Of a DNA stretch of 50,139 nt, positions 1-50,139 are shown in pieces. The first letter of the stretch is position 1; each line of letters starts with the position of its first letter. The DNA comes from Actinomycetota bacterium (GTDB taxonomy: Bacteria > Actinomycetota > Acidimicrobiia > Acidimicrobiales > Ilumatobacteraceae). The notes beneath the pieces were generated by a model. That model was not told the DNA's origin, searched no databases, and was given only the letters and a program-made list of their open reading frames with translations. The DNA lies in the NCBI GenBank assembly GCA_026393575.1, contig JAPKZX010000060.1, forward strand, positions 1-50,139, given 5' to 3'. The position numbers and the translations under genes were made by a program.

Positions 1-1
1 T

Positions 2-565
2 TCTGGTACAACCAACATGTTCGCAAACTATTTGAACAAGACCAATCCAACAATCTGGAACAAGGTTGCTGATGACGACTTTGCGAAATCTGCTCCAGCA
101 GCACTTCCAACCAATGGCACTTTCCAAAGCGCTAGCGGAAACGATGGCGTTGCAAACTTGGTGAAAGACACAAACGGCGGAATTACCTATGCTGAATTGT
201 CCTTTATCGAGGAGCGTGCAGATAAGGGCGTAAAGTCCGCAGCTGTCGGCAACAATGCCGGTAGCTTCGTTGTGCCAACCACTGCAGCAACTTCTGCGTT
301 CTACGCAGAAGCAACTGTTGAGGCGAATGGTCTTGTAACACCTGATTACACAGTCAAAGCAGCAGATGCCTACTTAATCAACGCGATCTCGTTTGGCCTT
401 TCTGGAACTGCTGTAACTACTGACAATGCTGTGACGAAGACTTTCTTCTCGTACTTCCTCAGTCAGTGTGCTCCAAAGAGTGCATCGGGCGCAGGTTACG
501 CGGCACTCAGCGGTGCAATCCTTACGAAGGCACTTGCTCAGGTAGCAAAAATTAACGCAGGCTGA
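2..565 (+). CDS. pstS: Phosphate ABC transporter substrate-binding protein PstS, C-terminal part
   Basis: The frame is open from base 2 (SGTTN then MFANYL), so this is the 3' portion of a longer gene whose start lies upstream of the window. The sequence SGTTNMFANYL matches the phosphate-contacting SGTT segment of PstS; it is followed by GNDGVANLVKDT and GGITYAELSF, which resemble the PstS motifs around the second lobe. PstS is the secreted, phosphate-binding component of the high-affinity Pst importer; pstCAB are not in the window and would be expected to lie elsewhere, because a strong terminator follows 23 bp after the stop. About 187 residues are visible, roughly half of a usual PstS. Family assignment is by motif recognition; identity as PstS rather than a related phosphate-binding protein is likely. 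Confidence 0.82.
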   Translation, partial: SGTTNMFANYLNKTNPTIWNKVADDDFAKSAPAALPTNGTFQSASGNDGVANLVKDTNGGITYAELSFIEERADKGVKSAAVGNNAGSFVVPTTAATSAFYAEATVEANGLVTPDYTVKAADAYLINAISFGLSGTAVTTDNAVTKTFFSYFLSQCAPKSASGAGYAALSGAILTKALAQVAKINAG

Positions 566-588
566 TTTATTTCAACCCTAAGTTTGGG

Positions 589-624
589 AAAGGCCCGGTG
601 CGAAAGCGCCGGGCCTTTCTTATT
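589..624 (+). terminator. Rho-independent terminator after pstS
   Basis: A 13-bp stem (AAAGGCCCGGTGC / GCGCCGGGCCTTT, one T-G wobble) closes a GAAA tetraloop, and the 3' arm runs into TTTCTTATT. It sits 23 bp after the pstS stop and is the clearest terminator in the window. The A-tract on the 5' side could make it weakly bidirectional. Confidence 0.9.
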
Positions 625-666
625 GCCTTGGTCAGGCCCATCTAGGTAACTGGGGCAGAATGGAGC

Positions 667-2046
667 ATGGGAAATATTCAAATTGTGAATCCTGCGAATG
701 GCTCACTGGTATCTGAAGTACATAATCATTCTGTTCAAGAGTGTGTTGCAGCGGCAGAGGTTGCATCAAATGCATTCACCACATGGCGCAAAACCCTGCC
801 ACGTCAACGCGGTGAGGTCCTGCGCAAGGCCTTCGAAATCATGATTGCCGAGCAAGAAGCGCTGGCTGAACTCATTGTGAGCGAAAACGGAAAAGTTCTT
901 TCCGACGCAAGGGCAGAGGTGGCATACGCCGCGGAATTCTTTCGCTGGTTTAGCGAAGAGGCCGTGCGAATCGATGGAGATCTGCGCCAAGCCCCCAATG
1001 GCACTAATTGGTTGGCAGTAACGCGTGAGCCTGTTGGCGTTGCTCTGTGCATCACGCCGTGGAACTTTCCTGCAGCTATGGCTACTCGCAAAGTAGGCCC
1101 TGCATTGGCGGCTGGTTGCACCGTGTTGTTGAAGGCTGCTCACGAGACGCCACTAACCGCATATGCAATTGCAGACATCTTGAAACGTGCGGGATTGCCC
1201 GATGGGGTACTTCAGGTCATTACTCCTGATCCTCCGGGTGATGCCGTTGCGGCGTTACTTGCTTCCGGCATAGTGCGCAAACTGTCGTTCACGGGGAGCA
1301 CACGTGTTGGGTCACTTCTGCTGAGTCAGGCCGCTGGCAACATCGTGAACTGTTCCATGGAATTAGGTGGTAACGCGCCATTCATCGTTTGTGATGATGC
1401 AGATATTGACGCCGCAGTTGATGGCGCAATGATTGCAAAAATGCGCAATGGAGGAGCAGCGTGTACAGCGGCAAATCGCTTTTATGTGCATACTCAAGTG
1501 CTCGATGAATTCACTTCTAAGTTTGTGAAGCGAATGTCTGCATTAGTTGTAGGCGACGGTATGGCCCCAACAACCACGCTCGGTCCATTGGTTAGTGCGG
1601 CGCAGCAATCGCGTGTGTCTTCATTGGTGGAGCGTGCGATAGCGGAGGGAGCCACCGCGTTATGTGGTGCGAGTGCGACACCTGCACCAATGCATGGCTA
1701 TGCAGCAACGGTGCTGGCGGGAGTTCAGCAGCACCACTCAATTGTTCAACAAGAAGTGTTTGGGCCAGTTGCGCCGATCATTGAAGTGCAAGATATTGAA
1801 GAGTCAATTCCACTCTTCAATGGCGTGGACCATGGGCTTGTTTCCTACATCTACACGCGCAATCACGGGCGTGGAATGCGGCTTGCGCACGCATTAGAGA
1901 CCGGCATGGTGGGCTTGAATCGCGGATTGGTTTCGGATCCCGCGGCGCCGTTTGGTGGAGTCAAGCAATCAGGACTTGGTCGCGAAGGTGGCCACGATGG
2001 TCTCTTGGCTTTTATGGAGACCAAATACGTTTCTACAGATTGGTAG
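667..2046 (+). CDS. NAD(P)-dependent aldehyde dehydrogenase, succinate-semialdehyde dehydrogenase-like
   Basis: 459-residue aldehyde dehydrogenase that oxidises an aldehyde to the acid with NAD(P). Visible landmarks are PWNFP (about residues 131-135), the cofactor-binding lysine in VLLKAAHETP (about 156), FTGSTRVG (about 208-215), the general-base glutamate in MELGGN (about 232), the catalytic cysteine in NGGAACTAANR (about 266) and the C-terminal PFGGVKQSGLGREGG. The overall pattern, including MRNGGAACTAANRF where succinate-semialdehyde dehydrogenases have RNTGQ.C..ANRF, places it near the GabD/SSADH group; the usual GQ.C is altered to GAAC, so substrate is uncertain. The ATG has GGAG three bases upstream, which is close spacing. 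It stands alone between the pstS terminator and a convergent operon. Confidence 0.9.
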   Translation: MGNIQIVNPANGSLVSEVHNHSVQECVAAAEVASNAFTTWRKTLPRQRGEVLRKAFEIMIAEQEALAELIVSENGKVLSDARAEVAYAAEFFRWFSEEAVRIDGDLRQAPNGTNWLAVTREPVGVALCITPWNFPAAMATRKVGPALAAGCTVLLKAAHETPLTAYAIADILKRAGLPDGVLQVITPDPPGDAVAALLASGIVRKLSFTGSTRVGSLLLSQAAGNIVNCSMELGGNAPFIVCDDADIDAAVDGAMIAKMRNGGAACTAANRFYVHTQVLDEFTSKFVKRMSALVVGDGMAPTTTLGPLVSAAQQSRVSSLVERAIAEGATALCGASATPAPMHGYAATVLAGVQQHHSIVQQEVFGPVAPIIEVQDIEESIPLFNGVDHGLVSYIYTRNHGRGMRLAHALETGMVGLNRGLVSDPAAPFGGVKQSGLGREGGHDGLLAFMETKYVSTDW

Positions 2047-2073
2047 AACACCGCTACAGAGCGAGGTTGATCT

Positions 2074-3180
2074 CTAATGAGATTTCCGATGATGTTCTGC
2101 AAGAACATCTGCACCGAAGTCATTCACAGGGTCACGCCACACGGTGTGAACGTGGTTGCCGTCTCGAGTGGTGTTGTCGTACTCGGCAAGTAGACGCGGG
2201 CCTTGAATACGGTAGTAATGCGGTACACCAACTGCAGTGCCGCCAGCCCACGCAAAATGTAACTGCTGAAAATGCTCAGAGACCTTGTCTGCTTCGCGTT
2301 GTGCAAACTCGTCACTGATGCGACCCACAAATGTGTTCACTAATGCTCGCAAGATGTCTTGCTGTGAGGTATTCATCGAAGCAGCTGCGATGCCCTTTGG
2401 GGTAGTGGAGTACGACAATGCTGACGCACTTTCGGGTGTATACCCAACCTTTGCGTCTTCATTTTTTTGAAACTGTTCCACGACATTTTGTAAATCACCA
2501 GTGAATTCATCTCGCCACACCTTTGCTAATGGAAGCGCCATGTCTCCATCATGAAGCTCACTTCTGTTTGCTGTCACTAGGTCTGTGGGAGGCACATGCG
2601 AAACGATGGCAAGTGAACGTTGTTCATCGGTGAATGAATGCATGAGTTCGCGCGAGAGGTCTTCGCACGCACCAAGAGGCCGCAGAAACTGACCACCGAG
2701 CAATGGGGAAGAGGCTGGGTCTGCGCCCAAGAAGCACGGCGTACTGGAAACGACTTCATTATTCAGAATGGTGAAGTGCAACGACACGTGGTGTCCGCCA
2801 ATGCGCCAACCCCATGAGGATGAACCTGGATCGCCAAAGATGCGTAGGAAATAGCGCTGTGGGTCGCGACCACGTGGGAAGTTCCAATGTGCTGTCCAGC
2901 CTTCAAGCTGATCGAGAACATTCTCGAGTCCCATGATTGTAGAAACAGTCACGTACGCAGGTCGCGAGAGTCCGGCATCAACTAATCGCATCACCAAACG
3001 AGTTTGTTCTGGAGTGAGTGTGTGCAGTGTGAGACCACCATGGTCGGTTGGTGTGTAAAACCATTTCTGTCGTTCGTCTTCACTAGGGAAGGGCCAGTGT
3101 GCCTGCGACGTTTGTTCTGTATTCAACGTGGCAAGGATGGCCTGAGCAATGTCAGTCATTGCGTTTGCTGTAGCGCTCAT
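2074..3180 (-). CDS. DUF3500 family protein
   Basis: 368-residue protein resembling the DUF3500 family: the features used are the WFYTP segment, GWRIGGHHVSLHFTI, the LGADPASSP region, and a C-terminal HFAWAGG...HYYRIQGPRLLAEYDN...NHVHTVWRDP block typical of that family. No function is established for DUF3500. Conserved histidines in GGHHVSLH and NHVHTVWRD could bind metal, which is inference. Its ATG (3178-3180) overlaps the stop of the FAD monooxygenase as ATGA, so the two are probably translationally coupled; this is preferred over an upstream start that would extend 17 residues into the monooxygenase gene. Last gene of a three-gene leftward operon. No signal peptide seen. Confidence 0.8.
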   Translation of the reverse strand: MSATANAMTDIAQAILATLNTEQTSQAHWPFPSEDERQKWFYTPTDHGGLTLHTLTPEQTRLVMRLVDAGLSRPAYVTVSTIMGLENVLDQLEGWTAHWNFPRGRDPQRYFLRIFGDPGSSSWGWRIGGHHVSLHFTILNNEVVSSTPCFLGADPASSPLLGGQFLRPLGACEDLSRELMHSFTDEQRSLAIVSHVPPTDLVTANRSELHDGDMALPLAKVWRDEFTGDLQNVVEQFQKNEDAKVGYTPESASALSYSTTPKGIAAASMNTSQQDILRALVNTFVGRISDEFAQREADKVSEHFQQLHFAWAGGTAVGVPHYYRIQGPRLLAEYDNTTRDGNHVHTVWRDPVNDFGADVLAEHHRKSH

Positions 3181-4352
3181 GTGCCGGGTGCTTTCAGTCC
3201 AAAGATGAGATCTGGGTCGCCAGGTACCCACGAGTTTTCAAATTGTGAACGCCGACCAATGAGTTCGGTACGTTCAATCAATTGATGCCCAACAGCTAAT
3301 TGAGACTTCTCGTATTCGCGCAAGGCTGTGAGCAGGTCGTCATTTCGAGCGAGAGCATCGGTGAGTGCCCATGCATCGTCTGCGGCCTTTGCAGTTCCTG
3401 CTGCAGCATGCGGGCGACCAAGATTTGCAGCGTCACCGAGAAGGCACGTACGACCAAATGCCATGCGGTCGATAGTGAGGTCGAAAACAACTTGTATGAA
3501 TGGCTGCTGCGTCTTCACGATGAGCTCGGCAATTGCTGGGGGTAGGTGAGTCTTGGCATGCGTTTGCATTTCTGCAATGTGGTGTGGAGCAACAGCACCT
3601 GGTGGTAATGAGACTTCGCGTTGTACACCAGAGATATCCGTGAGTAGATCTTCTAGTTGACCACCAGTTGAGTAATTGCGATACCAAACAAAATTGAAGA
3701 GTCGTTGCCCTGGTGCTGTTTCACCTTCAAGTCCGGGAATGGGGTACACCAAAATATGACTGTTCGGATAAACGAAGTATGTGATTGCATCGTCAAGCAA
3801 AGAACGCGTGTCGGCTGACAGTTCCGTTTCGTGCACCATGCCACGCCACGCCACATACCCTGCATATCGGGGGGTTGCACCTGGCAGAAGCATTGCTCGC
3901 GCAAGTGAATTCACTCCGTCAGCAAACACAACTACATCTGATGTTTCAGTGTTTCCATTGGTGAACGTGATGGTCACTTCTGTTGCGTCAACATCGCTCC
4001 ACTCAGTCATCCCGTGGTCAAGCACGTAGTCGTTTGGCTTCATGCACGACAACAACTGACGGTAAATGGTGTTCCAACTACTGAATCGGTAGTTGTGTTT
4101 TTCTTCATGCAGTATTGAATTGTCTTGAGACAAGTAACGAATATGCGATGTAGCGATAGAGATATCGTCTATGTCTACTCCGGCGCACTCGGTGAGGTAT
4201 CGCGATGTCTCGGGCAATAGACCAATGCCTGCTCCGCGCTGAGCTAGTTCTGCTGGAGAACGTTCAAAGACGCGAACGTGATGCCCTGCATCGCGAAGCA
4301 GCAGTCCGGCAGTGAGTCCACCGATGGACCCACCGACGACACTGATTTTCAT
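3177..4352 (-). CDS. FAD-dependent monooxygenase (aromatic/heteroaromatic hydroxylase type)
   Basis: 391-residue group A flavoprotein monooxygenase. The N-terminal Rossmann motif VVGGSIGGLTAG (residues 5-16), the DG-type motif VVFADGVNSLAR (about 141-152) and the FAD-ribityl GD motif LLGDAANLGRPHAAAG (about 305-319) are all present. The segment RYAGYVAWRG after the DG motif recalls 2,6-dihydroxypyridine 3-monooxygenase and related enzymes, suggesting hydroxylation of a small (hetero)aromatic compound with NAD(P)H and O2. It lies 8 bp after the split-barrel oxidoreductase gene and overlaps the DUF3500 gene by 4 bp, so all three are likely one transcript. Substrate not determinable here. Confidence 0.88.
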   Translation of the reverse strand: MKISVVGGSIGGLTAGLLLRDAGHHVRVFERSPAELAQRGAGIGLLPETSRYLTECAGVDIDDISIATSHIRYLSQDNSILHEEKHNYRFSSWNTIYRQLLSCMKPNDYVLDHGMTEWSDVDATEVTITFTNGNTETSDVVVFADGVNSLARAMLLPGATPRYAGYVAWRGMVHETELSADTRSLLDDAITYFVYPNSHILVYPIPGLEGETAPGQRLFNFVWYRNYSTGGQLEDLLTDISGVQREVSLPPGAVAPHHIAEMQTHAKTHLPPAIAELIVKTQQPFIQVVFDLTIDRMAFGRTCLLGDAANLGRPHAAAGTAKAADDAWALTDALARNDDLLTALREYEKSQLAVGHQLIERTELIGRRSQFENSWVPGDPDLIFGLKAPGT

Positions 4353-4360
4353 CTTGTGCT

Positions 4361-4885
4361 TTATGGCTGACCGAAGGTTGCGATCTTGTCAATCTTGCAC
4401 ACGAACAACACGCGACGCTCATCGATTGACGGGTCACGCAAGCCGTAAGTGTCTCCACCATCGACGATGTACTTACGCCAGATTTTGTTGAGGTGTTCAG
4501 TAACTGCTGAGCCTTCTTTTGGATCGTCTTCTGAGATCTCGCGCTCGACGGTGACCTTCATGCTCATCCAGTGGTACATGTTCTCTGGGTTCATGATCAA
4601 GATGGTGATCTGAGGTGTCTTGCGAATCCATTTTGTCTTGGTGCGTTGTGAAGCAACGTTCACCAACACCTTGTCTCCGTCGTAGTCGAACCACATTGGA
4701 GTGAGGTTGGGGCGGCCATCGGAACCCATCACTGCCATGGTGCAGGCGAATGGTTTGTCGACAAGCATCTTGTACTTCGGGTCGAGGTCGTTCAACGAGT
4801 TCACTGACTCATGATCACCGACAGCAAACTGTCCTGGCTGGAGTCCGTTTGCTACGTCTCTGAATTTTGCAACTTTGATTGCCAT
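4361..4885 (-). CDS. PPOX-class (pyridoxamine 5'-phosphate oxidase fold) probable F420-dependent oxidoreductase
   Basis: 174-residue split beta-barrel flavin/deazaflavin protein. The core PFACTMAV...GRPNLTPMWFDYDGDKVLVNVASQRTKTKWIRKTPQITILI (about residues 40-95) is the hallmark of the actinobacterial PPOX/F420 family. The start at 4885 is chosen because AAGGAG lies 5 bp upstream of the ATG; a longer reading of 205 residues lacks this. It is the first gene of a leftward operon with an FAD monooxygenase and a DUF3500 protein, suggesting a redox role in the same conversion. F420 versus FMN use cannot be decided from sequence alone. Confidence 0.85.
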   Translation of the reverse strand: MAIKVAKFRDVANGLQPGQFAVGDHESVNSLNDLDPKYKMLVDKPFACTMAVMGSDGRPNLTPMWFDYDGDKVLVNVASQRTKTKWIRKTPQITILIMNPENMYHWMSMKVTVEREISEDDPKEGSAVTEHLNKIWRKYIVDGGDTYGLRDPSIDERRVLFVCKIDKIATFGQP

Positions 4886-4909
4886 GGTGTCTCCTTGGAA
4901 TGAGGTGTG

Positions 4910-4921
4910 CTGTGCGCACAG
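4910..4921. promoter_or_regulatory. Perfect 12-bp palindrome upstream of the PPOX/FAD/DUF3500 operon
   Basis: CTGTGCGCACAG is a perfect inverted repeat 24 bp upstream of the operon start at 4885, in the divergent region shared with the DUF4916 gene. Its position fits an operator for a dimeric regulator. On the minus strand a CTTATAG sequence near 4950 could serve as a weak -10. No regulator gene is adjacent. Chance occurrence is possible. Confidence 0.35.
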
Positions 4922-5009
4922 AATTACGGTACCACCGTCCTCAGAACGGCTATAAGACGGGGGGCGACCTTCATTCACTCACGGCACGGTGCGTAGTAGC
5001 GTCGGGGCT

Positions 5010-5549
5010 GTGACTGACCAACGAATTGAGACTCAAAACGCGTGGCTCTCCCCAGAAGAGATCGCCATGGTGCGCAATCAAGTGCCGTTGGTCTACGTCG
5101 AGGCTGTGCCGGTGCGCTGTGACCCCGATGGGAAAGTCACCCATGTGGGCATGCTTCTGCAGCAGGCCGCAGACGGAAGCATCAGCCGCATGGTGGTCTC
5201 AGGGCGCGTCATGCTGAATGAACGCATCAGAGACGCTCTCATGCGTCATCTGGAGAAGGACCTTGGGCCATTTGCTCTCCCACGCGTGCCGCCAGAACCT
5301 TCGCCCTTCACGGTGGTCGAGTACTTCACCGATCCATCGATCTCTGGTTTCTACGACCCGCGACATCATGCTGTGAGCTTGGCGTATGTAGTGCCTGTCA
5401 CAGGCGAATGTGAACCATCGCAGAAGGCGCTCGACCTTGCATGGTTTACTCCGAAGCAAGCTGTGAGTGATGATGTCATTCGCGAAATGACAAGTGGTCA
5501 TGATCGCTTGATTCGTTTGGCGCTTGCCTCCGTCGGCCAACTTCCCTGA
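5010..5549 (+). CDS. DUF4916 / NUDIX-like protein with degenerate Nudix box
   Basis: About 179 residues from the GTG at 5010 (MTDQRIETQNAWLS); a second GTG at 4989 would add seven residues, and neither start has a clear ribosome site. The protein resembles the actinobacterial DUF4916 group, which is related to NUDIX hydrolases: PLVYVEAVPVRCDPDGKVTHVGMLL at the front, a Nudix-like helix at about residues 65-87 and SLAYVVPVTGECEPSQKALDLAWFTPKQA near the end. In the Nudix helix the glycine, first glutamate, arginine and final glycine are kept, but the metal-binding REUxEE positions read RHLEKD, so classical hydrolase activity is doubtful. It lies 15 bp before a DNA glycosylase gene and is probably cotranscribed with it. 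Confidence 0.75.
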   Translation: MTDQRIETQNAWLSPEEIAMVRNQVPLVYVEAVPVRCDPDGKVTHVGMLLQQAADGSISRMVVSGRVMLNERIRDALMRHLEKDLGPFALPRVPPEPSPFTVVEYFTDPSISGFYDPRHHAVSLAYVVPVTGECEPSQKALDLAWFTPKQAVSDDVIREMTSGHDRLIRLALASVGQLP

Positions 5550-5564
5550 ACTAGAATTTCATGC

Positions 5565-6461
5565 GTGCCAGAAGGCGACGCCAAGTATCGAGCAGCCGCA
5601 GTGCTGCGAACGGCCCTCGTTGGAACAACAATCTCTCGTTTTGAATCAGTTGGTCTTGTTGGCCCAATTCCCCAAGTTGGCGCAGCAATTGAACGTGTGG
5701 AAAATCACGGTAAGCAACTGGAAATTGTTTTTGATGATGGCATTGTTCTTCACACTCAATTTCGTATGCGTGGAACGTGGCATGCGTATCACATGGGCCA
5801 AAAATGGAAACGTCGGCGTCATCATGCGCACGTAATCATTGAAACCGAAGACTGGGTTGCCGTTGCCTTCGGAACTCGTGTTGCAGAGACGTATCGCCAG
5901 TTCGATCAGTCACGCCATCCGCGTGCAGGTGGACTTGGTCCTGATGTTGCGCGACTAGACGCAGACTTGCATGAATGCGCATCGCGTTTGTTTCACTACG
6001 ACAATCAAGATTCCACAATTGCCGAAGCAATGTTGGATCCGCGCGTGATGAGTGGCGTAGGCAATGTGTATCGCTGTGAAGTGTTGTGGTCTAGCGGTGT
6101 TCACCCGTGGGCACTTGTTAGCTCAGTCCCACAGTCAACATGTTTAGACATTGTTCTCACTGCTGCCGGACAAGTGCGTGCAAACCTTCAATCGCCTGTG
6201 CGAGTCACCGCGCCAGATGTACCAGGTGGTCTTGCGGTGTACGGCCGCAATGGTCAGAAGTGTGTTCGTTGTGGTGATGTGATTCGTCTCACCAAAATGG
6301 GTACACACGCTCGCTTGCTGTACTGGTGCCCCGGGTGTCAAGTGGGGTGTGAGCCGTACCCTGAACGTGATGATTCAGATCCGATTGCTCGCATGATGGA
6401 TGCTCACCCAGCCGGGTCGCAATTCATTTCCGACATCTTGCGACATCGACCAGCGTCGTAA
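5565..6461 (+). CDS. nei: Fpg/Nei family DNA glycosylase/AP lyase
   Basis: 298-residue base-excision repair enzyme that removes oxidised bases and nicks the abasic site. The GTG start is fixed by the catalytic N-terminus: after the initiator Met is removed, Pro2-Glu3-Gly4 (PEGD) is the active-site tip of Nei proteins. Other marks are the beta-sandwich segment HTQFRMRGTW (about 63-72), the helix-two-turn-helix MSGVGNVYRCEVLW (about 162-175), and a C-terminal zinc finger with cysteines at about 233, 236, 255 and 258 (CVRC...CPGC) preceded by VYGRNGQKC. The finger and length match actinobacterial endonuclease VIII-like (Nei1/Nei2) proteins. It converges with a PPOX gene with a 3-bp gap. Confidence 0.92.
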   Translation: MPEGDAKYRAAAVLRTALVGTTISRFESVGLVGPIPQVGAAIERVENHGKQLEIVFDDGIVLHTQFRMRGTWHAYHMGQKWKRRRHHAHVIIETEDWVAVAFGTRVAETYRQFDQSRHPRAGGLGPDVARLDADLHECASRLFHYDNQDSTIAEAMLDPRVMSGVGNVYRCEVLWSSGVHPWALVSSVPQSTCLDIVLTAAGQVRANLQSPVRVTAPDVPGGLAVYGRNGQKCVRCGDVIRLTKMGTHARLLYWCPGCQVGCEPYPERDDSDPIARMMDAHPAGSQFISDILRHRPAS

Positions 6462-6464
6462 GAC

Positions 6465-6848
6465 TTACGCGCGACCCATAATGCGGTCGACATGAATCTC
6501 AATAGCTACGCGATCCGCACGCTCTTTTGGTTCCTGATAGCGAGCGGTGTACCCCTGTACCGCTGACGCAACGCGATCTGCATCTGTAGTACCGCTGACG
6601 GTTCCTTCTAAAGAAAGCCAACGGCCACCGTCTACTTGCGATACCACTGCACGGCCACCGCGTAATGCATTTTTGTATTTCACAGAAGATGGGAACGTAA
6701 TGATGCGAACTATGCCAGATTCAGCATCGTATGAAAACCCAACGGGCACTACGTGAGGTGACCCGTCTTTACGCATGGTGGTGAGTGATGCAAGGTGACG
6801 CTCCCGAAGGAACGTCAACATTTCAGCAGTGACTACAGGCAGATTCAT
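6465..6848 (-). CDS. Small PPOX-class probable F420-dependent enzyme
   Basis: 127-residue single-domain split-barrel protein: FLRERHLASLTTMRKDGSPHVVPVGFSYD...GIVRIITFPSSVKYKNALRGGRAVVSQVDGGRWLSLEGTV is the canonical pattern of the F420-dependent PPOX family (TIGR03618-type). Such proteins reduce or oxidise small substrates using F420 or FMN and are abundant in Actinobacteria. The start is one base downstream of the stop of the ABC permease gene, so it is the last gene of the leftward export operon and is probably translationally coupled. A second, larger PPOX protein is encoded at 4361-4885. Confidence 0.85.
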   Translation of the reverse strand: MNLPVVTAEMLTFLRERHLASLTTMRKDGSPHVVPVGFSYDAESGIVRIITFPSSVKYKNALRGGRAVVSQVDGGRWLSLEGTVSGTTDADRVASAVQGYTARYQEPKERADRVAIEIHVDRIMGRA

Positions 6849-6849
6849 A

Positions 6850-9390
6850 TCAGTTGGTATTTAGTGCGTCGAGAATATTCACGCGAGTTGCGCGCCACGC
6901 CGGGTAGATAGCAGCAAACAAACCAACGATGAAAGACATCACCATGATGACAATGGTTGGACCAACAGGCAGTTTGAAAGATGTGAGACCTTGATCCTTT
7001 AGAGCAAACACAATGACCCACCCAAGGCCAATACCCAGAATGATTCCGAGCACAGCACCGAGAAGCGATGTGATGACGCTTTCCCAACGCACTGTGGTGC
7101 GCACTTGAGAACGAGTCATACCTACTGCACGCAACAGTGCGAGTTCGCGTTGGCGTTCAAAAACACTGAGAAGCAACGTAATGATGATTCCGACGAATGC
7201 GATGATAATGGACAACATGAGCAAGCCGTAGATGAGGCCGAGCAATTGGTTCACTTGGCCAGATTGTTTGTCAATGTATTCAGCTTTGGAGAGCAATTCT
7301 CCCTGACCATATTTCTTCACGGCTTTATCGAGTGCGGCTTGCACCTCGCCATCGGGCACTCCGTTTTTTCCAACGATGTATACGCCGATGTCAAAGTTGA
7401 CAACTGCTGAATTTGCAATCATCGCGCGATTGACAACAAAGTTTCCTGCAAGTTCATCGAATTTGTATAAGCCGCGCACTGTGAGTTCTCGTTGGGTTGC
7501 ATCTCCCAATGTGATGGTGACGTTGCTACCGATTGGAAGGTTTTTGCGCAATGAGTAGGACTCAGCCAAAAAGATGCTGTCGGGAGTCAGGTCTGAGTAC
7601 TTGGCGTTAATGAGACCAAGATCGAATACACCCTCAACCGTGCCTGGATCAATGGTTGTGAAGTACTGACCATTGTTGTTCAGTTTTACTGTGATCAACC
7701 CAATGCCAGATGCTTTGTCCACTTCAGGCAGTTTGTTGAGATCAAGAGCTAGTGATGGGCTGAGTCCGCCGGTGAACTGATTATTCGTAGTGACTGCGTA
7801 GTCGCCCTTGAATTGTTCCGTAAAGACGTCGTTGATTTGGCCCTTGATGGATGCTGCAAGAGCAGTGACGGCGGTAACGAGAGCAACACCGATGAGTACT
7901 GGCGATGCAGTGCGAGAAGTGCGCTTCGGGTTACGTGCTGAGTTCTGGCGCGCCATAACGCCTGTGATGCCACGAAAACGTGCGGCAGGTCTACCCAAGA
8001 ACAATGCGACCGGGCGAGCGATGATTGGTCCAAGAACAATGGTTCCTATGAACACGAACAAGATGCCAAATCCGAGGTATGAATTGTTTGCGCCACCGAT
8101 AACTGCTGAAATGATTGCAATACCCAGAGCAATGGAGAGCAAGCCTCCGTACAAACGCTTACGACCGGGCTCTGCAATTTCTAACGCTGTGGCACGCATT
8201 GCTGCCAACGGGGGAACTTTTCCTGCGCGGCGTGCGGGAAGAATGGCTGAAAGCACCGTGACGACTAAACCAATAACAATGGTGGAAACAATGGTTCCCT
8301 GATTCACGACGAGACCACTACTTGGGATATCAACATTCAAAGCTTTCAGCAGTGCGCTCAGGCCACTTGACAATCCGATTCCAGCAACCAGTCCAATAGT
8401 GGAACCAACGAGGCCCACTGCGACGGATTCAATCAACATTGCACGCGTGACTTGTTTGCGACTTGCACCAATTGCTCGCAGCAGTGCATTCTCGCGCTGA
8501 CGCTGAGCAGCACTAATAGAGAACACGTTGTAAATAACGAAGCATCCGACTCCAAGTGCAATGAAACTGAATGTCTGCAACAAAATGCCGAAGAAATCGA
8601 GCGCAGACCCAATCTGGTCTTGCGTTTCTAATGTGATTTGAGCACCTGTGAGAGTCTCAGTTTTAGCGGTTGCAGGAATCACGGCTTGAATGGCTGCGGA
8701 AAGTTTTGTATCGGAGACTGATCCGTCACCGCTCACAAGAATGGCATCAATGAAACCTGGCTTTGTGAGGAATTCAGATGCTGTTGCAGAATCAAACAAT
8801 GCAAAGGTGGCACCACCAGGGGAACGAACGTCTCCGTAGGAAGCAATACCAACGAGTGTGAAGTCGCGGCTTCCGGATTGTGCGACCACCTTCACGGTGT
8901 CACCGACGACGTACTTGCCCGCCTTTGCGGACGCTTCGTCAATCACTACTTCGTTAGAAGCAGTGGCCCACTTGCCGTCCGCCACGGTCCACAATGCACC
9001 AGCAAACTCTTCGCCGATACTGCCGAATGTCGGAGGCCCCTGACCATCTGAGCCGAGTGGTTTTCCATCTTTTCCAATAATGCGGGCAAAGGCTTGAATA
9101 TCAGGCGATGCATCTCTAACGCCTGGCACATTTTCAACAACCGACACGAGGTCTATTGAAATTCGTTGGCGTTCCTCTAAACCAAAGTCAGCTTCGATGA
9201 CTTGTGATGATCGAACGTATGCGTCAACGTTTTTGAATACGTCTGAGAACAGATTGTCAAAGGTGCGAGTCAAGGTGTCGGAGAAAACAGATGTTCCCGC
9301 CAAGAACGATGTTCCCAGAATGACAGCAAGCGAAGTGAGAATGAGTCGGGCTTTACGCCCGACGATTCCCTTTAAGGCAATACGAAACAC
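6850..9390 (-). CDS. ABC transporter permease, MacB/FtsX type with two FtsX domains
   Basis: 846-residue membrane protein with the layout TM helix, large extracytoplasmic domain, FtsX helices, second TM helix and extracytoplasmic domain, second FtsX helices. The N-terminal anchor is GRKARLILTSLAVILGTSFLAGTSVFSDTL; the MacB periplasmic core domain follows; FtsX cores are visible at ISAAQRQRENALLRAIGASRKQVTRAML (about residues 290-320) and VFERQRELALLRAVGMTRSQVRTTV (about 760-785). This two-module form is common in Actinobacteria and works with a separate LolD/MacB-like ATPase, encoded 3 bp upstream. Such pairs use ATP to drive mechanotransmission, lipoprotein or peptide export; the cargo is unknown. 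Confidence 0.92.
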   Translation of the reverse strand: MFRIALKGIVGRKARLILTSLAVILGTSFLAGTSVFSDTLTRTFDNLFSDVFKNVDAYVRSSQVIEADFGLEERQRISIDLVSVVENVPGVRDASPDIQAFARIIGKDGKPLGSDGQGPPTFGSIGEEFAGALWTVADGKWATASNEVVIDEASAKAGKYVVGDTVKVVAQSGSRDFTLVGIASYGDVRSPGGATFALFDSATASEFLTKPGFIDAILVSGDGSVSDTKLSAAIQAVIPATAKTETLTGAQITLETQDQIGSALDFFGILLQTFSFIALGVGCFVIYNVFSISAAQRQRENALLRAIGASRKQVTRAMLIESVAVGLVGSTIGLVAGIGLSSGLSALLKALNVDIPSSGLVVNQGTIVSTIVIGLVVTVLSAILPARRAGKVPPLAAMRATALEIAEPGRKRLYGGLLSIALGIAIISAVIGGANNSYLGFGILFVFIGTIVLGPIIARPVALFLGRPAARFRGITGVMARQNSARNPKRTSRTASPVLIGVALVTAVTALAASIKGQINDVFTEQFKGDYAVTTNNQFTGGLSPSLALDLNKLPEVDKASGIGLITVKLNNNGQYFTTIDPGTVEGVFDLGLINAKYSDLTPDSIFLAESYSLRKNLPIGSNVTITLGDATQRELTVRGLYKFDELAGNFVVNRAMIANSAVVNFDIGVYIVGKNGVPDGEVQAALDKAVKKYGQGELLSKAEYIDKQSGQVNQLLGLIYGLLMLSIIIAFVGIIITLLLSVFERQRELALLRAVGMTRSQVRTTVRWESVITSLLGAVLGIILGIGLGWVIVFALKDQGLTSFKLPVGPTIVIMVMSFIVGLFAAIYPAWRATRVNILDALNTN

Positions 9391-9393
9391 GAC

Positions 9394-10134
9394 TTAGTTA
9401 CCAAGTGTTTTCATGAGATCAAGAACTTTGCCAGAAGTTGGTTCGGTCATTTCGCTCACCACTTTGCCGTCTGCCAAGAAGATGATGCGGTCTGCGTATG
9501 CCGCAGCTACTGGGTCGTGAGTCACCATCACAATTGTTTGGCCGAGCTCGTCTACTGCTTTACGCATGAAGGAGAGAATTTCTGCACCGGTGGTGGAGTC
9601 AAGGTTGCCTGTTGGCTCGTCAGCAAAAATAATGCGCGGCTTCGATGCAAGTGCACGAGCAACAGCAACACGTTGTTGTTGTCCACCCGACAGTTCGCTT
9701 GGTCGGTGCGTGAGGCGATCTTGTAGGTGCACTGTATTGATGACGTTTTGAATCCAAGCTTCGTCACCTTTGTCGTTGCCGAGCATAAGCGGTAAACGAA
9801 TGTTCTCATTTGCAGTCAAAGTAGGAACAAGGTTGAATGACTGAAAAACGAAACCGATTTTCTCTCTGCGTAACTCGGTGAGTCCCTTGTCTTTCATCGT
9901 CGACAAGTCGACGCCGTCGATGATTGCAGAACCTTTTGTGAGTTCGTCTAAGCCGGCGATGCAATGCATCAACGTTGATTTACCCGAACCGCTGGGGCCC
10001 ATGATGGCAGTGAATTGTCCCTCGTAGAACTCGACTGAAACGTCGTTTAACGCATAAACGGCGTCCTCACCAGATCCGTAGATCTTGGACGCAGAGATGG
10101 TGGAAGCAGCAACAGCAAGTGTCTGGGGGGTCAT
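9394..10134 (-). CDS. ABC transporter ATP-binding protein, LolD/MacB type
   Basis: 246-residue ATPase partner of the FtsX-type permease directly downstream. Walker A is GPSGSGKST (46-54), the Q-loop FVFQSFNLVPTLTANEN (about 95-110), signature LSGGQQQR (148-155), Walker B IIFADEP followed by TGNLDS (168-180), and the switch histidine VTHDP (about 204-208). FNLVPTLT and EPTGNLDS are typical of the LolD/MacB/FtsE branch. The GTG/ATG region near 10134 gives MTPQTLAVAASTISASKIYG. It is the first gene of the operon ATPase-permease-PPOX, and follows a peroxiredoxin gene in the same direction by 25 bp. Confidence 0.94.
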   Translation of the reverse strand: MTPQTLAVAASTISASKIYGSGEDAVYALNDVSVEFYEGQFTAIMGPSGSGKSTLMHCIAGLDELTKGSAIIDGVDLSTMKDKGLTELRREKIGFVFQSFNLVPTLTANENIRLPLMLGNDKGDEAWIQNVINTVHLQDRLTHRPSELSGGQQQRVAVARALASKPRIIFADEPTGNLDSTTGAEILSFMRKAVDELGQTIVMVTHDPVAAAYADRIIFLADGKVVSEMTEPTSGKVLDLMKTLGN

Positions 10135-10159
10135 ACCCCCAAGGTTACTAACGCTGGAT

Positions 10160-10792
10160 TTACTTCGGCTGTGGCAAAACTCTCAGGTATGGCTTTACTG
10201 TCTTCCAGCCCTGTGGGAACAGTGTTTTTGCATCTTCATCAGACACTGCAGCACCAATAATCACGTCGCCACCGTTAACCCAGTTTGCTGGGGTAGCGAC
10301 TTTGAATTTGGCGGTCAATTGCAAAGAATCAATGACGCGGAGAATTTCATCGAAGTTACGACCGGTAGATGCAGGGTAGGTGAGTGACAATTTGATCTTC
10401 TTGTCTGGTCCAATAATGAACACTGAGCGAACGGTCATTGTGTCGCTTGCATTTGGGTGGATCATCTCGTACAGGTCAGCGACTTTCTTGTCTCCATCAC
10501 CGATCATTGGGAAATTCACAGGTGTTCCCTGTGTTTCTGCGATGTCTTCCTCCCACTTGATGTGGCTATCAACTGGGTCAACTGAAAGGCCGATGACTTT
10601 CACATTGCGCTTGTCGAAATCTGGCTTGATGCGTGCGACGTATCCGAGTTCTGTGGTGCAGACCGGAGTGAAGTCCTTCGGGTGGCTAAAGAGAACGCCC
10701 CAGGAGTCGCCCAACCACTCGTGGAAGTTGATGGTGCCCTGAGTGGTATCTGCTGTGAAATCTGGTGCTGTGTCGCCTAAACGTACGCTCAT
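10160..10792 (-). CDS. 1-Cys peroxiredoxin (Prx6 type)
   Basis: 210-residue thiol peroxidase that reduces hydrogen peroxide and organic hydroperoxides. The active site is HPKDFTPVCTTE with the peroxidatic cysteine at 45 and the supporting threonine at 42. The extended C-terminal domain (KFKVATPANWVNGGDVIIGAAVSDEDAKTLFPQGWKTVKPYLR) is diagnostic of the Prx6 class, and the usual second resolving cysteine is absent. The ATG at 10792 has AAGGAG seven bases upstream. It is in the same direction as the downstream ABC export genes with a 25-bp gap, so readthrough is possible. Confidence 0.95.
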   Translation of the reverse strand: MSVRLGDTAPDFTADTTQGTINFHEWLGDSWGVLFSHPKDFTPVCTTELGYVARIKPDFDKRNVKVIGLSVDPVDSHIKWEEDIAETQGTPVNFPMIGDGDKKVADLYEMIHPNASDTMTVRSVFIIGPDKKIKLSLTYPASTGRNFDEILRVIDSLQLTAKFKVATPANWVNGGDVIIGAAVSDEDAKTLFPQGWKTVKPYLRVLPQPK

Positions 10793-10866
10793 GATGTTCT
10801 CCTTGGGTTAGGTGTCTGTGGTCAGGATAGAGGCTAAATTCCAAAACCCGACAACTTTGGTCGGGA

Positions 10867-11499
10867 TTATGAATGGCTGGGGACCAAGCCCATTTCTGCG
10901 GCTTCGAGAGCCACCATGTGGGAGCACAGGTTGATGACTGCATCGATCTGGTCGTCGAGGCTCACACCGGGCAAAAGTTTTTGGGGCAGGGGGCCGTCGA
11001 TGACCAATGTGGCCAATCCATGTGCTTGTGACCACATGGTGAAGGCAAAGGTGTGTGCCGCTTTCGGGTCTACCGAAGAACCAATTGTTCTTGCCACCAT
11101 CTGAAGTAATTCGTTGAAAGCTGATTCGGCGGCAGTTGCAGTTCCTTCATTATCGGTGACGCCACAGATGTCTTGACGAAACATGACTCGAAAATGGCCG
11201 ACATGGTTTCGAGCAAAGCTCAAATAAGCAATAAAACCAGCCTTTGCGGCTGAAATAGTTGACTCTTGAACATCGCGAAATGCTCCTGCTAATGCACTGA
11301 AACCTTCTTCAGAGATGGCCGCAAAGATTCCACTGCGATCCCCGAAATAGTGATACGGCGCTTGGTGACTGACGCCGGCGCGACGCGCAACTTCTCGCAT
11401 GGATAATGATTCGGCACCATCTGATTCGATGATGGCGATGGCTGCATCAAGAACCAGTCGGCGTACATCGCCATGCTGATCGTGTGGGGCGGGAACCAT
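10867..11499 (-). CDS. TetR/AcrR family transcriptional regulator, probable repressor of the adjacent MFS pump
   Basis: About 210 residues from ATG at 11499 (MVPAPHDQHGDVRRLVLDAA); a TTG at 11514 would add five residues but lies inside the operator. The N-terminal HTH is SLSMREVARRAGVSHQAPYHYFGDRSGIFAAI, the classic TetR pattern with the YHYFGDR turn; the C-terminal part is the ligand-binding dimerisation domain with LVARTIGSS...FTMWSQAHGLATLVIDGPL. It is divergent from a 14-TM drug-efflux gene, and two palindromes lie between the two starts, so autoregulation and control of the pump are expected. The inducing ligand is unknown. Confidence 0.92.
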   Translation of the reverse strand: MVPAPHDQHGDVRRLVLDAAIAIIESDGAESLSMREVARRAGVSHQAPYHYFGDRSGIFAAISEEGFSALAGAFRDVQESTISAAKAGFIAYLSFARNHVGHFRVMFRQDICGVTDNEGTATAAESAFNELLQMVARTIGSSVDPKAAHTFAFTMWSQAHGLATLVIDGPLPQKLLPGVSLDDQIDAVINLCSHMVALEAAEMGLVPSHS

Positions 11500-11513
11500 G
11501 GCCTCAGAGTACA

Positions 11514-11553
11514 ACTTGACATTGTCAAGTACAACGACTAGACACTGTCAAGT
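11514..11553. promoter_or_regulatory. Two tandem TetR-type operators overlapping the MFS promoter
   Basis: Operator 1 (11514-11530) is ACTTGACA-T-TGTCAAGT, a perfect 8-1-8 palindrome. Operator 2 (11537-11553) is ACTAGACA-C-TGTCAAGT, the same with one mismatched base. They repeat at 23 bp. TTGACA (11516-11521) inside operator 1 and TAGACA (11539-11544) inside operator 2 form a 17-bp-spaced promoter for the MFS gene, whose ATG begins at 11554, so the transcript would start at or next to the ATG and be leaderless. The neighbouring TetR gene is the obvious candidate repressor. Confidence 0.8.
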
Positions 11554-13131
11554 ATGAATACAACTTCGCCTCAATCCATTACCTACGAGCGTCGCTGGTG
11601 GGTACTTGCCGTTCTTGCCATCAGTGTGTTTCTGGTGGTTGTTGACAACCTCATTGTGAACGTGTCGTTGCCCACACTGCAGAGCGAGTTGAACGCCACA
11701 ACCACATCTCTTCAATGGATCGTTGATTCCTACGCATTGGTATTTGCTGGTCTACTTCTTGCCGGCGGTGGCATTGGTGATCGTTATGGCCGCAAGCGCA
11801 CGTTGCAGATTGGACTTGTTTTGTTTGCTGCGTGCAGTGGCATGGCGGCGTTTGCATCCACAACTAATTCGTTGATCTTCTGGCGTGGTGCAATGGGAAT
11901 TGGCGCAGCATTGGTATTCCCCGCGACTCTTGCAATCATCACGAACTTGTTTGTAGACCCAATCGAGCGAGCAAAAGCAATTGGCTTATGGTCGGCAGTT
12001 TCAGGAATGGCTGTTGCGTTTGGTCCAGTCGTTGGCGGATTCATGCTCGAACACTTCTGGTGGGGCTCAGTATTTCTTATTAACTTGCCGATTGTTGCGA
12101 TCTCGCTAATCGCTGGTGCTCGACTTATTCCTGACTCGCGTAACCCAGATGCACATGCACTGGACAAGGTTGGATTTCTGTTGTCGGTCATTGCAATCGG
12201 GTCACTTGTCTTTACGGTGATCGAATCTCCACATTGGGGATGGGGAAGTCAAAAGTCGAACCTGGGCTTTGGAATTGCAGTTCTGACTCTCATCGGTTTC
12301 GTTATGTTCGAATCAAAAAAGGAAGCGCCACTTCTCGAAGTCACGTTCTTCAAAAGTGCTCGATTTAGTGCAGCCACGGGAAGTATCGGCATCGCATTCT
12401 TTTGTCTCTTTGGTTTCACATTCCTGGTCACGCAGTATTTCCAATTCGTACGCGGGTACGACACATTGAGTGCAGGCGTACACACAATCCCATTCGCGGT
12501 TGGTGCCGGTGTTACTGCTCCATTGGCGGCACGTGCTGCACTGAAATTCGGAACGAAACGGATTGTCGCCCTAGGTCTTTTCAACATGTCTGTTGGTTTG
12601 CTCATCGCATCTCGCATGGATGCCGACAGTTCATATTGGGGCCACGTGATTATCTCGATGGTGTTGATGGCAAACGGACTGTCGTTCGTTACTTCACCAT
12701 CAACCGACGCAGTGATGGGTTCTTTGCCACGCGAAAAAGCCGGAGTCGGATCTGCAGTAAACGACATCAGTCGCGAAGTGGGTGGAACCCTGGGAGTCGC
12801 AGTTGTGGGCTCCGTTTTCGTCAGCTTGTATACCCCACAACTCGTGCGCAGTTTTGAGAAGATTCCTGGACTTATCGATGGTCTGAATAAGACAAACCCA
12901 GAGTTGTATCCAATGGCTCAGGATTCTGTTGGTGCGGCATTTGCCATTTCGCAGCAAACGCCTGCCGGGTTGCAACCGCTTGTAATTAATGCAGTGAGTG
13001 ACTCGTTTGTGCACGGTTTTCAGACGGCCTCTCTAGTGGGGGCCGGCATGGCTCTTGTGGGGGCGATATTTGCATTGAAGTTCTTGCCTGCACGCCCAAG
13101 TGTGGATGATTCTTCAACCATTCTTCACTAA
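11554..13131 (+). CDS. MFS drug-efflux transporter, DHA2 (14-TM, EmrB/QacA) family
   Basis: 525-residue multidrug exporter driven by the proton gradient. It shows the first-helix motif FLVVVDNLIVNVSLPTLQSEL (DHA2 motif D1), SLQWIVDSYALVFAGLLLAGGGIGDRYGRKR (motif A in loop 2-3), and the antiporter motif C in WSAVSGMAVAFGPVVGGFM. Length and hydrophobic pattern fit 14 transmembrane helices. The ATG abuts operator 2 with no room for a ribosome site, consistent with leaderless translation. Divergent TetR gene upstream; folD follows 41 bp after its stop. Substrate cannot be inferred. Confidence 0.93.
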   Translation: MNTTSPQSITYERRWWVLAVLAISVFLVVVDNLIVNVSLPTLQSELNATTTSLQWIVDSYALVFAGLLLAGGGIGDRYGRKRTLQIGLVLFAACSGMAAFASTTNSLIFWRGAMGIGAALVFPATLAIITNLFVDPIERAKAIGLWSAVSGMAVAFGPVVGGFMLEHFWWGSVFLINLPIVAISLIAGARLIPDSRNPDAHALDKVGFLLSVIAIGSLVFTVIESPHWGWGSQKSNLGFGIAVLTLIGFVMFESKKEAPLLEVTFFKSARFSAATGSIGIAFFCLFGFTFLVTQYFQFVRGYDTLSAGVHTIPFAVGAGVTAPLAARAALKFGTKRIVALGLFNMSVGLLIASRMDADSSYWGHVIISMVLMANGLSFVTSPSTDAVMGSLPREKAGVGSAVNDISREVGGTLGVAVVGSVFVSLYTPQLVRSFEKIPGLIDGLNKTNPELYPMAQDSVGAAFAISQQTPAGLQPLVINAVSDSFVHGFQTASLVGAGMALVGAIFALKFLPARPSVDDSSTILH

Positions 13132-13172
13132 GCCGCAAAATCCTTTTGCAGGCGGACAAGTACGATGGAGGC

Positions 13173-14042
13173 ATGTCTGGTGCCCCCATTTCCACTCTTG
13201 TATTGGCGGGCGCACCAGCACGTGATGCAATTCTTCAAACTTTGGCGAGTCGTATGGCAGCAGCCGGCTCGCCTCACGTATCTCTTGCCACCGTATTAGT
13301 AGGTGACGATGCTCCAAGCCGAAAGTACGTAGCTAGCAAACATAAGACTGCACAATCAATTGGTATTCAGTCGGTGCAAGTGGAATTGCCCGTAACCGCG
13401 ACGCAAACCGAAGTGGAAGATCGTGTGCGCCATCTGGCTGCAGACAAAAACGTTCACGGCATTTTGGTGCAAATGCCTCTACCAAATCATCTTGATACCG
13501 AGTCCGTGCTGAAGTTGATTCCAGCCGAGAAAGATGTTGATGGGTTAACGGAAGCATCTATGGGCCGATTGATGCGAGATGTTCCCGGCCATATCGGGTG
13601 CACGCCACTAGGTGTGTTGCGTTTATTACAGCACTATGACATTGCAACAAGTGGCAAACACGTTGTTGTGATCGGCCGTTCAACACTGGTGGGGTTGCCA
13701 CTGTCTGTTCTGCTTGCTCGTAAAGGTATCGATGCCACTGTCACGCTTGCGCATTCACGAACTACTCATCTAGAAGAGTTGTGTCGCAGTGCAGACATTG
13801 TTGTGTCGGCAACAGGAATTGCTCATTCAATCACTGCTGCTCATATAGCACCTGGTGCTACTTGCATAGACGTTGGCATCTCACGCACCGAAGCTGGCAT
13901 CGTGGGGGATTTTGATGCTGCTTCAGTGACAGGTATTGCTGGTGCGCTCACACCGATGCCCGGTGGTACTGGAATCATGACTGTTGCATGCTTGATGGAA
14001 AACACAATCAATGCATCTGTCATGCAAGGCGTGCAAGTCTGA
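13173..14042 (+). CDS. folD: Bifunctional methylenetetrahydrofolate dehydrogenase / methenyltetrahydrofolate cyclohydrolase
   Basis: 289 residues from ATG at 13173, which has GATGGAGG upstream. FolD interconverts methylene-, methenyl- and formyl-tetrahydrofolate in one-carbon metabolism. Motifs visible are SRKYVASKHKTAQSIGI with the catalytic tyrosine and lysine, GILVQMPLPNHLDTESVLKLIPAEKDVDGL, the NADP-binding VVVIGRSTLVGLPLSVLL, DIVVSATG and ALTPMPGGTGIMTVACLMENT. The usual PCTP before the cofactor domain reads GCTP. Its stop shares a base with the start of the following secreted protease gene (TGATG). Confidence 0.95.
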   Translation: MSGAPISTLVLAGAPARDAILQTLASRMAAAGSPHVSLATVLVGDDAPSRKYVASKHKTAQSIGIQSVQVELPVTATQTEVEDRVRHLAADKNVHGILVQMPLPNHLDTESVLKLIPAEKDVDGLTEASMGRLMRDVPGHIGCTPLGVLRLLQHYDIATSGKHVVVIGRSTLVGLPLSVLLARKGIDATVTLAHSRTTHLEELCRSADIVVSATGIAHSITAAHIAPGATCIDVGISRTEAGIVGDFDAASVTGIAGALTPMPGGTGIMTVACLMENTINASVMQGVQV

Positions 14043-15967
14043 TGCGCCGACTGTGGTTCGCAGTTGCACTGATTGCAACAACGTCATTGTCGGTGGCACA
14101 TGTTCCTGCTGTGCAGGCACAAGAAGTTGTTCCTGAACCAATTGCACGTGCACTTGGAACTCAGACGGTGGGACCGGTCGAACTTGGCAGCGCTACTGGG
14201 GGCACAGTTCCGTGGGGTCTTGATCGTCTCGATGCCCGTTCAGGTAAAAACGGTTCGTATACCTATTCCACAGACGGCGCTGGTGTGAAGGTATATGTAG
14301 CCGACTCTGGCATTAATATGAGGCACCTCGAATTCACAGGGCGCGTTTTGCCTGGGTGGAGTTATCGATCTGATGTCACTGCATTGTCTACCTATAACAC
14401 CTCTCTTAATTATGAGTTAACTCATCCGGGTGAGGGAATAGTTGCTTGCGTAAATGGGCCATCTCATACAACTAATCCAGTGTTGATGGACGGTGTCTAT
14501 TCATTTAGTGATGTGGGGACCACGGATAACGATGGACACGGCACACACGTGGCAGGAATTGTGGGCGGCACGTACTCGGGTGTTGCAAAGGCAGTCTCTT
14601 TAGTTCCTGTTCGCGTGCTCGACTCATGTGGAGCTGGCACTGCAACCATGGTGCGAAAAGGTCTCGAATGGATATTGGCGAATCACCAAGAAGGTGAACG
14701 CGCCGTAGTGAACATGAGCATCGGTTTCGATGTCTCAGCAACAACTATTGATACTGCAATCAGGAATTTGATGGCCGAAGGCATTGTCGTAGTTGCTGCA
14801 TCTGGAAACTCAGCTAAGTCAGCTTGTAACACCACACCCGCTGGTACTCCTGGCACGATCTCAGTGGGCGCAATCAATGCAAGTGATGCAGAAGCGGCGT
14901 GGTCAAACTATGGCGACTGTGTCGACATCTTTGCTCCGGGTGATTCTGTGGTTTCTGCTTGGCCATTGTCTTCATCATTGCCTAACACTTTCCTTGCGGA
15001 ATCAGGCACGTCGATGGCTGCCCCACATGTCAGTGGTGCGGTAGCACGGTATTTGCAAACCACAACAGTTACCACTGCAACACCGACAGATGCGTGGAAT
15101 TGGTTGAAACAAAACTCAACATGTAACGCAGTCACATATTTGGCTACCAGACAATTGCCGACTCGCACTCCTAATCGATTGCTTGCAGTCGATGCACCAG
15201 CATTAGCGCCGTGTGCACCAACAGCTGTGACTGCCACGGTTGCTGCAAAATCGACCGTTGTGTCGTGGACCGAACCAGCGACAGCAAATGGATCTGTCAT
15301 CACCGGCTATACGGCAACGGTGAGCCCAGGTGGGCAGAACTGCACCACAGCATCCCTGACATGTGAAATCATCGGACTGCGTAATGGCGAAACCTACGCC
15401 GTCAGCGTTACTGCAACTAACGCCGTGGGTATTAGTGCGCCGTCTATCGCAATTCAAGTAGCACCCGATGGCATTCCAGATGTGCCAGTAGAAGCATTGT
15501 TAGTGGTGAGCAATAGGGCGGTCACGATTTCGTGGCCAAGCGTTACATCGGCATCTAGTGGTGCGCTCACATATGTAGTCGTTGCATCACCTGGTGGGGC
15601 AACGTGCTCCACACAAGAGACTTCATGTCGGATAGACGGTCTAAAAAACGGCACCAAATACACATTCTCGGTAACAACCAAAACCAGTTCTGGACAAGTA
15701 GGCGCGACAAGTGTTGTCGTCACAGCCCGTCCTGGTTTTGAAGTGATGAAGACAACTGTGAAGAAAAAATCGCGCACTCTTTTGTCATCAGTTGTCACGA
15801 CTGTGTCGAAGGGGAAGAAGACCTGGAGTGAAACGGGCCGTTGCTCTCTGTCAAATGGCCGACTGGTTGCGCCGGCCACGGTGTCGACGTGTTTTCTCAC
15901 TGTGAAAGTGGCAAAGTCACCCAATTTCCCTGCAATGTCAACGCGCGTGAAGGTTTTAGTTCGTTGA
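14042..15967 (+). CDS. Secreted subtilisin-family (S8) serine protease with two fibronectin type III domains
   Basis: 641 residues from ATG at 14042. A signal peptide ends near VPAVQA-QE (residue 26). The proteinase K-like catalytic domain covers about residues 56-345 with Asp88 (VADSG), His166 (DGHGTHVAG), oxyanion Asn256 (ASGNS) and Ser324 (GTSMAAPHVSG); PWGLDRLDAR at its front is typical. No full I9 propeptide is evident between the signal and catalytic domain. Two Fn3 domains follow (about 375-475 and 478-570), then a basic beta-rich C-terminal region. Extracellular proteolysis, perhaps nutritional, is expected. It overlaps folD by one base, which argues for coupled translation although the functions look unrelated. 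Confidence 0.93.
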   Translation: MRRLWFAVALIATTSLSVAHVPAVQAQEVVPEPIARALGTQTVGPVELGSATGGTVPWGLDRLDARSGKNGSYTYSTDGAGVKVYVADSGINMRHLEFTGRVLPGWSYRSDVTALSTYNTSLNYELTHPGEGIVACVNGPSHTTNPVLMDGVYSFSDVGTTDNDGHGTHVAGIVGGTYSGVAKAVSLVPVRVLDSCGAGTATMVRKGLEWILANHQEGERAVVNMSIGFDVSATTIDTAIRNLMAEGIVVVAASGNSAKSACNTTPAGTPGTISVGAINASDAEAAWSNYGDCVDIFAPGDSVVSAWPLSSSLPNTFLAESGTSMAAPHVSGAVARYLQTTTVTTATPTDAWNWLKQNSTCNAVTYLATRQLPTRTPNRLLAVDAPALAPCAPTAVTATVAAKSTVVSWTEPATANGSVITGYTATVSPGGQNCTTASLTCEIIGLRNGETYAVSVTATNAVGISAPSIAIQVAPDGIPDVPVEALLVVSNRAVTISWPSVTSASSGALTYVVVASPGGATCSTQETSCRIDGLKNGTKYTFSVTTKTSSGQVGATSVVVTARPGFEVMKTTVKKKSRTLLSSVVTTVSKGKKTWSETGRCSLSNGRLVAPATVSTCFLTVKVAKSPNFPAMSTRVKVLVR

Positions 15968-16051
15968 GGCAATGGTCATTGTCTCGCTCACTTGTATCGT
16001 CGTATTAGCCACCACATTGGGCCTACCCATTGTCACCAAGTAAGGAAAACC

Positions 16052-16426
16052 ATGTCCACCATTGTACTAAATGAAGAAAACTTTGAGTCAACAGTTCTTG
16101 CAGAGGGGATCACCATTGTTGATTTCTGGGCAGAGTGGTGTGGGCCGTGCAAGATGTTTGGTCCCATCTTTGAGAAGTCTTCCAATGCGCACCCAGAGAT
16201 TCGCTTTGCCAAAGTAGACACCGAGGCCGAGCAGGGCTTGGCAGCTGCGCTTCAGATTCAGTCGATCCCCACCATCATGATTTTCCGTGATGGCATCTTG
16301 CTCTTCAATCAGGCTGGCGCAATGCCAGAGCACTCTTTAGAGGAAATCATCACTACGGCCGAAGGCCTCAACATGGAAGAAATCCGTGCTGAGATCGAGA
16401 TGCTTGAAAAAGGCAATCAGGGTTGA
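16052..16426 (+). CDS. trxA: Thioredoxin
   Basis: 124-residue thioredoxin reducing protein disulfides in the cytoplasm. The active site DFWAEWCGPCKMFGPIF has cysteines at 30 and 33, and the cis-proline region is QSIPTIMIFRDG. It carries a short charged C-terminal tail (NMEEIRAEIEMLEKGNQG) beyond the usual end at about 108 residues, seen in some actinobacterial thioredoxins. The ATG at 16052 has AAGGAAA upstream and is preferred to a TTG-type upstream start. An 84-bp gap separates it from the subtilase gene. Confidence 0.94.
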   Translation: MSTIVLNEENFESTVLAEGITIVDFWAEWCGPCKMFGPIFEKSSNAHPEIRFAKVDTEAEQGLAAALQIQSIPTIMIFRDGILLFNQAGAMPEHSLEEIITTAEGLNMEEIRAEIEMLEKGNQG

Positions 16427-16443
16427 TTATCTTCCCTCAGTGA

Positions 16444-17870
16444 ATGGGGGACTTCCTAGAGAAGCGACGCACTCGCTCTCGGGGGAGGGGCGTATTTCTT
16501 GGCATTGTCTTAGTGACGTGCGCACTTCTTTCGCCTGTATCTGTGCCTGCACAGGCAACCGTGAGTGTCTCTGCAGTTGATCCCACCGGTCGCATTGCGG
16601 TGGGTGAACAACATACGTGCGCAATTCGTAATGACAACACCATACTGAATCACACGTGTGTGCTGGCGACTGATGGAACCGTTTGGTGCTGGGGCGAGAA
16701 CGGAACAGGCGCTGTCGGCGATGGATCCCTTGCCAATCAACCTGACCCTGTTCAAGTCACGCTCGGAGGCACAGCCACAACTATCGCTGCAGGCGGTAAT
16801 GAATCCTGCGCAATTCTCAGTTCCTTAGAGGTGAAATGTTGGGGCAAAAACACATTTGGACAGATTGGTAATGGAACAACTTCTGCAGGAGAGAGTGTTC
16901 CTGTTTCAGTCTCGAAGATTCCGTACTCTGCATCAATCCCCGGTTCGTTCTCGGTTGATCATCTAGAAGTGGGCCTGCATCACGCGTGTGCCACCTCCAC
17001 CACGGGTGGTGCATGGTGTTGGGGTTATTACCTGAACAAGCGATTGCAACTGCGAGTGCTGTATCTGCGGGCAACGAGTTCACGTGTGCACTGCTCACGA
17101 CAGGCGCAGTGGAGTGTTTCGGGCGAAACGATGTGGGCCAACTTGGTGCAGGTACAACAAGCGCGTCGCGTTACACGCCTGGCGCTGTGAGCGGATTATC
17201 GGGAACAGTGGTGGACATAGTGGCGGGCACTACGCATGCGTGCGCAGTGATGTCTACGGGTGAAGTGCGTTGTTGGGGCGAGAACGCCATCGGTGAATTG
17301 GGAGTGGGGAATCTCGACCCTTCATACACGGCCGTAGCAATTGCAAGTTTGAACATCATGCCAACGACAACGACAACGACAACGACCACAACGACCACAA
17401 CAACCACGACCACAACAACAACAACGACAACAACCACCACAACAAGCTCTACGTCAACTACAACCACCACCAGTACGACCACGACAACTACGTCATCAAC
17501 TTCCACCACAGTTCCTGCCGCTGTGCCAGAGAATCCACCAACTCAAGTTGTGGCACCACAAACCAACACCACAACCTCATCTACTACAACTCTTCCTGCG
17601 TCACCCATCAAAAAGAAAAAGATCACGCCCATTCGCTTACGCCTGGGGCGCAAGATCAGCGCAGCAAACATTGCAGCGAGCGTGTCGTTTGCAATTCCAA
17701 AACAATCGTGGGGCACTATGCGCATCAGCATCATGACGGGTGGGAAGCGATGCAAATTCTCTGGCACAAGCGTGAAAGCAGTGCGCCGAGGCACATGTTC
17801 TGTGGCCGTTGTATTGCTGCCCAAGAGCGGAAAAGCGTCGATTCGAAACAACACAATCACCATTTCATAA
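16444..17870 (+). pseudogene. Secreted RCC1-repeat protein with poly-Thr linker, interrupted by frameshift/deletion
   Basis: Two overlapping frames together make one protein. The first (from 16444) has a signal peptide (RGVFLGIVLVTCALLSPVSVPAQA) and RCC1-type repeats with cysteines: HTCVLATDGTVWCWGENGTG, ESCAILSSLEVKCWGKNTFG and HACATSTTGGAWCWG. After GGAWCWG (about 17025) that frame degenerates, and the repeat pattern resumes in another frame as FTCALLTTGAVECFGRNDVG and HACAVMSTGEVRCWGENAIG. The spacing from WCWG to the next VSAG is only about 13 residues instead of about 35, so roughly 65 bp seem to be missing as well as the frame. A 49-codon Thr/Ser linker and a basic beta-rich C-terminal domain follow. 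Beta-propeller surface protein if intact. Sequencing or repeat-collapse error is the main alternative. Confidence 0.7.
17364..17510 (+). repeat. ACN low-complexity tract encoding poly-threonine linker
   Basis: 49 codons, nearly all ACN with some TCN, encode a Thr/Ser linker between the RCC1 repeats and the C-terminal domain. The codons are mixed (ACA, ACG, ACC, ACT), so the tract is kept at protein level rather than being a pure microsatellite. Such linkers are common in secreted actinobacterial proteins and may be glycosylated. It also produces a long spurious poly-valine reading frame on the minus strand. Confidence 0.9.
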
Positions 17871-18004
17871 CGCAACTTCCCGCGCGCGCACCTGCGCCCG
17901 CGCGAAGGGCAAATCTGTCAAGTTTTTCTTTTCCCTTATTCCATATGGCTCAAATGACCGTCCCCGGCCGACTCTGACACAGCCATGGTTTAGAGACTGC
18001 GGCC

Positions 18005-20365
18005 ATGGCAACGTCAAAACGTAAATCAAAAGAAACATCCGCAACTCGACCTTTGGTGATCGTTGAATCTCCGAACAAGGTGAAAACGATTTCAAAGATC
18101 CTCGGTGAGGACTTTGTTGTCCGTGCTTCGGTCGGGCACTTCGCAGATATCCCTGCAACAAAGAAGGGCGTAGAGATTGAAAATGACTTCGCGCTTTCGT
18201 ACGCATTAACAAAGAAAGGTGTGGACGTCATAGATGGCTTACGCAAAGATCTGGCGAACGCATCTGAATTGATTCTGGCTACGGACGCCGACCGTGAAGG
18301 CGAAATGATCGCCTATCTTCTTGACTTCTTCTTGAAGCCGACGATTCCCGTCTCTCGCATTGAGTTCCGCAGCATCACAAAGAAAGAGGTGCTCGCCGCT
18401 CTCGATAATCGCCGGCAGATAAACATGGAACTAGTTGAGGCAGCTCGTGCTCGTCGTGCACTGGATCATCTTGTTGGCTTCCAGGTATCGCCTGTGCTGT
18501 GGAGCAAGGTGCGTCAAAATCTGAGTGCGGGCCGAGTGCAGAGCCCAGCATTGCGTCTCATAGTGGAGCGCGAGATGGATCGCATCAAGTTCGTGGAAGT
18601 TGAGTATTGCGGCGTAGACGCACGTTTAGAAATGACCGGAGAGGTCACGGCTGGTTTGCGCACTATTAATACGGTGCCTGTCGCGACGTCAAAAGATATT
18701 GATGAGGCAGGTGTGGTTGCTGCGCCGGCAGAACTATTGCTTGTACCTGCGGCACAAGAGTTGGTGGCACGTCTCAGCGGCGCACCTCTGACAGTCGCAG
18801 ATTCGAAGAATTCGAAGTACACCCGTAAGCCCTACTGGCCGTACACAACGAGCACATTGCTGCAAGACGTCTTGTCTCGCTTGCATCTCAACTCAAACGC
18901 TGCGAGCAGCATCTTGAATCAGTTGTACGAAAAAGGACTGATCTCATACCCCCGCACCGATAGTGCGCAACTTGCCCCGTGGACAACAGAGGCTGCCCGT
19001 GAGCAAGTCATCGCAATGTTTGGTCTGAACGCTGTGCCCGAGACCGCTCCGCGTTTCCCCAGTAAAAAGCGCAGCGCACAGGAAGCTCATGAAGCGATTC
19101 GCCCTTCGGACTTTGGTAAGCGCAAGCCGGCCGGACTCACGGCACAGCAACTAGCTGTGTATGAACTCATCTGGCGTCGCACTGTTGCGTCACAGATGCT
19201 GCCTGCGTCGGGCACCACAGTCACAGTCACGTTTACTGCGTCCGCTGAAAAGAACGACTATGTGTTTACTGCGGCTGGAACAACAATCACAGAGCCCGGG
19301 TTTCGTCGTCTGTATTCCGCTGTTGACGACGATGAGCCAACGCCGCTCGCCACATTCACGGTTGGCGACACGGTGCAGGTACGCGAACTCGTGATCAATG
19401 AACACATCACGAAACCGCCTGCACGGTTTACAGAGTCCAGCCTCATTAAGGCGTTGGAAGCCGAAGAGATTGGTCGTCCTTCTACCTATGTACCCATCAT
19501 CAGCTCATTGCGCAATGAATACGTGTGGTCGAAGCAAGGCGATCAAGCACTTATTCCCACAGTGTCTGCAGTAGCAGTGTGCAATTTCTTGAATAGTGAA
19601 TTCAAGAATCTGATGAACTACAAGTTCACACGCCAGATGGAAGACCGTCTTGATGCTGTTGTGGAAGGCGCAGATACCTACCTCAACGTTGTGCGCAACT
19701 TTTATGAAGTGGGAGACGCCACGTGGTGTTCGCTGAAAGCCACTATCGATGCGGCTCTTGATACCTATAAGCCTGAAGACCATCCGGTGAAACACATTGG
19801 TCTGCATCCAGAGACTGGTGAAAGCATTGATCTACGAGCTGGCAAATCGTTTGCTGTACGCACAAAACAACAAAAGTCTGCAAAGAAGGGCAGAGGTGCG
19901 CGTTCCAGTGGTTCGCCATATTTCAAATATGCCGGACGCAATTTCTCTGTTCCCGACGCAATGGAGTTTGGCGACATCACTCTCGACTTCGCGTTAGCCC
20001 TCATCAATACGCCACGGGTTGAAAACCGCGTGATCGGTGAATTCAATGGCGAACAAGTTGAAGTGCGCACCGGACCATATGGCCCGTACATCGCCCGCGG
20101 CAAAGTCAACGTGTCACTTCCCAAGGAATTAGATCCGGCAACGGTCACTATGGAAGAGGTGCTTCCCCTGATGCAGTTCCCTAGGTCTTTGGGAACAGAT
20201 GTAGATGGAGAAGAAGTGCTGGTGAAGCTGGGCCAATACGGGCCTCACGTTTCAAAGGCAGGGGAGAACCGTTCGGTGGGGTCTTTAGAGATTGCCCAGA
20301 GCATCACCTTGGCTGAAGCACTGGAGTTGTTATCCCGACCAAAGAAGAGGCGTGGGAAACGGTAG
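18005..20365 (+). CDS. topA: DNA topoisomerase I (type IA)
   Basis: 786-residue type IA topoisomerase that relaxes negative supercoils. The TOPRIM domain shows LVIVESPNKVKTI (Glu21) and ATDADREGE (Asp94, Asp96, Glu98); RSITKKEVLAAL and RVQSPALRLIVERE follow; the active-site tyrosine is in GLISYPRTDS (Tyr315). EAHEAIRP and FTESSLIKALEAEEIGRPSTY complete the core. There are no C-terminal zinc fingers; instead a lysine-rich tail with TopoI C-terminal repeats (GPYGPYIARGK, LGQYGPHVSKAGENR) as in actinobacterial enzymes. The ATG at 18005 has no obvious ribosome site. A TetR gene follows 9 bp after the stop. Confidence 0.97.
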   Translation: MATSKRKSKETSATRPLVIVESPNKVKTISKILGEDFVVRASVGHFADIPATKKGVEIENDFALSYALTKKGVDVIDGLRKDLANASELILATDADREGEMIAYLLDFFLKPTIPVSRIEFRSITKKEVLAALDNRRQINMELVEAARARRALDHLVGFQVSPVLWSKVRQNLSAGRVQSPALRLIVEREMDRIKFVEVEYCGVDARLEMTGEVTAGLRTINTVPVATSKDIDEAGVVAAPAELLLVPAAQELVARLSGAPLTVADSKNSKYTRKPYWPYTTSTLLQDVLSRLHLNSNAASSILNQLYEKGLISYPRTDSAQLAPWTTEAAREQVIAMFGLNAVPETAPRFPSKKRSAQEAHEAIRPSDFGKRKPAGLTAQQLAVYELIWRRTVASQMLPASGTTVTVTFTASAEKNDYVFTAAGTTITEPGFRRLYSAVDDDEPTPLATFTVGDTVQVRELVINEHITKPPARFTESSLIKALEAEEIGRPSTYVPIISSLRNEYVWSKQGDQALIPTVSAVAVCNFLNSEFKNLMNYKFTRQMEDRLDAVVEGADTYLNVVRNFYEVGDATWCSLKATIDAALDTYKPEDHPVKHIGLHPETGESIDLRAGKSFAVRTKQQKSAKKGRGARSSGSPYFKYAGRNFSVPDAMEFGDITLDFALALINTPRVENRVIGEFNGEQVEVRTGPYGPYIARGKVNVSLPKELDPATVTMEEVLPLMQFPRSLGTDVDGEEVLVKLGQYGPHVSKAGENRSVGSLEIAQSITLAEALELLSRPKKRRGKR

Positions 20366-20374
20366 CGTCGCCTT

Positions 20375-21010
20375 ATGGAGCCACGCCGTACCCCCACCTC
20401 CCGCCAACGCATTACAGCGGCAGCGCGCGTACAAGTAGAAAGTAAAGGCATCTTGGGACTTCGCGTCCAAGACGTCGCAACCGAAGCCAAGGTATCGGTC
20501 CCTCTTATATACAAGTACTTCGGCGACCGCGATGGTTTGCTCGCAGAAGTACTAGGCGAAATGTTTGAAGAATTTGTCTTGGAACAAATCGATGCATCCG
20601 AGGCTTACTTTGATGCTCTGGAGAATCCAACGGTGGAAGACCTACTTGCAGTTATTGCACTACCGCAGCAAGATTTCCACCGGCCACGCCGTTGGCAACG
20701 CATGCAAATTCTTGCGGCCTCAGTAGAGATTCCTGCTCTGCGTCGTCAGCTGAGCGTGTTGCAGTCGCATCTTCAAGAACGTCTCACCTTGTTCATGGAA
20801 AACGCTCAGCGTCGCATTACTGGCGGTTCAGCACCTGTCTCGTCTGCGGCGCTAGCCCTGCTTGTACAGAGCTACGGATTCGGCTTTGTATTGAACGATC
20901 TTTTGGAATCAGACGAGCACACGTTTGTGACCGATGATCAATTTGCACATCTCATGCGCGTCATGTTGAACGCAGCACTGCTGAATCAACAGACACCGTC
21001 CGTAGGCTGA
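20375..21010 (+). CDS. TetR/AcrR family transcriptional regulator
   Basis: 211-residue regulator with the N-terminal HTH at about residues 25-55 (GLRVQDVATEAKVSVPLIYKYFGDRDGLLAEVLG) and a helical C-terminal domain of 150 residues with no recognised ligand class. It begins 9 bp after topA and ends 4 bp before the pyrophosphatase gene, so the three genes are probably one transcript. No palindrome like those near the other TetR gene is visible at its start; its targets are unknown. Confidence 0.9.
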   Translation: MEPRRTPTSRQRITAAARVQVESKGILGLRVQDVATEAKVSVPLIYKYFGDRDGLLAEVLGEMFEEFVLEQIDASEAYFDALENPTVEDLLAVIALPQQDFHRPRRWQRMQILAASVEIPALRRQLSVLQSHLQERLTLFMENAQRRITGGSAPVSSAALALLVQSYGFGFVLNDLLESDEHTFVTDDQFAHLMRVMLNAALLNQQTPSVG

Positions 21011-21014
21011 CCAC

Positions 21015-21503
21015 ATGGAAGTGGAAATGATTGTTGAGATTCCGCAAGGGTCTCGCAACAAGTACGAGATGGATCACGACACGGGAGCCATCTGGCTCGA
21101 CCGCACATTATTCACGGCCACTCAGTACCCACTCGACTACGGATTTTTTCCTGGTACTCACGGCGAAGACGGTGACCCACTCGATGCATTGGTATGGCTA
21201 AGCCAACCAACATTTCCTGGTTGCCATGTATGGGTGCGTCCTGTTGCAGTGTTCTGGATGAGCGACGAAAAAGGTCCCGACGCAAAAGTGTTCTGCGTTT
21301 CTTCGCACGACCCACGCATGAATCCATATGTCGATATTGAAGACTTGCCGGAGCACCTTCTTGATGAAGTGGGCAACTTTTTCGAGGTCTACAAACTGCT
21401 CGAGCCAAACAAGGACACCACCGTCAAAGGGTGGGAAGGTCGCACCGCGGCCGAGAAGGAAATCAGCGACGCGATCGCTCGTTTCGCTGCTTTGCCCCAC
21501 TAG
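21015..21503 (+). CDS. ppa: Inorganic pyrophosphatase (soluble, family I)
   Basis: 162-residue enzyme hydrolysing pyrophosphate to phosphate, pulling biosynthetic reactions forward. IVEIPQGSRNKYEMDHDTGAIWLDR, YPLDYGFFPGT and the signature EDGDPLDALV (about residues 51-60, metal-binding aspartates) are all present, as is KDTTVKGW near the end. Length matches bacterial family I enzymes. It begins 4 bp after a TetR gene; a second ATG 12 bp downstream is a possible alternative start. Confidence 0.96.
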   Translation: MEVEMIVEIPQGSRNKYEMDHDTGAIWLDRTLFTATQYPLDYGFFPGTHGEDGDPLDALVWLSQPTFPGCHVWVRPVAVFWMSDEKGPDAKVFCVSSHDPRMNPYVDIEDLPEHLLDEVGNFFEVYKLLEPNKDTTVKGWEGRTAAEKEISDAIARFAALPH

Positions 21504-21675
21504 TCAAAATCTCATTTCTGGTGACGGCCGTCACTCAAAATCATCACCCTGTGGATAACTACCTCGGCAAACCCATATAAATCAAGGGGGCTGTGGATAT
21601 CCCCCACTTTTCACAAAGGCGCATTTACAGTTCGCAGAGCAGACACAACGTCTGCAGAAAACGGGGGAAACCGTT
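21504..21675. promoter_or_regulatory. Intergenic region with palindrome, DnaA-box matches and a hairpin at the ribosome site
   Basis: 172 bp between ppa and a small membrane protein. Visible elements are a perfect 14-bp palindrome GTGACGGCCGTCAC (21521-21534), a perfect DnaA-box complement TGTGGATAA (21550-21558), a one-mismatch copy TGTGGATAT (21592-21600) in the loop of a GGGGG/CCCCC hairpin (21586-21605), and AACGG/CCGTT (21660-21664/21671-21675) which encloses the GGGGGAA ribosome site just before the ATG at 21676. Their roles are inference; the last could modulate translation of the membrane protein. Confidence 0.4.
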
Positions 21676-21984
21676 ATGTACACGCTTGGGGCACTGCTCC
21701 TTCTATCCCTCCTTCTCGGAGCCGTTATTTCGGTCATCGAGTCGGTACTCACACTCATCGGCATTCACGCCACCATCGGAAAGCTCCCCATCATTGGGGC
21801 ACACCTTTCTCTCATCATTGCCATCGGCATGGTGTGGTTGTGCGACATCAACACCATCTCAGGTTGGGGAATTTCATTCTCCGATGACTGGATGACCTAC
21901 GTGGCCAACGGCGCCATCATTCTTGGAATGATCCCGTTGAAGGATGCAGTTGTCAACATGGTGAACAAGGGCCTTCGCGCTTAG
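21676..21984 (+). CDS. Small membrane protein of unknown function
   Basis: 102 residues with three predicted transmembrane segments: LGALLLLSLLLGAVISVIESVLTLIGI (about 4-30), IGAHLSLIIAIGMVWLCDI (about 40-58) and WMTYVANGAIILGMIPLKDAVVNMV (about 73-97). GGGGGAA lies 5 bp before the ATG. I do not recognise the family. It stands alone, followed by a strong terminator, so it appears to be an independently regulated gene. Confidence 0.75.
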   Translation: MYTLGALLLLSLLLGAVISVIESVLTLIGIHATIGKLPIIGAHLSLIIAIGMVWLCDINTISGWGISFSDDWMTYVANGAIILGMIPLKDAVVNMVNKGLRA

Positions 21985-22007
21985 TTCATTTGTCCTAATT
22001 ACTAGAG

Positions 22008-22051
22008 ACGGGTTGTCGGTTCTTCGGAACTGGCAGCCCGTTTTCTATTTT
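22008..22051 (+). terminator. Rho-independent terminator
   Basis: A 15-bp stem (ACGGGTTGTCGGTTC / GAACTGGCAGCCCGT, three G-T or C-A type wobble positions all compatible with G-U pairing in RNA) closes a stable TTCG tetraloop, and TTTCTATTTT follows. It ends the 21676 gene and overlaps the 3' end of the convergent gene at 22045. Confidence 0.88.
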
Positions 22052-22317
22052 CTAGAATCCGTCCGGCGTGAGCGAATAATGCGCAACAGGCTGATCGCTC
22101 CGAAGCAGAACACAAGGACACCGAAAAAGCGAGCACCGATTCCGACTCGCAGTAACGCAAGCCATGCTCCAGACAAAACGGCAGCAACACCAATGACAAA
22201 TGCGAGCGCTCTGCCAACTTGTGATCGTGGTGTGCGAATGACTGTGATGAAGGAAAGTCCTCCGAGCAGAAGTATCGCCAACAAGATGATTGAGACGAGT
22301 AACGCAAGGCTTTCCAT
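22045..22317 (-). CDS. Small membrane protein of unknown function
   Basis: 90 residues with three hydrophobic segments (LALLVSIILLAILLLGGLSFI; GRALAFVIGVAAVLSGAWLAL; ARFFGVLVFCFGAISLLRII) and a basic C-terminus (RSRRTDSRK) that should be cytoplasmic. I do not recognise the family. No strong ribosome site is visible; an imperfect hairpin lies 12 bp upstream of the start. It is codirectional with the universal stress gene and convergent with the other small membrane protein. Confidence 0.65.
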   Translation of the reverse strand: MESLALLVSIILLAILLLGGLSFITVIRTPRSQVGRALAFVIGVAAVLSGAWLALLRVGIGARFFGVLVFCFGAISLLRIIRSRRTDSRK

Positions 22318-22328
22318 ATGCGAAGGTT

Positions 22329-22359
22329 AGACCAGCAAGCGGGGGGTACTTGCCGGTCT
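22329..22359 (-). other. Imperfect hairpin upstream of the 22045-22317 gene
   Basis: AGACC-A-GCAAG pairs with CTTGC-C-GGTCT (one internal mismatch) around a G-rich loop. It lies between the universal stress gene stop (22373) and the next start (22317). There is no T-run on either strand, so it is not a normal intrinsic terminator; it may be an mRNA processing or stability element. Confidence 0.4.
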
Positions 22360-22372
22360 AGAAGTTATGTCG

Positions 22373-22804
22373 TCAGCCAACTGGCACGATGACGACAGGA
22401 ACCTTGGCATGTCGCGACACGTAGTCAGCAACACTGCCAAGTAAGAGTCCCATCACAGCGCCGTGGCCGCGAGCCCCCACCACGATGAGGTCTGCCTTCA
22501 AACTCAGCAATACGTTGCGGGGATCGTTGTTCTCAAAATGAGTAGCGATTGCGATGTCGCGAGCGGTTGCTACAGACGTGACGCGCTTCGCTTCATTATC
22601 AAGCACAGTGCGAGAAGCAGCATCATCGAATGTATACGGGACTGCCATCTCTGCAGGAACAATGATGGGTGACCAAGCGGAAACAAGTGTGACTTTGTCA
22701 CCGGCGTGTGCGTATTGAATAGCCCAATCAATTGCCTTATGTGAGTTTGGCGAACCATCGACTCCAACAATGATGTGACGTTTTTGTGGTGCATGGGTGC
22801 TCAT
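22373..22804 (-). CDS. Universal stress protein (UspA family)
   Basis: 143 residues from ATG at 22804 (MSTHAPQKRHIIVGVDGSPNS); a longer reading of 153 residues begins at a less convincing codon. The fold signature is IIVGVDGSPNSHKAIDWAI at the front and the nucleotide-binding motif VVGARGHGAVMGLLLGSVADYVSRHAKVPVVIVP at the end, which matches the ATP-binding G-2x-G-9x-G(S) pattern. Role in stress survival is general to the family. It lies between the zinc-transport operon and small membrane genes. Confidence 0.92.
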   Translation of the reverse strand: MSTHAPQKRHIIVGVDGSPNSHKAIDWAIQYAHAGDKVTLVSAWSPIIVPAEMAVPYTFDDAASRTVLDNEAKRVTSVATARDIAIATHFENNDPRNVLLSLKADLIVVGARGHGAVMGLLLGSVADYVSRHAKVPVVIVPVG

Positions 22805-22873
22805 GTGTTCACCGTAACCCTGTGCATCTCGCAATGTAAGTGAGAACTAACTCGTTTGTTGTCACACTCAACC

Positions 22874-22914
22874 GTTAGGTAGAACTACAAGTTTTTGTTA
22901 GGAAGAACTACTAG
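22874..22914. repeat. Two 18-bp direct repeats downstream of the zinc permease gene
   Basis: GTTAGGTAGAACTACAAG (22874-22891) and GTTAGGAAGAACTACTAG (22897-22914) differ at two positions and repeat at 23 bp. The second overlaps the stop codon of the metal permease. They lie between the end of the metal-transport operon and the start of the universal stress gene, so they could be a regulator site for the latter. No other copy was noticed in the window. Confidence 0.5.
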
Positions 22915-23771
22915 TGATGATCGTGTTCGTGCGTGTGGTGTACATACGTGCGATCTGATGTTGCGAACTGTGCAATGTATGCAGCAATGAATACTGCGGT
23001 GGTAAGCAATGTAATGGTGGGCCCAGGTGCCATGTTTGCGTGATACGAAATGATGAATCCGAGCACTACCTCTGTGAGTCCTACAGCGATTGCTCCGAAT
23101 GTGATGGCATCAACTCGATTGAAGAACAAGCGGGACGTTGCAGCTGGAGTAATGAGGAGAGACACAGTAAGCACTGTCCCTACTGTGGAGAGACACACAA
23201 CGACGCATACGGCAAGCAGAATGAGCATCGCTGCGTCAAGGCGCTGAACACGAATACCAAGTTGAGTGGCATGATCGCGATCGAACGTTGCGAACTTCAA
23301 GTCGTCAAATTTGAACCACACGAAGAAAAGACTTGCAACTGTGAGAACAACTGTGATCCACAAATCCACTGTATTGACTGTTAGTAGTTGGCCGAATAAG
23401 AAATGCGTGAGTGACACTGATGTGTCCACCTTGCTGAGAGCCAAAACGCCAAAGGCAAACATGCCACTGCCCACTACAGCGATGATTGAGTCGTGGGCAA
23501 TGCGTCGGTTCTGTGACAACAAATGAATGGTGATGGCCATGAAGATTCCGGCAACTAATGCGCCTGGCAAAACGGCAGCACTTCCAAACCATGCAAAGCC
23601 GATGGCTACGCCACCAAGTAACGAATGCGACATTGCGTCACCCATATAGGCAAGGCGACGAAGCGAAATCCATGTACCAACAACTGGGGCAAGTAAACCC
23701 ACCATGAGGCATACGAGGCCTGCGCGTTGTGAGAAATCCGATTGGAATGGATCGAGGAACCAATGAATCAT
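22911..23771 (-). CDS. znuB: Zinc/manganese ABC transporter permease
   Basis: 286-residue ABC-3 family permease with about eight hydrophobic helices. RLAYMGDAMSHSLLGGVAIGF (about 38-58) is the characteristic MGDAxSH motif and LSTVGTVLTVSLLITPAATSRLF (about 195-218) the second conserved block. The C-terminus ends in HHTHEHDHH, a histidine-rich metal-binding tail that favours zinc as the substrate. It overlaps the ATPase gene by 4 bp (ATGA) as the last gene of the operon. Confidence 0.93.
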   Translation of the reverse strand: MIHWFLDPFQSDFSQRAGLVCLMVGLLAPVVGTWISLRRLAYMGDAMSHSLLGGVAIGFAWFGSAAVLPGALVAGIFMAITIHLLSQNRRIAHDSIIAVVGSGMFAFGVLALSKVDTSVSLTHFLFGQLLTVNTVDLWITVVLTVASLFFVWFKFDDLKFATFDRDHATQLGIRVQRLDAAMLILLAVCVVVCLSTVGTVLTVSLLITPAATSRLFFNRVDAITFGAIAVGLTEVVLGFIISYHANMAPGPTITLLTTAVFIAAYIAQFATSDRTYVHHTHEHDHH

Positions 23772-24505
23772 GATGGCTCCGGGGATGTTGTGCGACTGAA
23801 GAGACGCTCAAGTTGTGTGCCAGTGAGTTCGTCAGCCGGTGCGCCATCGCCGATGAGGCGACCATTGAGTGCCAAGCAGCGATTGAAATGTGTTCGCACT
23901 AAATGAAGGTCATGTGTGGAGACCAAAATGGAAGTGCCTTGTGCGCACAATGTGGCAAAGAGCGAAATGAGATCTTCTGTATGGCGTGCATCAACACCAG
24001 ACAATGCTTCGTCCAGCATCAAGATGTCGGCCTCTTGGGCTAGGGCTCGTGCCAACAACACTCGCTGCACTTGACCACCAGACAATGTGGAGAGTGACCG
24101 ATCATTCATGTCGTTCAGGTCCACTAGGGAAAGGCACTCATTCACGCGTGCATGGTCTGCAACGAGTGGGCGAAAACGACCAGTGTGAAAGCGACGTCGG
24201 CCAGCCATTACAACTTCGGCAACAGTGATGGGGAAGCGCAGATCAACATCAGACTGTTGTGGAATGTAGGCGATTGCTTGACGTTCGAGGTGATGGCAAT
24301 GCTCGCCATGAACAATGACGTCACCTTTATGATCAATGAAGCCAGCAAGCGCTTGGAACAGAGTTGATTTACCAGCGCCGTTCGGGCCAACTACCGCGAT
24401 GAGTTCGCCTGGTTGCACTACAAATGACGTCGACGAGAGTGCAGGAAAATCGCCGTATGACACGGCGACATCTTGTACTGCAAGAACGGCGTCGGCGCTA
24501 GTCAT
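23768..24505 (-). CDS. znuC: Zinc/manganese ABC transporter ATP-binding protein
   Basis: 245-residue ATPase of the metal importer. Walker A VGPNGAGKST (about residues 39-48), AYIPQQSDVDLRFPITVAEVVMAGR (Q-loop block typical of metal ABC importers), signature LSGGQVQR, Walker B ILMLDEALSGVD and switch histidine STHDLHLV are all visible. It overlaps the substrate-binding gene upstream and the permease gene downstream by 4 bp each, so the three are one translationally coupled unit. Confidence 0.94.
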   Translation of the reverse strand: MTSADAVLAVQDVAVSYGDFPALSSTSFVVQPGELIAVVGPNGAGKSTLFQALAGFIDHKGDVIVHGEHCHHLERQAIAYIPQQSDVDLRFPITVAEVVMAGRRRFHTGRFRPLVADHARVNECLSLVDLNDMNDRSLSTLSGGQVQRVLLARALAQEADILMLDEALSGVDARHTEDLISLFATLCAQGTSILVSTHDLHLVRTHFNRCLALNGRLIGDGAPADELTGTQLERLFSRTTSPEPS

Positions 24506-25470
24506 GAGCAGCGGAGCCCTGTTGCAATGCGTGACAGGTTGTCGCGTTGAAGCGAGATATATGTAGCGCCGGCTTCGAGGTCTTCGCTACTAATTCCTTC
24601 AATGGGGTCTAGTAAATCTGCGGTTGCGCCTACTTGAGTGGCAAGGGTCTTTGCTAAGTCGGCAGGAAGAAGGGTTTCAAAGAAGATGGTGGAGACGTTA
24701 TTGGTTCTCGCAAAGGCAGCGATGGCTTCCAAACTTTTGGCCGATGGTTCCTCTTCAGGGTTCACGCCGGAAATGGCCACTTGTTGTAACTGAGCACGCG
24801 CAGCCAAGTAGGCAAATGCACGGTGCGAGGTGACGAGTGCGCGAGAGGCACAGTTTTTCAACGAAGAGTCGATCTCGGTTCCCAATTCTTCTAGTTCAGA
24901 GATGTACGCGTTTGCGTTGGTTGTAAAAGTTGTGGCTGATTCAGGTTGCAGAGCCGACAAGGTTTCAAGAACTGTGCGTGTCATGACAAGCATGTTTGCT
25001 GGGTCTAGCCAAACGTGTGGGTCTTTACCAGAGGCCAATACTTCGCCATCTGTTTCACCCTCAGTACCTTGAAGCTGTTCCACCACGTTCAATAGAGAAA
25101 GTGTGGACAACAAATCCTTCTTGACGATGGTGTTTGGTAACGATGCAACAGCTTTCTCAACATCTGGTTGAAAACCATCACTGATGTAGAACACTGCTTG
25201 CGAACGTGACATCTCATCAAGAGTCTTTGCTGTGAGTTGTACGTCGTGTGCGCCTTCGCCCGGTGGAGTGAGTTCCACCACGGTGACTTTGTCGCCACCT
25301 ACACGCGATGCAATTTCTACAAGTGGGTAGAACGATGCAGAGATCTTCAAGGTGTCGTTCGTTTCAGATGATGAGTCAGACGCGGAAGAACACGAGACGA
25401 ATAACGATGACACAGCCACAAGTGCCAGGACAGAAATGCCGCGACGAGAGATAGTAGGAATCGTTCTCAT
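24502..25470 (-). CDS. znuA: Zinc/manganese ABC transporter substrate-binding lipoprotein
   Basis: 322-residue cluster A-I solute-binding protein. A lipoprotein signal ends in SSLFVSC with the lipidated cysteine at about 27. Metal ligands expected for the family are visible: His75 (GEGAHDVQ), His152 (KDPHVWLDP), His216 (TSHRAFAYL) and an acidic fourth ligand near 265-271 (FFETLLPAD). The loop before KDPHVW is acidic and lacks the long His-rich stretch of proteobacterial ZnuA. It is the first gene of the operon, and Fur/Zur-like boxes lie over its promoter and start codon. Zn rather than Mn is favoured by these boxes and the permease tail. Confidence 0.92.
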   Translation of the reverse strand: MRTIPTISRRGISVLALVAVSSLFVSCSSASDSSSETNDTLKISASFYPLVEIASRVGGDKVTVVELTPPGEGAHDVQLTAKTLDEMSRSQAVFYISDGFQPDVEKAVASLPNTIVKKDLLSTLSLLNVVEQLQGTEGETDGEVLASGKDPHVWLDPANMLVMTRTVLETLSALQPESATTFTTNANAYISELEELGTEIDSSLKNCASRALVTSHRAFAYLAARAQLQQVAISGVNPEEEPSAKSLEAIAAFARTNNVSTIFFETLLPADLAKTLATQVGATADLLDPIEGISSEDLEAGATYISLQRDNLSRIATGLRCS

Positions 25471-25523
25471 AACGTCACGCTACCCATTATGAGAATCATT
25501 CCCAAATATGAGAATCAATGAGA
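25455..25523 (-). promoter_or_regulatory. Three Fur/Zur-like boxes over the znuABC promoter
   Basis: Box 2 (25490-25504) reads TGAGAATCATTCCCA, close to the Fur-family 7-1-7 palindrome TGAnAATnATTnTCA. Box 3 (25509-25523) reads TGAGAATCAATGAGA on the plus strand. Box 1 (25455-25469) reads TGAGAACGATTCCTA on the minus strand and covers the znuA start codon. On the minus strand CATAAT (25491-25486) and TTCTCA (25514-25509), spaced 17 bp, form a plausible promoter overlapped by boxes 2 and 3. Zinc-dependent repression by Zur is inferred; no zur gene is in the window. Confidence 0.7.
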
Positions 25524-25587
25524 GTGGATGGACCCTGTGGGGAAGTGGATGCAGTAATAAGGTCACGAGAGGCAAGGGGGGAATCTC

Positions 25588-25980
25588 GTGGGAAATGAAG
25601 CGGTGTATCGGCGGCCGGAGGATTGTGAGACCGAGTCGTGGCGAGACCCCGTGTCTGGCCACGTGGACTGGTGGACCCTATTTAGTAGTGACCGCACCAA
25701 TACAGAAGGCCTCACGGTGGGAGTGGCCGAGATCCCAGTGGGCGCACCTGAACCGCCGCGTGGGCATCAACACGTTCAGGCAGAGGTGTATTACTTCTTG
25801 TCGGGAACTGGTCAGGTAGTTGTGAATGGCGACCGGCGAGAAGTGCGCACGGGTGATGCCGTATTCATCCCCGGAGATGCTGAGCATGTGGCAGTAAACA
25901 CAGGAAACGAACCATTGCGGTTGTTGTACTTCTTTGCTGCGGATTCCTTTTCAGACATCATCTACAAGTTCCCCCACTAG
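25588..25980 (+). CDS. Cupin-domain protein
   Basis: 130 residues from GTG at 25588, with GGGGGG upstream. The single cupin barrel shows metal-ligand motif 1 GHQHVQAEVYYFLSGTGQVVVNG (two histidines and a glutamate) and motif 2 PGDAEHVAVNTGNEPLRLLYFF (histidine). The front half contains DWWTLFSSDRTNTEGLTVGVAEIPVG. Small cupins act as isomerases, dioxygenases or sugar-binding proteins; nothing here decides. It lies 32 bp before the MftD-like gene in the same direction and may be cotranscribed. Confidence 0.85.
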   Translation: MGNEAVYRRPEDCETESWRDPVSGHVDWWTLFSSDRTNTEGLTVGVAEIPVGAPEPPRGHQHVQAEVYYFLSGTGQVVVNGDRREVRTGDAVFIPGDAEHVAVNTGNEPLRLLYFFAADSFSDIIYKFPH

Positions 25981-26012
25981 CCTTTTATTGTCGTCGACGA
26001 GAGGAACCCCCC

Positions 26013-27188
26013 ATGGCCAATGACTGGTTCGAGACAGTTGCAGAAGCGCAACGAAGAGCAAAAGCGCGACTTCCAAAGTCTGTCTATGGCGCGTTGATCG
26101 CCGGCTCTGAAAAAGGATTGTCCACGAACGACAACCTCACGTCGTTCGATCAACTTGGTTTTGCACCGCATGTTGCAGGCAACTCAAATACTCGCGAGAT
26201 GTCCACCACCATCATGGGCCAGTCGTTGTCGATGCCGGTCATTATTTCTCCTACTGGCGTGCAGGCTGTGCATCCTCAGGGTGAAGTAGCCATTGCGCGT
26301 GCAGCAGCTAACCGCGGCATTCCGATGGGCCTTAGTTCGTTTGCAAGTAAGTCTGTTGAAGATGTTGCAGCAGTGAATGACTCCACTTTGTTCCAAATGT
26401 ATTGGTGTGGCGATCGCGCCACATTGGAGCAGCGCATGGAACGCGCTCGTGCCGCTGGCGCAAAAGGACTCAACGTTACACTCGATTGGTCGTTTAGTAA
26501 TGGCCGCGACTGGGGTAGCCCGTGGATTCCCGAAAAGATTGATTTGAAAGCCATCATCAAGTTGGCTCCTGAAGTTCTTCAAAAACCAGCATGGTTGTTG
26601 TCGTTTGCAAAGACCGGCCGCATTCCAGATCTCAGTGCGCCAAACATGGCCAAGCCTGGCGAAAAGGCACCAACATTTTTTGGTGCGTATTACGAATGGA
26701 TGCAGACTCCGCTTCCTACATGGGAAGACATTGCATGGTTGCGTGAGCAGTGGGGCGGACCTTTCATGGTGAAAGGTGTCAGCCGAGTCGACGATGCGAA
26801 GCGCGTTGTAGATCTTGGTGCAACTGCTTTGTCAGTCTCTAACCATGGTGGAAACAATCTCGACGGCACGCCTGCACCTATTCGTGCGTTGCCTGCAGTT
26901 GCAGATGCTGTTGGCAGCCAAATAGAAGTTGTGCTTGACGGCGGTATTCGCCGTGGTAGCGATGTAGTGAAAGCTCTCGCACTTGGTGCACGTGCCGTCA
27001 TGATTGGACGCGCATACTTGTGGGGCTTGGCAGCAAATGGTCAGGCCGGAGTTGAAAACGTGCTCGACGTACTGCGCGGCGGAATTGATTCTGCAATGCT
27101 TGGTATGGGTAAGTCGAATATTTCGGAACTCACACGTGACGACATTGTGATTCCACCAGACTTCCTGCGTGCTCTCGGCACGAAGTAA
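26013..27188 (+). CDS. mftD: FMN-dependent alpha-hydroxy-acid oxidase family protein, MftD (pre-mycofactocin synthase)-like
   Basis: 391 residues. The sequence closely resembles mycobacterial MftD (Rv0694 type): WFETVAEAQRRAKARLPKSVYGALIAGSEKG at the front, MGLSSFASKSVEDV, YYEWMQTPLPTWEDIAWLREQWGGPFMVKGV, SNHGGNNLDGTPAPIRALP (active-site His; the usual SNHGGRQ has Asn in place of Arg-Gln) and VLDGGIRRGSDVVKALALGARAVMIGRAYLWGL. MftD oxidatively deaminates the AHDP intermediate to give the redox-active core of mycofactocin. No mftA, mftB, mftC, mftE or mftF is visible nearby, so an alternative 2-hydroxy-acid oxidase role remains possible. A damaged second copy lies at 46704-47647. It converges with a dehalogenase-type gene. 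Confidence 0.82.
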   Translation: MANDWFETVAEAQRRAKARLPKSVYGALIAGSEKGLSTNDNLTSFDQLGFAPHVAGNSNTREMSTTIMGQSLSMPVIISPTGVQAVHPQGEVAIARAAANRGIPMGLSSFASKSVEDVAAVNDSTLFQMYWCGDRATLEQRMERARAAGAKGLNVTLDWSFSNGRDWGSPWIPEKIDLKAIIKLAPEVLQKPAWLLSFAKTGRIPDLSAPNMAKPGEKAPTFFGAYYEWMQTPLPTWEDIAWLREQWGGPFMVKGVSRVDDAKRVVDLGATALSVSNHGGNNLDGTPAPIRALPAVADAVGSQIEVVLDGGIRRGSDVVKALALGARAVMIGRAYLWGLAANGQAGVENVLDVLRGGIDSAMLGMGKSNISELTRDDIVIPPDFLRALGTK

Positions 27189-27192
27189 GTAT

Positions 27193-28170
27193 CTATTTCA
27201 TATGCGCTAGTAGGCGCGTAGCAATTTCTGGTCCGTGCGTATCTTGCAGGAAGTGACGCGCGCCAACAATCTCTTCGAATGTTGAATGCGGAATCAGTAA
27301 GTGCCACTTCTTACCCCAGTCCAATGTGAACACACCGTCGTTCGTTGCCCATAAGAAATGGATTGGAATCTTTAGGGAATTAATGATTCCAAAGTGTTTC
27401 TCTTGATTCACTGCATCGCCTGAAACAGGATCATGCAACGGAATGCTCAGAGGAAAACGACGTGGTCCGTTGATTCCATCTTCACCGAGACCAACAAACG
27501 GAGCGTCGTATCCATTCTTCACATCAAGTGCTTCGCCCTCAAACTTCGGTGTTCCCCCTTGCAGTGCTACGAACAATGAATCAGCTGGAGAAATTCTGTC
27601 AGTGGCCACTGCCATCAACGTGCCCCACAAAAACTTGTCGGGAACATTGTCGCGAAAAATGCCACCTGGTGAATTCTGTTCGATCCATTGACGAGTCTCT
27701 GGGGAGTATTCAAACCCCGTGTGGTGTAGCCACGTATTCATAATGCATACGCGATTGAAACGTTCTGGCATGTTTGCCACTTGTGCGAGACCAGTAGGGC
27801 CACCCCAATCTTGAACCATGATGGTGACGTCAGTGAGATCAAGATGCTGAACTAGTGCAGCAGTGTTGGCTGTGTGGCGTGCAATGTTGTACCACGCAGG
27901 GTCAACAACCTTGTCTGACTTACCGAAACCAATGTGGTCAGGTGCGACACAACGGTATCCCGCTTCCAACATGACTGGAATGATGTGGCGATACAAATAC
28001 GACCAAGAAGGCATGCCGTGCATCATGAGAATGACAGGTGCATCACGAGGGCCTTCATCGACGTAGTGCATACGCAAACCATCAATATCTAGGTAGTTGG
28101 CTGCAAACGGGTAATCCTTGAGTGCGTCAAAGTTGCTATCGGGACTGCGAACAAAATCTGGAGTTGACAC
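27193..28170 (-). CDS. Alpha/beta hydrolase, haloalkane dehalogenase subfamily I-like (atypical oxyanion residue)
   Basis: 325-residue alpha/beta hydrolase. The nucleophile elbow VQDWGG (Asp121-Trp122), catalytic acid ATNDG (Asp278) and base GARHFLQD (His306) match haloalkane dehalogenase subfamily I, which hydrolyses halogenated alkanes to alcohol, halide and proton. The N-terminal SPDSNFDALKDYPFAANYLDIDGLRMHYVDEGPRDAPV is also typical. However the HGxP motif reads HGMPSW: Met53 stands where dehalogenases have Glu or Asn that helps bind halide, so epoxide hydrolase or other activity is possible. Last gene of a four-gene operon, 6 bp after a paralogue. Confidence 0.8.
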   Translation of the reverse strand: MSTPDFVRSPDSNFDALKDYPFAANYLDIDGLRMHYVDEGPRDAPVILMMHGMPSWSYLYRHIIPVMLEAGYRCVAPDHIGFGKSDKVVDPAWYNIARHTANTAALVQHLDLTDVTIMVQDWGGPTGLAQVANMPERFNRVCIMNTWLHHTGFEYSPETRQWIEQNSPGGIFRDNVPDKFLWGTLMAVATDRISPADSLFVALQGGTPKFEGEALDVKNGYDAPFVGLGEDGINGPRRFPLSIPLHDPVSGDAVNQEKHFGIINSLKIPIHFLWATNDGVFTLDWGKKWHLLIPHSTFEEIVGARHFLQDTHGPEIATRLLAHMK

Positions 28171-28176
28171 GTTTAC

Positions 28177-29079
28177 CTACTTTGCAAAGTTATGAATGAT
28201 GGTGACAAGTTCCGCGGGGGCATCTTCTTGAATGAAGTGGTTAGCACCTTCAATGACGTGGTGCGTAAGACCAGCAGCACCCGGAACTCGAGTTTGAAAT
28301 GTGAGGTGCGCACCAGGCTTGAATGCAATCGGATCTTCTGACCCGAAGGCAGTGAGGAATGGTTTTGCCCACGTCTCAAGGAACTTCCACGTTTCTTTAT
28401 TTTGTGGAACACCAGGGTTTTCAGGTTGCACAGGAATAAGGCTTGGAAAGATCTTGGGGCTGGTCTGGTAACTGCCATCGGGGTAGGGCGCGTTGTAGGC
28501 GGCAATCTCTGCAGCACTGAGTGTGCGGGTTGATCCGCCGTTCACAAGGCTTCCAACAGGAAGTTCAGGAACAGAACTGGAGAATTCCAGCCAGTCGCGC
28601 ATTGCCTTGTTTGCACCTTCACCAACAGGAAGTCCGGTGTTCGATGCAATCACACGTGAAACTCTGTCTGCGATGTGTGGCAACACATTGAGACCAATGA
28701 GGCCACCCCAGTCCTGCATGTACAAGGTGATACCGGTGAGGTCTTCGGCCTCAAACCATTTCGTCACCCAATCAACATGGCTAGCGAGTGTGTAATAGGA
28801 AGCTTCGTTTGGTTTATCTGATCGTCCAAGACCCATGAGGTCAAGCGACAGTACGCGATGACCGAGTGCAACAAGGCCTGTAATCATGTGGCGATGCAGG
28901 TATGACCAAGATGGGTTGCCATGCATCAACACGATGGGTGCTGCATCACGCGGGCCTTCGTCTACAAAATGAAAACGAAGAGCAGTGCCGTCTGTGGCAG
29001 TGATGGTTGTGTAGTGCGGTGCAAAGTTGTAATCGGGAAGGTTCTCGAAACAGCTATCGGGAGTTCGCATTACTTCCAT
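28177..29079 (-). CDS. Haloalkane dehalogenase, subfamily I-like
   Basis: 300-residue alpha/beta hydrolase whose residues fit a true dehalogenase: HGNPSWSY (Asn55), MQDWGG (nucleophile Asp123, halide-binding Trp124), acid GSEDP (Asp249) and base GANHFIQED (His281). MRTPDSCFENLPDYNFAPHYTTI at the front is the family's usual opening. Reaction: hydrolytic removal of halogen from an alkyl halide. The start ATG (29077-29079) shares one base with the stop of the upstream DUF1330-like gene; a second in-frame ATG at 29070 is possible. Substrate range cannot be predicted. Confidence 0.85.
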   Translation of the reverse strand: MEVMRTPDSCFENLPDYNFAPHYTTITATDGTALRFHFVDEGPRDAAPIVLMHGNPSWSYLHRHMITGLVALGHRVLSLDLMGLGRSDKPNEASYYTLASHVDWVTKWFEAEDLTGITLYMQDWGGLIGLNVLPHIADRVSRVIASNTGLPVGEGANKAMRDWLEFSSSVPELPVGSLVNGGSTRTLSAAEIAAYNAPYPDGSYQTSPKIFPSLIPVQPENPGVPQNKETWKFLETWAKPFLTAFGSEDPIAFKPGAHLTFQTRVPGAAGLTHHVIEGANHFIQEDAPAELVTIIHNFAK

Positions 29080-29891
29080 CAGATTGGACCGTGCGACGTA
29101 AACGTATCTTTCGTTGGTCGAACAACGACTGTGTATGTGTCTGCAATTGCGGTGTTGCGGTGTTCACCTTGGACTGCAATTCGTTCTGGGTCGTTCACGA
29201 CGGCCATGAACGAACGCAACGATGGATATGCAATGAAGCGAACTTCGTCCCATTCACGTCCGTCACCCATGATTGTTCCTTCAACATTGAAGATGGCTGC
29301 TGCACCACCGCCATGTTTCTGAGCCACTTTGAATGCTGAGGATTGGTATTCCTCCATGCCGCCCTGTCGACCGCCTTCAACAAACTTCAGAAGGTGGACC
29401 ACCATGATGGGGCCGTCCTCTGCTGTGGGTGCATGTTCAACTTTGTCCCAGCCTTCGAAATCAACTCGGTATGAAGAGTCGAGCTTCACTGGTTGTGAAC
29501 CAATCACGAAGGTGAAGTCCATGCCGGCTTCTTTATGCTCGTGCTTTGCTTGGAAGTCTTCACGATTTTGCATACCGAGGAATGCTTGACGTGATGGGTA
29601 CTTCACAACACCAATTCGGTGCCATTTGTGGTCTTGACCTGCAAGTTGCAATACAACATCGCCTACGAAGGGGATAGCAGCGCCGAGTTCTTCCAGAATC
29701 TCAACGGGTGCATATAGGTCATCTGCTTCACGACCAGAGATGCCACGTGAACCATCTGAATACGTTGCTTCTTCCTTGTATTTCATGAAGTTCACCATCC
29801 ACACTGGGCCATCGTCTTCTGGCTTGGTGGTGAACATGCGCATGCCATATTCCTTGTTGACTTTTCCGTATCCGGGCTTGTTTGGAGACAT
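29079..29891 (-). CDS. Two-domain DUF1330-like (dimeric alpha/beta barrel) protein
   Basis: 270 residues from ATG at 29891, which has GAAGGAAT upstream; a longer reading lacks a ribosome site. Two ferredoxin-like halves are visible, each opening with a strand of the type GPVWMVNFMKYK (about 30-41) and GPIMVVHLLKFVEGG (about 168-182), as in DUF1330 and NIPSNAP-like proteins. GYGKVNKEYGM near the N-terminus is shared with the paralogue at 36190. Function unknown; such folds often act as small cofactor-free enzymes or binding proteins. It lies between the DUF2855 and dehalogenase genes and is coupled to the latter (TGATG). Confidence 0.7.
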   Translation of the reverse strand: MSPNKPGYGKVNKEYGMRMFTTKPEDDGPVWMVNFMKYKEEATYSDGSRGISGREADDLYAPVEILEELGAAIPFVGDVVLQLAGQDHKWHRIGVVKYPSRQAFLGMQNREDFQAKHEHKEAGMDFTFVIGSQPVKLDSSYRVDFEGWDKVEHAPTAEDGPIMVVHLLKFVEGGRQGGMEEYQSSAFKVAQKHGGGAAAIFNVEGTIMGDGREWDEVRFIAYPSLRSFMAVVNDPERIAVQGEHRNTAIADTYTVVVRPTKDTFTSHGPI

Positions 29892-29913
29892 TGTGTATTC
29901 CTTCGGTAGTTGC

Positions 29914-30966
29914 TTATAGAGAAATGATGTGGCCGGCTTCGGGCTTGATGGAGCCAGAGACCAGTTGGTTGTAGACATTGGTTAGAGCGTCAGAACCACG
30001 AGATTCTTCGACTTTCATCCAACGACGAGAATCTGTGATGAAAGTCTGCAGTGCAGTATCAAGGCGATTATTGAGAACTTCGCGTCCCCATTCTTTTCCG
30101 CGCTTAGCAATCTGAGATGGCGCGAAGAAGAACTGTGGTTGCACGCCCGAGAGAGTTGATTTTGATCCACCTTGATCCCAATGTGTTGCGCCAATCGCAC
30201 ATGAGTATTTCAGTGCATCACCAAAATGCTCATGCACTTGAGATGTGACAGAGAGATTTCCGGCCATGTCGACGTACACGGTGGGAGCCCAATCGGCGAG
30301 CGAAGAAATACTGTCGTACGTTGCGACTTCGTCGTACAAGTTCACAGCATTCACAAAGTCGACATTCCCACTTGAGGTGAGACCGATGCAGTGAGTGTTT
30401 CCACGCGCACGAATGCTGTGAGCAAGCGCAATAGCTGTTTTGCTAGAGGCACTGCTGATAACAATTTGTCCCGCTCCGAACATTCCATTGTCGAACAAGA
30501 AATCTTCTGCAAGAAATGAAGTCATGAAGAGACCACGCAATAACAGGTATGCATGATCGCCTGGGGCTGCATCGTCTGCTGCCCTGTCAAACGTGCGATA
30601 TGCCATGGCGTGTTTTTCACGATGCGCACCGATGTCAACAAAGCCACCACTTGTTGCAGAGGCAAGAACAACATGGTGATCAGCAGCAGGATAGAAACCG
30701 AAGTAGCGAGTACCCACGGCAATGTCTGCGTTTGCTGATGCAGTGACGACACCGAATCCCATTACTGGCAGTCGACCCCAACCATCTTCAGTAGGGAAGA
30801 ATCCCCAGTAGTCAAGAAAGTCGCCACTGAGTGCGTAACTCACATTGTTGGAAGTGAGTGCGAACTCCTGCAGTGCCATGGCAACTTCACCATCCTGCAG
30901 TGAAGGTACGGATGTTTCTACAAAACGATGCTTCGTAATGTTGGTGCGGTCAATCTCAAAATGCAT
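29914..30966 (-). CDS. DUF2855 family protein (MDR-like)
   Basis: 350-residue protein resembling DUF2855, a medium-chain-dehydrogenase-like family of unknown function. Features used are EFALTSNNVSYALSGDFLDYWGFFP, VGTRYFGFYPAADHHVVLA, the LLRGLFMTSFLAEDFL segment and a Rossmann-like region IVISSASSKTAIALAHSIRARG...CIGLTSSGNVDFV, which probably binds NAD(P). First gene of the leftward operon DUF2855, DUF1330-like, two dehalogenases. A role in processing the hydrolase product is inference. Confidence 0.82.
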   Translation of the reverse strand: MHFEIDRTNITKHRFVETSVPSLQDGEVAMALQEFALTSNNVSYALSGDFLDYWGFFPTEDGWGRLPVMGFGVVTASANADIAVGTRYFGFYPAADHHVVLASATSGGFVDIGAHREKHAMAYRTFDRAADDAAPGDHAYLLLRGLFMTSFLAEDFLFDNGMFGAGQIVISSASSKTAIALAHSIRARGNTHCIGLTSSGNVDFVNAVNLYDEVATYDSISSLADWAPTVYVDMAGNLSVTSQVHEHFGDALKYSCAIGATHWDQGGSKSTLSGVQPQFFFAPSQIAKRGKEWGREVLNNRLDTALQTFITDSRRWMKVEESRGSDALTNVYNQLVSGSIKPEAGHIISL

Positions 30967-31056
30967 GGCTCTCCCTTAGGTATAGAACTTACGACTCCCC
31001 AGGGTTTCTGTGGCAGTCCGTACGGAACAGCATCTATTCTTGGGCGAGTATGGCCG

Positions 31057-31075
31057 TTCCCCTACAAATAGGGAA
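31057..31075. promoter_or_regulatory. Inverted repeat between DUF2855 operon and sulfatase
   Basis: TTCCCCTACAAATAGGGAA has matching arms TTCCC and GGGAA (with CTA/TAG nearly aligned) in the 138-bp divergent region between the DUF2855 start (30966) and the sulfatase start (31105). The position suits a shared operator controlling both directions. No regulator gene is adjacent. Confidence 0.4.
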
Positions 31076-31104
31076 AGATAGTGCTATTCCATCAAGGGGG
31101 ATTT

Positions 31105-33366
31105 ATGACTAACACGTATGGCTTCGAAGGCAAGATTGGTCGCTATGTAAAGGATTCTGAGCCGTGGTTCTCCACGCCGGCTCATCCAGGGGAAGACGCG
31201 CCAAACGTCATCTTTGTGTTGCTTGATGACACTGGGTTTGCTCAGATGGGTTGCTTCGGGTCAGATATTGACACTCCGAATATTGATGCACTAGCTGCCA
31301 ACGGATTGCAGTTCACTAACTTTCACGTAACGCCGTTGTGTTCACCAACTCGTGCCGCACTTCTTAGCGGTCGCGCAAACCATGCCGTCGGTATGCGTAC
31401 AGTGTCGAACTTCATCACGGGTTTCCCAAACCAACTCGGTCATATCTCAAATCACGCAGCAACAATCGCTGAAGTTTTAGGTGATGCCGGTTACGGAACA
31501 TTCGTCTGCGGTAAGTGGCACTTGGCTCCAATGGAACAGTGCTCTGCAGCAGGACCATTTGATCAGTGGCCACTCGCTCGTGGTTTCAATCGTTTCTACG
31601 GATTCCTCGATGGTGAAACTGATCAGTTCTATCCAGAACTTGTAGCGGACAATCATCCCATTGATCCACCAGCTGGTCCAGAAGACGGCTATCACTTGTC
31701 GGAAGACTTGGTTGATCAAGCTCTGAAAATCATTGCTGACTTTAAAGGTGTGCGCCCTGACCGACCATTCTTTGGTTACATGCCATTTGGTGCAACACAT
31801 GCACCTCACCAGGCACCTGCTGCGTATATGGAAAAGTACCGTGGCAAATTCGATGAAGGTTGGGACGTTGTTCGCGAGCGTTGGTTCAAGAAGCAGATTG
31901 CTACTGGTGTTATTCCTCCAGATACTGAACTTTCACCACGTAACCCTGGCGTGCAGCCATGGAATGAACTGTCTGAAAACGAACGCCGACTAGCTGCGCG
32001 TTTGCAGGAAGCATTTGCGGCTTTCCTTGATCACACCGACGATCAGATTGGTCGACTCGTTGAAGGTCTTCGCAAATTAGGTCAATTAGATAACACAATC
32101 TTGGTTGTACACGCAGACAACGGCGCGTCTCAAGAGGGTGGCCCGTTTGGCGTTATGCACGAGATGAAATTCTTCAACGCCATCTTCGAAACGCCAGACC
32201 AAGCCATTGCGAACATTGACACAATTGGTGGCCCGAACAGCCATACGAACTATCCGTGGGGCTGGGCACAAGTGGGCAACACTCCGTACCGCTGGTATAA
32301 GCAGAACACGCATGAAGGCGGTGTGCATGTACCAATGGTCATGCATTGGCCAAATGGAATTGCGAAAGAACAACGCGGAACAAAGCGCGACCAGTTCGTG
32401 TTTGTTGCAGACATTGTTCCAACTGTGTATGACATTTTGGGTGTGACGCCACCGACTGTTCGCAAGGGTCTTGAACAAATGCCAGTTACTGGGCACTCCT
32501 TCAAGTCTTTCTTGAACGATGCTTCTGCGCCGGCAACAAACACCATTCAGTATTTTGAGAACGGCGGAAGTTTGGCCATTGTTGCTGGAGAGTGGAAAGC
32601 AGTTTTGAAGCACACTGCTGGGCAGCCATATGCAAATGAAAAGTGGGAGCTGTTCCATATTGCAAAGGATCGTTCGGAGACGAACGACCTTGCGGAGAAA
32701 GATCCAGCCAAACTCGATGAGATGGTTGCGCATTGGTGGGAACAAGCCGAGATACATGGTGTGTTGCCGCTTGATGATCGTGGTGTTGAACTCTTTGGTG
32801 CGCGCTATCGAAAGAATTCACCACACCCAGAAGACCGTCGTTATGTATATCGACCGCCAATGTCTCCAATGCCTAGTCAGGCAAGTGGTGGCTTAGGCGG
32901 CCGCAATGTCGACGTCATCGCTACTGTCACTTACAAGAAGGGTGATGAGGGAGTGTTGTACGCAACTGGTTCTCAGAACTCAGGCGTGTCATTCTTTGTT
33001 CAAAATGATCGTCTCGTTCTTGACTACAACGCATTTGGTGATCACGCCATTGTTGAATCTTCATCGGTAATCCCAGATGGTGATCACGAATTCCGCGTGA
33101 AATTACGCAGAGGTGATGGCATGGCCGGAAACTTAGAGATTGAGATTGATGGCGTATCTGCAGGCTCCGTTCAGGTGCCTCTTTATATGAGGATGATCTC
33201 TTCGCTCGGACCAAGCGTGGGTTATGACCACGGTTCTGCTGTATCTACTCGCTATGCAGCGCCATATGAATACACGGGTGACCTGCATGAGATCGTTCTC
33301 GAGTCAAGCCGGGCAAAGCCTGATGTGGCTTCAGCAGAGGCAAAAGCAGAAATGAATCGCCAATAG
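31105..33366 (+). CDS. Type I sulfatase (arylsulfatase family)
   Basis: 753 residues from ATG at 31105 with AAGGGGGA upstream. The alkaline-phosphatase-fold sulfatase signature CSPTRAALLSGR (residues 79-90) has the cysteine that is converted to formylglycine; metal-binding LLDDTGF (Asp41-Asp42), GKWHLAP and HADNGAS complete the active site. The large size and C-terminal beta domain (about residues 600-740) resemble the arylsulfatase A/AtsA-type enzymes of Actinobacteria. No signal peptide is obvious. The required formylglycine-generating enzyme is not in the window. Divergent from the DUF2855 operon and followed by an FAD oxidase 65 bp later. Confidence 0.93.
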   Translation: MTNTYGFEGKIGRYVKDSEPWFSTPAHPGEDAPNVIFVLLDDTGFAQMGCFGSDIDTPNIDALAANGLQFTNFHVTPLCSPTRAALLSGRANHAVGMRTVSNFITGFPNQLGHISNHAATIAEVLGDAGYGTFVCGKWHLAPMEQCSAAGPFDQWPLARGFNRFYGFLDGETDQFYPELVADNHPIDPPAGPEDGYHLSEDLVDQALKIIADFKGVRPDRPFFGYMPFGATHAPHQAPAAYMEKYRGKFDEGWDVVRERWFKKQIATGVIPPDTELSPRNPGVQPWNELSENERRLAARLQEAFAAFLDHTDDQIGRLVEGLRKLGQLDNTILVVHADNGASQEGGPFGVMHEMKFFNAIFETPDQAIANIDTIGGPNSHTNYPWGWAQVGNTPYRWYKQNTHEGGVHVPMVMHWPNGIAKEQRGTKRDQFVFVADIVPTVYDILGVTPPTVRKGLEQMPVTGHSFKSFLNDASAPATNTIQYFENGGSLAIVAGEWKAVLKHTAGQPYANEKWELFHIAKDRSETNDLAEKDPAKLDEMVAHWWEQAEIHGVLPLDDRGVELFGARYRKNSPHPEDRRYVYRPPMSPMPSQASGGLGGRNVDVIATVTYKKGDEGVLYATGSQNSGVSFFVQNDRLVLDYNAFGDHAIVESSSVIPDGDHEFRVKLRRGDGMAGNLEIEIDGVSAGSVQVPLYMRMISSLGPSVGYDHGSAVSTRYAAPYEYTGDLHEIVLESSRAKPDVASAEAKAEMNRQ

Positions 33367-33376
33367 TCAGAGTTTT

Positions 33377-33397
33377 GTCACCCGCGTGACGCTTCTT
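33377..33397 (+). terminator. Possible weak terminator after the sulfatase
   Basis: GTCAC-CCGC-GTGAC forms a 5-bp hairpin followed by GCTTCTT, 10 bp after the sulfatase stop. The stem is short and the T-run is broken, so it may only partly reduce readthrough into the FAD oxidase gene. Confidence 0.3.
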
Positions 33398-33431
33398 CAT
33401 CTGCGGTACTACCGTTGGGGTTGGAGGTCTT

Positions 33432-34535
33432 GTGGTGTCTGGAAGAAGACGAGTAGTAGTAATTGGCGGGGGAATCGCTGGTGTATCTATTGCTGGTGAA
33501 CTCAGCCATGATCACGACGTTGTTCTGCTCGAAGCCGAAGAAACTCTTGCGCATCACACCACTGGCCGATCGGCAGCAGTGTTGCTCCCTGGGTATGGCA
33601 ACAAAGTTGTACGAGAACTAACGCAGCGAAGTATTGCGCTGTATGCAGAGCGCTCCAACAAGTACGAAGTTGGATTGCTAGAGCCTCGTGCTTTTCTACA
33701 GATCGCTGGTGTAGATCGAGCAGATGCGTTGCGAGACATTGTTTCAAAGACACCAACAATGCACATGATTGACGTTGAAGATGCTCTCACGATGTGTCCC
33801 TATTTGCAACGCGATGCAGTTGCCGCCGCCGCAATTGATGAGACAGGTTCTGCGATTGATGTTGCGTCGTTGCATCAAACATATGTGCGTGAGATTGCGG
33901 CCAATGGTGGAGTGATTATGAAAAACAAACGCGTCGATGCGATTGCCCTTGGAAATCCCTGTGTTGTGTCAGCTGGAGATGAAACGTGGGAATGTGATCT
34001 TGTAGTGAATGCCGCGGGCGCATGGGGAGATGTTGTGGCGGCCATGGCCAATTGCAAACCAGTTGGGCTCATGCCTTTACGTCGCACTATTTTCACCACG
34101 AAGGTCGACCCAGCACTTGGTCGTGGGCCAATGGTGTTCGGGACACCCGAGGCGTATTACTTCGGTCTTGACCATGGCGTTCTTCTTGGGTCACCGGCAG
34201 ATGAGACATTGTCGGAACCTTGTGATGCACGCCCAGAAGAAATAGATGTTGCCCAGGCCATTGAGTCGGTGAACGAAGTAACAACTTTCAATATCCGTTC
34301 CATAGATACGGCATGGGCTGGCTTACGAACGTTTGCTCCCGACCGGTCACCTGTTGTTGGGTCGCGATCGGATGAGCCGAATTTCTTTTGGTTCTGCGGT
34401 CAAGGTGGGTACGGCATTCAGATGGGGCCTGGCCTTGCTGAGTATGGAGCCTTCTTGGTGCGCGGGCTAGTGCCAGAAGAGCACGGTGCAGCTCAAGTGG
34501 TTGCAGAGCGAGTGTCTCCGAATCGATTCCCATAG
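33432..34535 (+). CDS. FAD-dependent oxidoreductase, DAO (glycine/D-amino acid oxidase) family
   Basis: 367-residue flavoprotein. The N-terminal dinucleotide-binding motif VVVIGGGIAGVSIAGEL is clear, followed by HHTTGRSAAVLLPGYGN; LVVNAAGAWGDVVA (about 190-203) and the C-terminal GLRTFAPDRSPVVG...FFWFCGQGGYGIQMGPG are typical DAO signatures. Likely oxidises an amine or amino acid with FAD. GGTTGGAGG lies 6 bp before the GTG at 33432; an adjacent GTG at 33435 is equally possible. Downstream of the sulfatase in the same direction, so possibly part of that pathway. Confidence 0.9.
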   Translation: MVSGRRRVVVIGGGIAGVSIAGELSHDHDVVLLEAEETLAHHTTGRSAAVLLPGYGNKVVRELTQRSIALYAERSNKYEVGLLEPRAFLQIAGVDRADALRDIVSKTPTMHMIDVEDALTMCPYLQRDAVAAAAIDETGSAIDVASLHQTYVREIAANGGVIMKNKRVDAIALGNPCVVSAGDETWECDLVVNAAGAWGDVVAAMANCKPVGLMPLRRTIFTTKVDPALGRGPMVFGTPEAYYFGLDHGVLLGSPADETLSEPCDARPEEIDVAQAIESVNEVTTFNIRSIDTAWAGLRTFAPDRSPVVGSRSDEPNFFWFCGQGGYGIQMGPGLAEYGAFLVRGLVPEEHGAAQVVAERVSPNRFP

Positions 34536-34570
34536 ACCATTAATGAGGTGAACCCTCGGTAAACGTCAGG

Positions 34571-34600
34571 TTGACAATGGTGTGACGCCCGTCATAGATT
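34571..34600 (+). promoter_or_regulatory. Sigma-70-type promoter for the APH-family gene
   Basis: TTGACA at 34571-34576 is a perfect -35; TAGATT (34595-34600, 18-bp spacing) or ATAGAT (17-bp) serves as -10. The predicted start site near 34607 leaves about 23 bases of leader with GGGGGAA before the ATG at 34630. The position rules against a GTG start at 34582, which would be inside the promoter. Confidence 0.6.
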
Positions 34601-34629
34601 CGCAGTACACCAAGTGTTCGGGGGAATTC

Positions 34630-35682
34630 ATGGAGCAGTCAGTTGCGGCATTAATGCAGCAGATCTTGCCAGAGATATCAAATGTTTCAATCGAAGGGTT
34701 TGAGCAAATCGCCGGGGGATTCTCGCGGGAAACGTTCAAATGCAATGCGCGAGTGACGCGCAACGGCAGTGAGGAAGTGCTTCCACTTATCTTGCGTAAA
34801 GATCCACCGGACGTAGAAGCAATTTTGCATACTGATCGCGCAGTCGAACACAACCTCATCGAGTCTTTGCGTCTACGCACCACTATTCCTGTTAGTCGTA
34901 GTTATGGATATGAAATGGATCCTGCACCATTCGGACATCCGGCAATGCTCATTGAGCGTGCAAGTGGAAGTGGCCAAACTTCTGCGTTGTTCAATGGCGG
35001 TCCAGATGAAGACCAAGCCGAATCGGTTATCAAACACTTATGCGAAGTTCTTGTGGAACTACACAGTTGCTCTATTGACAAGATTGATCCAGACGGCGCT
35101 CTCACTGACCCTTTTCATCGAGGTATTGATGTCAAGTCGTGGGATTCATTTATGGATTCAACTGTTGAATTCTTTGCATCGTCCTACACATCGATGAACT
35201 ACGACCCAATGTTGATGATTGCACTAGATGCTGTGTATTCATTACGTCGCAACAAGCCGCGCCCTATGCCGCTCGCCATTGTTCACGGCGATTTCAACCC
35301 TGCGAACTTCTTGTACGAGAACGGTCAAGTATCAGCACTCATCGACTGGGAAGCAAGTCGAGTGGGAGACCCTCGCGAAGATCTTGGCTGGATGGTTTTA
35401 ATGGACGTCGTGAGCAATACGCACGTAATGGACTACCCCAAGAAAGAGGGCGGTTTCCTTGCGTATTACAACAAGCTCACCGGCAATGACATCACGCCTG
35501 AAGAACTTGGATATTTCACACTCTTTGGCACTATGCAAATTGCAGTGCCAGTGCAGCAATTCGTTGCACGCCGCGTACATAAGGAGTACATGTTGTTGCT
35601 TCCTTACTACGTAGCTCAATCAAGCATTCCTGCGTTTCCAGCGATGGCGCAGCTCATGGGATACACGGGGGTTCCAGCATGA
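34630..35682 (+). CDS. Aminoglycoside-phosphotransferase (APH)-family kinase
   Basis: 350 residues. The kinase catalytic loop is VHGDFNPANF (Asp221, Asn226) and the metal-binding LIDWEASRVGDPREDLGW (Asp239), with a nucleotide-binding N-lobe (LILRKDPP, lysine about 57). This clade is related to the acyl-CoA dehydrogenase-linked APH proteins (ACAD10-like) and phosphorylates small hydroxylated molecules rather than antibiotics in most bacteria. The ATG at 34630 is chosen over an upstream GTG because a promoter lies between. Its stop overlaps the next gene's start (ATGA), giving a coupled pair. Confidence 0.88.
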   Translation: MEQSVAALMQQILPEISNVSIEGFEQIAGGFSRETFKCNARVTRNGSEEVLPLILRKDPPDVEAILHTDRAVEHNLIESLRLRTTIPVSRSYGYEMDPAPFGHPAMLIERASGSGQTSALFNGGPDEDQAESVIKHLCEVLVELHSCSIDKIDPDGALTDPFHRGIDVKSWDSFMDSTVEFFASSYTSMNYDPMLMIALDAVYSLRRNKPRPMPLAIVHGDFNPANFLYENGQVSALIDWEASRVGDPREDLGWMVLMDVVSNTHVMDYPKKEGGFLAYYNKLTGNDITPEELGYFTLFGTMQIAVPVQQFVARRVHKEYMLLLPYYVAQSSIPAFPAMAQLMGYTGVPA

Positions 35683-36185
35683 TGACCAGTCCAACCGTCG
35701 ACGACCTTCTTGAAGGTTTTATCGTCGCGCTACAAAATGAAATTATGCCGCACGTGGGTAGCCCAAAGGCCTACACAATGTGCCAAATGTTGCAGTCACT
35801 CATTCAAGAGGTGCGTCAAGTTGTGCCGGTTTACGACACGTATGTTGCCGAGGAGCACAACGAGATGACCAAAGTATTACGCGAGACAGCGGCAGTGTTG
35901 GGAAGCGTCAACGGCCCAGAAGCAGATCGCATCCGGGAACGTGCAGTCACATTGGGCGCAAAAGCCGATGTGCCAATGCCGGTAGATCAAGAACCTATTC
36001 GTGCCGCGCACCGCGAACTTGGGTACGCATTGCAAGATGCCATTACAGATTTAGACGTCTTGCAACGCGCAGGACACTCTGAAGCTGACGCAGCGTTACA
36101 AGTTATTCGTGGTCACCTCATGGGTCGCATTGTGCGTGATACCGAAACAATTACTGCTGGTGCAGGTATGGCAGGACGCGGGTAA
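35679..36185 (+). CDS. Hypothetical helical protein coupled to the APH-family kinase
   Basis: 168 residues, no recognised domain. The sequence is almost all helical in character (DLLEGFIVALQNEIMPHV, MCQMLQSLIQEVRQVVPVYDTYVAEEHNEMTKVLRETAAVL, AAHRELGYALQDAITDLDVLQ) with no membrane segment or signal. The overlap ATGATGA with the kinase gene allows ATG at 35679 or 35682. Small helical partners of ACAD/APH-type genes occur in Actinobacteria, so it may be a subunit or substrate-handling partner of the kinase; this is inference. It converges with the next gene with a 4-bp gap. Confidence 0.72.
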   Translation: MMTSPTVDDLLEGFIVALQNEIMPHVGSPKAYTMCQMLQSLIQEVRQVVPVYDTYVAEEHNEMTKVLRETAAVLGSVNGPEADRIRERAVTLGAKADVPMPVDQEPIRAAHRELGYALQDAITDLDVLQRAGHSEADAALQVIRGHLMGRIVRDTETITAGAGMAGRG

Positions 36186-36189
36186 CGCG

Positions 36190-36912
36190 TTATTGCATTA
36201 CTGAAGTCATTGCGTCGAGTGAAACGCGCAATGTCATGACGAAGCTAGAGCCAGCCTCGCAACCTTTCAGTTGTGATACTGCAGCGGTAGCCGCTTCTTC
36301 TGAATCAACCACTAAGAACTGCACTGTGTCCCATTGGCGTTCATCACCGATGATGGTGCCCTCTGCGTCGTAATTAGCTGCACCGGGAAGGACTGTGTAA
36401 GCAGCAGCACGATCTGAAGTTTGGCGAACAACCATCACCACAATTTTTGAAAGTGATCCATCTGGACGACCATTGTTGTCAATCGCTGCATCTTCTGGAC
36501 GACAACCAACAATGATTGTGCGCAACATGCCAGCGGCCTTGTGCTTGTGCTTCTCGCCGAAGTCTGGGCGCGATTGCATATCGATGAAAGACTTGCGTGT
36601 TGCGTAACGAACAACTGCGATGCGATCCCAATCCTCTGCACCAACGTGATTCTTGAGAACGTCACCAGCAAACACAATGTCTGCACCGATTTTGTTGAGA
36701 ACTTTGGCTGGGTTGTAACGGTCGTCTGCTTCGCGTCCACTGATTTCCTTGTCGACACCAGCATCATCGAGGTACTGGGCGACTTCGTGGTACTTCATGA
36801 GGTTCACCATGTAGATAGGGCCGTCTTCTTCAGGTGGGCGAGTGGCGAGGAACATTCCATATTCCTTGTTGACTTTGCCGTAGTTGTGCTTAATGCGTGG
36901 TGTCTCAGACAT
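36190..36912 (-). CDS. Two-domain DUF1330-like protein, paralogue of 29079-29891
   Basis: 240 residues from ATG at 36912 (MSETPRIKHNYGKVNKEYGM), with GAGGGG upstream. It shares NYGKVNKEYGM, the GPIYMVNLMKYHE strand, EISGREADDRY and the SRPDFGEKHKHKAAGM segment with the protein at 29079, but the second half has drifted and is shorter. Alpha/beta barrel fold is inferred. Monocistronic; divergent from an unrecognised gene and a desaturase. No function known. Confidence 0.7.
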   Translation of the reverse strand: MSETPRIKHNYGKVNKEYGMFLATRPPEEDGPIYMVNLMKYHEVAQYLDDAGVDKEISGREADDRYNPAKVLNKIGADIVFAGDVLKNHVGAEDWDRIAVVRYATRKSFIDMQSRPDFGEKHKHKAAGMLRTIIVGCRPEDAAIDNNGRPDGSLSKIVVMVVRQTSDRAAAYTVLPGAANYDAEGTIIGDERQWDTVQFLVVDSEEAATAAVSQLKGCEAGSSFVMTLRVSLDAMTSVMQ

Positions 36913-37060
36913 GGTGTACCCCTCGTTGGTCGTTCCCTCAGGATAATAGGCACGGGTACGGCTAGGCAGATGAAAGAGAATAGAAAGTACTCGCACATAT
37001 CTAGACCCTGGCGTGGGGGTGGAATAGTTTGGTGGTGTTCTCTTGAAGGGAGTTGCCAGG

Positions 37061-37699
37061 ATGGCTTCGACACAACAACGGTTGATCTCGGATATGCGCG
37101 GAGTGCGCTATGGCGAGGTACTCGCTGTCTTCATTAAGGGCGACGAGATTCAAGCTGAGGTCTATGGCACCCAGATGCTGAACGACTGTCCGGCAGAGTT
37201 GTGGGACACCCTGGATGCGAACGCAATCAAGGATGAGATGGGTGCATTCATCGTGAAGTTGAATGGCCCCCGGCACTGGTTGTTGGACGGACTTGGTTCG
37301 AAGGTTGCCCCGGTTGAACCAATTCTCAAAGACTTCAATGGCCTTACTATGCGCCGGATTGCACTGATTGAATTCGGTAAAGGTGAATCACCAGCAACGG
37401 TGCCGTATATGGAGCGCCATGTAAACCGTGGTGCTGTTTTCTTTTGGGATGCTGGCTCGGTTGTATACGAGTTAGTGAATCCAGAAGGCAAGGCCTATGT
37501 GATGCAGGCGTATTGCATTGGCGTTGATCCAACAATCAACCAGGCCAACTTGGCAACTTTGGGTGAGCGGCTTTCTCTGCCTGAAGGGTGGACCTATCGT
37601 TCTCGCATCCTTGATGAAGAATTAGTGGTAGATACCACCGACCATATTGCGACTGTGTTGCAAGACGAATTCGAAAACACCTACACCACACCCGACTAA
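37061..37699 (+). CDS. Conserved hypothetical protein upstream of the desaturase
   Basis: 212 residues from ATG at 37061, with GAAGGGAG upstream. I do not recognise a family. The sequence is soluble, mixed alpha/beta, with notable segments RGVRYGEVLAVFIKGDEIQAEVYGTQMLNDCP, AFIVKLNGPRHWLLDGLG and MRRIALIEFGKGE. It ends 10 bp before the desaturase start and is therefore probably cotranscribed with it. The pairing suggests a partner, for instance a lipid- or electron-carrying helper, but nothing in the sequence proves this. Confidence 0.75.
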   Translation: MASTQQRLISDMRGVRYGEVLAVFIKGDEIQAEVYGTQMLNDCPAELWDTLDANAIKDEMGAFIVKLNGPRHWLLDGLGSKVAPVEPILKDFNGLTMRRIALIEFGKGESPATVPYMERHVNRGAVFFWDAGSVVYELVNPEGKAYVMQAYCIGVDPTINQANLATLGERLSLPEGWTYRSRILDEELVVDTTDHIATVLQDEFENTYTTPD

Positions 37700-37709
37700 G
37701 GAATTTTTC

Positions 37710-38708
37710 ATGATTGAGACAAATACACCAGACCCAGATGCACTTGAAAACATCTTTGACAACGCAACAGCTGATGCAGTTGCGAGTGCCAGCGCAGATC
37801 GACGCGCCATTTTGCAGGCAGAGAATGAGATTGCAAAGAAATACTGGGGAAGTTTTCAGCCACGCATAGTTCTCACATTTTTAGCTTTTGCTATTGGTTG
37901 GGGTGTGGTGCTGTACCTCGGACTTACTGGTGCAATTTCACTCTGGGTAGGTCTCGTGCTGAACACATTTTTTGCAGCGACCTTTTACATGCCTATGCAT
38001 GAAGCTGTACATAAAAACATCTGGGGTAAAGAAACCCGTGCGCGTTGGGGTGAAGACTTCATCGGCAAAATGTGTTCAATTCCTTTGCTGATTCCTTTCG
38101 GTTCGCACCGTGGGGGCCACATGCGTCATCACGCGTACACCAACGACTCCTCGAGAGACCCTGACCATTTCTCTGATGGTTCAAAACGCGAACTACTGGT
38201 GAAGATGCTGGGAATCACGATGGTGAACATGTTCCTACCGTTCTTCGCTCTTGTACCGAAGACGCGTATCGTCTTGCCCAAAACCATGCTCGGAATTTTT
38301 GATATTGCGGGTGGCAGCAAAAAGGAAGGTCTCGCTCAAGTGAGATTTTGGCTGATTACTCATGTCATTTTGATCGGCTCAATGTTTTTTGGTTTAGGTT
38401 GGCAAGCACTTGCTCTTTGGTACATCCCAGCACGTTTGCAGTTCGCGTATCTCATCTTTGTGTTTGCGTGGTACCCACACCACCCAGCCGGTGAGACAAC
38501 CCGCTACCGTCATACACGAGTAGCAGTATTCCGTGGTTCAGGGTTGATCATTCGCGGTCATGACCATCATGCAATGCACCATATGTTTCCACGCGTTCCT
38601 CATTACCGTTTGCGTGCCTTGTGGAATGACGTTGCGCAAGACATGGTGGCAAAAGGCGTTCGCGCCGAAGGTAGAGCAACTGCCGCAACTCAACCCGTTG
38701 TTTGGTAA
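37710..38708 (+). CDS. Membrane fatty-acid desaturase/hydroxylase family protein
   Basis: 332 residues from ATG at 37710, with AAGGAA upstream. The three histidine boxes of membrane di-iron desaturases are visible: HEAVH (97-101), HRGGHMRHH (133-141) and HDHHAMHH (284-291), set between hydrophobic segments (about 52-95, 165-185, 213-255). The enzyme would use O2 and an electron donor to desaturate or hydroxylate a lipid or carotenoid-like substrate. The long hydrophilic N-terminus (about 50 residues) is unusual but not diagnostic. Second gene of a pair with an unrecognised protein. Confidence 0.9.
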   Translation: MIETNTPDPDALENIFDNATADAVASASADRRAILQAENEIAKKYWGSFQPRIVLTFLAFAIGWGVVLYLGLTGAISLWVGLVLNTFFAATFYMPMHEAVHKNIWGKETRARWGEDFIGKMCSIPLLIPFGSHRGGHMRHHAYTNDSSRDPDHFSDGSKRELLVKMLGITMVNMFLPFFALVPKTRIVLPKTMLGIFDIAGGSKKEGLAQVRFWLITHVILIGSMFFGLGWQALALWYIPARLQFAYLIFVFAWYPHHPAGETTRYRHTRVAVFRGSGLIIRGHDHHAMHHMFPRVPHYRLRALWNDVAQDMVAKGVRAEGRATAATQPVVW

Positions 38709-38771
38709 TTAAGTCTCAATAAGGCTGGACTATTGGCATCAATAGTCGTACGGTACCAACAGGTACTTATT

Positions 38772-39380
38772 TTGAATAACAACGACATCGTCTCATTGGA
38801 TCCCAATGATTTCCACACGGCCATTGCAGCTACTAGTAGAGCATTCTGGCCGGATCCAATGTTCGGATTTTTCGCACGCAATAGTTTGCACGAGCATCAC
38901 ATGCTTCCGAACTATGTCACGGCAGTAATGGGAGACGCATTGCGTCACGGGCATGTCGACGCGATTATTCGCAATGGTCGAGTTGTTGCGACAGCGTCGT
39001 GGCTTGCGCCAGGAAATGCGCCGCGTCCATGGCAACAAGAACTTCGTGTGTCAATCGGTTCTGCACGCGGGCTGATTAAAGGGCGCAATCGAATAAAGGG
39101 AATCAAACTTCTGGATGCCATGGCAAAAAAACATCCGGAAGATCCACATTGGTATTTGGGTCTCTTGGGCGTCGATCCTGCGTTTCAAGGCAAGGGCTTA
39201 GGCGGCACATTGCTCACACATCGGCTTGAAGAGTGTGATGCGTCGCACATGCCCGCGTATTTAGAGACTTAGAAACCTGAGAACCTCCCGTTCTATGAAC
39301 GGTTTGGATTCAAGGTACGTGACGAAATCTCTGACGATGGATGTCCAACTCTTTGGACAATGTGGCGCGACTCTAAGTAA
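38772..39380 (+). pseudogene. GNAT N-acetyltransferase gene with in-frame amber codon
   Basis: The frame encodes a GNAT acetyltransferase with LLGVDPAFQGKGLGGTLLTHRL (acetyl-CoA loop QGKGLG) and then AYLET, TAG (39270-39272), KPENLPFYERFGFKV and WTMWRDSK before TAA at 39378-39380. In relatives the sequence is AYLETSKPENL.FYER.GF, so Ser (TCG) has become TAG by one base. The truncated protein would lack the last 35 residues, including the FYERFGF element that completes the fold. Start is taken as TTG 38772; no strong ribosome site. Amber readthrough or a sequencing error are alternatives. Confidence 0.75.
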
Positions 39381-39450
39381 ATCTGTGCTCTAGACGATGG
39401 GCTCTCGAAGATGGACTGGCTCAACAGCCTTCTTCTTACTGCGCAGTTAT

Positions 39451-40395
39451 CTATGGGTGCTGTGAAATGGCGTCAAGAATCTGAGCGACACGGATGGAGT
39501 CAGATGCCGGGACGATCCATGCTTCATTACCCTCGATCATTCGGCTGACATTCTCAACCATTTCCACGAAAGCATTTGTGACGGGGAATTCTTCGACTAC
39601 ATCGTTGACGAGTAGGGAACTGGATTCATTCCATGTCGTAAAGGATTCGCCTGCGTCGGTGCTGATTTGCCCGATAGTTCCCTTAATAATGAATTGCTGT
39701 TTACTCGGCAGAGCAAATGAACTCACTGCATGCGCGGTAATTGCATTGTCGATGCGCACGGAGACATCGGTCGTTAAATCGATTCCTGTTGGTCCGAGAG
39801 TTCGCGCAAGGTCGGTAATGGTGAGATGAGTAGCTCCCTGAGTGAGCGCAGTCCATGCATGTGCTTGGTAACAACCCACGTCAAGCAATGCGCCACCACC
39901 CATTGAAGGGTTGAGACGATAATTGTCAGTCATCTCGGAAGTGAAGGTAAATGCAGTTTCGATGTGTGTGATGTCGCCGATTGCACCAGTAGTAATCAGT
40001 TCAACAATGCGGACAAAACGTGGATGCCACCTGCCCCATACTGCTTCGATGAGAGTGTGACCATTGCGCAAAGCGCAGTCAAACATGGCTTCGGTCTCGG
40101 TGGCATTCAAACCAAGTGGCTTTTCGCAGAGAACATGTTTCCCGGCCTCTAGCGATTTTGTTACCCATTCAATGTGTTGGCTGTTTGACAAGCTGATGTA
40201 TACGGCGTCAACTCGTTCGTCGGCCAACAAGTCGTCGTACGTTGCGTGAGTATGTTCTGGCTCAAGAGTTGCCGAGCGTTTTTCATCGCGACTGGCGACT
40301 GCGTATAAATGTGCACCACGTGCAGCATGAACGGCTGGTGCGAGGCCTCGACTGGCAACAAAACCAGCACCAAGGAAACCCCAGTTCACTGTCAC
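39451..40395 (-). CDS. Gfo/Idh/MocA family oxidoreductase
   Basis: 314-residue NAD(P)-dependent dehydrogenase. The Rossmann motif GFLGAGFVASRG (about 6-17), the EKP motif HVLCEKPLGLNATE (about 87-101) and the C-terminal-domain motif SMGGGALLDVGCYQAH with the catalytic aspartate/histidine-type positions are clear. Substrate is probably a sugar, inositol or similar polyol. It begins 3 bp after a second Gfo/Idh/MocA gene, so both are likely cotranscribed and may act in one pathway. Confidence 0.9.
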   Translation of the reverse strand: MTVNWGFLGAGFVASRGLAPAVHAARGAHLYAVASRDEKRSATLEPEHTHATYDDLLADERVDAVYISLSNSQHIEWVTKSLEAGKHVLCEKPLGLNATETEAMFDCALRNGHTLIEAVWGRWHPRFVRIVELITTGAIGDITHIETAFTFTSEMTDNYRLNPSMGGGALLDVGCYQAHAWTALTQGATHLTITDLARTLGPTGIDLTTDVSVRIDNAITAHAVSSFALPSKQQFIIKGTIGQISTDAGESFTTWNESSSLLVNDVVEEFPVTNAFVEMVENVSRMIEGNEAWIVPASDSIRVAQILDAISQHP

Positions 40396-40398
40396 GTG

Positions 40399-41439
40399 TT
40401 ACGACCGTCGAAGTGTAGGAGTAATAGGAAGTGCATTTTGAACGGCTGATTGTTCGGCCGCTTGCATGATTGCTACGACATTGCGAGATTGCAAGGCGTT
40501 TACTTCCATGGGAGTTCCATTGTTGATGAACTCGACGATAGAACGGTGGAACGCATGTGGCTCTAATGGTTGCAACGACGCGACACGTGATGTTCCATCG
40601 ATGTGATGAACAGAGAGGATGGCTGGCAAGTCAGCAACAGCTGGTTCGCCCGCAGGGTCCCAGTCGCCAATTATTGCTCCTTCGGTGCCCAGCACATAAA
40701 ACTTTGGCTTACGTGCGGCAGCAAGATCGGAATGAACGAATGTTGCTTGTTTGCCGGAGGTGAATGTGACAGTGACATGGGCATGGTCGGCATTCGTTGC
40801 GTGTGTCCACACGCGTTTGTGGTTTTGTCCACTGACATGCGCAACATCATCAGGAATGATGTTCAGAATCTGATCAAGGAAATGGCTTCCCCAGTCAAAA
40901 ATTGCTCCGCCGGATACTTCTGCGTTTGAGTGCCAATAATCGCACGGGCGTGAATACCCACCTACAAAACTGTCGTAGTGGTACACATCGCCAATTTCAC
41001 CGGAACGAATAATCTCTCGCATGGTGACAAAGTCATCGTCGAATCTGCGGTTCTGATACACCACAAGCATGAGGTCTTTGTTTGAAGCGAGTGCGATCAG
41101 TTCGTCGCATTGATCGGCTGTAAGGGCCATTGGCTTTTCGAGCACAACGTGAATGCCGCGCGAGAGTGATTCTTTTGCCCATTGAAAATGACTGTTTGGT
41201 GGTGTTGAGATGACGACAAGGTCAAGAAGATCGGAATTCAGCATCTCTGTCGCGTCGCTAAACGCTGTTGCCTGTGGCGCAAGCTCTAGGGCTGCTGCAA
41301 CGCGCTCAGGGTTTGTATCGCAGATGGTCGACAATTCGAGGCCGTTTGTGTTTTGAACGGCGAGGTTGTGTTCATGTCCGATTGCACCATACGCAAGGAG
41401 TCCGACGCGGATAGTGTCTTTTTTCATTGCTTCAGACAT
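40399..41439 (-). CDS. Gfo/Idh/MocA family oxidoreductase
   Basis: 346 residues (start 41439, or 41427 at the second ATG). Rossmann motif GLLAYGAIGHEHN, catalytic lysine block HVVLEKPMALTADQCDEL and the C-terminal SGGAIFDWGSHFLDQILN show the family. It differs from the next gene enough to suggest a different step or substrate. Upstream in the same direction lies an SRPBCC gene 63 bp away. Neither start has a strong ribosome site. Confidence 0.9.
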   Translation of the reverse strand: MSEAMKKDTIRVGLLAYGAIGHEHNLAVQNTNGLELSTICDTNPERVAAALELAPQATAFSDATEMLNSDLLDLVVISTPPNSHFQWAKESLSRGIHVVLEKPMALTADQCDELIALASNKDLMLVVYQNRRFDDDFVTMREIIRSGEIGDVYHYDSFVGGYSRPCDYWHSNAEVSGGAIFDWGSHFLDQILNIIPDDVAHVSGQNHKRVWTHATNADHAHVTVTFTSGKQATFVHSDLAAARKPKFYVLGTEGAIIGDWDPAGEPAVADLPAILSVHHIDGTSRVASLQPLEPHAFHRSIVEFINNGTPMEVNALQSRNVVAIMQAAEQSAVQNALPITPTLRRS

Positions 41440-41502
41440 TATCGGCTGCCCCGAGTAGTGCAGAAACTCGAATCATGTCCCTGGTGTCACATTGAGTCAA
41501 TC

Positions 41503-42057
41503 TCAGCATGGTTCTGTGGAACTGTTTGAGGCGTTCTTTTCTATGGTGAGTAGTTGGCGGCGCAACATGATTCCATCTCCTGGCCCAAGGATGAGTTTTT
41601 CAATCAATGAACCCAGAGGAAGCCGTATGCGGGAGCGCATGCGAGTCACCAAACGGGTGCCCTGTGGATCGTCGCGTAACTCATAGGCAAGAGTGAAATG
41701 CAAGCGCGGAGACTTCTTGCCAATTGATTGGATTTCAAGCACAAAATGACGGGGTGCATCGACAATTGCCGCAGTGAAGGAAATCGGGCCCGAAGGGATT
41801 TTGTCTCCTGCAACAACTGATTGCCATTCATCATGAATAGAGGTTGCACTCTTTCGCCCGAGGTTGTCGAGCCAGTCGTAGCTGTACCAGCCGGCTCGCC
41901 CAAAGCCCATTTGACGAATCCAGGGAAACACATCCTGTGGGGGAGCACTAATAGTGATTGATCGTGTTGCAATCAATGTTGCATTACTGCACAAGTCATC
42001 TCCTACAACAACACTGTTGATCTCGTCTGTTGTTGCGCCCCAAAACTGAAACATCAT
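41503..42057 (-). CDS. SRPBCC (START/polyketide-cyclase-like) protein
   Basis: 184-residue protein with the helix-grip pattern: SITISAPPQDVFPWIRQMGFGRAGWYSYDWLDNLG, FVLEIQ, LHFTLAYELRDDPQGTRLVTRMRSRIR and a C-terminal helix. SRPBCC folds bind lipids, polyketides or hydrophobic ligands; the WYSYDWLDNLG segment is typical of an actinobacterial subgroup. It overlaps the upstream membrane gene by 4 bp (ATGA), indicating coupled translation. Confidence 0.82.
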   Translation of the reverse strand: MMFQFWGATTDEINSVVVGDDLCSNATLIATRSITISAPPQDVFPWIRQMGFGRAGWYSYDWLDNLGRKSATSIHDEWQSVVAGDKIPSGPISFTAAIVDAPRHFVLEIQSIGKKSPRLHFTLAYELRDDPQGTRLVTRMRSRIRLPLGSLIEKLILGPGDGIMLRRQLLTIEKNASNSSTEPC

Positions 42058-42554
42058 GATGTGGTAAGTGGTTTTTCATTGTGAGCATCAGATGGCCATG
42101 CGCGCGCTACTAGCCAGACAGCGCAAATCCCACACAGCGTCCATGCAAGTGTGCGCACAAGGTTTGCAGTCATCAGCCGATCATGCACATCTTTGTCGAA
42201 TCCGTTAGCAAGTTTTCCGTGTGCTGGTGCTGACCAGAAGCCACTAATGACAAGTGCGATTGCCATGCCTATTCCATTGAGGAATACAGGCACTCGAAGA
42301 TTGCGGTGTTGACCCAAAAAAGCAAGCAACAAAATTCCCACCAATGTGAGACCTTCGGTAAGCCAAGGCAAGAAAAGAAGTTTTCCGATTCGATTGACAT
42401 GTTCCGATTGAAACGCAACGTACGTTGACTCTCCGACATGTGCAAACAATGGATAGTGAACAGTGTGGATGGTCCAAATCAGTCCGACCATGAAAAGTGT
42501 TGCAGCCAAGTGAGTGATCAGTATTGGTCGTACGTATCTCTGTAGAGCAGCCAT
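42054..42554 (-). CDS. Conserved membrane protein (DUF1772-like)
   Basis: 166 residues with four hydrophobic segments (about 11-33, 58-80, 85-107, 132-152). The segment WTIHTVHYPLF in the first loop is characteristic of a small group of integral membrane proteins related to DUF1772. Function unknown. It overlaps the SRPBCC gene, suggesting a membrane/ligand-binding pair. The start at 42554 abuts the reading frame of the divergent gene whose real start is probably at 42663. Confidence 0.72.
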   Translation of the reverse strand: MAALQRYVRPILITHLAATLFMVGLIWTIHTVHYPLFAHVGESTYVAFQSEHVNRIGKLLFLPWLTEGLTLVGILLLAFLGQHRNLRVPVFLNGIGMAIALVISGFWSAPAHGKLANGFDKDVHDRLMTANLVRTLAWTLCGICAVWLVARAWPSDAHNEKPLTTS

Positions 42555-42662
42555 ATGGCGAGAGTACCAATAATTTGGAGTGGAGAGAGCCTCTCGCTAA
42601 CAGCCCTTCAGTTTTTAAAAACACTCGCAGGTCTACACTGGCAACAATCTGGAGGAGACCTT

Positions 42663-43058
42663 GTGAGCGTGCCATTGTTTGTTGCCCAAGACATTGGTCG
42701 CACTCTGCTCGGTGACAATGTTTGGATACCAACGGTCACTATTGATGCATCACAATCACCTGCAGTGGCTGACCTAGCCCGTGTGCATGTGGTGGAGGGA
42801 ATCGGAGATGTCAGCACTCATGCAATTCGAGAAGATGACACCGTCTTGATTGGTGTGCAGTTGACCACTCCAGTGCAAGCAATGTTTGCGGTGGCTTTCA
42901 GTTATGACCTACACCGAGAGTTCCTGAACGAAGTTGCAGATGCTGGAGCGCTTGTTTTTGCAACAACGGAGACACACAATGCTGAACAAGAACGTCCGTT
43001 ATGGCTGAGCGTCGACATTGATGGAAGCGCCTTGCGCCAAACTTTAGAGATGGATTAA
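42663..43058 (+). CDS. Hypothetical protein
   Basis: 131 residues from GTG at 42663, which has a strong GGAGGAG site (42651-42657). An ATG at 42555 would add 36 residues but directly abuts the divergent gene's start and has no ribosome site, so it is rejected. I do not recognise a family; the protein is soluble with beta-rich character (VWIPTVTIDASQSPAVADLARVHVVEGIGDV, VLIGVQLTTPVQAMFAVAFSYDLHREFL). Convergent with the SDR gene with a 4-bp gap. Confidence 0.7.
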   Translation: MSVPLFVAQDIGRTLLGDNVWIPTVTIDASQSPAVADLARVHVVEGIGDVSTHAIREDDTVLIGVQLTTPVQAMFAVAFSYDLHREFLNEVADAGALVFATTETHNAEQERPLWLSVDIDGSALRQTLEMD

Positions 43059-43062
43059 TTAG

Positions 43063-43734
43063 TCAGGGCGCAAAAGATGAAGCGGGCAAATCTGTCTCGC
43101 CATCGGCTATGCCTTGCACGATCCGGCGTGCTACGTGGAGGGGATCAAGACCAACAGGAAACTTCGGTGGAGTTCCTGCGATTGCTCGCGACGCTAACCC
43201 TGTTTCCGTGTGAGGCGGGCGAGCGTCAATCACTCTGATGCCAGATCGACGCGCCTCTCGCCCGAGCGCTTCATTAAATGAACGCGCGGCCGCTTTCGAT
43301 GCGCCGTACACAGACATACCTGGCAAGTTTTGTTCGGCAATGACACCAGAGATCCCAACGAGAACTGATCCTGTTGCCATGTTCTGAAGTGCTGCCTGCA
43401 TGAGAAAGATGTGACCGAATGTGTTTGTGAGGAATAGTTCCTCAACCGTGTCAACTGACGTTGTGTTGATTGGCCCAAAAGCAACAACACCCATGGCATT
43501 GATAACAATGTCTAACTTGCCGAATCGGCTAATCACTTCAGATACAACTGCCGTACTTGCCTCAGGAGAACGAAGATCAGCTCTGATATGGGAGGAATCT
43601 GCAATGTGGCCACGCGAGACGGTTACAACAGTGCATCCTCTGTCTTCAAGTTCACTGCGTAGAGCACTACCTAGACCACCGGTACCGCCAGCAATAAGGG
43701 CTGTTTTGTCTTCAAAGGTGAATGGTGTGGTCAT
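43063..43734 (-). CDS. Short-chain dehydrogenase/reductase (SDR)
   Basis: 223-residue classical SDR: cofactor motif GGTGGLG (about 16-22), INAMGVV (position of the NNAG motif), catalytic VYGASKAA with Tyr and Lys, and the serine in VGISGVI. NAD(P)-dependent oxidation or reduction of an alcohol or ketone. GAAGAG precedes the ATG at 43734. It appears to be a single-gene unit. Confidence 0.92.
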   Translation of the reverse strand: MTTPFTFEDKTALIAGGTGGLGSALRSELEDRGCTVVTVSRGHIADSSHIRADLRSPEASTAVVSEVISRFGKLDIVINAMGVVAFGPINTTSVDTVEELFLTNTFGHIFLMQAALQNMATGSVLVGISGVIAEQNLPGMSVYGASKAAARSFNEALGREARRSGIRVIDARPPHTETGLASRAIAGTPPKFPVGLDPLHVARRIVQGIADGETDLPASSFAP

Positions 43735-43872
43735 ATCTCTTCAGAAGTTATCAGGGGTATTGCTAGCGGGGACTGTGCCAAGTCTCCGTGTAGTCGCGGA
43801 AAGCAAAATCTCGTCTGGGCGAGGCTCTAAATCCTGTAAAAAGGCGTGGCTTGAAGTGCTAGGAATATCAAT

Positions 43873-45141
43873 ATGAGTTTGATAATTCGAGACTTACTTT
43901 CTTCTGATATTGGTCCAGCCGTTCGGCTATTGGAGGAATGTCGTTCCTTGCCTGACACAAAACAGACCGATATTGCGCAATTTGTGAACGATGTTTCGTC
44001 GGGTGCACCTGGCGTGGTTGCAATTGACGGCGACCGAATCATCGGGGTGATTCAGGCGCGCGTTGTGTCTGATGATGCTTGGATAAATGTGGTGACAATC
44101 GATCCTGCTTGGCGGCACCAAGGGATTGGCTCGGGAATGTTGTTGCGTCTAGAAGACAAACTGATGCATCTTGGTGTTCGAAAAATTTCTGCATTGTTGT
44201 CTCCTTCTCAAGCGGGTGAAACAGCTCTCGTTAATCGTGGTTTTTCTGCAATTCATGACTTGATTTTGTATGAAAAAGTAGAGCCAATTGCGCCCACTGC
44301 TATGCGCATCGTTGATCAATATGGCGGAGAAATTTTGTCTCCCGACCTGTGGGATCGCGTGGCGGGTATGCATGCCGAGAAGAAAATCATTGATGGTCGT
44401 GTCGTAGCCCCATTGGCTGACCCAACGACCGCAGAGAGGGTTGGCGTGAAAGCACCAGCGACAGTTCTGCTTTTTGGTCCTCCAGGAACAGGTAAAACAA
44501 CATTTGCTAAAGCGATTGCCGGACGACTTGGTTGGCCGTTTATCGAGTTGCTCCCCTCCAAATTAGAAAGCGGGGGTGATTCAATGTCGTCAGAACTTCG
44601 TCAAGCAATGATGGAGTTACTGCAGTTAGAGCGAGCCGTTGTCTTTATTGATGAGTTTGATGAAATCGCATCTGCGAGAGAACGTAACCCGGCCACAAAA
44701 GGGGTAGTTAACGAGTTGTTAAAAATGATTCCTTCGTATCGCTCAACCCCCGGACACCTTTTAGTGTGTGCGACTAATTTTGTTGGTGACATTGATGCTG
44801 CAGTTCTGCGTCCGGGAAGATTTGACTTGGTGATTCCCATTGGACCACCAGACCTCACTGCACGTCTTGCACTATGGGAAGCTGCGCTGTCACGTGTGAA
44901 TCAACAAGGAATTGATATTGAAAAGGTTGCCAAAGCAACCGAGGGCTATACACCGGGTGATGTTGAGTTGGCCGCTCAACGGGCAGCCACTGCTGCATTT
45001 GATCGGATTCGTGAAGGTATCGAACCGTCATATATTTGTTCCGACGACATTGATGCTGCAATTGCTCGCACAAGGGCTTCAGTCACAGGCGAAATTCGCC
45101 AACGTTTTGGTGAAGAAGCTGAGCGGTTTGCTCGCGTGTAA
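43873..45141 (+). CDS. GNAT acetyltransferase fused to AAA+ ATPase
   Basis: 422 residues with AGGAAT upstream of the ATG. Residues 1-140 form a complete GNAT domain: VVTIDPAWRHQGIGSGMLLRLE (acetyl-CoA loop 81-88) and TALVNRGFSAIHDLILYEKV. Residues 145-422 form a classical AAA ATPase: Walker A GPPGTGKTT (202-210), Walker B AVVFIDEFDEIA (255-266), sensor asparagine CATN (302) and the arginine-finger block LRPGRFD (312-318), followed by a small helical lid. The two parts are in one frame with no stop between. This suggests a ring ATPase that remodels targets coupled to acetylation or acetyl-CoA sensing, which is inference. Known AAA proteins rarely carry GNAT domains. Confidence 0.88.
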   Translation: MSLIIRDLLSSDIGPAVRLLEECRSLPDTKQTDIAQFVNDVSSGAPGVVAIDGDRIIGVIQARVVSDDAWINVVTIDPAWRHQGIGSGMLLRLEDKLMHLGVRKISALLSPSQAGETALVNRGFSAIHDLILYEKVEPIAPTAMRIVDQYGGEILSPDLWDRVAGMHAEKKIIDGRVVAPLADPTTAERVGVKAPATVLLFGPPGTGKTTFAKAIAGRLGWPFIELLPSKLESGGDSMSSELRQAMMELLQLERAVVFIDEFDEIASARERNPATKGVVNELLKMIPSYRSTPGHLLVCATNFVGDIDAAVLRPGRFDLVIPIGPPDLTARLALWEAALSRVNQQGIDIEKVAKATEGYTPGDVELAAQRAATAAFDRIREGIEPSYICSDDIDAAIARTRASVTGEIRQRFGEEAERFARV

Positions 45142-45231
45142 GTGATTTACCAGTAGCTGCGTGATGAGCCTGACGTTTCTTCTGGACTGTGATAGGAATG
45201 CCTGACTTAAACAAAACTAAAGAGGTTTATC

Positions 45232-45447
45232 ATGTTGAGAAAATTGAAATCACTGGGATATAGCGCAAATCTGTCTTATGCACTCGGATTCCTGTCAGTA
45301 ATCGCCAGTATCGTCATTTGGTTCACACAAGGTGGAACAGAAGCAGGTGAAGCAGGGGCAGCAGGCGAGCGGTTCGGAATCTTTATCGGTCTATGGGCAC
45401 CAACATTCATGTCCATCGGCAACGGCATCGACAACTTAAAAGACTAA
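45232..45447 (+). CDS. Small membrane protein
   Basis: 71 residues with AGAGG before the ATG. Two hydrophobic segments are visible (about residues 12-33, LSYALGFLSVIASIVIWF, and 47-62, RFGIFIGLWAPTFMSIG), separated by a Gly/Glu-rich loop. No family recognised. It follows the GNAT-AAA+ gene by 90 bp in the same direction. Confidence 0.65.
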   Translation: MLRKLKSLGYSANLSYALGFLSVIASIVIWFTQGGTEAGEAGAAGERFGIFIGLWAPTFMSIGNGIDNLKD

Positions 45448-45461
45448 AAGGTTTGGTCTCG

Positions 45462-45548
45462 CTACAAGCGAGCAAAACTCATAGCAAAGACTGCGCATGT
45501 AACTGCCAGAACAACAACTGGTGCTACAAAACGTTTTACATCTTCCAT
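45462..45548 (-). CDS. Possible 28-residue membrane microprotein
   Basis: The minus strand encodes MEDVKRFVAPVVVLAVTCAV and then FAMSFARL before a stop. It has an acidic/basic start, one 20-residue hydrophobic helix and a short end. It is 21 bp downstream of the beta-lactamase-family gene. No strong ribosome site, so it is a candidate only. Confidence 0.35.
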   Translation of the reverse strand: MEDVKRFVAPVVVLAVTCAVFAMSFARL

Positions 45549-45569
45549 TGAGACAGGGTAACACCTGAT

Positions 45570-46601
45570 CTAAGAGGCGTACACCGCATTTTGGAAGTCA
45601 AAGAAGTTCCCAGATGCACCAGCATCAAAGAACGGAAGAACCTGACTGAGGTAACAACCCGCAATGCCGGTTGTCTTATCTATCCAGAAGTAACTATTGA
45701 ACGCGCCCGCCCAAGTAAGTGCACCAGCAGGACATCCGTTTGGTAGTGGTTCTTCGTTGATTAAGAACGACAATCCCCACGACTTGGGAATACCGGGGTA
45801 AAAATCTGCATCACTGAAAAAAGCAGGATTCGCAGACTTCAATGCGGTGACGCGTATATCACCCATTTGGTTAGTCGCCATTTGAGCAACGGTTTCAGCA
45901 CCAAGTACGCGTGTGCCATCAAGTTCTCCGTCATTAAGAATCATGCGCATGAATCGCGTGTAGTCGCTCATTGTTGAGAACAAACCGCCGCCACCACTGT
46001 CAAACTCGGAAGTCTCAGCTCGTGGCATTTGAAATGACATAAAAGAAGAATCTGGTGTGCGGAGATGCATGGCTGCTTTTCGCTCCAACATGTTTGGAGT
46101 ACAGGTGAATCCAGTGTCCATCATTCCCAATGGTTCGAAGAGATGCTCGCTGAAGTAATCACCAAGTTTTGATTTTGTAACACGCTCGAGGATTATTCCA
46201 GCCCAATCAATGCCGATTCCGTAAAACCATTTAGTTCCTGGGTCAAACATAAGAGGAGTGTTGAGGGCTCCGAGACGGCCTGTAGACATTCGTGGCGCAT
46301 CAGTTACTCCAAACCACTTGTCAAGGTTCGGGTCCGTGAAGTCATATGCAAAGCCAGAAGTGTGCGTTAATAGATTGCGTAACGTGACCTGGGATCGAGC
46401 ATCTCGCAAGATTGGCTGTCCTGCGTCGTCAAAGCCCTCAAGTACCTGTGGCGTCGTCAACTCGGCGCAATACGTTTCTGCAGGAGCATCAAGATCAAGG
46501 CGACCCTGCTCAACTAACTGCATCACAGCTGCTCCAGTTATTGCTTTGGTCATTGACGCTATGGCACCCACAGTGTCGGTAGTCATGCCATCGTTTCCCA
46601 T
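45570..46601 (-). CDS. Serine hydrolase (beta-lactamase/class C penicillin-binding fold), probably 5'-truncated
   Basis: 343 residues. The active-site SMTK motif (IASMTKA) sits at residues 16-19, whereas full relatives have about 50-60 residues before it. Other blocks are LLTHTSGFAYDFTDP, WFYGIGIDWAG (YxN-like), FDSGGGGLFSTMSDYTRFMRM and TWAGAFNSYFWID. Coding similarity seems to continue six codons upstream of the ATG (GQEFRG) to an in-frame TAA at 46620-46622 on the minus strand. The missing N-terminus suggests that the promoter-proximal end was lost, possibly when the neighbouring mftD copy arrived. The protein may be nonfunctional. Confidence 0.7.
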   Translation of the reverse strand: MGNDGMTTDTVGAIASMTKAITGAAVMQLVEQGRLDLDAPAETYCAELTTPQVLEGFDDAGQPILRDARSQVTLRNLLTHTSGFAYDFTDPNLDKWFGVTDAPRMSTGRLGALNTPLMFDPGTKWFYGIGIDWAGIILERVTKSKLGDYFSEHLFEPLGMMDTGFTCTPNMLERKAAMHLRTPDSSFMSFQMPRAETSEFDSGGGGLFSTMSDYTRFMRMILNDGELDGTRVLGAETVAQMATNQMGDIRVTALKSANPAFFSDADFYPGIPKSWGLSFLINEEPLPNGCPAGALTWAGAFNSYFWIDKTTGIAGCYLSQVLPFFDAGASGNFFDFQNAVYAS

Positions 46602-46703
46602 TCCACGGAACTCTTGTCCTTATTGCTTCCGAGCGATTGATTGGGGAGCCCAAAGGGGTGCCTCGGTACAAAATTGTCACCCCCGTTTTTGAAGGACACA
46701 CCA

Positions 46704-47647
46704 ATGGCAAATGCATGGTTTGAAACAGTCGCAGAGGCACAACGTCGCGCAAAGAAGCGCTTGCCGAAGTCTGTTTATGGTGCGTTGATCGCAGGCTCAG
46801 AAAAGGGTCTCTCGACAGCTGACAACCTTGCATCTTTCGATCAACTTGGCTTTGCTCCACACGTTGCAGGTCTCTCGAATGAGCGCACCATGAACACCAC
46901 AATCATGGGTCAAGAGATTGGAATGCCGATCATCATTTCTCCGACTGGTCATTTTCGAACGGTCGTGACTGGGGCAGCCCATGGATTCCAGAAAAAGTTG
47001 ACCTGAAAGCTGCCATCAAATTGGCACCCGAAGTTCTTCAGAAGCCGGGCTGGCTTTTAGCCTTCGCAAAGACTGGTCGCATCCCCGATTTGACCGCTCC
47101 GAACATGGCCAAGCCAGGCGAAAAGGCACCCACATTCTTCGGTGCCTACTACGAGTGGATGCAGACCCCTCTTCCCACCTGGGAAGACATCGCATGGTTG
47201 CGCGAACAGTGGGGTGGCCCCTTCATGGTGAAGGGCGTCAGCCGCGTTGATGATGCAAAGCGCGTTGTCGACCTCGGTGCAACAGCTCTCTCCGTTTCAA
47301 ACCACGGTGGCAACAACCTCGACGGAACGCCTGCTCCTATTCGCGCGCTTCCTGCAGTTGCCGATGCAGTGGGTTCACAGATTGAAGTTGTTCTTGACGG
47401 TGGTATTCGTCGTGGTTCCGATGTTGTGAAAGCTCTTGCACTTGGTGCACGCGCTGTCATGATCGGTCGCGCCTACTTGTGGGGCCTCGCAGCAAACGGT
47501 CAAGCAGGTGTTGAGAACGTTCTCGATGTTTTGCGTGGTGGAATTGATTCAGCACTTCTTGGTATCGGCAAGTCATCAATTCATGATTTGAATCGTGATG
47601 ACGTTGTTGCGCCTGACGGATTCTTCCGTTCACTCGGCACGAAGTAA
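46704..47647 (+). pseudogene. mftD: Second mftD-like gene with internal 232-bp deletion
   Basis: The first 81 codons (MANAWFETVAEAQRRAKKRLPKSVYGALI... to IIISPTG) match the intact gene at 26013, then the frame is lost. From 46949 a different frame restores FSNGRDWGSPWIPEKVDLKAAIKLAPEVLQ and continues to a normal end (RSLGTK). Comparison with the intact copy indicates that 232 bp between two GACTGGT heptamers are absent, leaving one heptamer (46943-46949). A 7-bp repeat at both ends fits slippage or microhomology deletion, or a misassembly. Downstream protein sequence is nearly the same as the other copy but many synonymous codons differ, so it was kept by selection until recently. GAAGGA precedes the ATG. 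Confidence 0.85.
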
Positions 47648-48117
47648 CTCGTTCACACTTTGCGATAACGCGAAGTAATTCATTCTTCGTATTGCTCTCG
47701 ACGTCGAGCGTAGAGCCTTGAACGTTTTAGTTTTCCTGTGCAACCACCCCGGATTTTGGGGTTCTAGACGTAACTTTCAAAAAAAGTTTTTGGTCTTCGC
47801 CAGTTGATGATCTTCGGCCCCTTGTCGGAGTGTTTTCTCATCCTGTGGACAGCCGATGGGTCTTACCTATTTAACTTTCATGCCCTATAAGGCATAGGCG
47901 AGACGCCTCAACCTCGAGTCCAACTTGAGGGTTAGTTACTTGAGGGTTTATCCACACCTCAATCCTCGCAAACCCTTGTCGGTAAGAGATTTCCGCAGTT
48001 TTCGCCTTTGATAACGCAGAAAAATGCGCCCTAGCATATTTGGCGTAATGCAAGACGGAAACCCTTTCCGCTCTTTCGTTTCGTACCAAAAAACATCCAA
48101 ACACGAGGGGCGAATTC
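47648..48117 (+). promoter_or_regulatory. 470-bp structured leader/intergenic region upstream of large surface protein
   Basis: No convincing gene was found. Repeated hairpin potential is visible: palindrome CTCGACGTCGAG (47697-47708); CCCC/GGGG near 47745-47761; ATGCC/GGCAT (47880-47884/47891-47895); AGGCG/CGCCT (47896-47900/47904-47908); CCTCAA/TTGAGG (47907-47912/47925-47930); direct repeats ACTTGAGGGTT at 47923 and 47938; AGGGTTT/AAACCCT (47943-47949/47970-47976); a perfect DnaA-box match TTATCCACA (47948-47956). The clustering between 47880 and 47980 resembles a structured 5' leader. It does not match a riboswitch class I know. GAGGGG at 48105-48110 serves the next gene. Confidence 0.45.
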
Positions 48118-50139
48118 GTGAAACTTTTAATGCGAGGTAGGTCAGTACCTACCCCGACTACTGCGAGAAGCAGAGCGTCGGTCATCAATCAACTCAATCG
48201 AGAACTGCGACGTGCGATGCGCGTTGCTCTCGCACTTTTCATCGCAGCTTCGACTGCACTTCCATTCATGCCGTCATCGATCGCCCTCGCTGACGCCGTG
48301 AACACAAACGTTGCACCTGGTACGAGCAACACCAACAACGTTTCTAACGGATCGCCCTCCGGTACGAACAACACCATCACGCCAACTGTTACTCCAGTGA
48401 CAACACCGGTCAATGCAACTTCGCCCGTTGCAATGCCGAGTGTTCCTACTGGACTCATCATCACTCCTGATGACGAGAAGCTGACGGTGAAGTGGAATGC
48501 ATCTGCAGCGGAAGAGAAGGTCACGGGATACGCAGTGTCCTGGAGCACCGACGGTCGCACGTGGACTCCGGTGACTTCCGCTCGGACGTCAACCAACACT
48601 TCAGTGGTGGTTGAGGGTTTGACGAACGGCGTGGTTGTCTACGTCCAAGTTGCTGCAATCAACTCTTCGGGCACTGGACCGAGCATTTCCTCTTCGGGGA
48701 TTCCCGCCGCAGATGCGTCGGCACCTCGCGGTGCGGCTTCCACCACAACGCCTGCTAGCGGTACTCCTTATGCCGATGCTGTGCGCGCTGATGCACCGGC
48801 AGGGTTCTGGCAATTTGCGGACACTCCTTCGAACACCGTGGCGGATGCAAGTGCGACCGGAGTCTTGACGGGCGTTCCTTCCTTCGGAATGCCTGCCCCA
48901 ATTGGTGGCATTACTGCGGGTTATCTCCAGGGCAGGGAACTGTCATCGAATGTCGACGTGGCGAATGTCTTCACTCTTGAAGGTTGGGTAAACCCATCTT
49001 CGATCAACGGTGATGCTTCGACTGTGGCCCGAGTGGGGAACACCATGAATGGATCGTTCATGCGAGTGACTACGGGCGGAGCTCTGCAATTTATTGGCTT
49101 CGCAAACAGCGTGGTGTCAAAGGTGGAGTCTGTTCGTGGACTTGTTCTGCCAGGTACGTGGTCGCATGTGGTGGCGACATACAGCAACGGCCAAGTGGTT
49201 CTGTATGTGAATGGCGAACGTGTTGGTTCGGGAACTTCCGCAGCATCTGGTGGTGCCTACGTCATTGGAGGCTCAAATGATTCTGGATTTGCCTTCAATG
49301 GCTCCGTAGCGAACTTCGCTGTGTATCGCTCTGTGCTTGCTGCATCGGATGTGTCGGCACATTGGTCTGCCGCCGGGTATCGCATCGGAACAGGAACCAC
49401 ACCTTCAGCACGAGCAGGGGATTCATTCGTCATTGTTGAATGGACAACTCCTGCATCCGATGGTGGTTCTCGCATCCTTGGCTACAACGTTCAGGTGCTC
49501 ACTGCTTCTGGGTGGGTCGACGCAATTGCGAATACATATTCATCATCCACTTCTGCATTTGTCACGCAGTTGGAAAATGGAACACGTCTGTCGAACGGTA
49601 CGGCGTACCAGTTCCGCGTTCGCGCTGTCACCAGCGTTGGTGCAGGTGCCGCAAGCGGTGCAGTCACTGCAACACCTCGTGGATTGGCCTCGGCCCCTAC
49701 GAACTTTGACGTCACCGTTCCTTCAATTGGTCGCGTGAGCCTTGATTGGGCCGCACCGAGCAACAACGGCGGCTTTGCCATTAGCGGTTATCGCGTGGAG
49801 ATCTCTAGCGATGGAAACTCATGGCGCACGTTTGCATCAGCAAGTGCTGACACAACAACTTTGTCGATGACAGATGTTGTGACGGGAACTCCATTTGCTG
49901 ATGAGGTGTATTACTTCCGCGTCCGTGCTGAGTCATCAGCTGGCGCAGGACAAACTTCTGTTGCCGTTCCGGTTGCTCCACGACGTGCAACGCAGCCAGC
50001 ACGTAGCCAGTCGATTGTTGAGAACAATGCTGCACCAACTTCTGTTTTCGAACGGGAGCAGTCTGTCCTTTCTGCAGAAGTAGGAATGATCGATGCAGTT
50101 GCACGTATTTACGCAACTGGCGGTGTACCAGGTCGTGTT
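48118..50139 (+). CDS. Large secreted Fn3 / LamG-domain surface protein, N-terminal part
   Basis: The frame is open from GTG 48118 to the end of the window, 674 codons, with GAGGGG seven bases before the start. The N-terminus is an extended signal peptide: a long basic region (RSRASVINQLNRELRRAMR) then hydrophobic VALALFIAASTALPFMPSSIALA with cleavage before DAV near residue 58. After a Thr/Asn-rich linker come an Fn3 domain (about 118-200), a concanavalin/LamG-like domain (about 220-425, with FWQFADTPSNTVADAS and FTLEGWVNPSS and YVNGERVGSG), and two more Fn3 domains. It probably functions in adhesion or polymer binding at the cell surface; its remainder lies outside the window. Confidence 0.88.
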   Translation, partial: MKLLMRGRSVPTPTTARSRASVINQLNRELRRAMRVALALFIAASTALPFMPSSIALADAVNTNVAPGTSNTNNVSNGSPSGTNNTITPTVTPVTTPVNATSPVAMPSVPTGLIITPDDEKLTVKWNASAAEEKVTGYAVSWSTDGRTWTPVTSARTSTNTSVVVEGLTNGVVVYVQVAAINSSGTGPSISSSGIPAADASAPRGAASTTTPASGTPYADAVRADAPAGFWQFADTPSNTVADASATGVLTGVPSFGMPAPIGGITAGYLQGRELSSNVDVANVFTLEGWVNPSSINGDASTVARVGNTMNGSFMRVTTGGALQFIGFANSVVSKVESVRGLVLPGTWSHVVATYSNGQVVLYVNGERVGSGTSAASGGAYVIGGSNDSGFAFNGSVANFAVYRSVLAASDVSAHWSAAGYRIGTGTTPSARAGDSFVIVEWTTPASDGGSRILGYNVQVLTASGWVDAIANTYSSSTSAFVTQLENGTRLSNGTAYQFRVRAVTSVGAGAASGAVTATPRGLASAPTNFDVTVPSIGRVSLDWAAPSNNGGFAISGYRVEISSDGNSWRTFASASADTTTLSMTDVVTGTPFADEVYYFRVRAESSAGAGQTSVAVPVAPRRATQPARSQSIVENNAAPTSVFEREQSVLSAEVGMIDAVARIYATGGVPGRV

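Follow-up and report, generated by a model that had tools for sequence, protein, structure and literature searches.

An actinobacterial protein family that joins a GNAT-fold domain to a Cdc48-type AAA ATPase

Introduction

What might a protein do that carries a GNAT domain and a classical AAA ATPase in one reading frame? The question is raised by a single gene in a stretch of 50,139 nucleotides (contig JAPKZX010000060.1 of an Actinomycetota bacterium), called the window in this study. A preliminary description, made from the letters of the window, considered this architecture unusual and suggested that it could couple acetylation or acetyl-CoA sensing to ATP-driven remodelling. As a whole, that interpretation of the fusion was partly supported by the analysis presented here.

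Results

The gene and its domains

The frame runs from ATG to stop through 422 codons without interruption (Table 1). Pfam profiles recognised Acetyltransf_1 at residues 34-114 (E 3.4e-9; 37.4 bits against a cut-off of 20.7), as well as AAA at 198-323 (E 2.4e-28) and AAA_lid_3 at 347-386 (E 6.9e-8), both above their cut-offs. The gene is thus a true GNAT-AAA fusion with its main motifs complete, as had been claimed, and the residue numbering given earlier (R81-H-Q-G-I-G86, GPPGTGKT at 202-209, Walker B ending at E261, N302, RPGRFD at 313-318) proved right. A structure model of the window protein reached a mean pLDDT of 88.7 and a pTM of 0.72.

Table 1. Coordinates of the fusion gene, its domains and motifs, and one neighbouring gene in the window
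Feature	Position	Strand	Basis
GNAT-AAA fusion gene	43873..45141	+	422 codons plus stop; homologues in same order
GNAT-fold domain, residues 1-136	43873..44280	+	Pfam Acetyltransf_1 34-114; structure model
Asp67 in strand 4, candidate catalytic or ligand residue	44071..44073	+	Asp/Glu tracks intact CoA loop
CoA pyrophosphate loop RHQGIG, residues 81-86	44113..44130	+	Fits Gln/Arg-x-x-Gly-x-Gly/Ala
Stretch with Leu108 and Val120 (RimI: Glu103, Tyr115)	44194..44232	+	Alignment to 5isv
Linker, residues 137-158, conserved Gly151	44281..44346	+	Gly151 in 82/82 rows
Cdc48-type AAA module, lid and C-terminal helix, residues 159-422	44347..45138	+	Pfam, sequence, model, fold search
Walker A GPPGTGKT, 202-209	44476..44499	+	Lys208 in 98/98 rows
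Pore-loop-1 stretch 232-238, without aromatic-hydrophobic-Gly	44566..44586	+	Alignment
Walker B AVVFIDE, 255-261	44635..44655	+	Asp260, Glu261 in 98/98 rows
Sensor Asn302	44776..44778	+	98/98 rows
Arg fingers R313, R316	44809..44820	+	98/98 rows
Fixed C-terminus F-A-R-V, penultimate Arg421	45127..45138	+	Arg in 96/98 rows
Divergent short-chain dehydrogenase gene	43063..43734	-	Adjoins fusion in several relatives; local association only

Distribution and selection

Homologues that keep both domains in one frame and in the same order were found in other genomes at 95, 93, 63, 55 and 40% identity, so the junction is not an assembly artefact, a possibility that the preliminary description had named. 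Full-length homologues occurred in 8 of 32 genomes of the genus and in 29 of 396 genomes of the phylum sample, and named actinobacteria added many more (80 of 414 loci retained). Plasmids carried them as well: 22 records covered at least 80% of the query, and the genera among the matches listed comprised Rhodococcus, Streptomyces, Kitasatospora, Saccharopolyspora, Embleya, Tsukamurella and Paenarthrobacter. The fusion is an accessory but widespread family. It can no longer be called unusual, since the architecture recurs and RefSeq already gives it the product name 'bifunctional GNAT family N-acetyltransferase/ATP-binding protein'; proteins so named, for example in Rhodococcus opacus B4 and on Kitasatospora plasmids, share 40-43% identity over 99% of the query. 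That entry is a product name, and literature searches aimed at the GNAT-AAA fusion returned no study of such a protein among the matches listed. Searched for 'GNAT', PMC12839542 yielded passages on GNAT-TGT and PMC10853773 passages on DndF with GNAT, neither set concerning a GNAT-AAA protein. Phage origin was rejected: 108 of 50,697 phage records matched, none over 80% of the query, and 28 viral contigs matched over the AAA part and at most some of the linker.

Both halves are under strong purifying selection relative to the two nearest homologues (in genomes G025 and G009), with dN/dS values of 0.03-0.05; for the GNAT half they were 0.04-0.05, its synonymous changes being near saturation in comparisons with the window. 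A chance reading frame or an assembly fusion is therefore a negligible prospect, refuted by homologues that keep this order in many genera and on plasmids, and nothing was found in its favour.

Several individual copies deserve mention. Between the window and G025, synonymous divergence was higher in the GNAT half (43873-44280; ps 0.63) than in the AAA half (44347-45138; 0.43), which perhaps reflects recombination inside the gene. Contig C16 of G021 carries the fusion and dehydrogenase genes twice, head to tail (L133, 1019-3031 and 4376-6388), with identical proteins about 3.36 kb apart, representing a recent tandem duplication or an assembly error. In G007, a homologue of the window gene (83-87%) is split into three open frames on contig C16 (L136, 653-1837), the middle piece lying in another frame, and an intact paralogue (53%) lies on contig C12. 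Given the split copy, the fusion gene may be dispensable in that genome.

The family alignments hold 98 rows, the window protein included, and leave out the broken G007 copy (L012). The rows contain near-copies and are an uneven sample: 82 were gathered first (9 with a degenerate CoA loop) and 16 were added from the phylum survey (10 degenerate), 9 of the latter having been picked for low scores. The CoA loop was looked at in 20 of the 29 survey genomes with the fusion.

The AAA half

All classical AAA features (Walker A and B, sensor Asn, two Arg fingers and the AAA lid) are present in the window protein, and the Walker A Lys, the Walker B Asp-Glu, the sensor Asn and both Arg fingers were invariant throughout the alignment (98/98). 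The nearest solved chains by sequence were those of Cdc48/p97 (E 1.7e-62 for the whole chain; 112.4 bits to D1 and 101.6 bits to D2). In the fold search, whose rows span residues 140-421 and hence the AAA part, p97/Cdc48, FIGL1, spastin and Vps4 made up most of the best 50 rows (Z 25.1-27.6 over 243-275 residues). As these families were mixed among the best rows and the p97 rows often spanned D2, the fold did not narrow the assignment within classical AAA proteins. With one AAA module instead of two, the protein scored 131.1 bits against NCBIfam TIGR01243 (Cdc48/Cpa), far below the cut-off of 802.65.

An aromatic-hydrophobic-Gly motif at pore loop 1 is the usual mark of threading AAA unfoldases. 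The window protein reads E-S-G-G-D-S-M at residues 232-238 instead, and this stretch was free of aromatic residues in 93 of the 98 rows, the other five all having AAEYGL. Among control AAA domains, 10 of 11 carried an aromatic (KWVG, MWVG, MFVG, KFYG, KYVG) and one (L026) had MLVG. Cdc48 has MWYG in D2 and KMAG, without aromatic, in D1, so that the loss of the aromatic weakens the case for threading only a little. A literature search on this pore loop found no paper. ATP-driven remodelling, as proposed earlier, stays plausible; the aromatic motif of many threading AAA machines, however, is absent.

The GNAT half

The modelled GNAT half comprises β1-α1-α2-β2-β3-β4-α3-β5-α4 and one further strand, with a mean pLDDT of 63-75 at residues 101-140. 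Its P-loop, R81-H-Q-G84-I-G86, fits the GNAT consensus Gln/Arg-x-x-Gly-x-Gly/Ala quoted in a passage of PMC4964394. Within the superfamily the protein fell well short of the RimI family (NCBIfam TIGR01575, 24.7 bits against 86.4). On alignment to E. coli RimI (5isv), Leu108 and Val120 occupy the positions of Glu103 and Tyr115, the proposed base and acid of that enzyme (in a passage of PMC4964394), and no Glu at 108 or Tyr at 120 was present in any of the 98 rows, the window included.

The CoA loop was intact in 79 rows, that of the window among them, and degenerate in 19. The degenerate loops comprised ten rows of one clade, which includes a Rubrobacter genome; four connected rows from Brevibacterium, Tsukamurella and Propionibacteriaceae; single rows from Demequina, Brachybacterium and Embleya and the single row L155; and L102, from an Acidimicrobiia contig and cut at its end. 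A tree of the AAA half was built by a quick method after thinning at 90% identity (72 fusion rows, 15 of them degenerate, 5 rows lacking the GNAT and 2 outgroups; L079 and L102, cut by contig ends, left out). On this tree of unevenly sampled rows, which does not tell gain from loss, the loop state changed at least 6 times.

Two other positions go with the loop. An acid (Asp or Glu) at position 67 was found in 66 of 79 intact-loop rows vs 2 of 19 degenerate ones (46/57 vs 2/15 in the thinned set). For a Tyr at 132 or 133 the counts were 67 of 79 and 9 of 19. Intact-loop members thus seem to keep a site that the others have lost, which speaks against a GNAT half of purely structural use. The degenerate P-loop alone is no proof of lost CoA binding, since MtAAC(2')-Ic is an active enzyme with an atypical P-loop, as described in a passage of PMC4964394. 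The preliminary description had held that loss of acetyl-CoA-contacting residues across homologues would argue against acetyltransferase activity. Such loss was indeed found in the degenerate rows, and the RimI-type Glu and Tyr are missing from all; the acid that accompanies the intact loop, on the other side, is compatible with a working acetyltransferase site in intact-loop members.

Relatives without the GNAT domain and the C-terminus

Five relatives, namely L104, L106, L109 and L111 from Thermodesulfobacteriota and L107, filed under Myxococcota, keep the AAA half at 35-38% identity together with the C-terminal end and have 65-101 other residues in front of the matched part. The three that were scanned all matched the end of DUF4032 (positions 127/129-161 of 163) over 33-35 residues, L106 with 26.3 bits above the cut-off of 23.8, L104 (21.4) and L109 (19.7) below it; L107 and L111 align with these three. 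None of the five has an aromatic in pore loop 1. In the tree of the AAA half they fell inside the actinobacterial family, near the Rubrobacter clade, with direction and origin unsure because of a long branch and odd composition. A structure model of one such relative, built from 5 sequences, was poor (pLDDT 58), the five loci had no real neighbour gene in common, and a literature search on DUF4032 found no paper.

At the other end of the protein, the penultimate residue was Arg in 96 of the 98 rows, the remaining two (L079 and L102) being cut by contig ends, and the last residue was V, L, T, I, Y, F, M, A, W or, once, D. The five GNAT-less relatives likewise end in Arg followed by Y, I or F. 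This fixed C-terminus has Arg in place of the penultimate Tyr of the proteasome-activator ends HbYX and GQYL, and suggests packing in a ring or a docking site for a partner.

Gene surroundings

The preliminary description saw the gene as standing alone, upstream of a small membrane-protein gene that homologues might keep. The small gene exists as an ORF (45232-45447) and was matched in 9 of 61 genomes; it adjoins the fusion only in the window and in G009, that is, in 1 of 60 other genomes, so it is not a kept neighbour. It occurs without the fusion in G015 and G020, and the fusion occurs without it in G025 (87% complete). The first part of the claim stood: when 5261 ORFs from 86 loci, which form 50 groups at 80% fusion-protein identity, were clustered, no neighbour gene was conserved across the family. 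The flanks covered measured roughly 1.5 to 6 kb, or less where a contig ended.

The commonest cluster, with members in 8 of 50 groups, resembles by sequence the short-chain dehydrogenases, whose superfamily is very large, and for these reasons no operon is claimed. Among the matches listed, the dehydrogenase adjoins the fusion in G000, G009, G025, G021 (both copies) and G031. It is divergent in the window, G009 and G025; in G021 and G031 a related gene (42%) on the strand of the fusion lies immediately upstream. It lies 2.6 kb away in G010 and was not seen, among the matches listed, in the stretches examined of G036, G032, G057 or either G007 locus. In a search of 37 genomes, G011 and G018 had the dehydrogenase without the fusion, and G007 had it on another contig. 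The pairing of the dehydrogenase with the fusion is a local association. The flanking proteins that were scanned were this dehydrogenase, a 71-residue protein without Pfam match and a beta-lactamase-family protein. Further along the window, two plus-strand frames (46641-47006 and 47021-47647) match the FMN_dh profile (PF01070), the first at positions 1-72 and the second at 174-348. Some 100 profile positions in between have no match, and this FMN-dependent dehydrogenase appears broken. On the Rhodococcus plasmid pDK2 (L037, 799-8836), two Hsp20-family genes lie upstream of the fusion and a Dyp peroxidase and an encapsulin downstream, which was not a general pattern in the neighbour clustering.

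Discussion

The best explanation, which we hold tentatively and at somewhat less than even confidence, is a Cdc48-like ATPase whose GNAT domain serves as a client-recognising N-domain that usually binds acyl-CoA. The protein would be a soluble Cdc48-type AAA ATPase, probably a ring, with the GNAT-fold domain in place of the Cdc48 N-domain and the AAA half as its constant engine. GNATs recognise an N-terminus or a lysine, and the GNAT half would recognise a client protein in this manner. In most homologues acyl-CoA could be its ligand, acting either as a co-substrate or as a metabolic signal. Movements driven by ATP would then pull the client apart or rearrange it. Because the aromatic grip of pore loop 1 is missing, local conformational work or the disassembly of a complex is somewhat likelier than full threading. 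For the invariant C-terminal Arg, packing into the ring or docking of a partner is the probable role. In this scheme we infer that a ring assembles, that the GNAT recognises a client and binds CoA, and what kind of work is done.

The argument for this N-domain role lies in the pairing of a constant engine and C-terminus with a variable N-terminal domain, together with the Cdc48 N-domain, which binds adaptors and substrates (as stated in a passage of PMC6017811). The AAA motifs are invariant while the CoA loop has degenerated in 19 of 98 rows with at least six changes of state, the AAA half and the C-terminal end persist in five relatives from other phyla that have no GNAT, Cdc48/p97 is closest by sequence and among the closest by fold, and both halves are strongly constrained. 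Client recognition rests on analogy, since no client, partner or conserved operon was found. Against it stands the retention, in most homologues, of the loop, the acid at 67 and the Tyr at 132/133, as would suit an enzyme.

That retention belongs to the main rival, a bifunctional enzyme in which the AAA ring opens or presents a client protein and the GNAT acetylates it, a scheme we consider less likely than the first but possible for members with an intact loop. The GNAT fold of the structure model, the intact R/Q-x-x-G-x-G/A loop of the window and most other rows, the low dN/dS of the GNAT half against G025 and G009, and the acid and Tyr that go with the intact loop, possibly as alternative catalytic residues, all fit it. 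It is set back by the replacement of RimI Glu103 and Tyr115 by Leu108 and Val120, with neither Glu nor Tyr there in any row, by several lineages that combine a degenerate CoA loop with an intact AAA half, and by the absence of the GNAT from the five distant relatives.

Two partner-dependent readings are weaker still. An unfoldase that feeds the actinobacterial 20S proteasome, like Mpa/ARC or Cpa, is improbable. The fixed C-terminus would suit it, although the penultimate Arg is not the Tyr of HbYX or GQYL; Cpa also lacks HbYX, according to a passage of PMC6017811. The genome of the window has two PF00227 genes, and PF00227 was matched in 24 of 29 survey genomes with the fusion vs 140 of 367 without it (Fisher p 4.9e-6, relatedness not corrected), but this profile is not specific for the 20S proteasome, matching E. 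coli, B. subtilis and other controls (10 of 14). Five of the 29 genomes had no match, one of them (G326) being 100% complete in 4 contigs, nor did G009 and G025, which house the two nearest homologues, and 7 of 35 genomes lacked a match in all; an obligatory partnership with a proteasome is thus unlikely. That the protein is an anti-phage ATPase like IetA has very little probability. IetA has a classical AAA domain in common with the window protein, whose AAA part matches the IetA models (PADLOC, E 2e-30; NCBIfam IteA, 95.5 bits), yet the family cut-off lies at 510 bits. IetA works with a partner protease, and none was present among the three scanned flanking proteins nearest the fusion, nor did any neighbour cluster exceed 8 of 50 groups.

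Returning to the client-recognising N-domain, a wider version of it, which we regard as doubtful, would see here a AAA family with swappable N-domains. The GNAT would be an acyl-CoA-gated client reader that has become CoA-free in several lineages and is replaced by a DUF4032-like segment in other phyla, on an ATPase that lacks the aromatic grip, does not thread and has a fixed C-terminal Arg. If this holds, the family would offer a natural series, from an intact loop through a degenerate one to no GNAT at all, for studying whether a AAA machine is controlled by acyl-CoA or by an acetyl mark. It would also caution against giving every member the automatic name 'bifunctional acetyltransferase'. 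The architecture was already known through RefSeq naming; the present study adds that the CoA loop is degenerate in several lineages and that some relatives have no GNAT, and it describes the pore-loop-1 stretch and the fixed C-terminus.

Among known systems, the TmcA/NAT10 cytidine acetyltransferases also couple a GNAT to an ATPase in one chain; their ATPase, however, is helicase-like and precedes the GNAT. No TmcA family was present among the best 25 of 32 Pfam matches of the window protein. DndF, too, is an ATPase. A GNAT (DUF4338) is listed among the domains fused to DndF of the DNA phosphorothioate defence system in a passage of PMC10853773; both the GNAT family and the system are different there. 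RimI-type GNATs have the P-loop and the fold of the N-terminal part in common with the window protein, whose model, at low confidence, has one strand after helix 4, whereas RimI has β6 and β7 there (as given in a passage of PMC4964394), and the RimI Glu103 and Tyr115 are not conserved in the GNAT-AAA family. The central GNAT domain of mycobacterial Eis parallels the 19 degenerate homologues: according to a passage of PMC4964394 it has kept the fold, lost the P-loop Gln/Arg and is inactive as an enzyme, and, unlike the GNAT of the window, it is described there without an attached ATPase. Cdc48/p97 and the actinobacterial Cdc48-like Cpa come closest: their AAA module is the nearest match in sequence and one of the nearest in fold, and an N-domain likewise precedes it. 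The pore-loop-1 stretch differs from that of Cdc48, though Cdc48 D1 is also without an aromatic, and the window protein has a GNAT as N-domain and a single AAA module where Cdc48 and Cpa have two.
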